This document shows positions 1 through 34,423 of a stretch of DNA of 34,423 nt, one piece after another. The position numbers and the translations under genes are program-made. The first letter of the stretch is position 1, and the number at the start of each line of letters is the position of its first letter. The DNA is from Methanomicrobiales archaeon (GTDB lineage Archaea; Halobacteriota; Methanomicrobia; Methanomicrobiales; Methanospirillaceae), in contig JAPKXR010000181.1 of the NCBI GenBank assembly GCA_026394715.1, forward strand, positions 1 through 34,423, in the 5' to 3' direction. Below the pieces are notes generated by a model. The model saw nothing but the letters and a program-made list of their open reading frames with translations, made no database searches and was not told the origin of the DNA.

Positions 1-313
1 GAGTTGTTATGGAAGGGGTAGCGGATAACGGGGGTTCGGTCGGGGGGGTTGGGGGTAAATTCGAGGGTTTTATTTCAACAGGGATTTCAGGACCCGCGCC
101 CGCCTGGCCGGAAGGCACTGAAAGTTGTGACACTGAACGTGGCGTAATGTCATTCTGGACACCAATACGTTTGATGAGAGCGTCGATGTCTGTCCCATCC
201 ACCTCCACCGATCCTTCAACGGGTTTGGACGTGAGAGCTGCCTTATCAGTACCCTTCTTCGCTGCAAGAATTTTTTTCAGGAACCCCTGTTCCTCAAGTT
301 CATCATCATTCAT
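1..313 (-). CDS. Proline-rich hypothetical protein, C-terminus beyond left edge
   Basis: An open minus-strand frame starts at an ATG at 311-313 and runs off the left edge without a stop, giving about 104 residues. It begins MNDDELEEQGFLKKILAAKK, continues with a charged stretch containing VDGTDIDALIKRIGV, and becomes rich in proline from about residue 80 (PPTPPTEPPL), which looks like a disordered linker to a domain outside the window. I recognise no family. It lies 123 bp downstream of the Roadblock gene ending at 437 and points the same way. An AT-rich TATA-like stretch near 345-357 on this strand suggests its own promoter. The plus-strand frame over the same bases is glycine-rich and looks like a shadow. 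Confidence 0.55.
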   Translation of the reverse strand, partial: MNDDELEEQGFLKKILAAKKGTDKAALTSKPVEGSVEVDGTDIDALIKRIGVQNDITPRSVSQLSVPSGQAGAGPEIPVEIKPSNLPPTPPTEPPLSATPSITT

Positions 314-436
314 TGTTGCGTAGCATTGATGGTATTCGCTGAGCTATAATATTAAAAGGATCATGCTCCTCGTCCTTCAAATAACTACCCCACGTGCAGG
401 GCAGGCAGGTGATGCACCCGAAGCCCGGGGGTCATG

Positions 437-1105
437 CTACCTGGCATCACTCTGAATACTCTTCAGGGCCACCCGGATCCGGCCTATGTTTGCATCAGGC
501 CCTGTAAAAATACAGAGGAAAAGGTCACCATACGGGGCAATTATTATTTTTCCAGAAACCGTTTCCAGTATGATCTGGTCAATGAGACCAATCTTCATAT
601 CCTGAGCAATTTTAACTCCCGCCCTGAGCAGGTCTTCAGCCATTGCCGCGACCTGATCAAAATCTGCATCCCCAAAAGACTGGACTGAAAAACCATCTGA
701 AAATGCCGATACGGCGATCACTCCCGGCTGCACCAGTAATTTTCTGAGTAAATTCTCATCGAGACGGTTGGGTGTTTCGGGTATATGGATATCATCCCGG
801 ATGAGAAGATTTTCCTTCCGGCAGGTTTCCACTGCGGCCTGGTACTCGTCCGCAGTATAACTACGGATCTCCATCTTCTCCGATGTAGTCGCATTGCTAA
901 CTTTGAGGGCCTCATTACCGTAATAAATTGTATCACCGGACGTAAAAAAAGCGGCAATAATTTTACCCTTGTCAATCAGAATGACCCCTTCACCCTGTTG
1001 AGTGGTAGTTTTTATCAGCCCGACGAGGCCGATTACCTGCTGGACCTCCTTATCACGAAGCGAATTATTGATATGCCCGATATGGGTCCCTTCCGGTAGG
1101 TTCAT
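437..1105 (-). CDS. Two-domain protein: DUF2226/PATAN-like N-terminus plus C-terminal Roadblock/LC7 domain
   Basis: The N-terminal half starts with LPEGT and has a beta-rich pattern in which a glycine-containing strand leads to GVILIDKGKIIAAFF. This resembles the small sensor-like domains (DUF2226/PATAN type) that accompany Roadblock proteins. The C-terminal half, from about residue 115, has the Roadblock/LC7 layout: a PGVIAVSAFSDGF strand-turn, a helix with MAEDLLRAG, a central strand, and the closing GRIRVALK helix. Roadblock/LC7 proteins dimerise and regulate small GTPases or build scaffolds; no partner GTPase is visible here. I chose the ATG at 1105, 4 bp after the preceding stop. A TTG at 1123 in the same frame would overlap the upstream gene by 14 bp. 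Neither has a clear Shine-Dalgarno site. Co-transcription with the upstream Roadblock gene is very likely. Confidence 0.8.
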   Translation of the reverse strand: MNLPEGTHIGHINNSLRDKEVQQVIGLVGLIKTTTQQGEGVILIDKGKIIAAFFTSGDTIYYGNEALKVSNATTSEKMEIRSYTADEYQAAVETCRKENLLIRDDIHIPETPNRLDENLLRKLLVQPGVIAVSAFSDGFSVQSFGDADFDQVAAMAEDLLRAGVKIAQDMKIGLIDQIILETVSGKIIIAPYGDLFLCIFTGPDANIGRIRVALKSIQSDAR

Positions 1106-1109
1106 GGCA

Positions 1110-1457
1110 TTATAAGGCTGCAATCAGTCTTTCCTTGTTTTTCTTCAACTCGTACCTGATCCTTCCAACATTAGCTGTCGAATCTGCAACGATTGCGATT
1201 AATTCATCTGCGGATAGTGGGGACATGATAATTGGTCCTTTTTCGAGTTCCACAAGCATCTGATCGAGAGCCCCTTTACCAAGCTCGTTCCCCATTGCTT
1301 CCGAGGTACCCATGCCAGTCGATGCCATTGCACCTAATGCATCAATATCGATTTTCCCGGATATGGCACTCTCTATCACAAACCCATCTCTTCCTACGAT
1401 GACCGCTGCGGAAACACCTTCCACCTTAAGGAACTCGCCCAGTATCTGCTTTAACAT
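1110..1457 (-). CDS. Stand-alone Roadblock/LC7 (MglB-like) protein
   Basis: This 115-residue protein is a single Roadblock/LC7 domain of the usual length. An N-terminal helix (LKQILGEFLKVEGV) is followed by the hairpin SAAVIVGRDGFVIES, an alanine/glycine-rich helix, the strand GPIIMSPLSADELIAIVAD and the terminal helix beginning VGRIRYELKK. In bacteria MglB-type Roadblock proteins are GTPase-activating partners of MglA in cell polarity; in archaea the roles are mostly unknown. The ATG follows a GGGGAGAT Shine-Dalgarno with good spacing. It is the first gene of a minus-strand pair with the two-domain gene 4 bp downstream, and it is divergent from the DUF2226/MinD group. A TATA-like TTTATAC sits about 30 bp upstream. 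Confidence 0.92.
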   Translation of the reverse strand: MLKQILGEFLKVEGVSAAVIVGRDGFVIESAISGKIDIDALGAMASTGMGTSEAMGNELGKGALDQMLVELEKGPIIMSPLSADELIAIVADSTANVGRIRYELKKNKERLIAAL

Positions 1458-1654
1458 TCCGGATCTCCCCGATACACATTATCGTTCGTATAAACTGAAT
1501 TTCTGGCATACGATGATAAATATGTTTCCTAATTTGATTGTATTCGGGGCCATAATTAATAAATTTCCAAATATATTGGAACCCGGTTCAATTCATTCTT
1601 TTCTCCCTGATCAACTACAAAAAAACCATCCGGGTAATTTTCATTCCGGCCCAC

Positions 1655-1668
1655 CACTATAAATAGTG
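1655..1668. promoter_or_regulatory. Perfect palindrome containing a symmetric TATA box
   Basis: CACTATAAATAGTG has 6-base arms around a central AA, so it reads as a TATA-like element on both strands. It lies in the divergent gap, about 200 bp before the minus-strand Roadblock gene and 520 bp before the plus-strand gene. It could be an operator or a bidirectional promoter core; this is inference from symmetry alone. Confidence 0.3.
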
Positions 1669-2156
1669 TCATTAATTTCAGGTATGGGCATCAATTCAAT
1701 GCCTGGAAACCAAAAAAAATCCACCATATTCCGGCCCCGTTATTCCAACAATACGCAGGGTATCCTCATGACCCAACCATATAGTAACCCCCCTCATGTC
1801 AACACCCTGAATCCTCAGTTGTTAAGCCCTGTATTTTCCCCATTTTGGGTAAAAACCAATTCATTCGCCTTATTTTTAAACAACACTTATACACCCTTGT
1901 TTCAACAGAATCCAGACCCTTAATGGGGTAGATTCACTGCACCCGGCCTCTGCAGGACATAAGACATGACGGGAAAATGGTACATCAGCCAGGCTGGAAT
2001 TGCGGCTCCATACCAGCCACACATAGTACTAGAGAATGGATCTGACCCCACTGAATGCCAACACCATCTTTACAGATATTTCCGGACACGGATAGTAAAA
2101 TACACCTGTTTTTGTAGTTAACGGTGCGGGAGTCCCTGTAATATTAAAAAGGACTA

Positions 2157-2164
2157 TTAAATAT
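2157..2164 (+). promoter_or_regulatory. TATA box of the DUF2226-like/MinD operon
   Basis: TTAAATAT is centred about 26 bp before the ATG at 2186, the usual TATA-to-start distance in archaea. No Shine-Dalgarno site precedes the ATG. Both facts suggest a leaderless mRNA. Confidence 0.5.
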
Positions 2165-2185
2165 GGCGTTGTATATCTCCTGTTG

Positions 2186-2875
2186 ATGAAACTCCCAAGG
2201 GGCACATTTCATTCTATTAAGAAAGGCATACTATTTCGTTCGCTCCTTGATGAGATAGAAAAAACCAGGTTCACCGGGTATTGCATGGTCAACTATGAAA
2301 CAGAGACCTGCACCCTGGTGCTCAATTCCGGGATCTATATCCTTGCAAATTATGAACAACTTGAGGGGCACCCAGCATGGCAGAAGATATTAACGCTTCT
2401 GGACATGAAAGTCGATGTAGGCCTTACAACATTAAACGCGGTTCAGCTCCAGTTGGCAAGGGAATTTAACCCTCATGCAACACTCCAGATATTAGCCCAG
2501 AAATCCCAAAAACGGCAATTAATGACGGGAATATCCAATTTGGGTACCAGGAGAAAGGAAGATATACCGGGAAATACGGTCCATGAAGACCGGTTAGAGC
2601 GTCAGGAAAAACAAGCTCTTCCCCCTGGACCAGGAATAGTAGTGGCAGAAAAATATCCTGCCGTGCAGGTCTCAACCCCCGGTACCGTACAATCTCCCGA
2701 TGAACAAGAGACAATTGAAAATGTGCTGGAAGAGGATGGGACCTGCATTGACCGTGACATGGAAGCCCTCGATAATATGGACATTGAAGAAATGACTAAA
2801 AGGATCCGGGAGAACTGCAAGGTCACCATTGAGCAACTGGACCTGGATCACCTGACAGAAGAGAGGGAAGATTAA
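2186..2875 (+). CDS. DUF2226-like protein with acidic C-terminal tail
   Basis: The 229-residue protein starts MKLPRGTFHSIKKG and its first 110 residues form an alternating beta/helix domain: TGYCMVNYETETCTLVLNSG, then YILANYEQLEGHPAWQKI. This matches the layout of archaeal DUF2226-type proteins and the N-terminal half of the gene at 437-1105. Residues 115-180 are a low-complexity linker, followed by an acidic helical tail (DIEEMTKRIRENCKV). No catalytic motif is visible, so a sensor or adaptor role is inferred. I prefer the ATG at 2186; a TTG directly before it (2183) is also open. It is the first gene of a plus-strand set with the membrane Roadblock-like gene 42 bp downstream. Confidence 0.75.
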   Translation: MKLPRGTFHSIKKGILFRSLLDEIEKTRFTGYCMVNYETETCTLVLNSGIYILANYEQLEGHPAWQKILTLLDMKVDVGLTTLNAVQLQLAREFNPHATLQILAQKSQKRQLMTGISNLGTRRKEDIPGNTVHEDRLERQEKQALPPGPGIVVAEKYPAVQVSTPGTVQSPDEQETIENVLEEDGTCIDRDMEALDNMDIEEMTKRIRENCKVTIEQLDLDHLTEERED

Positions 2876-2917
2876 GAATAAATTCCAGAAAGACAAGCGT
2901 TAAAGCAGGAAGATACC

Positions 2918-3481
2918 ATGCAGTCAATAATGCCCGGACAGATACCGTTCATTCCAGTCATCGTCTTGATCTTTGCAATAGCAGTGATTATTCTGCTCAT
3001 TCTATTTTTAAGAGTTTACCAGGTAAGATATACACCCGGAAAAGAATTTCATTCCAAAATCCGCACCGTTCATCATCAGGAAGATATGATCACTCCTTTG
3101 CCAGGCATTCCAGAAATAAAAAAGGAGAATCTCGCAGAAAAAATACCCTCTACAGAAGATGTTCCGCTCACGGACCTTGGGGATATTACAAAAAATCTCC
3201 ATGCACTCGTATCGAAATACCATCTCGAGGCGATCACCTTGTCTGCGACAGATGGCCTGATGATTGCATCGACCAGAGAAAGCGGGCAGGATGAGGCAGC
3301 CCACTATGGCCAGTTCTTTAAGGAGGGCGAGGCCCCGTCTGTACCTGGTATGAAATTATTTAATATCACCCATAAGGGATCATCGGTAATTGGAATCATA
3401 CAGTCAGACCACCTGGTAACAGACACTTTATTGGGCCGGATCAAGAGTGACACGGAAAAAATCATGAACTGGTGGATATAA
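2918..3481 (+). CDS. Membrane-anchored Roadblock-like protein
   Basis: The 187-residue protein has one hydrophobic segment at about residues 9-31 (IPFIPVIVLIFAIAVIILLI) followed by basic residues, so the remainder should be cytoplasmic. A polar linker at about 35-85 leads to a C-terminal domain at about 88-187 with the layout of a Roadblock/LC7 or related GAF-like fold: a helix (LHALVSKYHL), the strand pair AITLSATDGLMIASTRES, a helix, and the strand SSVIGIIQSD. An AGGAAGA Shine-Dalgarno precedes the ATG. It sits between the DUF2226-like gene and the MinD-type ATPase. I infer a membrane tether for the Roadblock system. The Roadblock assignment of this divergent domain is only moderately certain. 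Confidence 0.75.
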   Translation: MQSIMPGQIPFIPVIVLIFAIAVIILLILFLRVYQVRYTPGKEFHSKIRTVHHQEDMITPLPGIPEIKKENLAEKIPSTEDVPLTDLGDITKNLHALVSKYHLEAITLSATDGLMIASTRESGQDEAAHYGQFFKEGEAPSVPGMKLFNITHKGSSVIGIIQSDHLVTDTLLGRIKSDTEKIMNWWI

Positions 3482-3553
3482 ATTACCAACGAGGGAGAGG
3501 ATTTAATTACCAGCATATAAACTTACATTACACAACTCTTGTGAAGGTGTTTA

Positions 3554-4339
3554 ATGGTCAGGGTCTACACGTTGGCTTCCGGTAAAGGTGGAACAGGAAA
3601 AACCACGGTGACGGTGAACCTTGGAACCTGCCTCGCCCAATTAGGGAAAGAGACGTTTATCATGGATGCAGACATTGGGATGGCGAACCTCGGCCTGGCC
3701 CTTGGTCTTGAGAATGTGCCGATAACGCTTCATGAAGTCCTTGCAGGGAAAGCAAACATCAAAGACGCAATTTATGACGGGCCGGCAGGTTTAAAGGTTG
3801 TACCTAGCGGTATTTCACTCCAGGGGTTTCAGCAGGCCGACCCGGAAAAACTAAAGGACGCGCTGAAGGAACTGGTGAACCTTTGTGAGTACCTGTTGAT
3901 CGATGCGCCAGCGGGTATCAGCAGGGACGGTGTTATCCCCCTCGCGATCGCGGATGAAGTTATTCTTGTAGTTAATCCTGAACTATCTTCAATTGTTGAT
4001 GCCCTGAAAACCAAAATCCTCACCGAAGTTGTGGGGGGTCATGTGATGGGTGCCATCCTTAACCGGGCGGCGGTAGAAAAAACTGATTTTGTCAGCCAGA
4101 AAATGGAGAAAGTCCTCGGGGTAAAAGTAATTGGTACGATCCCGGAAGACCCGAATATCAGGAAGGCCGCATCCTTTAAAACACCGGTGGTGATCAAGTA
4201 CCCGGATTCCGGCGCATCAATCGCCATAAAAAGGATAGCCGCAGATATCGCAGGTATACCCTTCAAGGAAACCCGTCAGGAAGCTAAAGACGGCTTTGTA
4301 GACCGCTTTGCAAAGGTCCTGTTCAGAGGGAAACGATGA
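3554..4339 (+). CDS. MinD/ParA-family P-loop ATPase
   Basis: This 261-residue SIMIBI ATPase has the deviant Walker A motif GKGGTGKTT at residues 10-18, with signature lysine K11 and P-loop K16, the switch I region MDADIGMANLGLALGL, and the Walker B-like YLLIDAPAG. The length is normal for MinD. Such ATPases dimerise on ATP, bind membrane or DNA, and position other structures. The last 16 residues (DGFVDRFAKVLFRGKR) look like the basic amphipathic membrane-targeting helix of MinD proteins. The ATG follows a GAAGGTG site. Its neighbours are the membrane Roadblock-like gene 72 bp upstream and a small membrane-protein gene overlapping its stop. With no divisome or archaellum genes nearby, its cargo may be the Roadblock proteins (inference). 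Confidence 0.93.
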   Translation: MVRVYTLASGKGGTGKTTVTVNLGTCLAQLGKETFIMDADIGMANLGLALGLENVPITLHEVLAGKANIKDAIYDGPAGLKVVPSGISLQGFQQADPEKLKDALKELVNLCEYLLIDAPAGISRDGVIPLAIADEVILVVNPELSSIVDALKTKILTEVVGGHVMGAILNRAAVEKTDFVSQKMEKVLGVKVIGTIPEDPNIRKAASFKTPVVIKYPDSGASIAIKRIAADIAGIPFKETRQEAKDGFVDRFAKVLFRGKR

Positions 4340-4533
4340 ACATTGAAGAAACTCTGGTCGTCCTGTTCGGGCTGATTATTATTGTGCAATGTTTTTTCAT
4401 GTATGTCATGTCAAGACGGATCCGCCAACTTCTCGAAGAAAGCGATAACGCGGGGTTAGCGACAGATTTCACCGAATCCGAGCTTGATGAAATTTCAAAG
4501 ACTGTCGACGAATATAAAAAGCACCAGATTTGA
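4336..4533 (+). CDS. 65-residue single-pass membrane protein, coupled to the MinD-type ATPase
   Basis: The start overlaps the ATPase stop as ATGA, a translational-coupling arrangement. Residues 5-24 (ETLVVLFGLIIIVQCFFMYV) form one membrane segment, followed by a basic stretch (SRRIRQLLEE) and an acidic helical tail ending KTVDEYKKHQI. I recognise no family. Coupling and topology suggest a membrane partner or activator of the ATPase, similar in size to MinE-like or other small adaptors, but there is no sequence evidence for that. A TTTTT run just after the stop could end the transcript. Confidence 0.75.
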   Translation: MNIEETLVVLFGLIIIVQCFFMYVMSRRIRQLLEESDNAGLATDFTESELDEISKTVDEYKKHQI

Positions 4534-4695
4534 TGACTTTTTCCAAATTCCACGAACGGTTAAAAATACCATTCATACGGTATATGGTTTTACGAAAACC
4601 GCAGCAGAATGCCCATAACGTTAGTCGGCTGAATGGTCAATGCGGATCATTGGGTTTTTGATTTTCTGTTCCGCGTCCACATCATCATTTGGGCA

Positions 4696-4712
4696 TTATA
4701 AAAAAATGACAG
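4696..4712 (-). terminator. Oligo-T terminator of the V4R gene
   Basis: On the minus strand a seven-T run followed by ATAA lies about 25 bp past the V4R stop, in the convergent gap with the small membrane-protein gene. This fits archaeal T-rich termination. Confidence 0.45.
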
Positions 4713-4730
4713 GATGTCGTTAACAGACCC

Positions 4731-5852
4731 TTATTCAGTTTTATTTGTCACTGTAAACTCACAGTACTGGTCGCCTTTGGATTTGCATTTTATCTCTTTT
4801 CCCTGGACCCGGACATTGAAGGCACTTGATACAATACCTGCCAGGAGACCAGATGTGCAATGACAGGAGGGCTTGTCTTTCTTTCCAAGAGATTCAGCCT
4901 CTGCACTGTTGTCAAGTATAATGATTTTTTCTTTCTTTGCCTCGTTCCAGTCCATTTTTATCACTTTGAACCATCCCATCTGGCCATAGAATGCAAGCGC
5001 CATATCAATCAGTGTATTGGGATCATGGATGCCCATTTTCTTGAAAAACGCGATATTCTGGGTGCCGAGTTCCATGTATGCCCGGTAATTGATCACACCT
5101 CCGGCTGCTGCTTCCCCGACAATCTTACTCATCGACCCCATCATCGAATTGAACAGCATCCGGGGTACCATGATAACGGGTTCTTCTATCAGGGTGATCT
5201 TCCCTTCAAGGGGTTTAAGTTCCAGGAATTCAGTCAGCGATCGTTCTCCTTTCCTAATCCCTTCTGCCCTCTCATTCCAGCTTACATCACGCTGCGTGAA
5301 GACAAATTCGCACGCGCCACCACCTGCTGCATGGCAGGTTACTTCTTCTCCCACCCAGTTCTTACCGGTGACCGCAGCCAGGACGCCTTCCATCCATCCG
5401 ACATGGACACCGCAGACAGGCATTGCCCAGTCTTTCATCACGTCCGATTCAAAGGTGTATTTTGTTTTCACAACAATTTTGTCCCCGCCCTGTGAGACCA
5501 GTTCCAGGGGGGCCCCCCATCCCTGCTGGTGCTGTAACTTGAACGCGAACATGAGAAACTCGTGAGGCTTCAGTTCCAGGCCCTGTTTTTTAAGAAACAT
5601 ATTCAGACCGGTCGCACCCAGGCCTACGGACCGGTATAGTTTCCTCATCATCTGGACCGCAAGTTTCCGGTTTAACGACCGTTCATACATTTCATACATT
5701 GCGCGGAGGAGATAATTCGGGTTACTACTCGTTCGGACGCCGAATGCGGACATAATTCCTTCGCCGGGGTGGATCTCGAGGAACTGGGTGATATCTTTAT
5801 CTCCTTTAATAACAGCCTCGATATCATTCCGGTCTATCTTTTTCCTCTCCAT
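4731..5852 (-). CDS. Tandem V4R-domain protein with conserved cysteines
   Basis: The 373-residue protein is an internal duplication. ITQFLEIHPGEGIM near residue 21 corresponds to LTEFLELKPLEGKI near 206. Each half ends in a V4R (4-vinyl-reductase) domain: CGVHVGWMEGVLAAVTG...TCHAAGGGACEF (C147, C173, C181) and CHCTSGLLAGIVSSAF...KCKSKGDQYCEF (C330, C332, C356, C364). V4R domains bind small hydrophobic ligands and in many proteins zinc, and in archaea often serve as sensors. No output domain (HTH, kinase) is attached. The ATG is preceded by AAGAGGT. A TATA-like GTTTAAATAA lies about 27 bp upstream, so the leader would be very short. It is transcribed alone, convergent with the MinD group. Ligand and function are unknown. 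Confidence 0.88.
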   Translation of the reverse strand: MERKKIDRNDIEAVIKGDKDITQFLEIHPGEGIMSAFGVRTSSNPNYLLRAMYEMYERSLNRKLAVQMMRKLYRSVGLGATGLNMFLKKQGLELKPHEFLMFAFKLQHQQGWGAPLELVSQGGDKIVVKTKYTFESDVMKDWAMPVCGVHVGWMEGVLAAVTGKNWVGEEVTCHAAGGGACEFVFTQRDVSWNERAEGIRKGERSLTEFLELKPLEGKITLIEEPVIMVPRMLFNSMMGSMSKIVGEAAAGGVINYRAYMELGTQNIAFFKKMGIHDPNTLIDMALAFYGQMGWFKVIKMDWNEAKKEKIIILDNSAEAESLGKKDKPSCHCTSGLLAGIVSSAFNVRVQGKEIKCKSKGDQYCEFTVTNKTE

Positions 5853-6084
5853 AGAATATACCTCTTGGTTCCATTTATTTAAACAATATCATATGAAGTT
5901 GGGAGAGAACTGAAGCAGCAATCATGAATCCAAAAAATAAAGGGAGATATTGGTTAATATTGATATTCCTCTAAAAATAATCTGAAAAAAACTTTCTAAA
6001 ATACGAAAATACCTCAATGGGTATTTTCATATCAGGCATCCTTGTACCGCCCGGTGAAAATTAGGATGTTTTAATTCACCCGAT

Positions 6085-6699
6085 TCATCCGATCTCAATG
6101 ATCTCCTCGCGTCCGCCCGAACGCACCGTGACGGAAAATATCCTGATTTTTCTGTCGCGGTCCATTACCACGCAATCATACTCGCCAAACAGCACCTTGA
6201 AGTATGCCTTCCCTTCAGGTGTAGTGACATCGCTTCCGATAACCCTTCCCTGCTTTCGAATGGATACATGAATACCTGACTGGGGTACCTGGCATTTTAC
6301 AATTTTTACCATATAGGCACCAGTACCTTCATTTCTTCTTTCTATCGTTGGCATTGCCATCGACATATTGCTGGTTAAATGGCTCCGGTCAAAGATACGG
6401 CACAAGAGAATGTAGCTTTCGATTAAATCTTGCTCAACCGGATGAAACGAGAACATCTCACTTCCTTTCAGAAGGTATATGGCCTTATCGCCTAGAATGA
6501 TTCCATTTTTTTCTATCTCTACTGCACCTTCAGGTTCGCCTTTCTTAAATAGTAAATATATCTTACCGATCCCGGTATCGGCGACACCAATCCCACTTTT
6601 TCGTCCGTCATCTGCAAATTTTTTAAGATCGTTTAATTTCAGAGAGTACTTTAGTGTGGTCGCATTCACCTGCTCATTGAGAAACTCGCTGATCTCCAT
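6085..6699 (-). CDS. Hypothetical protein: sensor-like N-terminal domain plus Ig/carboxypeptidase-regulatory-like domain
   Basis: The 204-residue protein has an excellent start: an AAAGGAGT Shine-Dalgarno and ATG at 6699. Residues 1-110 resemble the DUF2226/PATAN-type layout seen in the other small proteins of this locus, with a strand-glycine-strand unit (GIGKIYLLFKKGEPEGAVEI) and a helical end. Residues 127-204 (VKIVKCQVPQSGIHVSIRKQ, then TTPEGKAYFKVLFGEYDCVV) have the pattern of carboxypeptidase-regulatory/PEGA-like beta domains. There is no signal peptide or membrane segment, so a cytoplasmic adaptor is inferred. It lies 232 bp upstream, on the same strand, of the V4R gene. No named family is certain. 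Confidence 0.75.
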   Translation of the reverse strand: MEISEFLNEQVNATTLKYSLKLNDLKKFADDGRKSGIGVADTGIGKIYLLFKKGEPEGAVEIEKNGIILGDKAIYLLKGSEMFSFHPVEQDLIESYILLCRIFDRSHLTSNMSMAMPTIERRNEGTGAYMVKIVKCQVPQSGIHVSIRKQGRVIGSDVTTPEGKAYFKVLFGEYDCVVMDRDRKIRIFSVTVRSGGREEIIEIG

Positions 6700-7050
6700 T
6701 TTAGATTTTACTCCTTTTTAATCCCTGAATAAACCCCGGGGTTTTCCAAAAAAACAAGTAACACCGGGCAATTCAGATAGGCTGCAGATACCCAAAGTCA
6801 CCTGTTTCCCAACGTAGGAAATTTTTCTGCCATTTCGTATTATATTAGTATGTTATATGGATTTATCCCCCGTTGTCCTGGCAACCAGGAAGCCGACATA
6901 CTGAAACGTGGTAGGGAATAGGGCACGGGTCAATGCCTGGCGGTGCACTCCCTGCAATGAAATGTACCAGACGAAGGAGATGCCCATGGCCATGATTCTC
7001 TAAAAAACGCCATGATTAAAAAGTCCTGATACAGATATGCACATACCATC
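6700..7050. other. Divergent intergenic region with a possible structured transcript
   Basis: This 351 bp gap separates the minus-strand sensor-like gene from the prepilin peptidase gene. It has a TATA-like TGTTATATGG at 6851-6860, then a perfect CCTGG-CAA-CCAGG hairpin near 6877-6889, then a nested stem using AGGGA/TCCCT and GCAC/GTGC near 6931-6974. A second TATA-like ATTAAAAAGT at 7014-7023 fits the prepilin peptidase start. No protein of convincing size is encoded. Confidence 0.4.
7014..7023 (+). promoter_or_regulatory. TATA-like element of the prepilin peptidase gene
   Basis: ATTAAAAAGT is centred about 32 bp before the ATG at 7051, and no Shine-Dalgarno site lies between. A leaderless or very short-leader transcript is likely. 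Confidence 0.4.
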
Positions 7051-8154
7051 ATGATCATCGTCCCACTTGTAATAGGTGTTATTGCCGTGGTAATAACACT
7101 CTGTTATGCTTCAGTTCTTGATATTATTGATCGCAGGGTCCCGTTTATTACGTGGGTGCCGCTCCTTCTCATTGGTATACCCGCGGTCGGGCTGGCACTT
7201 CTTTCTTTCAATAATGGAATTGTGCTTCTTGCAGGATATAGTGGAATTGTCGGCGCCACCCTGTTACTCGCATATTTCAATAACCGCGAGATCAGTTCCC
7301 CAAAACAGCTGGTGTGGCCGGTACTGGTAATTGCCCTCCAGGTCTGCACAGGGTTATATTTTTTTACTCTTGGAATGACCAGCATTTTTTTAATGTCCAT
7401 GGCCGCAGCCGTTATTTTTTTCTGCGCCACCATGCTCGAGTATCGTGGTAAGGAGAACATTTTTGCGGATACCTGGCCGGTAATCTATTTCCTTCTTGTT
7501 TCATTCTCCTGGTTTTACTATGCCATACGAGTTGCATCACAGATTTCATACGCTTACCTGGGCATGATCGCATTGTTCTGCCTTATTTTTTACTTGTTTG
7601 CAGTCCTTCATCTTTTTGGCGGTGCTGATGCATGGGCACTGATGTTTATCTCGCTTACAATCCCCCTCTTTCCCTTCACGCCACTTGCAGGCTACCCACC
7701 ATTAGCATTTTTCCCTTTCACGGTCCTTGTCAATGCGGTGATATTCAACCTCATTGCCCCCATCGCACTCTTTATTATGAACATTTACCGGGGAAACAAG
7801 GCGCCATTACTCTACCGGTTCCTCGGGTACCCGGTAGATGGGGATACAGTACAGAATTCATTCGGATTTATCATTGAAGAGATCCAGGAGACGGATGGGA
7901 CTATCAATAGGAGATTTCTGAAACTCGGGGAGGCCCTTGGATCTCTTGTGAAGGGAGGGAAGCGCATTTATACAAAAGACCTTAGATTACATCCGGAACA
8001 ATATTCCCATGAAATTTCATTGTATAAACGGGCGGGAAAGGTCTGGATATCATATGGCGTTCCATTTATCGTCCCTATCACAGTCGGTGTGATATTTGGG
8101 CTTTTTATCGGGGATATCCTTACTATCTGCCTTAATTTCTTTGGAGGTATCTAA
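7051..8154 (+). CDS. Archaeal A24-family prepilin/prearchaellin peptidase (FlaK/EppA type)
   Basis: The 367-residue polytopic membrane protein has the two aspartate sites of A24 aspartyl peptidases. The first is D24 in [13 protein letters not shown] after the first membrane helix. The second is D193 in the motif LFGGADAW, a GGAD version of GxGD. About eight hydrophobic segments are visible, with a cytoplasmic stretch at about 255-335. These enzymes cleave class III signal peptides of type IV pilins and archaellins on the cytoplasmic face. The protein is longer than FlaK (about 230 aa), as in other large archaeal homologues. hisI begins right at its stop, so the two are probably one transcript despite unrelated roles. 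No pilin gene is in the window. Confidence 0.88.
8143..8148 (+). promoter_or_regulatory. Consensus Shine-Dalgarno of hisI without a standard start codon
   Basis: GGAGGT lies inside the end of the prepilin peptidase gene, 7 bases before ATT at 8156. There is no in-frame ATG, GTG or TTG at a usable spacing, so this site argues for an ATT start. Confidence 0.55.
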
Positions 8155-8155
8155 A

Positions 8156-8527
8156 ATTATACTGCCATTACGTTACCAGGACGGACTTATCCCCGTCGTT
8201 GTCCAGGACCAGGTTACCCACGAGGTGTTGATGGTCGCGTATGCCAACCAGGAAGCGGTCGGACTCACGGCCAGCACAGGGTTTTCCCATTTTTATAGCA
8301 GGAGCCGGAATAAGATATGGAAAAAGGGGGAAGAGAGCGGACATGTACAGCGGGTCTCGAGGATCCTCATAGACTGCGATGAGGACTGCCTCCTCTACGA
8401 AGTCATCCAGGAAGGGGCAGCCTGCCATACAGGCCATATGACCTGCTTTTTCCGAACACTTGATGGAGAAGAGATATCCGGGCGGGTCTTTGATCCTGTT
8501 AAGGTATACGCTAATAAACATCAATGA
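8156..8527 (+). CDS. hisI: Phosphoribosyl-AMP cyclohydrolase (HisI)
   Basis: HisI opens the adenine ring of phosphoribosyl-AMP in the third step of histidine synthesis, using zinc and magnesium. The protein shows the family signatures: [24 protein letters not shown], the [20 protein letters not shown] block, the metal-binding DCDEDC, and the zinc-binding [13 protein letters not shown]. The length of about 123 residues from 8156 is normal. The longer open frame back to a TTG at 8096 would overlap the upstream gene by 59 bp with a non-homologous tail. The consensus GGAGGT at 8143-8148 points to ATT at 8156, with ATA 8159 or CTG 8162 as alternatives. The gene follows the prepilin peptidase stop by 1 bp and no other his gene is nearby. 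Confidence 0.93.
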
Positions 8528-8552
8528 TCAAATATGTAACCGGTGATATTTT

Positions 8553-10439
8553 TTGAAATTAGTACCAGATACTAGTGTCGTCATAGATGGTCGCATCACC
8601 TCAATGATAAAAACCGGTGAATATAATGGCGCGACAATAATTATACCAGAAGCAGTAATCGCAGAACTTGAGGCACAGGCAAACCAGGGAAAGGAAATAG
8701 GATTTTCAGGCCTCACAGAACTGCAGGCGCTTTGCAAACTATCTGAAGAAGGCACCATTGAACTAAAATTCGTCGGTGTAAGACCGACCCTTGAGCAGGT
8801 CAAGCTCGCCAGCGGCGGTGAGATAGATGCACTCATCCGGAATGTGGCAATAGAACATTCAGCACGGTTCATCACGAGCGATATTGTCCAGGCTGAAGTA
8901 GCCAGGGCAAAAGGCCTGGATGTTATTTACTTAAAACCCCAGATCGGTGATTTTACACCACTCGGGATTGACCAGTTCTTCGATGAGCATACCATTGCGG
9001 TGTACCTGAAAGAACGCGTGCCTCCCGTCGCAAAAAAGGGAACGATCAACGCGATGCAACTCATCAGGATCCGCGATCAACCATCTACGGATTACGAGTT
9101 AAAAGCTCTTGCACGGGAGATCCTTGAACGGGCAAAACGAGACCCGGACGGATTTATCGAGGTGGAAAAGCGCGGGGTTACAGTCGTTCAGATTGGCTCC
9201 ATGAGGATTGCAATCGCCCGGAGACCGTTTAGTGACGGGATGGAGATCACGGCAGTCAGGCCAATTGTGGATATGACCCTGGACAATTACCAGAAAGCGA
9301 ACGTGATCAAAAACAGGATCACGGGCGAAAAAAGAGGCCTGTTAATTACCGGTCCTCCTGGTGCTGGAAAAACAACCCTTGCACAGAGCGTGGCAACGTA
9401 TCTTGCGGATAATGGCTTTGTTGTAAAAACAATGGAGGCACCCCGAGAATTACAGGTCCCTGACCATATTACACAGTATACGATGCTTGAAGGAAGCATG
9501 GAAAACACTGCGGATATACTGATGCTGGTCCGGCCGGATTATGTAATATTTGATGAGCTCCGAAAGAACGAGGACTTCCGCGTATTCGCCGATATGCGCC
9601 TTGCCGGTATCGGCATGGTCGGGGTTGTCCACGCAATCGGTGCCCACGATGCACTCCAGCGCTTTTCTGACAGGGTTGATTTCGGGGTCCTCCCACAAAT
9701 AGTCAATACCATTATCTTTGTCGATAAGGGCGAGATCCTGAAGGTCTACGATGTAGAATTTACCATAAAAGTGCCTGAAGGAATGGCCGGCGAGATGCAC
9801 CTGCGTCCCGTCACGATGGTCCGCAACTGCGAAACAGGGGACCTGGCATTTGAGATATTCAAATATGAGGGAGAGACCATCGTTATATCGGCACCGGTCC
9901 AGCCCGCACCGGTGGAAGCCCCGTTAAAAATTTCAACAGCCGGAAAAGAGGATGAAGACTCAGGCTGGAAGATCACGGAACGCGAGATACAACGGGAGAT
10001 AGGACGTTACACCGACGGTGCGATCGATGTTCGGATGCTTTCAGACACAAAAGCTGTTGTCTACATCGATGACAAGGATGTCCCTGCTGCGATCGGAAAA
10101 GGCGGGAAAAATATTGCAGCAATTGTAAACAAGGTGGGTACCGGAATCGATATCAGGCCACGAGGAGAGGCCGAAAAGCCAAAACCTGCACAAGCATCCG
10201 GAGAAGAAGAACTCCAGCTGGGCGGCGGGATTAAAATCCGTGTCGACAAAAAGCAGCTGGCAATCATTTCTCCCGAGCAGGCCGGTAAAATTGTTGATGT
10301 ATTCGCGGGAAAAGAGTACCTTTTCACAGCGACGGTAAACGAGACTGGGGAGATCCACCTTGGCAAGAACAGTACCATTGCGCAGGAAATGCTGAAACGT
10401 TACACCCAGGGGGATGTAATTAAACTCAGGCCAGTATAA
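8553..10439 (+). CDS. PIN domain-AAA/PilT-type ATPase-KH protein (PINA family)
   Basis: The 628-residue protein has three recognisable parts. A PIN nuclease-like domain (about 1-130) carries acidic residues D6, E38, D92 and D110. A VirB11/PilT-like ATPase has Walker A GPPGAGKTT at 267-275 and Walker B YVIFDE with D334 and E335. A KH domain at about 498-536 has the GKGG loop. A further domain of about 75 residues (about 550-628) ends the protein. Euryarchaeal and crenarchaeal PINA proteins form hexamers; a Sulfolobus homologue helps Hjc process Holliday junctions. The TTG start at 8553 follows GGTGAT by 6 bases. The first residues KLVPDTSVVIDGR match the PIN start. It lies 25 bp after hisI and 46 bp before leuS. 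Confidence 0.92.
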   Translation: MKLVPDTSVVIDGRITSMIKTGEYNGATIIIPEAVIAELEAQANQGKEIGFSGLTELQALCKLSEEGTIELKFVGVRPTLEQVKLASGGEIDALIRNVAIEHSARFITSDIVQAEVARAKGLDVIYLKPQIGDFTPLGIDQFFDEHTIAVYLKERVPPVAKKGTINAMQLIRIRDQPSTDYELKALAREILERAKRDPDGFIEVEKRGVTVVQIGSMRIAIARRPFSDGMEITAVRPIVDMTLDNYQKANVIKNRITGEKRGLLITGPPGAGKTTLAQSVATYLADNGFVVKTMEAPRELQVPDHITQYTMLEGSMENTADILMLVRPDYVIFDELRKNEDFRVFADMRLAGIGMVGVVHAIGAHDALQRFSDRVDFGVLPQIVNTIIFVDKGEILKVYDVEFTIKVPEGMAGEMHLRPVTMVRNCETGDLAFEIFKYEGETIVISAPVQPAPVEAPLKISTAGKEDEDSGWKITEREIQREIGRYTDGAIDVRMLSDTKAVVYIDDKDVPAAIGKGGKNIAAIVNKVGTGIDIRPRGEAEKPKPAQASGEEELQLGGGIKIRVDKKQLAIISPEQAGKIVDVFAGKEYLFTATVNETGEIHLGKNSTIAQEMLKRYTQGDVIKLRPV

Positions 10440-10485
10440 CCGGGTATACACACGGGAAAAATTTTAATAAATTTTTGGTGATATT

Positions 10486-13266
10486 GTGAGCGAATTTGAT
10501 ATGCAACAGTTCGAGTCCACGGCGGGAGAGAAATGGGAACAGGTATTTGAGGCGAACCCTTCAGACCGCCCGAAGTTTTACATTACGGTGGCCTACCCCT
10601 ACCCAAGCGGGGCAATGCACGTCGGACACGGAAGGACCTACATCGTCCCCGATGTAATTGCACGTTTCTGGAGAATGCGGGGGTTTGAAGTGTTGTACCC
10701 GATGGCGTTCCACGTCACCGGTGCACCCGTCATTGGTATTTCCAAACGGATAGCGCGCGGGGATGAGACTGCAATTCACCTGTACCGTGACCTTTACAAG
10801 GTGCCCCCCGAGGTTCTGGCACAATTTATCAATCCTCTTGAGATAGTCCGCCATTTTTCCGAGGAGTACATGCGGGTCATGAAGAGCTGCGGGCTCTCCA
10901 TTGACTGGCGGCGGCGGTTCACCACGGTTGATCCCACCTACAGCAAATTTATTGAATGGCAATGGAAGCACCTCGGGGACGCAAACCATGTCGTCAAAGG
11001 TGCCCACCCGGTCAGGTATTGCCCTCAGTGCGAAAACCCGGTGGGAGACCATGACCTCCTCGAAGGTGACAAGGCAGAGGTACTAAAGTTCACCCTTGTG
11101 ATGTTCCAGTACGGGGACTCGCTCATTCCCACCGCAACACTCCGGCCCGAAACGATCTACGGGGTCACGAACCTCTGGGTCAATCCTGCCGTTACCTATG
11201 TAAAAGTTAACGTAGACGGCCATACCTGGATCATCAGCCAGGAGGCCGCAGATAAGATACTTCTCCAGGACCACATGGTCCAGGTTATTGAGCAGATTCC
11301 GGGGGCCACCCTGATTGATCAGAAGGTCTTCCACCCGTTATGCGGGGAAGTGCCGGTACTTCCTGCAGAATTTGTCGACCCCGATATGGCAAGCGGGGCA
11401 GTGATGAGTGTCCCGGCACATGCGCCATTCGATTATATCGCATTGAAGGACCTGCAGAAGACGGGAAAATACCTGGATATCCAGCCGGTCCCCCTGATCA
11501 CCGTACCGGGGTACGGGCAGGTCCCTGCGAAGGATGCGGTAGAACGTGAAGGGATTCAAAACCAACTGGACTCAAGGATGGATGCCCTGACCCAGGAGGT
11601 CTATGCCGCAGAATTCTCGTCGGGTAAACTCTTCGATACCTATGGCGGTAAACCTGTCAGGATTGCCCGCGACGATGTGGCAGCCCTGATGATCGAACAA
11701 TACGGTTCCACCGTTATGTACGAGTTTGACAACCGTAACGTGGTCTGTCGTTGCGGGAGTCGTGTATACGTGAAGATCCTGCACGACCAGTGGTTCCTTC
11801 AGTACAGCGACCCAGAATGGAAAGCACAGGTATCCGGACACCTTAACGAGATGGCCCTCGTCCCGCCGGAAGTCAGGGTTGAATTTGAACGGACCGTAGA
11901 CTGGCTGAAAGACTGGGCATGTACGAGGCGGGTTGGTCTTGGCACGCACCTCCCTTGGGACCCGGCATGGCTGATTGAGCCGCTCTCGGATTCGACTATT
12001 TACATGGCTTATTATACTATTGCCCACCGGATCCGTGAATTTGCGCCCGAAGTCCTTACCCCTGAAGTTTTCGAGTTTATTTTTCTTGGAACAGAATCTC
12101 CAAATCTCCCTGAGCGGGAAAAACTCGAAAAAATCAGAGAAGAATATCTTTACTGGTACCCCTACAACTACCGGTTCTCGGCAAAAGACCTAATCTCCAA
12201 CCACTTAACCTTCCAGATATTCCACCATGTGGCAATATTTCCAAAACAATACCTTCCGAAGGGGATGGTTGTCTTTGGCATGGGACTTCTGAACGGGGCA
12301 AAGATGTCATCGAGTAAAGGAAATGTCTTCCTGCTCGAGGATGCGGTCCAGGAGTTCGGTGCTGATACAGTGAGGATGTTCCTCGTTGGAAGCGCTGAAC
12401 CCTGGCAGGATTTTGACTGGAGAAACGAACTCGTAAGCTCGACCAGGAAACAGATCGAGCGGTTCTGGAACACAATTATTGAATCTTCCCAGGCAACAGG
12501 GGAGGATTGTGAACTTGACTCCTGGCTGATCTCAAGGCTCCAGCACCATATCGGGAGAACAACTGAATCCCTCATGAAATTCCAGACGCGACAGGCCTTA
12601 CAGGAAGCATTCTTTGGTGTGGAGGCTGACCTGAAATGGTACCGCCGCAGGCTTTCTGACGGGTCTAAGGGCCATACCTCATTAAAAGAACTCTGTTCCG
12701 TGTGGATCCGTTTGATGGCCCCCATTATCCCGTTCACATCTGAACAGCTCTGGGCTGAAACCGGTGAAATGGGACTGGCCTCCTTTGCCACGTGGCCGGA
12801 AGTGGATGATTCCCGTATGCATCCAATGATCGAGTTGGGAGAAGAATTGCTGCTCCGGACGGTAGAGGATATCGAGTCGATCATGAAACTGATCCAGATA
12901 ACCCCCTCCTCACTTACACTCTGTATTGCACCCGGCTGGAAACAGGAGATATTCAGAACAATTGCCCGCTCAAATGACCGCAGCCAGGTGATCAAGGAGG
13001 TCATGAAGGATGAGAGTATGCGTATGCGCGGCAAGGATGCCACCGATGCAGTCAAGCAGTGCACCACCCTGATTCACCGCCTTCCACCCCAAATCGTGGA
13101 GGCCCTTTCCAACGGAGACCTGGATGAGGAGAATACTTTTAACCGGGCGAAGTTGTTCCTCGAAAAAGAATTCGGTATACCAATAACGGTAGTCCCGGCA
13201 GATCCCGGAATATACGCAAAAGCAGCTGCTGCATTGCCATTTAAACCAACGATAGTTATTGAATGA
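10486..13266 (+). CDS. leuS: Leucyl-tRNA synthetase (archaeal type)
   Basis: This class I synthetase of 926 residues (usual archaeal length 920-970) charges tRNA-Leu. The HIGH-type signature is MHVGHGR at about 44-50 after PYPSG, and the KMSKS loop is KMSSSKGN at 606-613. The editing (CP1) domain lies between them and includes TLRPETIYGVTNLWVNP and the AVMSVPAHAPFDYIAL segment, typical of LeuRS editing sites. The anticodon-binding alpha-helical domain and the archaeal C-terminal extension follow. The start is GTG at 10486, preceded by GGTGAT with the same spacing used by the PIN-ATPase gene upstream. A T-rich stretch follows the stop. Confidence 0.97.
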   Translation: MSEFDMQQFESTAGEKWEQVFEANPSDRPKFYITVAYPYPSGAMHVGHGRTYIVPDVIARFWRMRGFEVLYPMAFHVTGAPVIGISKRIARGDETAIHLYRDLYKVPPEVLAQFINPLEIVRHFSEEYMRVMKSCGLSIDWRRRFTTVDPTYSKFIEWQWKHLGDANHVVKGAHPVRYCPQCENPVGDHDLLEGDKAEVLKFTLVMFQYGDSLIPTATLRPETIYGVTNLWVNPAVTYVKVNVDGHTWIISQEAADKILLQDHMVQVIEQIPGATLIDQKVFHPLCGEVPVLPAEFVDPDMASGAVMSVPAHAPFDYIALKDLQKTGKYLDIQPVPLITVPGYGQVPAKDAVEREGIQNQLDSRMDALTQEVYAAEFSSGKLFDTYGGKPVRIARDDVAALMIEQYGSTVMYEFDNRNVVCRCGSRVYVKILHDQWFLQYSDPEWKAQVSGHLNEMALVPPEVRVEFERTVDWLKDWACTRRVGLGTHLPWDPAWLIEPLSDSTIYMAYYTIAHRIREFAPEVLTPEVFEFIFLGTESPNLPEREKLEKIREEYLYWYPYNYRFSAKDLISNHLTFQIFHHVAIFPKQYLPKGMVVFGMGLLNGAKMSSSKGNVFLLEDAVQEFGADTVRMFLVGSAEPWQDFDWRNELVSSTRKQIERFWNTIIESSQATGEDCELDSWLISRLQHHIGRTTESLMKFQTRQALQEAFFGVEADLKWYRRRLSDGSKGHTSLKELCSVWIRLMAPIIPFTSEQLWAETGEMGLASFATWPEVDDSRMHPMIELGEELLLRTVEDIESIMKLIQITPSSLTLCIAPGWKQEIFRTIARSNDRSQVIKEVMKDESMRMRGKDATDAVKQCTTLIHRLPPQIVEALSNGDLDEENTFNRAKLFLEKEFGIPITVVPADPGIYAKAAAALPFKPTIVIE

Positions 13267-13267
13267 A

Positions 13268-13288
13268 ACTATTTTACCATATTTTTTC
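13268..13288 (+). terminator. T-rich terminator after leuS
   Basis: Two T runs (TTTT at 13272-13275 and TTTTTT at 13282-13287) begin within 10 bp of the leuS stop, as in archaeal oligo-T termination. A near-palindrome (TTTTAA-A-CCGG-TTAAAA) follows at 13311-13327. Confidence 0.45.
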
Positions 13289-13603
13289 CTCACCTATCGA
13301 ATTTCACTATTTTTAAACCGGTTAAAATCTCGAATTTACCAGGGATATCTAAAAGACCGACAGACTAACGTAAAAAATGAATGGGCCCGGTGTCTTCTGT
13401 AAGGCATTTCGATATGCTGCAACCAGAGAATTATCAGCAGGGCAATAGCTATTGCGGAAATTTCTCAGTATAGATGTCCTGGAAATGAACCCAACACCAG
13501 CTAATTGGTAATTCATGTGGCGATAGTAACACACGAGTGAAAGAATTAATCCCCGGGCCCTGGAAGATAACAGGAGGCCACGTGAAAATCTCGTACTGGC
13601 GGG
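13289..13603. other. Intergenic, no gene seen
   Basis: This stretch between leuS and the convergent DUF5611 gene contains only short frames with no ribosome-binding site or recognisable motif. Apart from the near-palindrome at 13311-13327 I see no structure worth naming. Confidence 0.5.
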
Positions 13604-13915
13604 TTATTCTACAGTTTTTCCTTTTTTAACTCTTTCTTTGGTCGAGTAACCTGTTATCGCATCAAGGTATTTTCGAAACCGCCTGTTCGTATCTAGGATT
13701 GTCTCATCAGAAACCGTAAGGTCTGACTCAGTCCGGATAATAACCGATTTCCCCTCCGCCCCAAGGGAAGTATCGAGGACCTTTAATGCCCCGTACCTGA
13801 TCTGGTAATGCCCATCCTTATTCTCTGGCTCTACACCAAAACATTCCACCAGTTGTTCAACCATTGTTACCGATAAATTTTTGGTAAAACCCCTCTTCAC
13901 CGGGTACTCTTGCAT
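13604..13915 (-). CDS. DUF5611 family protein
   Basis: The 103-residue protein begins MQEYPVKRGFTKNL, matching the DUF5611 proteins found in Methanomicrobia and relatives, whose function is unknown. It has a strand-rich core (QIRYGALKVLDTSLGAEGKS, VIIRTESDLTVSD) and a basic helical tail (RRFRKYLDAITGY...VKKGKTVE). The frame is open further upstream to 14071, but that extension lies antisense to the PAC2 gene, so I chose the internal ATG at 13915. Its start is only 34 bp from the divergent PAC2 start, so the promoters overlap. It converges with leuS. Confidence 0.8.
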   Translation of the reverse strand: MQEYPVKRGFTKNLSVTMVEQLVECFGVEPENKDGHYQIRYGALKVLDTSLGAEGKSVIIRTESDLTVSDETILDTNRRFRKYLDAITGYSTKERVKKGKTVE

Positions 13916-13949
13916 AATACTTTTTAGTAAGGTCGTATATGTTAATCTA
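13916..13949. promoter_or_regulatory. Compact 34-bp divergent promoter (DUF5611 / PAC2)
   Basis: Only 34 bp separate the two start codons. A TATA-like TTTTTAGTA at 13921-13929 is about 25 bp before the PAC2 ATG. On the other strand TTAACATATAC (13935-13945) is about 25 bp before the DUF5611 ATG. Neither gene has a Shine-Dalgarno site, so both mRNAs are probably leaderless with interlocking promoters. Confidence 0.5.
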
Positions 13950-14678
13950 ATGTCACCAGAAGCTGGCTTCGATATAAAAATTATTTCAAAACCTTTGAAC
14001 ACTGAAGGAGTGTCTGTCCTCATGGGCTTTCCCGGGAGCGGACTTGTGGGAAGTATTGCCCTCCAGTACATGGTTGATCAACTGGAGTTCCAACAGATCG
14101 GCAGTATGACAAGCAAATTTTTCCCACCTCTTGCCATGATGAACAAAGGTGTCATTAATGTCCCGGTCCGGATATACGAAAAAGAAAAACTCGTGGTCAT
14201 CGTCGCTGATATTCCAATTCATCCCATGATCTGCTACGAGGTCTCAAATGGGATCATGGACTGGCTGATGCCCTTTAACATCAAGGAAATTGTCACCATT
14301 GCCGGAATAATCACGAATGAAACGGAAAAACGTGTATTTGGCGTTGCTACCGCAGAGCAGGACCTGCCACGCATCCAGGACAACACAATAATTCTCCCGA
14401 TGGGGAGCATATCAGGTATTGCGAGCAGCCTGCTTACGGAATGTAAGATCCGGGGTATTTCTGCCTATGGCCTCCTCGGTGAGACAATTAATGCACCCGA
14501 CCCACGGGCGTCCGCTTCAACAATCGAAGTCCTGAACAAAATGTACGACATTAATCTCGATGTCAAGCCACTGCTTGAACAGGCGGAGGAAATTGAGGCC
14601 ACGATGCTTAAACTTGCAGAAGAAGTGCAATCCCAGGAAACGATGCCAAAGAAAGAGAACCTTCCAATGTATGGGTGA
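13950..14678 (+). CDS. PAC2-family protein (proteasome-assembly-chaperone-like)
   Basis: The 242-residue protein has the PAC2 hallmark VLMGFPGSGLVGSIALQYMV near the N-terminus, then the strand-loop QIGSMTSKFFPPLAMMNKG, a VVIVADIPIHP strand and a late AYGLLGETINAPDPRAS segment. The C-terminus is a glutamate-rich helix. Archaeal PAC2 relatives (PbaA/PbaB) act as proteasome-related chaperone homologues, but many members are uncharacterised. I chose the ATG at 13950 (MSPEAGFDIKII). The frame is open back to 13881, but that would cover the divergent gene's start. The DUF473 gene overlaps or abuts its stop, so the two are probably co-transcribed. Confidence 0.88.
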   Translation: MSPEAGFDIKIISKPLNTEGVSVLMGFPGSGLVGSIALQYMVDQLEFQQIGSMTSKFFPPLAMMNKGVINVPVRIYEKEKLVVIVADIPIHPMICYEVSNGIMDWLMPFNIKEIVTIAGIITNETEKRVFGVATAEQDLPRIQDNTIILPMGSISGIASSLLTECKIRGISAYGLLGETINAPDPRASASTIEVLNKMYDINLDVKPLLEQAEEIEATMLKLAEEVQSQETMPKKENLPMYG

Positions 14679-14683
14679 ATTAC

Positions 14684-15076
14684 ATGGAATGCACAGCATT
14701 AACCGGTATTTCTCCCGAAGTAATCAAGGACCTCAGATCGGGAAAGGCACGGACACTGGAGCTCCATAGCACACATAATGTTATCACACTCAATGGTGTT
14801 GAACCCGGTATGCCTATTTTCCTGACATCAATAAACAGGGATGACCTCACAATCGGGGATCAGGGGATCGTCGCAGATGTGATCGGGATCATGATTACAA
14901 TGAAACGGCTGATCGATTACTCCCCGGGAGTTGTGTATGAAGAACGGGAGCGCATGTCTGCACGGGTAAAAATTAAGTTTTGTTGCAACTCTGCGGTGAA
15001 AACGGTATTCCAGGATACCATGTTCACACCTATTCGTATTGATGTTGTAAAGTGCTGCAGTTACCACGCAGGATAG
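14684..15076 (+). CDS. DUF473 family protein
   Basis: The 130-residue protein starts MECTALTGISPEVIKDL and matches DUF473, a conserved family of unknown function found mainly in methanogens. It has the core HNVITLNGVEPGMPIFLTSI, a GDQGIVADVIGIMITM segment, a YEERERMSARVKIKF stretch and a cysteine-bearing end (FCCN and KCCSYHAG). The ATG at 14684 lies 5 bp after the PAC2 stop. A GTG at 14675 overlapping that stop as GTGA is an alternative three residues longer. It is co-directional with the PAC2 gene and followed by an eight-T terminator. Confidence 0.88.
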   Translation: MECTALTGISPEVIKDLRSGKARTLELHSTHNVITLNGVEPGMPIFLTSINRDDLTIGDQGIVADVIGIMITMKRLIDYSPGVVYEERERMSARVKIKFCCNSAVKTVFQDTMFTPIRIDVVKCCSYHAG

Positions 15077-15090
15077 AGACCAACGGTGTT

Positions 15091-15105
15091 TATTCCTTTT
15101 TTTTC
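15091..15105 (+). terminator. Oligo-T terminator after the DUF473 gene
   Basis: An eight-T run (15097-15104) within TATTCCTTTTTTTTC lies about 20 bp after the stop codon, before the tRNA-Arg gene. Confidence 0.5.
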
Positions 15106-15201
15106 ATCACTCATAATTGTGGTAACCCTCGGAATACCATGTATACCTGATGGCGATAGTTACATAGCAAGAGCATGACAATTACTATAGAGCCAGACTT
15201 T

Positions 15202-15276
15202 GGGCTTGTGGCTTAGCTTGGACATAGCGCCGGGCTTCTAACCCGGATGTCGGGGGTTCGAATCCCCCCAGGCCCG
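15202..15276 (+). tRNA. tRNA-Arg (anticodon TCT)
   Basis: A complete cloverleaf of 75 nt is visible. The acceptor GGGCTTG (15202-15208) pairs with CAGGCCC (15269-15275) and the discriminator is G. The anticodon stem CCGGG/CCCGG encloses CTTCTAA with anticodon TCT at 15237-15239. The T arm is GGGGG-TTCGAAT-CCCCC (15252-15268). CCA is not encoded. The following TTTCTTTT is a likely terminator. Confidence 0.95.
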
Positions 15277-15837
15277 CTATTTCTTTTAGCCAGTTGAAAT
15301 TTTTTTGGGGAGATTCCAAGATTTTCCCGTTCGTGCAAATACGATCAAAGGAAATACCACCCCCATCTCATCCCCATGCATCGGCCTGTTATCGCAAGTC
15401 CTGGTTCCAGCAGTTCATAACCCTGCCTTAAGCGGAAACACAAGGAACCTTGCATCTTTCAACTATAGCCAACAGCAATTACTCGAAAGGTTGTAGTTAC
15501 AACTTGTGACAAGCAAACACCTTGGCAACAGGAAGGTGAAAGGACCGGGCGCCCGTGATGAGACCCTTACTATGTGACACCCCGGCCTGGATTGATACCA
15601 GGGGTAAAGGAGGCGGTGCCAGGGGTCCCTGTTTCAACTCCCGCCAAATCACCTTGGCATATTTCCGCTAAAAAAATCCGCACCTCCCTGGGCGGATGCA
15701 AACACCAGATCTGCAGGAACCAGGTAGGATACCTGCGCTCTCACCTGGAACGTGACGTTACCTGCCTTTGGGTGAAACCCAAACATCATTTATCTTCTGT
15801 TCACGGAAGTGAAAATAGAAAAAGATACCGTTTTCGC
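15277..15837. other. Intergenic, no gene; several short hairpins
   Basis: About 560 bp between tRNA-Arg and the end of the rpo operon carry no convincing ORF on either strand. Several inverted repeats are present: CTTG-TGA-CAAG near 15508, CCTGG-ATTGATA-CCAGG near 15587, CAGGG-GT-CCCTG near 15619, and CCAGGT/ACCTGG at 15720-15725 and 15743-15748. I could not match them to RNase P, SRP, C/D or H/ACA RNA signatures. Confidence 0.5.
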
Positions 15838-15856
15838 GGAAAAAATACAAAAAATG
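15838..15856 (-). terminator. Terminator of the RNA polymerase operon
   Basis: On the minus strand two T runs (TTTTTT-GTA-TTTTTT) lie about 20-38 bp past the nusA stop, consistent with oligo-T termination of the long operon. Confidence 0.55.
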
Positions 15857-15875
15857 TGCTGATCGAAGAACGGTT

Positions 15876-16334
15876 TTATTCGTTCTCATGGGAAACCAGC
15901 TGGACATCCCCGATATTATGCTGTCGTTGCGAGAGTTTCTTCGCTTTGAAAATATTTTTCCCTTCCTTTCCGATTGCAATACCTCGGTCTTCATCCCGGA
16001 CTTCAATATGTGCAACCGGTTCACCAGTTGTTTCATCATCCTCAAATTCTACAGATGTCACCTGTGCAGGGAGGAAACAGTTTTTCAAAAACTGCGTCGC
16101 ATCGGCGGAGTACTCTACAACTTCGATCTTTTTCCCCATGGCTTCGGATGCCTTTTTAATACTGGCCCCTTTTTTGCCTATCGCAAGGCCCATTTCCCCA
16201 GGGTTAATGACAAAAATAATCCGGTTGTTCCGGTCGTCAATGATACAGTCACGGCTCCCTGCACCAGTCAGGCGTTCAAACTGGGAGATCAGACCGATGC
16301 AGTCCTCAGTCAGTTTGACTTCGACCATTGTCAT
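15876..16334 (-). CDS. nusA: NusA-like transcription factor (tandem KH)
   Basis: Archaeal NusA is a short KH-KH protein without the bacterial N- and S1 domains; 152 residues is normal. The first KH motif is GEMGLAIGKKGASIKKASEA and the second is DRGIAIGKEGKNIFKAKKL. It binds RNA and is thought to act in transcription elongation or termination, or in RNA structure checking. Its ATG overlaps the L30e stop as ATGA, with a second ATG two codons later. It is the last gene of the rpo operon here. In many euryarchaea rps12, rps7 and elongation-factor genes follow, but not in this window. Confidence 0.95.
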   Translation of the reverse strand: MTMVEVKLTEDCIGLISQFERLTGAGSRDCIIDDRNNRIIFVINPGEMGLAIGKKGASIKKASEAMGKKIEVVEYSADATQFLKNCFLPAQVTSVEFEDDETTGEPVAHIEVRDEDRGIAIGKEGKNIFKAKKLSQRQHNIGDVQLVSHENE

Positions 16335-16621
16335 GCCCTCTTAAGGGAAAGAATATCTGACTCACCGGGGTCAATTACCGCAAGAGCGCTGACCATGAAC
16401 GGTTTACCACAGGCCTTGCCAAGCGCAACACTTGAACCATCAAATGTATGAACAAACAAACCTTCTTTATCCTTTATGGACTGCAGGAACGGGACAGGGC
16501 AATTCGCTGCCACTACCACGATCTGCGCTTTTCCCGACTCAATACATATTTCTGTTTTATTCTGACCGAGAAGGACATCGCCAGTCTTGATCGCCCTTCT
16601 TAATGAAGCATTAAAATCCAT
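16331..16621 (-). CDS. rpl30e: Ribosomal protein L30e
   Basis: The 96-residue protein matches archaeal L30e (L7Ae/L30e fold, RNA-binding, large subunit): LRRAIKTGDVLLGQNKT, the AQIVVVAANCP strand-turn, and the C-terminal FMVSALAVIDPGESDIL. The start at 16621 follows AGGAGA with good spacing, 10 bp after the rpoA'' stop. The end overlaps nusA by 4 bases. Its place between rpoA'' and nusA is the conserved archaeal order. Confidence 0.96.
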   Translation of the reverse strand: MDFNASLRRAIKTGDVLLGQNKTEICIESGKAQIVVVAANCPVPFLQSIKDKEGLFVHTFDGSSVALGKACGKPFMVSALAVIDPGESDILSLKRA

Positions 16622-16631
16622 TGCAATTCTC

Positions 16632-17795
<1,164 letters not shown>

Positions 17796-20435
17796 TTATA
17801 CCTCCTCCTTCAGGACACTTTCAACAATCCCTTTTACGTCCACCGGGTCACCAAAGCAGCTCTTCATGGGATCGGTCCCGTCTTCACCATACGTGAACTG
17901 GATGATTCGACCGCCGGTCGTCCTGACAGTCCCGTCATACGCTACCTTCAGGTCCTGTAAGGCATTGATCATACGCCGCTGCAGGTACCCACTCTGGGAT
18001 GTCCTGACTGCCGTGTCCACAAGCCCTTCACGACCACCAATTGCATGGAAGAAAAACTCCGTGGGATTAAGCCCACCCTTGTAGCTGTGTTTAATAAACC
18101 CGTGGGCATCTGATCCCCGGTCCCCCTTCTTGAAATGGGGGAGCGTCCGGTCATCGTACCCACGCATAATACGCTCTCCACGGACGGACTGCTGGCCGAC
18201 ACAGCCTGCCATCTGGGTCAGGTTCAGCATTGAACCCCTTGCACCACTCACCGCCATCACCACGGCACTATTCCCGAGTCCGAGGTGACGGCCGGCAATC
18301 TCACCAGTCCGGTCACGGGCTTTCCCAAGGACCTGCATGATCTGCATTTCAAGGGTCTCTTCGGGAGTACGGCCGGGCATAGGTTCAAGCTGCCCGTCTT
18401 CGTAGATGCGTATTCTTTTTTGTACATCCATCACGGCACCGTCAAGGACCTCGGCAATCTGCCCGTATTCGGTCTTCGAGAGGTCTTCATCATCGATACC
18501 AAACGAGAACCCATCCAGCATGATCGAACGGATGGAGAGCTTCGTCATATCGTCGATGAAATCTGCGGCACGTTTCATCCCATTCTGCCGGATGATGCGC
18601 TGGACAATCTGGCCGTCAAATGCACCGATGGCCTTCTTGTCAATTGTGCCTGAAATAAGATTTCCATTGATTATCTGTACATACGCGTCTCGTTCGCACG
18701 TGTCCCGCTTGCAGATATCACAATTTGCACATGAACTTGCTTTGAAGACCATGTTCAACCCATCGGGTAATATTACGGAGAATGCCTGCTTGTTGGTCCA
18801 CATCGGGACCCCGTCCTCTTCCTTCACAGGAGGTGGAAGGTGTTCGATGTCGGTAGACTTCAGCAGGTAGAGGATATCCTCGCGTGTGAACCAGCGGACC
18901 TGGTTGGTGAGCATGAATACCCCCGATATGTGGTCATGGATACCTCCGATAATCGGGCCTCCAAAACGGGGCGAGAGGATATTTTCCTGTACGGCAACAA
19001 GTATCGCAGCTTCTGCCCTCGCCTCCTGAGTCTGGGGGATATGGAGGTTCATTTCATCACCGTCAAAATCAGCGTTGTATGGTGGACATACGGCGGGGTT
19101 CAACCGAAATGTCTTGCCATCCATTACCTTCACACGGTGAGACATGATGCTCATACGGTGAAGGGAAGGCTGCCGGTTGAACAGGACAATATCCCCGTCC
19201 CGAAGATGCCGCTCCACGGTCCATCCAGGCTCAATCATATCAGCGACGGTATCCAGATTTCCTTCCGCAAGGCGGAGCCTGCGTTTGTCAGGCCGGATAA
19301 CATAGTTGGCCCCGCAGGGGTGGTTGAGGGTAGGCCGGTTTGGCCCGTTCCTGGCCATTGTTTTGAGTTCATCAATATTATTCGGCGCTGCATGCACCGG
19401 GATCGACATCTCATTCGCAATTGCCAGAGGGATCCCGACCTGCACCACGCTGAGGTTCGGGTCAGGGGAGATCACGGTACGTGCGGAGAAATTGACCCTC
19501 TTACCAGACAGTGATCCACGGAAACGCCCGTCTTTCCCCTTGAGTCGCTGGGAGAGTGTTTTTAAAGGCCTGCCACTGCGGTGGCGAGCCGGCGGGCACC
19601 CTGCTACTTCGTTGTCCATGTAAGTCGTTACATGGTACTGCAGCAATTCCCAGAGGTCTTCAATGATCAGCTGGGGTGCTCCTGCATCCTGGTTTTCCTT
19701 GAACCGCTGGTTGATCCGGATAATATCGACCAGCTTGTGGGTTAAGTCATCTTCAGACCGCTGACCATTCTCAAGGATGATCGACGGGCGCATCGTCACG
19801 GGCGGCACTGGCAGCACGGTAAGAATAGTCCATTCAGGTCGTGCCACATCAGGGTTGATGCCGAGGTGCCGGAGGTCCTCATCCGGTATCTTCTCAAGGC
19901 GGGACCTGATGTCGGCAGGTGTCAGCTTGTGTTCGATCTTTTTGCCTTCCTCAACCTGGACCTCTGAAAACGTCGTCGGCTTCTCGAAGTTGATCTTCAG
20001 CTGCTGCTCCCCGCAATGCGGGCAGACCCGTTCTTTCTTGATGTCTTTTTCCGATAGCACGTCACCTGTCGAGTCTTCGTCCGTCCCGACAACTTTTTCA
20101 ATCTCTTCAGGGGAAAGCAGGAGCCGCGAGCAGCTCTTGCACGTCACACGGAGGAGTTTTCTGATCAGGCGCGTATACCCGACATGGATGACCGGTTTTG
20201 CAAGTTCAATATGTCCGAAATGTCCGGGGCATTCGCTGGCCTTCTGGTCGCAGGTCTTGCATCGCAGGCCGGGGTCGATTACGCCGAGGTTTAAGTCCAT
20301 GAGTCCCTGCGGATACGGGAAACCATCATCATCGTAGGTATCAGCCCAGATAATCTTCCGTACACTCATCGTCCTGAACTCTTTCGGGGAGAGCAGGCCG
20401 AATTCAATTTTTCCTATTCTTTTTGGGCTTGTCAT
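17796..20435 (-). CDS. rpoA1: DNA-directed RNA polymerase subunit A'
   Basis: The 879-residue largest subunit part contains the catalytic NADFDGD motif at 454-460 (D456, D458, D460 bind the active-site magnesium). The N-terminal zinc site is C59, C62, C69, H72, and a second zinc site is formed by C99/C102 and C138/C141. The bridge-helix segment HFFHAIGGREGLVDTAV-type sequence lies near the C-terminus (EFFFHAIGGREGLVDTAVRT). A four-cysteine cluster CANCDICKRDTC at 569-580 is also present. The start follows GGAGGGG. It is 10 bp after rpoB' in the operon. Confidence 0.98.
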   Translation of the reverse strand: MTSPKRIGKIEFGLLSPKEFRTMSVRKIIWADTYDDDGFPYPQGLMDLNLGVIDPGLRCKTCDQKASECPGHFGHIELAKPVIHVGYTRLIRKLLRVTCKSCSRLLLSPEEIEKVVGTDEDSTGDVLSEKDIKKERVCPHCGEQQLKINFEKPTTFSEVQVEEGKKIEHKLTPADIRSRLEKIPDEDLRHLGINPDVARPEWTILTVLPVPPVTMRPSIILENGQRSEDDLTHKLVDIIRINQRFKENQDAGAPQLIIEDLWELLQYHVTTYMDNEVAGCPPARHRSGRPLKTLSQRLKGKDGRFRGSLSGKRVNFSARTVISPDPNLSVVQVGIPLAIANEMSIPVHAAPNNIDELKTMARNGPNRPTLNHPCGANYVIRPDKRRLRLAEGNLDTVADMIEPGWTVERHLRDGDIVLFNRQPSLHRMSIMSHRVKVMDGKTFRLNPAVCPPYNADFDGDEMNLHIPQTQEARAEAAILVAVQENILSPRFGGPIIGGIHDHISGVFMLTNQVRWFTREDILYLLKSTDIEHLPPPVKEEDGVPMWTNKQAFSVILPDGLNMVFKASSCANCDICKRDTCERDAYVQIINGNLISGTIDKKAIGAFDGQIVQRIIRQNGMKRAADFIDDMTKLSIRSIMLDGFSFGIDDEDLSKTEYGQIAEVLDGAVMDVQKRIRIYEDGQLEPMPGRTPEETLEMQIMQVLGKARDRTGEIAGRHLGLGNSAVVMAVSGARGSMLNLTQMAGCVGQQSVRGERIMRGYDDRTLPHFKKGDRGSDAHGFIKHSYKGGLNPTEFFFHAIGGREGLVDTAVRTSQSGYLQRRMINALQDLKVAYDGTVRTTGGRIIQFTYGEDGTDPMKSCFGDPVDVKGIVESVLKEEV

Positions 20436-20445
20436 GATTCCCCTC

Positions 20446-22260
20446 CTACACCACGTCCTCTAATTTCAGCCTGGGCGCGATACCCATGCTCTTCATCTCA
20501 TCGAGGAGCAGCTTAAACGCATAACTCATCTCGACAGGGTAGATATCGGTCTCGCTCCCACAAGCCAGGCATCGCGTGGAATTGGATTTACGGTCGAGCA
20601 TCGCGATCATCCCGCAATGGGCACAGACGTATTCAGTTACTTTATCGGATTCGTCGAGCAGACGCTCTTTCAACGCCATCGCGGCACCGTGTCCGATCAT
20701 CACATCACGTTCCATCTCACCGAACCGGAGACCACCTTCACGGGCTCTCCCTTCAGTAGGCTGGCGCGTAAGGACCTGTACCGGCCCGCGGGAGCGGGCG
20801 TGCATCTTTGAAGAAACCATGTGATAGAGCTTCTGGTAATAGATTACACCGACGTAGATATCTGCGTTGAACTGTTTCCCGGTGATACCGTCGTGCATTA
20901 TCTCACGACCGTTATGAGAGAAGCCGAGTTTCTTGAGCGAACCCCGTATATCTGCCTCGATCTCCCCGCTAAAAGCGGTGCCGTTTATTCGGCGTCCTTC
21001 AAGTGCCCCGACTTTCCCTCCAATCATCTCCAGCATGTGACCAACCGTCATACGGCTCGGGATGGCATGCGGGTTGATGACCAGGTCAGGTGCGACTCCT
21101 GCCTCGGTGAAGGGCATATCTTCCTGGGATGCAATAAGTCCGACGACTCCCTTCTGTCCGTGCCTGGACGCGAACTTATCCCCTACTTCGGGGATCCTCA
21201 AATCCCTCGTGCGAACTTTAACCAGGCGGGAACTGTTCTCACCTTCGGTGATGATCACCGTGTCAACAATCCCATGCTCGTTGCTCCGCATGGTAACTGA
21301 TGTATCTCGCCGTTTTTCGACAGTAATCAGGTCACTGGTAGGCTCTTCCAGGAACCGCGGCGGAGAAGTCTTCCCAATCAGGACATCCTTTTCAGCAACG
21401 ACCGTCTCCGGGTTGATCACCCCGTCTTCATCAAGGTTCTTATAAGAATCCGCACCGTGGGCACCCGTCACTTCTTCGTCGGGTACCTCAATCCGGTCAA
21501 TCTGCCCACCGGGATAACGGCGTTCTTCTCCTTCGTACGTCCTGAAGAAATGAGACCTGCCGAGGCCCCGGTCTATCGATGCCTTGTTGAAAATCAACGC
21601 ATCTTCAATATTGAACCCTTCATAACTCAAAACGGCAACGACGTAATTTTGTCCGGCCGGGCGGTCATCAGAGCCAATCAGTTCTGATGCCTGGGTATGC
21701 GTGAGAGGCTTCTGGGTATAATGGAGCAGGTGCCCCCGGGTATCAGGCCGAAGCTTCATATTTGCATCAGCGAACCCGAGCGCCTGCTTGACCATCCCTG
21801 CACCCATGGTAACACGCGGACTTGCATTGTGTTCCGGGAACGGGACATGTGCGGCACCGATACCGAGAATCAGTGAGGGGTCGATCTCAAGATGTGTATG
21901 TTCGACCGTGATATCATCGGGATTGATCGCGATGAACAGGTCCTCCTCTTCTTCTGCATCAATCAGTTCGATAAAACCCTTCTGAACGAAATAGTTAAAA
22001 TTTATCTCGTTTTTACGAAGTTTTTCAATATCGTCCGGTGTGATCAAAGGTTTTCCATTATGGAGTACTATCAATGGCCTCCGCGCCCTGCCCCTGTCGG
22101 TATGGATCACCACGTCGTTATTAAATTCCTTATATGAGACATTCACTTCGGTGGACAATGCACCCTGACGCCGCAATGCCCGGGTCTGGGCAACAAGGGC
22201 CTTCGGGTCCCCGGCGAGCCCGATTAATGCACCATCAACGAATACTCTTGCTTTTTTCAT
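20446..22260 (-). CDS. rpoB1: DNA-directed RNA polymerase subunit B'
   Basis: The 604-residue C-terminal half of the split beta-like subunit, typical of methanogens, is complete. Visible motifs are [31 protein letters not shown], the late [17 protein letters not shown], and a zinc ribbon (CAHCGM...CLACGS). It forms the hybrid-binding side of the active centre with A'. Its ATG overlaps the rpoB'' stop as ATGA, so its translation would be coupled to the downstream part of rpoB''. This matters because rpoB'' is frameshifted in this sequence. Confidence 0.98.
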
Positions 22261-22721
22261 CTGGTATCCCCCTTGATCTGGTCTACACCAAGGCCGTAGA
22301 GTATCCGGACCACTTCTGCCTCATCAGTAACACCTTTACTGACTTCAACCATCTGGGCGAAATTCTTGACAAGTCCACAATTTGGCCCTTCAGGGGTCTC
22401 ACTCGGGCAGATCCTGCCCCATTGTGTCGGGTGAAGGTCACGCGCCTCGAAATGGGGCTGAGAACGGGAGAGCGGAGAGATTACACGGCGCAGGTGCGAA
22501 AGCACGCTCATGTGATCGACACGGTCGAGCAGCTGGGAAACACCAGTCCTGCCGCCGACCCAGTTCCCGGTGGCTAACGGGTGTAACAGACGCTCGGTGA
22601 GGACATCAGCACGCACTGCGGTACCAATGGAGAGGTCACGGTGCCTCATACTCGCCCGCTCAAGCTGGTACTTGATATCCCGTGTAAGACGGTTGAGGGA
22701 AATGCGGAAAAGGTCCTCCAT
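22257..22721 (-). CDS. rpoB2: RNA polymerase subunit B'', C-terminal fragment after frameshift
   Basis: This open frame encodes the last third of B'': [33 protein letters not shown]-type lobe sequence ([20 protein letters not shown]), and the [20 protein letters not shown] motif that is invariant in beta-like subunits. Upstream of its first ATG the same frame also encodes LKLAGDL (22740-22722), which belongs to the conserved RNA polymerase sequence. The ATG is therefore internal and the real reading should enter from the preceding fragment. One base must be added near 22740-22744 to join them. Joined, the protein would have about 519 residues, the normal B'' length. It overlaps rpoB' by 4 bases. 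Confidence 0.9.
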
Positions 22722-22738
22722 GAGGTCCCCGGCAAGTT

Positions 22739-23815
22739 TCAGCGTTTGTTGGAGTAATGGTCCTTATCGTCAATCCTGCGCTTGTTCAGCACAAGATCAA
22801 AACAGGCCTCCGCCATCCGCCCTAGGAAATGTCCCTTGGCAAGGCGTACACTCTCAACCGTATCACGGTACCCCTCATCTTCTTCCTTCATGCCAAATGG
22901 CATCAGGTAGTTAAGGTGGGGGAGCAGGTAGTTATCAAGCACGAATTCCGCACGTTTCCGCTGGTAATCTTTTGTCTGGTTCGGTGCAAGTTTCTTACCG
23001 ACATACATGACCCCACTCTCAACGCTGTCACACTCGCTTTCTTCAAGATTCTGCATCATGAAGGTCAGGATGTCCTCGTCCGTCGATACCGCGTTAACGA
23101 CATCGTGATCGCTCACCATCCCAAGTGCTCTCATCAGGTCGACGAACTTGAGGTGTCCGGCCACCGACGGGAACGATACCTCGAGCAGGTTTTTCCTGTT
23201 CCGTTCAACAACAACAAGAGCACGGTACCCGCGGTATTGTGAGAACACCTTTGCGACATAGATCCGTTCGCTATACCGCTCGGTGAATTCCGTCATGATC
23301 TTGTTGGAGGCCAGGTCTTCAAGGGTCATGAGGACTCTTTCAGTCCCGTTGACAATAAAAAAGCCACCGGGGTCATAGGGGTCTTCGCCATGAGTTACCC
23401 GTTCATCATCACTCATGCCGAAGAGGTTGCAGGACGTTGAGCCGATCATGATCGGCAACTGCCCGATCGTGGTCATAATCGGTTCCTGACGGTCTTCCCC
23501 CTGGACAAGGGTGAGTTGAAGTTGAATCGGTGCTGCATACGTCAGGTTACGGAGCCTCGCTTCGCTTGGAAACAGGTCCCCCTGTGACCCGTCCGCTTCA
23601 CGGACGAGCGGTTTTCGTACCTCGATTTTCCCTAATTCAACCCACACCGGTATATTACTTTTGCCACGGATCTCGATATCTGTCTCGATTACCCGCTGCT
23701 CGTTCACAACTTTCTGGAGGTTGCGAAAAAGAAAATTGTTGTAGGAGTCAAGTTGGTGGCGCGCCACATGCTCCCGTGAAAAATATGCCCTTGATAAAAT
23801 GCTTCTGTCGATCAG
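22739..23815 (-). CDS. rpoB2: RNA polymerase subunit B'', N-terminal fragment ending at a frameshift
   Basis: This fragment carries the protrusion and first lobe: YFSREHVARHQLDSYNNFLF, VNGTERVLMTLEDLASNKI, and the end LNKRRIDDKDHYSNKR followed by a TGA at 22739-22741. In homologues the sequence continues into [12 protein letters not shown], which is found here in the neighbouring frame. The frame is open upstream of a GTG at 23767 to just after rpoH, and the residues there (IDRSILSRAYFSREH) look like genuine B'' N-terminus. No ATG, GTG or TTG is present in this extension. CTG at 23815, nine bases after GGGAG, is my preferred start. ATA at 23821 is an alternative. Confidence 0.9.
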   Translation of the reverse strand: MIDRSILSRAYFSREHVARHQLDSYNNFLFRNLQKVVNEQRVIETDIEIRGKSNIPVWVELGKIEVRKPLVREADGSQGDLFPSEARLRNLTYAAPIQLQLTLVQGEDRQEPIMTTIGQLPIMIGSTSCNLFGMSDDERVTHGEDPYDPGGFFIVNGTERVLMTLEDLASNKIMTEFTERYSERIYVAKVFSQYRGYRALVVVERNRKNLLEVSFPSVAGHLKFVDLMRALGMVSDHDVVNAVSTDEDILTFMMQNLEESECDSVESGVMYVGKKLAPNQTKDYQRKRAEFVLDNYLLPHLNYLMPFGMKEEDEGYRDTVESVRLAKGHFLGRMAEACFDLVLNKRRIDDKDHYSNKR

Positions 23816-23831
23816 AAATATCAGCTCCCTC

Positions 23832-24083
23832 TTATTTTTTGGGTCTTTTTACGACAAGCCGGTATGATTCGGCTATACCGGCGGTATGGCTGGTCCTGAT
23901 AGTCCGTACCACATCCCCAGCTTTTGCCCCGATGATTTTTACCGCTGGTTCGTCATGATATATTTTTGGCAAGTGCTCGCTCGTGATTTTGTAGGTGGAG
24001 AATAACGTGCCAACCTCCTCCTCGCTCATGATTTTATGGTCCGGCACCATGACATGTTCAAGCACATTCAGCTTGGTGCTCAA
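23832..24083 (-). CDS. rpoH: DNA-directed RNA polymerase subunit H
   Basis: The 83-residue RpoH (eukaryotic Rpb5 C-terminal homologue) has the expected [18 protein letters not shown] start, the [20 protein letters not shown] core and the ESYRLVVKR end. It is the first gene of the polymerase operon. The start is TTG at 24083, preceded by a G-rich GAGGGGG site. Its stop is followed at once by the ribosome-binding site of rpoB''. Confidence 0.96.
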
Positions 24084-24164
24084 TTAAAAAACCCCCTCTT
24101 CCATAAATTTGCGTCTCCTCCAGATGCATCACTAAATAAAAACCCACAGGCTGTACCGTGGCAG

Positions 24165-24238
24165 CGGGCCCGGAGGGATTTGAACCCCCGACCACCTGGT
24201 TAAAAGCCAGGCGCTCTACCTAACTGAGCTACGAACCC
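24165..24238 (-). tRNA. tRNA-Lys (anticodon TTT)
   Basis: Read on the minus strand, acceptor GGGTTCG pairs with CGGGCCC and the discriminator is G. The anticodon stem CCTGG/CCAGG encloses CTTTTAA with anticodon TTT. The T arm contains GTTCAAAT. The length is 74 nt with no intron and no encoded CCA. It lies 81 bp upstream of rpoH on the same strand. Confidence 0.95.
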
Positions 24239-24278
24239 ACGGGTACATGCCACACAGCATTAAAACAAGGTAAGAAAA

Positions 24279-24288
24279 CTATATAAAC
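24279..24288 (-). promoter_or_regulatory. TATA box of tRNA-Lys (possibly also of the rpo operon)
   Basis: On the minus strand TTTATATAG lies about 41-50 bp before the tRNA 5' end, giving a short leader after the usual 25 bp spacing. Readthrough from tRNA-Lys into rpoH is possible. Confidence 0.55.
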
Positions 24289-24504
24289 ATTCTCACAAAA
24301 TATAACTAGTTCCCGCAGATGAATTCTGTTTTAGCTGCACATTTTCAAAAGGGGAAACCATATCCTGCAGATGGATTTTGATTTAAATTAGAATACGGTG
24401 CTTTCAATGTGCGCGTTCTTTCCATTCATCCGTTGATAGTACTACCAGAGAGCGCGAGGAGTGATTATTTCCATGCTACCCGGGGACCGCAGGACAAAAT
24501 CAGG

Positions 24505-24514
24505 TAGATAATTT
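24505..24514 (+). promoter_or_regulatory. TATA-like element of the 24536 gene
   Basis: TAGATAATTT is centred about 26 bp before the ATG and no Shine-Dalgarno is present, which suggests a leaderless transcript. Confidence 0.4.
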
Positions 24515-24535
24515 TTTTCCCGGGAATTCCATCAC

Positions 24536-25813
24536 ATGACTGATGCCTACAAATTACAAGCCCTTCCTGCTGAAGAGAGTCTTTTTAAACCACAAATAAT
24601 AAATAATGGCTACGCAATGACCGATCTGATTCGCTGGCTAAATAAAAACCGCACCTCTTTTCAGCCTGACGAATCGTTCTCGGTCCGTGCCATCCGCCAC
24701 ATTAGTAATGTCGAGCGGACCAAGTTATTTTCCCCTGAAATCGAACATATGCGGACCGCTGAAGGGAGGTGGTTTGAAGCGATCGTATACGAGATGTTCC
24801 TGGATGCAGCAGAGACCACCGATGAAATTGGCGGGGTGGCAGTGAAGGGGGCAGATGCTCCACGGGGAAGAAGGAATATACAACTTGGCCAGAATGGTTT
24901 TTTTTATTCAAGAAATGGGGATATTACCATCCGTGGTAATGGCCAGGACCTCGCGGAATTTGACCTGCTGCTGGTTGACCGTAACAAACGGATCGCTTTT
25001 GGGGAGGTCGTTACTTCACCATCAGATTTAAAAGAATTCGAAATAGAGGTCGAATATAAAAAAAGGCTTCTTGGATATCTTTTTGCCCAGCCGAGCGTGC
25101 CATTCCTGTTGATTTCATCCTTTGATATTTCACATTTTTCCGTAGTACGCCGGATGATGAAATCAAGAGATAATATTAATATCCAGACAATTACCTGTGA
25201 ACAGATAAAAGCCCTGGTAAACACGAGAGGTCCGGTGCAGGAGTTCACGCGAACCCGGACTCATAAAAAAGCATTTCTGGCAACAGATCTTGTCCAGAAG
25301 AAGCCGTTTGAGTACCTTCAATACCATGACTGGGAGAGAAACAAGGTCTTTTTGCAGGTAAGCAACCGGGTCAATGTCAGGAACGCACCAACAGTCGGGG
25401 AAACCACCGTGCTTGTTAAAAAAATACTCTACGGCGGGCTGTATCCTTCTGCGATAAAATCCCTCTGTCAGGAGCATGAGATCAGTATCAGGGGTGAGAA
25501 ACTTGAATTCGCTGACCTGATGCAGAATTTTTCCAAGGTCATTCTTGCAACGGACCTTCCCGGGTATGATCCTATCGTGTATCTTCGGCCCAGAAGAAAA
25601 CGGGAATACCTTAAAATGGTCCAGGATAAAGAGGGGAATTTCAAATATGAACGCCGGACACCACCAAAAGTCGGGTTCTTTCTCTGGCTCGAGTCCCTGG
25701 CACCCACGCTGGGTTCACGGATCACCCACCAGATCCTTGAATCATTTTCACCGGCGAAAGGTAATGAGGAGGGAGAGAAACCCGTAAAAGGGGCCATGGA
25801 ACGCCAGAATTGA
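24536..25813 (+). CDS. Orphan 425-residue protein with a PD-(D/E)XK-like pattern
   Basis: I recognise no named family. The N-terminal half has an arrangement typical of PD-(D/E)XK nucleases: a helix with E81 (EGRWFEAIVYEMFLDA), D143 in the strand EFDLLLVDRN, and E157 in RIAFGEVVTS. Then comes a helix (EYKKRLLGYLFAQ) and a hydrophobic strand (VPFLLISSFDIS). The usual lysine after the second acid (E-x-K) is valine, so the enzyme may be divergent or inactive. Residues 240-425 are basic and contain YLRPRRKREYLKM, with a glutamate/lysine-rich tail. The gene stands alone between tRNA-Lys and a decayed region, which could suit a DNA-processing or defence role, but no partner gene supports this. Confidence 0.75.
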   Translation: MTDAYKLQALPAEESLFKPQIINNGYAMTDLIRWLNKNRTSFQPDESFSVRAIRHISNVERTKLFSPEIEHMRTAEGRWFEAIVYEMFLDAAETTDEIGGVAVKGADAPRGRRNIQLGQNGFFYSRNGDITIRGNGQDLAEFDLLLVDRNKRIAFGEVVTSPSDLKEFEIEVEYKKRLLGYLFAQPSVPFLLISSFDISHFSVVRRMMKSRDNINIQTITCEQIKALVNTRGPVQEFTRTRTHKKAFLATDLVQKKPFEYLQYHDWERNKVFLQVSNRVNVRNAPTVGETTVLVKKILYGGLYPSAIKSLCQEHEISIRGEKLEFADLMQNFSKVILATDLPGYDPIVYLRPRRKREYLKMVQDKEGNFKYERRTPPKVGFFLWLESLAPTLGSRITHQILESFSPAKGNEEGEKPVKGAMERQN

Positions 25814-25934
25814 CGTTTTTTTCATATACCCGGGCCACATTATAGAGCCCGTATTTTCAACTCTTCCCCTTACAAAAGCTTGTAATAAACCGCCGGCCAG
25901 AGAACCTGGCAGGTTTGAATAGGACTTCTGGGGA

Positions 25935-26905
25935 TTGATCAGGTTAGATCGGACACCCGTATCGTTCGTTTTATGCAGAAGTATTATTGTTTCTGTCTGC
26001 CGGGTTTCAGGTTGTACATCGGCCCAGGGAAAGATGGGCCCTGCGACCCCGGTTACAGTTATTCCAGAGACTTCGTGGACTATTGTTACACCAAGTGTCA
26101 TGCAATGGACAAAACCATCCCTTAATCTTACGATGGATAAAAACGTCGAAATCGCATGCAGGAGAATAGTCCCCTCGTCTTTTTCAGTCAGGGACAAGGG
26201 GCCGTGACCCTGTTAAACAGACCGTCCGTTTAAAATTGACCGTGAAAAATGCTGGTAACGAGACGGTCGCCGAACTCGAGAAAAAAACTATCGGGTTATA
26301 CGCTGCAGATCGGCCAGGAAAGAAGTATAGTATACCCACCCTTGTTGCGCTGATGGGGCTTAAACCAGAATAAATATGAAGGGGTACTGTTGTAATTGTG
26401 AATGTCCCGGACTATACCCTTTTGTGGTCTCGTATTCCACTCCTGGTTCGGCAACGAGGACGCATCCAGGGTGATCATCCCGGAAACACCTTTTATAATA
26501 AACCCAGGGAGAACAGGACACCAGGAATTTTTCGGCTTTTTCTCTGGGCCCGGAATTATTTCTCCCGGTATCCCCCAATTGTTTGGAATACTACCATTTA
26601 CAATTTGCAATGACCCGTCTCCAGGAAAACAGGTGAACCCGGCATGGTTGCCAGGAATTGAGGGACAACTTCTTTTCAATCCAGCCATTGGTATACTCAA
26701 TGCCCGGATGATTTCCCTGTCAATGAAACATTCGGATCTGACCCCGGGTCAGGTCACCTGATCACCGATAGCGTTACCCTGACAGTGTGGCAGAGGCAGC
26801 AGACGGGCGAGCGCTCATCAGGCCCTGAAAATCCCGGTTACCGTCAGGGATAAACCGGAAGATCTTATCCCATGCAGACCAGGTTACAAAAAAAGGACCA
26901 CGGTA
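25935..26905 (+). pseudogene. Probable remnant of a secreted/surface protein gene
   Basis: Coding-like pieces appear in different plus-strand frames separated by stops. The first is a T/P-rich piece (ATPVTVIPETSWTIVTPS, then LNLTMDKNVEI) at about 26038-26160. The second, at 26227-26373, is RLKLTVKNAGNETVAELEKK followed by TIGLYAADRPGKK and a stop. Further pieces include GTVVIVNVPDYTLL at about 26380-26425 and KIPVTVRDKPEDLI near 26825. The KNxGNETV pattern recalls CARDB-like beta-sandwich domains of archaeal surface proteins. This suggests a gene broken by several indels, but I cannot align it, so certainty is low. Confidence 0.35.
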
Positions 26906-26940
26906 CCGCGAAGGTACAGTGATTTTTGGTTCTTTTCCGT

Positions 26941-28530
26941 TTAATCAAGGAGAATGCTGTTTGCTTTATCCTTGTATGCATCCATCACATACGGGATGCC
27001 AGAGATGCGGCTCGATTCCTCTGTTAATGCCATCACATCATTTCTGGATATTGTCTTGAGATTGAAATTCCTGCTCCCTGCCATCAGCTGCTGGAGGCCG
27101 GTCCTGAATTTTTGCGCGTAGGTGTAGATACCAATCGCACCCATTGGGATCTCTTTAAACCGTGCCCCGTACTTCTCTTTCAGTTCTTCATACGAGACGA
27201 AAATTTCTTCAGCCGTTGTCCCGTACTTCGAAACTGACTTCGGGAGATCGCCATCTTTTATCCACTTCTCGATATTCTTTCCTGCCATCCCGGGGATCAT
27301 GAGCGCACGGCCCATGCAGACTGCCTTGACATAGGGGCTGCCCATCGCGAGCGATTTGAAGACATTCGGTTCATCCGAGAATCCACCAGCGATCGCGATA
27401 TCAGGTACCCTGATGCCTCTCTTTTTCAGCTTCTCGCAGTACTGGCCGGCCAGTGCCTGCAGGTAGAAGGTAGGAATCCCCCACTCGTTCATCATTGGCC
27501 ACGGGCTCATGCCGGTACCGCCGGAAGCACCATCGATGGTCAGGAGGTCGATCTTCGCATCTGCCGAGAAACGGATTGCCATGGCAAGTTCAACGGCTGA
27601 ATATGCCCCCGTCTTTAACGTGACCCGCTTGAACCCGATGTCGCGAAGACGGTCTACCTCTTCGAGGAAGCTTTCTTTTGTAACAAACCCTAAGCGGGAA
27701 TGTCGCTCAAACTCCTTGATTGCCCCGGCCTCGAAGGCCTTCTTAACCTCTGGAAGCGTTGGGTCGGGCAGAACGATGTATCCACGCTTTTTCAGTTCAA
27801 TCGCTCGTTCCAGTGACTTTACTTTGATTTCTCCACCGATGCACTTGGCGCCCTGGCCCCATTTCAATTCGATGGTATCGAGGTTGTGCTTTGAAGAAAC
27901 GTATTCAGCAGTCCCGAGGCGGGTATCCTCGACATTCATCTGAACGAGCATCTCTCCATACCCATCATAGAACTTCTTGTAAATATTGATCCTGCGGTCC
28001 ATTTCAGGGGACTCTGTCACTTTGCCTTTGCTATCGAGTTTAAGGCCAGGGTCGATCCCACAGACGTTTTCTCCACAGACGATGGTAATACCGGAGATTG
28101 CCGCACCAATGGCAAAATGTTCCCAGTTGACCCGTGCAATTTCTGTGGACCCCAGTGCTCCTGTAAAGATCGGCAGGCGCATCTTTACTTTCTTGTCCCA
28201 CCCATACTCGGTTTCGGTATTAACTGATGAGAATACTGCCGTATCAGGGCCAATTTCTGTCCCTTCGGGAAGACCTTTGGCACCAACCGCGTATCCCTGG
28301 ATATTCAGGTGTGAATAATCAACCGGGTAGTTTTTATCTGCACCTGCCGTGATCTCTCCAAAAGGTCCGGGGTACAGGACTTCACGTCCGCGGAATGATG
28401 ATAACCAGGTCTCGCAGCCTCCTTTACATCCATCGATGCAACGGGTGCAGATCCCTGACATGGGCGATACGTCCCGGGAGCGGTTTACCGTTCCGGTCGC
28501 TTCGTTTGCATTCGGTTGTCTAAGATTCAT
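26941..28530 (-). CDS. Archaeal FMN-binding glutamate synthase-like protein (GltB family)
   Basis: The 529-residue protein has the central FMN-binding domain of glutamate synthase large subunits: TLKTGAYSAVELAMAIRFSA, the DGASGGTGMSPWPMMNEWG phosphate-binding region and IAIAGGFSDEPNVFKSLAMG. An N-terminal cluster C28, C31, C35, C39 (CTRCIDGCKGGC) could hold an Fe-S centre. The glutamine amidotransferase domain of bacterial GltB is absent, as in archaeal short forms, so the true substrate is uncertain. I chose the ATG at 28530, preceded by AGGAGAG. A TTG at 28575 would add 15 residues and fits the promoter position too. The DUF362 ferredoxin-like gene lies upstream on the same strand, but with 278 bp and its own promoter between. 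Confidence 0.9.
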   Translation of the reverse strand: MNLRQPNANEATGTVNRSRDVSPMSGICTRCIDGCKGGCETWLSSFRGREVLYPGPFGEITAGADKNYPVDYSHLNIQGYAVGAKGLPEGTEIGPDTAVFSSVNTETEYGWDKKVKMRLPIFTGALGSTEIARVNWEHFAIGAAISGITIVCGENVCGIDPGLKLDSKGKVTESPEMDRRINIYKKFYDGYGEMLVQMNVEDTRLGTAEYVSSKHNLDTIELKWGQGAKCIGGEIKVKSLERAIELKKRGYIVLPDPTLPEVKKAFEAGAIKEFERHSRLGFVTKESFLEEVDRLRDIGFKRVTLKTGAYSAVELAMAIRFSADAKIDLLTIDGASGGTGMSPWPMMNEWGIPTFYLQALAGQYCEKLKKRGIRVPDIAIAGGFSDEPNVFKSLAMGSPYVKAVCMGRALMIPGMAGKNIEKWIKDGDLPKSVSKYGTTAEEIFVSYEELKEKYGARFKEIPMGAIGIYTYAQKFRTGLQQLMAGSRNFNLKTISRNDVMALTEESSRISGIPYVMDAYKDKANSILLD

Positions 28531-28599
28531 TAACTCTCTCCTGATGCTCTCTTTAATTGGCCTTGAAAAAATCAAGGGGGGTCCAAGCGACAGTGCTCA

Positions 28600-28660
28600 A
28601 ACAGAAGAGTTTGGCTTTTATAGGGATATAAGCACTTGCCTTCTGTTGTGTATATAAAGA
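28600..28660 (-). promoter_or_regulatory. Promoter region of the glutamate synthase-like gene with an inverted repeat around TATA
   Basis: Two minus-strand TATA-like elements are present: CTTTATATA (28651-28659) and CTATAAAAG (about 28615-28623). The nearer one is flanked by the 8-base inverted repeat AACAGAAG (28600-28607) / CTTCTGTT (28640-28647). CAAAC/GTTTG (28598-28602, 28608-28612) overlaps one arm. A repressor site controlling this promoter is inferred. Confidence 0.45.
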
Positions 28661-28759
28661 GCAGGGGCATCGCATTGAAAAACGGAAGGAAAAAAGAAAT
28701 CTGAATAAAATAACACCAGAATATTAACTTTTCCCTGGCCACCCGGTTGATCTTCCCGG

Positions 28760-28773
28760 GGAAAAAAAGAATT
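28760..28773 (-). terminator. Oligo-T terminator after the DUF362 gene
   Basis: On the minus strand a seven-T run followed by CCCC lies about 40 bp past the stop at 28809, upstream of the glutamate synthase promoter. It supports separate transcription of the two genes. Confidence 0.45.
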
Positions 28774-28808
28774 CAGGGTACAACCGGTGGAAGCTCTCTG
28801 CCAGTAGG

Positions 28809-29921
28809 TCATTCCAGTGGGACCAGTTCGTATTCTGATGACCCGAGACCGATCTCCACCCCATACCTGATCTGCCGGTACGCATCGGTATTTTCCCGGA
28901 GCCCTTTGAATTTATCCGCACCCTTGTGATAATTGCAAAGAAGCATTGACCCGGGATTTCCCAACTGGCCATTGACCAGATCGAAGCTTGCCGCATCGAT
29001 CGCAACCGGGTCTCTTGACGCAAGGATCCCGATATCAGGGACAACCGGGGCATCACTCCAGGGGACACAGTCACAGTCCGGGGTAATATGGGTCAGGAAA
29101 TTCATATACCCCGTACGCGATTCCTTGCCCTGCACGGCCCCAACGGCATACTCGACAATACGTTCGATGAACGGTGGGGTCTCCGTCTCCCAGTCGATAT
29201 CGATTGCACGTTCTGGACAGATAGTCATACATTCAAAGCACCCGATACATTTTGACCGTTCAATCAGCGATTTCTCATTGCGGACCGTGATTGCCGTTTC
29301 CGGGCAGACATGGACACATTTACCACACCCTGTGCAGGCCTCATCGATAGTAATCGGCCTGGCTCCGTGCTGGGCCTGTTTTCCCGCGGTCGAGGCACAA
29401 CCCATACCCAGGTTTTTTATTGCCCCCCCAAATCCAGCGACTTCATGGCCTTTGAAATGAGAAAGGACAATCATGCTCTCCGCTGCAACTATATCCCCCG
29501 AAATTAATACATTTTCAAAGTGTTTTTTATGTATCGCAACAGTTTTTGTGTTACCGCCGGAAAGCCCGTCTGCAATAATAACGGGGGCGCCGACAACAGA
29601 ATAATCAAACCCGTGGAGGACCGCCGTTTCAATGTGGTCTACGGCATTTTTCCGGCTCCCAAGGTACAGGGTGTTTGAATCCGTGACAAAGGGTTTTCCC
29701 CCATGAGCCCTGACCTTGTCGACAACCTGGCGGACGAAGACCGGGTTTATATACGAATCATTCCCGAGTTCGCCGAAATGCAACTTTATTGCAGTCAGCC
29801 CGTCTTTACGTATCGTCTCCCCGAGCCCGGCTGATTCGAACAGGCGGTTGATCTTCGAGACCGTGTTATCCCGCGGGTCTCTCGCCCTAGTGTTTGCGAA
29901 ATATACTTTTTGTTTTGACAT
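28809..29921 (-). CDS. DUF362 domain protein with two [4Fe-4S] ferredoxin motifs
   Basis: The 370-residue protein has a DUF362 domain interrupted by a ferredoxin insert. The DUF362 signatures are AIKLHFGELGNDSYINP, FVTDSNTLYLGSR and LSHFKGHEVAGFGGAIKNLG. The insert carries CTGCGKCVHVCP (C196, C199, C202, C206) and CIGCFECMTICP (C225, C228, C231, C235), two [4Fe-4S] sites. The C-terminal part resumes DUF362 (VPDIGILASRDPVAIDAAS). There is no signal peptide, so it is a cytoplasmic electron carrier or oxidoreductase of unknown partner. The ATG at 29921 starts MSKQKVYFANTRAR; no strong Shine-Dalgarno is seen. Confidence 0.92.
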   Translation of the reverse strand: MSKQKVYFANTRARDPRDNTVSKINRLFESAGLGETIRKDGLTAIKLHFGELGNDSYINPVFVRQVVDKVRAHGGKPFVTDSNTLYLGSRKNAVDHIETAVLHGFDYSVVGAPVIIADGLSGGNTKTVAIHKKHFENVLISGDIVAAESMIVLSHFKGHEVAGFGGAIKNLGMGCASTAGKQAQHGARPITIDEACTGCGKCVHVCPETAITVRNEKSLIERSKCIGCFECMTICPERAIDIDWETETPPFIERIVEYAVGAVQGKESRTGYMNFLTHITPDCDCVPWSDAPVVPDIGILASRDPVAIDAASFDLVNGQLGNPGSMLLCNYHKGADKFKGLRENTDAYRQIRYGVEIGLGSSEYELVPLE

Positions 29922-29967
29922 GTTTCATGCTCCATTACGGAATATTTGCCCTGTTGGTCCCGGTAGC

Positions 29968-29990
29968 CGGGTATTATTGATCAATACCCG
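29968..29990. repeat. Inverted repeat CGGGTATT-(7)-AATACCCG
   Basis: Perfect 8-base arms surround ATTGATC. It lies 47-69 bp upstream of the DUF362 start, where an operator or 5'-leader hairpin would sit. An outer CCTGT/ACAGG pair (29950-29954, 29991-29995) could extend it with a bulge. Confidence 0.5.
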
Positions 29991-30151
29991 ACAGGAACGA
30001 TAAAACACTTTCCTCTTGAACGGAAGGGCAGGAGCCCCACGATCAAGAGAAATGCAGCCTAAAATATCCTTTAAACGCCTTTAATTCTATTTTATGAGTC
30101 GATCAAGCATGAGATCTCCAATACGTAGAACTTCTCCCAAAAAAACGTCCC

Positions 30152-30174
30152 GGGGTATCGGGACACGATACCCC
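30152..30174. repeat. Inverted repeat GGGGTATCG-(5)-CGATACCCC
   Basis: Perfect 9-base arms surround GGACA, followed by more C residues. An alternative overlapping pair GTCCCG/CGGGAC (30147-30152, 30159-30164) competes with it. The arms share the GGGTAT/ATACCC core with the repeat at 29968-29990. Confidence 0.55.
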
Positions 30175-30815
30175 CCCCGGCAATTCCCAATGCAGACCCC
30201 TGAAAAATTACGCCTTTTCGTTTCTGGCCTGGACACCCCGATCGTAATGCATGCCAGCCTGAAGAAAATCGGAGCATATTCCCGCCCCTTTATTGCTAAA
30301 ATAAGCAGGGTATCATCCTCGTCCCACCCTTTACTACCTCCCTTCATGGACAGGCCCTGATTTTTCGTTGGTACCGCCTGAATTTAAGCCAGTTTTATAA
30401 AATGGCTGCGTATCAGCGATATTTTCAAACAACCCCTGTGTCCCCTCTTTTTATAAGGATCTAAGGCCTTAATGGACCTGGATTCTCTGCACCCTGAAGT
30501 TACCCGATTCGTGGCACGACCGGAAACGGGGGTATCAGCCCGCCTTGGATTTCGGCTCTTGCATCTTTTTTGCAATGTCTGAAAACCCAATCCTGGAATC
30601 TTCGATCAGACACCTTAATTATAAAAATCATGGGACTGTTCCTGCCGGATATACAGGATCTCACGTTATGGAGTACCATCTTTAACGAGATTTCCGGGAA
30701 TCTCTGCTACTATAGACATCGAATACGCAGGGTTGCAGGGTCACCTTTCCAGATAATCACGTTATAAATTACCCCATTGTCCCTTCAAGGTCCCAATCGG
30801 CACTGCCTGCAACCA

Positions 30816-33263
30816 TCAGTTCAATTTTGGCACTATTCTTTTTTCGACTTCAGGAATATATGTTTTTAACATCAGGGAGAGACTCACAACGGTAACCGAG
30901 CTGAGTGCCATGGCTAACGCTGCGAGCTCCGGCCTGAACATGATACCAAACGAAGGATAGAGTACCCCTGCCGCTACCGGGATAAGTGCAGCATTGTACG
31001 CAAAGGCCCAGAAAATGTTGCCCCTGATCCTGCCCATCACTTTCTTCGACAGCTGGATTGCCGCAACGGAATCTACCAGGTCATCCCGTACCAGGACAAT
31101 GTCCCCGCTCTCGATTGCCACATCTGTACCGCTGCCAATGGCGATTCCCACATCTGCGCGGGCCAGCGCCGGGGCATCGTTAATACCGTCACCGACAAAT
31201 GCCACAATTTCCCCCGACTCCTGCATGGCCTGGACCCGGGACGCCTTGTCCTGGGGAAGCACTTCCGCTACCACCTTCACAATGCCAACCTTTCTCGCGA
31301 TGGCTTCAGCCGTGCGCCGGTTATCACCGGTGATCATCACCACGTTCACCCCCATCTCCCCGAGGCTTGAAACCGCCTGGTATGCTGACTCTTTTAAGGT
31401 ATCGGCGATCCCAATCACCCCTGCCATCCTTCCACCGACTGCGATAAGGACGGCAGTCTTCCCTTCCGATTCAATCAGGGAGATCTTTGCTTCGGTCTCG
31501 TTATCCACGGGTATACCCCTGTCCTGCATCAGTACCCGGTTACCTGCCAGCACTTCTTCCCCAAGGACCTGGCCTACGACACCCTTTCCATTAATCGTAT
31601 CAAATTTCGTTGCCGTTTCCTGCAACACACCCTTTCGTTTTGCTTCCCTGACTATTGCCAGGGCCAGCGGGTGAAGCGAACCTGTTTCCACTGCTGCGGT
31701 AATGGAAAGTAACGTCGCTTCCGGGATACCAAACCGGATGATATCGGTCACTTCAGGCTGTCCTTTTGTGAGGGTGCCCGTCTTGTCAAACACCACGGTG
31801 GTAATTTTTTCGGCAACTTCAAGGGCCTCGCCATTTTTTACTAAAATTCCAAGTTCTGCACCCCGTCCCACCCCCACGGTCACCGCAGTCGGTGTTGCCA
31901 GGCCCAGTGCGCACGGACAGGCAACCACAAGCACAGAAATCATGGCCGTAAGAGCGAAGAGCAGGCTGCCCCCGAAGAGATAATACCATGCAACGAATGT
32001 AACCGCGGCTATTATCAGTACGACCGGGATAAAATAAGCAACCGCGACGTCAGCAATTCTCTGCACCGGGGGCTTCGAACCCTGTGCATCCTCGACCAGC
32101 TGGATAATCTGTGCGAGGAACGTCTCTTTTCCCACCTTCAGTACCTTCACATTAAGGATGCTGTTCTGGTTTATCGTGCCCCCGACAACCCTGTCACCAT
32201 TCCGTTTGAGCGGTGGGACCGGCTCGCCGGTGATCATCGCCTCATCGACATAACTCTCCCCTGCGACCACTTCACCATCCACCGGGACTTTCGCTCCGGG
32301 TTTGACAACCACAATATCCCCGGGCACCACGTCTTCGACAGGGACCTCTTCTTCAACCCCGTTACGGAGGACAATCGCACTTTTTGCCCCGAGCCCGGCT
32401 AATTTTTTAATTGCATCGGATGTCCTGCCCTTCGCCTTTGCCTCGAGGTAACGACCTAGTATCAGGAACGAGGCGAGCATTATTGCCGCATCGTAAAACA
32501 TGAAGCCCGGGTCAAGAACGAGATTAAACGTCCCAAGGACACTTGCACCATAGGCGATCCCGGTACCCATGGCATACATCACGTCCATGTTAAGCGAGCG
32601 GTTCCGGAATGCCATATGCGCTGCCCGGAAGATCGGGTACGCAACATATACGAAAACCGGTGTTGCGATGATGAACATGATATACGCCATCGTCTGCATG
32701 GTAATAGGCAGGGGGACCCACATCATGAGCATCAGGGGAATGCTTACAGCAAACCCGATTGAGAAGCGTACGAGTTTATCGTGAAGGTCCGCTTCCCGTG
32801 CCTTTTTTTCAGACTCTTCGCTGATTTCCCCGGCCAGCCCCAGGTACTGGTACCCCGCATCTTCTATCGCGAATTTCATTTCGGGAACCCCGGTTACTGA
32901 CGGGTTATAGATCACATACGCCTTTTCAGTACCAAGGTTCACCGTTGCAGATGCCACACCCGGAAGTGCCCGTAAAGCAGCCTCGATCGTCTGGACACAC
33001 GTTGCACAGACCATCCCACCCACCTTGATAACCGCCTCCCGGTTCACTACTTCATACCCGGCATCGGTAACCGCCTTTTCAAGGTCTTTAATCGAGACTT
33101 TTGCGGGGTCAAACTCGACATGCGCCGTATCCGTCCCAAAGTTCACCTGGGCATTTGAAACACTTTCCACCTTTGACAGGGACTCTTCGATATTAATTGC
33201 ACACGTCGCGCAGTGCATCCCTGAAATCTTCAGTTCAGCTTTTTTCTGTTGTTCCCCGGGCAT
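30816..33263 (-). CDS. copA: Copper-exporting P1B-type ATPase with two HMA domains
   Basis: The 815-residue P-type ATPase exports monovalent copper (or silver) from the cytoplasm using ATP. Two N-terminal metal-binding HMA domains carry GMHCATC (C18, C21) and GMVCATC (C86, C89). The membrane metal site CPC is at 449-451. The phosphorylation site is DKTGT with D493, the actuator motif TGEP is at 345-348, and the hinge [11 protein letters not shown] is present. Eight membrane segments are expected and visible. The ATG at 33263 has no Shine-Dalgarno, but a TATA-like element lies 28 bp upstream, so the mRNA is probably leaderless. No copper regulator gene (CopY, CsoR, ArsR) is next to it. Confidence 0.97.
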
Positions 33264-33286
33264 ATGGTAGAACTAAAACATCCCGC

Positions 33287-33295
33287 TTATTTAAA
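33287..33295 (-). promoter_or_regulatory. TATA box of copA
   Basis: TTTAAATAA on the minus strand is centred about 28 bp before the copA ATG, placing the transcription start at or next to the start codon. Confidence 0.5.
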
Positions 33296-33372
33296 GTGCT
33301 CCTTCATTTTCGGTTTTATGGGTTTTTTTGCGGGGGTCTTTTTTGCACCGGTGGCAGGGGTTATCCGGATAG

Positions 33373-34423
33373 TCACACAAACGCGAGCCAGACCACAAAT
33401 ATCACGCCTGTTATAAGGGTAAAGGGGATACCGAACCTGATGAATTCCATGAAGGTGATCGTCTCACCCTGCCGTTCCGCATTCTGGATTACGATTACAT
33501 TACTTGCTGCACCGAGAATTGTCAGGTTCCCGGCGAGGGTACTCCCGGCAACAAGCGCCATCGTCACATTCACAGACATCCCGGCCTGCTGGAGCAGTGG
33601 GTTAAAGAGGGCAACAAACGGGACATTGGAGATAAACTGGCTGATCAGGAGGCTTGTGGAATACATGAGAAAGACAGACGATGAGGCTGCTGCCGGGACG
33701 GCCACCTGGAAAAAACCTGTTGTAAACACTGCGGCCATCAGGATGAACATCGATATGAAGAAGACCAGCGTGGACCAGTCAATTTTCCGGATTATTTCCA
33801 CCCGTTTTCTGGAAAACAGAATAACCGGGGCAGCACCTGCAACTGCAATTGCGGGTAATGGCACCGAGTATACTACACCGAAGGGGTGCAGCGTGAGCAC
33901 GACCTGCAGAATAATACAGGCTGCGATAAGGGAGATAGATATTGTAAGGACCCGGGTAAGCTCTGGATCTAACGGTTGCACGTCTTTTGTTATACAAAAA
34001 TTTTTCCGGGTATCGTGTGGGTAGAATAACCTGATAAAGAGGACCAGTATCACCAGTGATAGTATCGTTGGGACACCCAGGTACAGCAAAAATGTCCCGA
34101 ATGGATTTGTATACCCACCTTCTGTCGCGATCAGGAGGTTCTGAGGGTTACCGATCGGGCTCAGCACACTCCCGGTAGTGATTGCAAAACAAAGAGAGAG
34201 CAGGAGCATTTTAATGCTCAGTCCCAAACGACGACCCAGGTACAGGGCAAGCGGCGTCCCGATGATCGCCATCGTATCATTCATGAGAAATGCCGAGAGA
34301 AGCGCCATCGAGAAAATAAAGAGGGAAATAAACTGCCAGGGGTTTTTGCAGTGCGATACCAGGCGTTGGGAAATGGTAAACAGGTAGCCACTCTCTGCAA
34401 GGGCCTCGCCGACAATAAACATC
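33373..34423 (-). CDS. ArsB/NhaD/SLC13-type permease, N-terminus beyond right edge
   Basis: The visible 349+ residues form a polytopic membrane protein of the ion-transporter superfamily. The first-half signature has FLMNDTMAIIGTPL (N48, D49) and SPIGNPQNLLIA (from about residue 88). The second half repeats it as FISNVPFVALFNPLL and GNLTILGAASNVIVI. Roughly nine hydrophobic segments remain. Family members move anions such as arsenite, or dicarboxylates or sodium; substrate cannot be assigned. The frame is open to the window end, and the ATG at 34420-34422 is probably internal, as family members are 400 residues or longer. It is upstream of copA on the same strand, 109 bp away. A link to metal(loid) export is possible but unproven. 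Confidence 0.88.
   Translation of the reverse strand, partial: MFIVGEALAESGYLFTISQRLVSHCKNPWQFISLFIFSMALLSAFLMNDTMAIIGTPLALYLGRRLGLSIKMLLLSLCFAITTGSVLSPIGNPQNLLIATEGGYTNPFGTFLLYLGVPTILSLVILVLFIRLFYPHDTRKNFCITKDVQPLDPELTRVLTISISLIAACIILQVVLTLHPFGVVYSVPLPAIAVAGAAPVILFSRKRVEIIRKIDWSTLVFFISMFILMAAVFTTGFFQVAVPAAASSSVFLMYSTSLLISQFISNVPFVALFNPLLQQAGMSVNVTMALVAGSTLAGNLTILGAASNVIVIQNAERQGETITFMEFIRFGIPFTLITGVIFVVWLAFV

Follow-up and report, generated by a model that had tools for sequence, protein, structure and literature searches.

The window analysed here, a 34,423-nucleotide stretch of DNA from a Methanomicrobiales archaeon, includes at 24536–25813 on the + strand a listed open reading frame of 425 aa. 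Its product has acidic residues arranged as in PD-(D/E)XK nucleases and a hydrophobic residue where the catalytic lysine would be expected, and the gene stands beside a tRNA gene. The locus raises the question of whether such a protein is an active enzyme, what has become of the lysine, and whether the gene belongs to its host lineage or was acquired by it.

The gene and its predicted domains

The listed frame begins 27 codons upstream of an ATG at 24617 (residue 28 of the frame), which is probably the true start. The first start codon of the frame falls at the equivalent place in two congeners (L002 and L004), and 42 of 68 relatives have no in-frame start before the aligned place; in a third congener (L003), by contrast, the open frame reaches beyond this place on the upstream side. 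Residue numbers below are those of the 425-aa frame, as used in an earlier, sequence-only reading of the locus; trimmed numbers count from ATG 24617 and are lower by 27. The features discussed are as follows.

24617–25813, + strand: probable coding sequence, 398 aa
24617–25225, + strand: predicted N-terminal PD-(D/E)XK nuclease domain (trimmed residues 1–203), from the AlphaFold2 model and PDB matches
25226–25810, + strand: basic C-terminal domain (trimmed residues 204–398), mean pLDDT 87.5 when modelled separately, pI 9.66
24776–24778, + strand: motif I glutamate, E81 (trimmed E54), within the first helix of the core (model residues 42–67)
24956–24964, + strand: motif II, E141-F-D143 (trimmed E114, D116), where model strand 110–115 ends
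25004–25012, + strand: motif III, E157-V-V159 (trimmed E130, V132), acid retained and lysine place hydrophobic
25046–25060, + strand: motif IV helix, E171-xxx-K175 (trimmed E144, K148), on model helix 138–155, with K175 the proposed relocated lysine
24164–24238, − strand: neighbouring tRNA-Lys(ttt), called by ARAGORN

The window protein matched no Pfam family at E values up to 1, and nothing in NCBIfam or PHROGs. When all 49 aligned members were searched against Pfam, six families came up, none in more than two members (best E 0.0096), which we took as chance. PADLOC returned a single weak match of the window protein, to CARF_PDDEXK (E 0.0012), covering only profile positions 220–293 of 361. 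The same profile was matched by 16/49 aligned members (best E 2.5e-4), which is weak sequence support.

An AlphaFold2 model built from 49 sequences had a mean pLDDT of 91.6 and a pTM of 0.89, with a helix at residues 42–67, strands between 103 and 132, a helix at 138–155 and a strand at 163–167. The best Foldseek match in the PDB was Card1 (E 6.6e-4, probability 1.00), with a modest superposition (TM-score 0.23–0.24, rmsd 6.9; TM-scores for Card1 run up to 0.27). VIA-align placed VC1899 at the top (Z 8.9, 114 residues, rmsd 2.7), followed by Card1 (Z 8.4, 146 residues, rmsd 5.8), CRISPR ancillary nuclease 2 (Can2; Z 8.3, 117 residues, rmsd 3.3) and EndoMS/NucS (Z 7.7, 116 residues, rmsd 3.4, and Z 7.6); a top Z of 7 to 8 is typical even of models that match nothing clearly, and these scores alone are thin. 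The matches cover mainly model residues 17–201. The case for the fold holds despite the thin scores, because the best matches are what we take to be known nucleases of the PD-(D/E)XK fold and the motif residues lie on the expected structural elements. The nuclease-type sheet that the sequence-only reading had called for is predicted, and the fold search, with its best PDB matches to Card1, VC1899, Can2 and NucS at modest scores, supports a divergent PD-(D/E)XK fold for the modelled N-terminal domain. A viral fold library gave a best E of 0.013 and no match at 0.001, and a PDB sequence search with the alignment returned nothing at E values up to 10.

The C-terminal half had been described as basic and without a recognised domain, and so it proved, with a pI of 9.66 and no family match. 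Its computed pI exceeds 8.5 in 39 of 43 aligned rows, the window protein included, and the domain is conserved, with G273, W357 and other residues at at least 99%. Searched against the PDB, the separate model had no clear match (Foldseek best E 0.22, VIA-align best Z 4.4), which is no proof of a new fold. We infer that this basic domain binds nucleic acid. In one 474-aa orthologue (L038) the C terminus runs on into a long basic tail with abundant K, R and P.

Active-site residues and a candidate relocated lysine

The nuclease assignment had rested on E81, D143 and E157. These residues, spaced as in PD-(D/E)XK nucleases, are at the positions claimed, and they are kept in 49/49 aligned rows and in 128/128 distinct full-length rows, so the conservation among homologues proposed as a check was found. 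Because the three acids are invariant in both sets, the sequence pattern is judged to exceed chance. Six residues altogether, E81, E141, D143, E157, E171 and K175 (trimmed E54, E114, D116, E130, E144 and K148), are invariant in the 128 distinct full-length sequences. The 6 or 7 partial rows that extend over these positions show the same residues, E171 and K175 being kept in 7/7, and the active-site residues are retained even in copies only 25–29% identical to the window protein.

The sequence-only reading was equally right about the valine. Residue 159, the lysine place of E-x-K, is V in the window protein, and it is V in 79, I in 40, L in 8 and M in 1 of the 128 full-length rows; the partial rows have I (4), T (2) or A (1), and never lysine. 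The canonical motif III lysine is missing from all 135 rows examined.

The protein has the motif I glutamate, motif II aspartate and motif III glutamate of the superfamily, together with a conserved basic residue in motif IV. In the AlphaFold2 model, helix 138–155, which carries E171 and K175, comes after the motif III strand (126–132). K175, which this helix carries, probably serves as a relocated catalytic lysine in place of the one missing from motif III, and from the position of the helix its side chain would point into the site. Migration of the lysine to motif IV is described for DUF506, DUF790 and DUF1626 (PMC1913061).

A similar motif with a canonical lysine turned up in another lineage of the phylum. 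The protein of genome G293, a 999-aa open reading frame (L190:5201–8200), has at its end a similar stretch but a canonical E-T-K; at an E value of 0.0014 only, the parallel is too weak to rely on.

Distribution, inheritance and gene neighbourhood

The gene had been called an orphan, a claim refuted by its presence in 95/101 genomes searched (its own included) and in 79/79 of the good ones (completeness 90% or more, contamination 5% or less). In a class sample, in which every genome is listed as of the same genus, family or order, 175/185 genomes and 134/135 good ones had a match. In a phylum sample (n = 390), the 106 matching genomes comprised 105 Methanomicrobiales and G293, a marginal match (E 0.0014). 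The split is 105/106 for order members versus 1/284, marginal, for all others, assuming that the 264 misses without individual listing lie outside the order; G159 is the listed miss within it. Misses within the order numbered 6/101 and 10/185, only one of the ten (G159) being a good genome, and likely reflect incomplete assembly; some of the matches counted are fragments (G013, G051). A scan of genome contigs yielded 147 relatives among 478 pattern matches. For the best 80 of the 147, titles name Methanomicrobiales, its genera or families or, in three cases, only 'Euryarchaeota archaeon'; we take the genera named to belong to this order. Among phages, plasmids and viral contigs we found no relative, and the 59 stretches of viral contigs that fitted the pattern yielded no confirmed one. 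The suggested check of distribution across archaea points to a conserved family, near-universal within Methanomicrobiales, and not to a scattered or orphan gene.

Most matching genomes have a single match (79 of 95), and 16 have more. A second long copy occurs in five genomes of family f4 (G063, G073, G078, G088 and G098), and further copies are broken (G083), very divergent (G081) or split by the assembly or a frame break (G082). Eight f6 genomes have an extra short copy consisting of the nuclease domain alone. Nuclease-domain-only paralogues of 217–238 aa, all from one family (L060–L065), lie immediately 3' of a glutamate–tRNA ligase gene; the gap is about −1 to +22 bp in 6/6 loci, the ligase having been identified by model in L064 (E 4.2e-227) and the other five belonging to the same blastp cluster.

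A gene tree of 49 rows, built by a quick method, needed 8 label changes for 9 groups, the minimum, and its rows group by family; neither f1 nor f2 forms one clade, support is weak for 14 of 46 inner branches, the L056 branch is very long and the paralogue labels were assigned by the analyst. Values of dN/dS against three congeners were 0.10–0.13, indicating purifying selection, while against L005, a fourth genome at greater distance, saturation of the synonymous sites left no value. The sequence comparisons indicate that the gene is vertically inherited and near-universal in Methanomicrobiales. The PD-(D/E)XK superfamily is a known one; the Methanomicrobiales family within it is new.

The tRNA gene and the decayed region noted beside the gene do adjoin it, but they had been taken as a sign of acquisition, and that interpretation did not hold. 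Of 40 loci scanned, 12, among them loci of other genera, have a tRNA-Lys upstream within about 1.5 kb (L037, L050, L066, L067, L068, L102, L103, L107, L112, L121, L154 and L177; in L107 and L112 another open reading frame intervenes, and two pairs come from the same genome). One other scanned locus has tRNA-Ala and one tRNA-Leu, both further off, and 26 have none. All 12 tRNA-Lys loci share the polymerase block, that is, tRNA-side neighbours that we read from sequence as RNA polymerase subunit genes. Because tRNA-Lys and this block are shared synteny, the adjoining tRNA is no sign of integration.

On the other side of the gene is a glutamate synthase-like gene (Pfam PF01645). Just upstream of the nuclease gene and on the same strand, a methyltransferase-like gene occurs in 13/13 loci labelled f2, f4 or f6 (L033, L036, L039–L045, L047, L049, L057 and L059), and beside 0/14 loci labelled f1, f3 or f5, f1 being the window's own family. 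The best NCBIfam match of the three such proteins scanned was TIGR01177, at 248.5–262.6 bits (E 1e-73 or better), below its cut-off of 316.55 bits. This family presumably holds tRNA G10 methylases.

Two further observations concern the window itself. Downstream, a decayed stretch at 25992–26490 has 71% identity over 500 bases to an intact 183-aa open reading frame of a congener (L103/L004), with a lipoprotein-like start by eye, and looks like a remnant of that gene. At 22257–23767 on the − strand, a putative RNA polymerase subunit gene is split, with a stop near 22739 after which it resumes in another frame. Congener L102 has an unbroken frame of 503 aa at this place, and the split is probably a sequencing or assembly error of the draft genome.

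Proposed function and comparison with known systems

We propose that the gene encodes an active metal-dependent nuclease with a relocated lysine, a reading that leaves the substrate aside and to which we give a probability of about 0.72. The protein would be a two-domain, metal-dependent phosphodiesterase serving Methanomicrobiales as a vertically inherited housekeeping enzyme. E81, E141, D143 and E157 would bind a divalent metal, K175 would position the attacking water in place of the absent motif III lysine, and the basic C-terminal domain would grip nucleic acid and set specificity.

The neighbouring genes hint at a substrate. Because a TIGR01177-like gene lies upstream in f2, f4 and f6 and the short paralogue lies 3' of glutamate–tRNA ligase, we lean tentatively, at somewhat under even odds, towards an RNA substrate connected with tRNA or translation and away from DNA. 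A nuclease of the same kind acting on DNA in repair or recombination, like NucS/EndoMS or Card1, would be a sub-case of the relocated-lysine enzyme and is only slightly less likely. EndoMS/NucS (Z 7.7 and 7.6) and Card1/Can2 are among the closest solved folds, and the order members sampled lack a strong NucS match, so a repair niche may be open; the named neighbours, however, include no repair gene (most neighbours are unnamed), and Holliday-junction resolution is covered in all 28 genomes, by RuvC (19) or an Hjc-like protein (9).

Whether the site works at all, and whether the gene is native, bear on the proposal more directly. A fold kept for binding after the lost lysine had abolished catalysis would account for the canonical lysine missing in 135/135 rows, but residues of a site without function should drift, and six residues are invariant in 128/128 full-length sequences; lysine migration is moreover known in other families (PMC1913061). 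We consider such a non-catalytic relic quite improbable. As for the gene being an orphan, or a mobile or defence gene gained horizontally at a tRNA, which was broadly how the locus had been read from sequence, the adjoining tRNA-Lys, the weak PADLOC similarity to defence nucleases and a gene G+C of 0.474, below the 0.493 of the window and the 0.532 of 16632–23767, would fit it. Against these stand the near-universal presence in the order (134/135 good genomes), a tree that groups rows by family, tRNA-Lys upstream in other genera too, and no relative in phages, plasmids or viral contigs, so that we set its likelihood close to nil. The most far-reaching form of our proposal is an order-specific core nuclease of RNA processing or tRNA surveillance that arose at the base of Methanomicrobiales, combines a relocated lysine with a C-terminal RNA-binding domain of new fold, and is indispensable to the order; in all its parts together it seems unlikely.

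The repair genes were surveyed in 117 genomes of the phylum, 28 of them order members. Hjc had no strong match in the 28 and weak ones in 10 (best E 2.7e-5). RuvC was found in 19/28, and the remaining 9 have a divergent Hjc-like protein, so that no genome lacks both; one RuvC genome (G073) also has a broken Hjc-like copy, and in the window's own genome the site of this Hjc/RuvC observation is G000:C33:8582–9031. Among control genomes RuvC matched only bacteria, but 8 genomes from elsewhere in the phylum gave matches too. Holliday-junction resolvases look to have been swapped within the order. Because all 28 hold RuvC (19) or the Hjc-like protein (9), the window nuclease is not needed as a resolvase, and its replacing Hjc is ruled out. 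NucS gave weak matches in 7/28 order members (best E 2.1e-6; four at 24.1–28.5 bits against a cut-off of 24), and a strong match is also missing from many genomes outside the order, so the window nuclease as a NucS replacement stays a lead only. NurA matches in 21/28 order members (E 3.3e-13 to 3.2e-4) settle nothing.

A literature search of titles and the starts of abstracts found no description of this protein. PMC2686161 counts 62 signature clusters that occur in this order alone; 26 are hypothetical, and the protein may be among the clusters. If the proposal is right, a major methanogen order has a near-universal enzyme with no Pfam, NCBIfam or PHROGs match and only a weak PADLOC one. The family offers an order-wide conserved case for testing a helix lysine as a substitute for the motif III lysine, and with the nuclease comes a conserved C-terminal domain to which the PDB offers no clear counterpart.

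Among known systems, Card1, Can2, Cdn1 and VC1899 are the best fold matches to the N-terminal domain, with the weak PADLOC CARF_PDDEXK similarity besides; VC1899 we take to be a CARF-fused PD-(D/E)XK effector. The window protein differs from the Card1/Can2 group in having its nuclease domain N-terminal, a basic, unmatched C-terminal domain, no reported CARF match and no motif III lysine, and in being a core gene of one order whereas theirs are scattered defence genes. NucS/EndoMS is also a fold match and is an archaeal housekeeping enzyme, but NucS carries E-x-K and the window protein does not hit Pfam NucS_C at E values up to 1. Hjc belongs to the same PD-(D/E)XK superfamily (PMC1913061), but the window protein does not match Pfam PF01870 at E values up to 1. 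The window protein has no Pfam match to DUF506, DUF790 or DUF1626, and none of the three came up in the Pfam results for the 49 members, but these families resemble it in having the motif III lysine replaced and a conserved basic residue on the following helix (PMC1913061).
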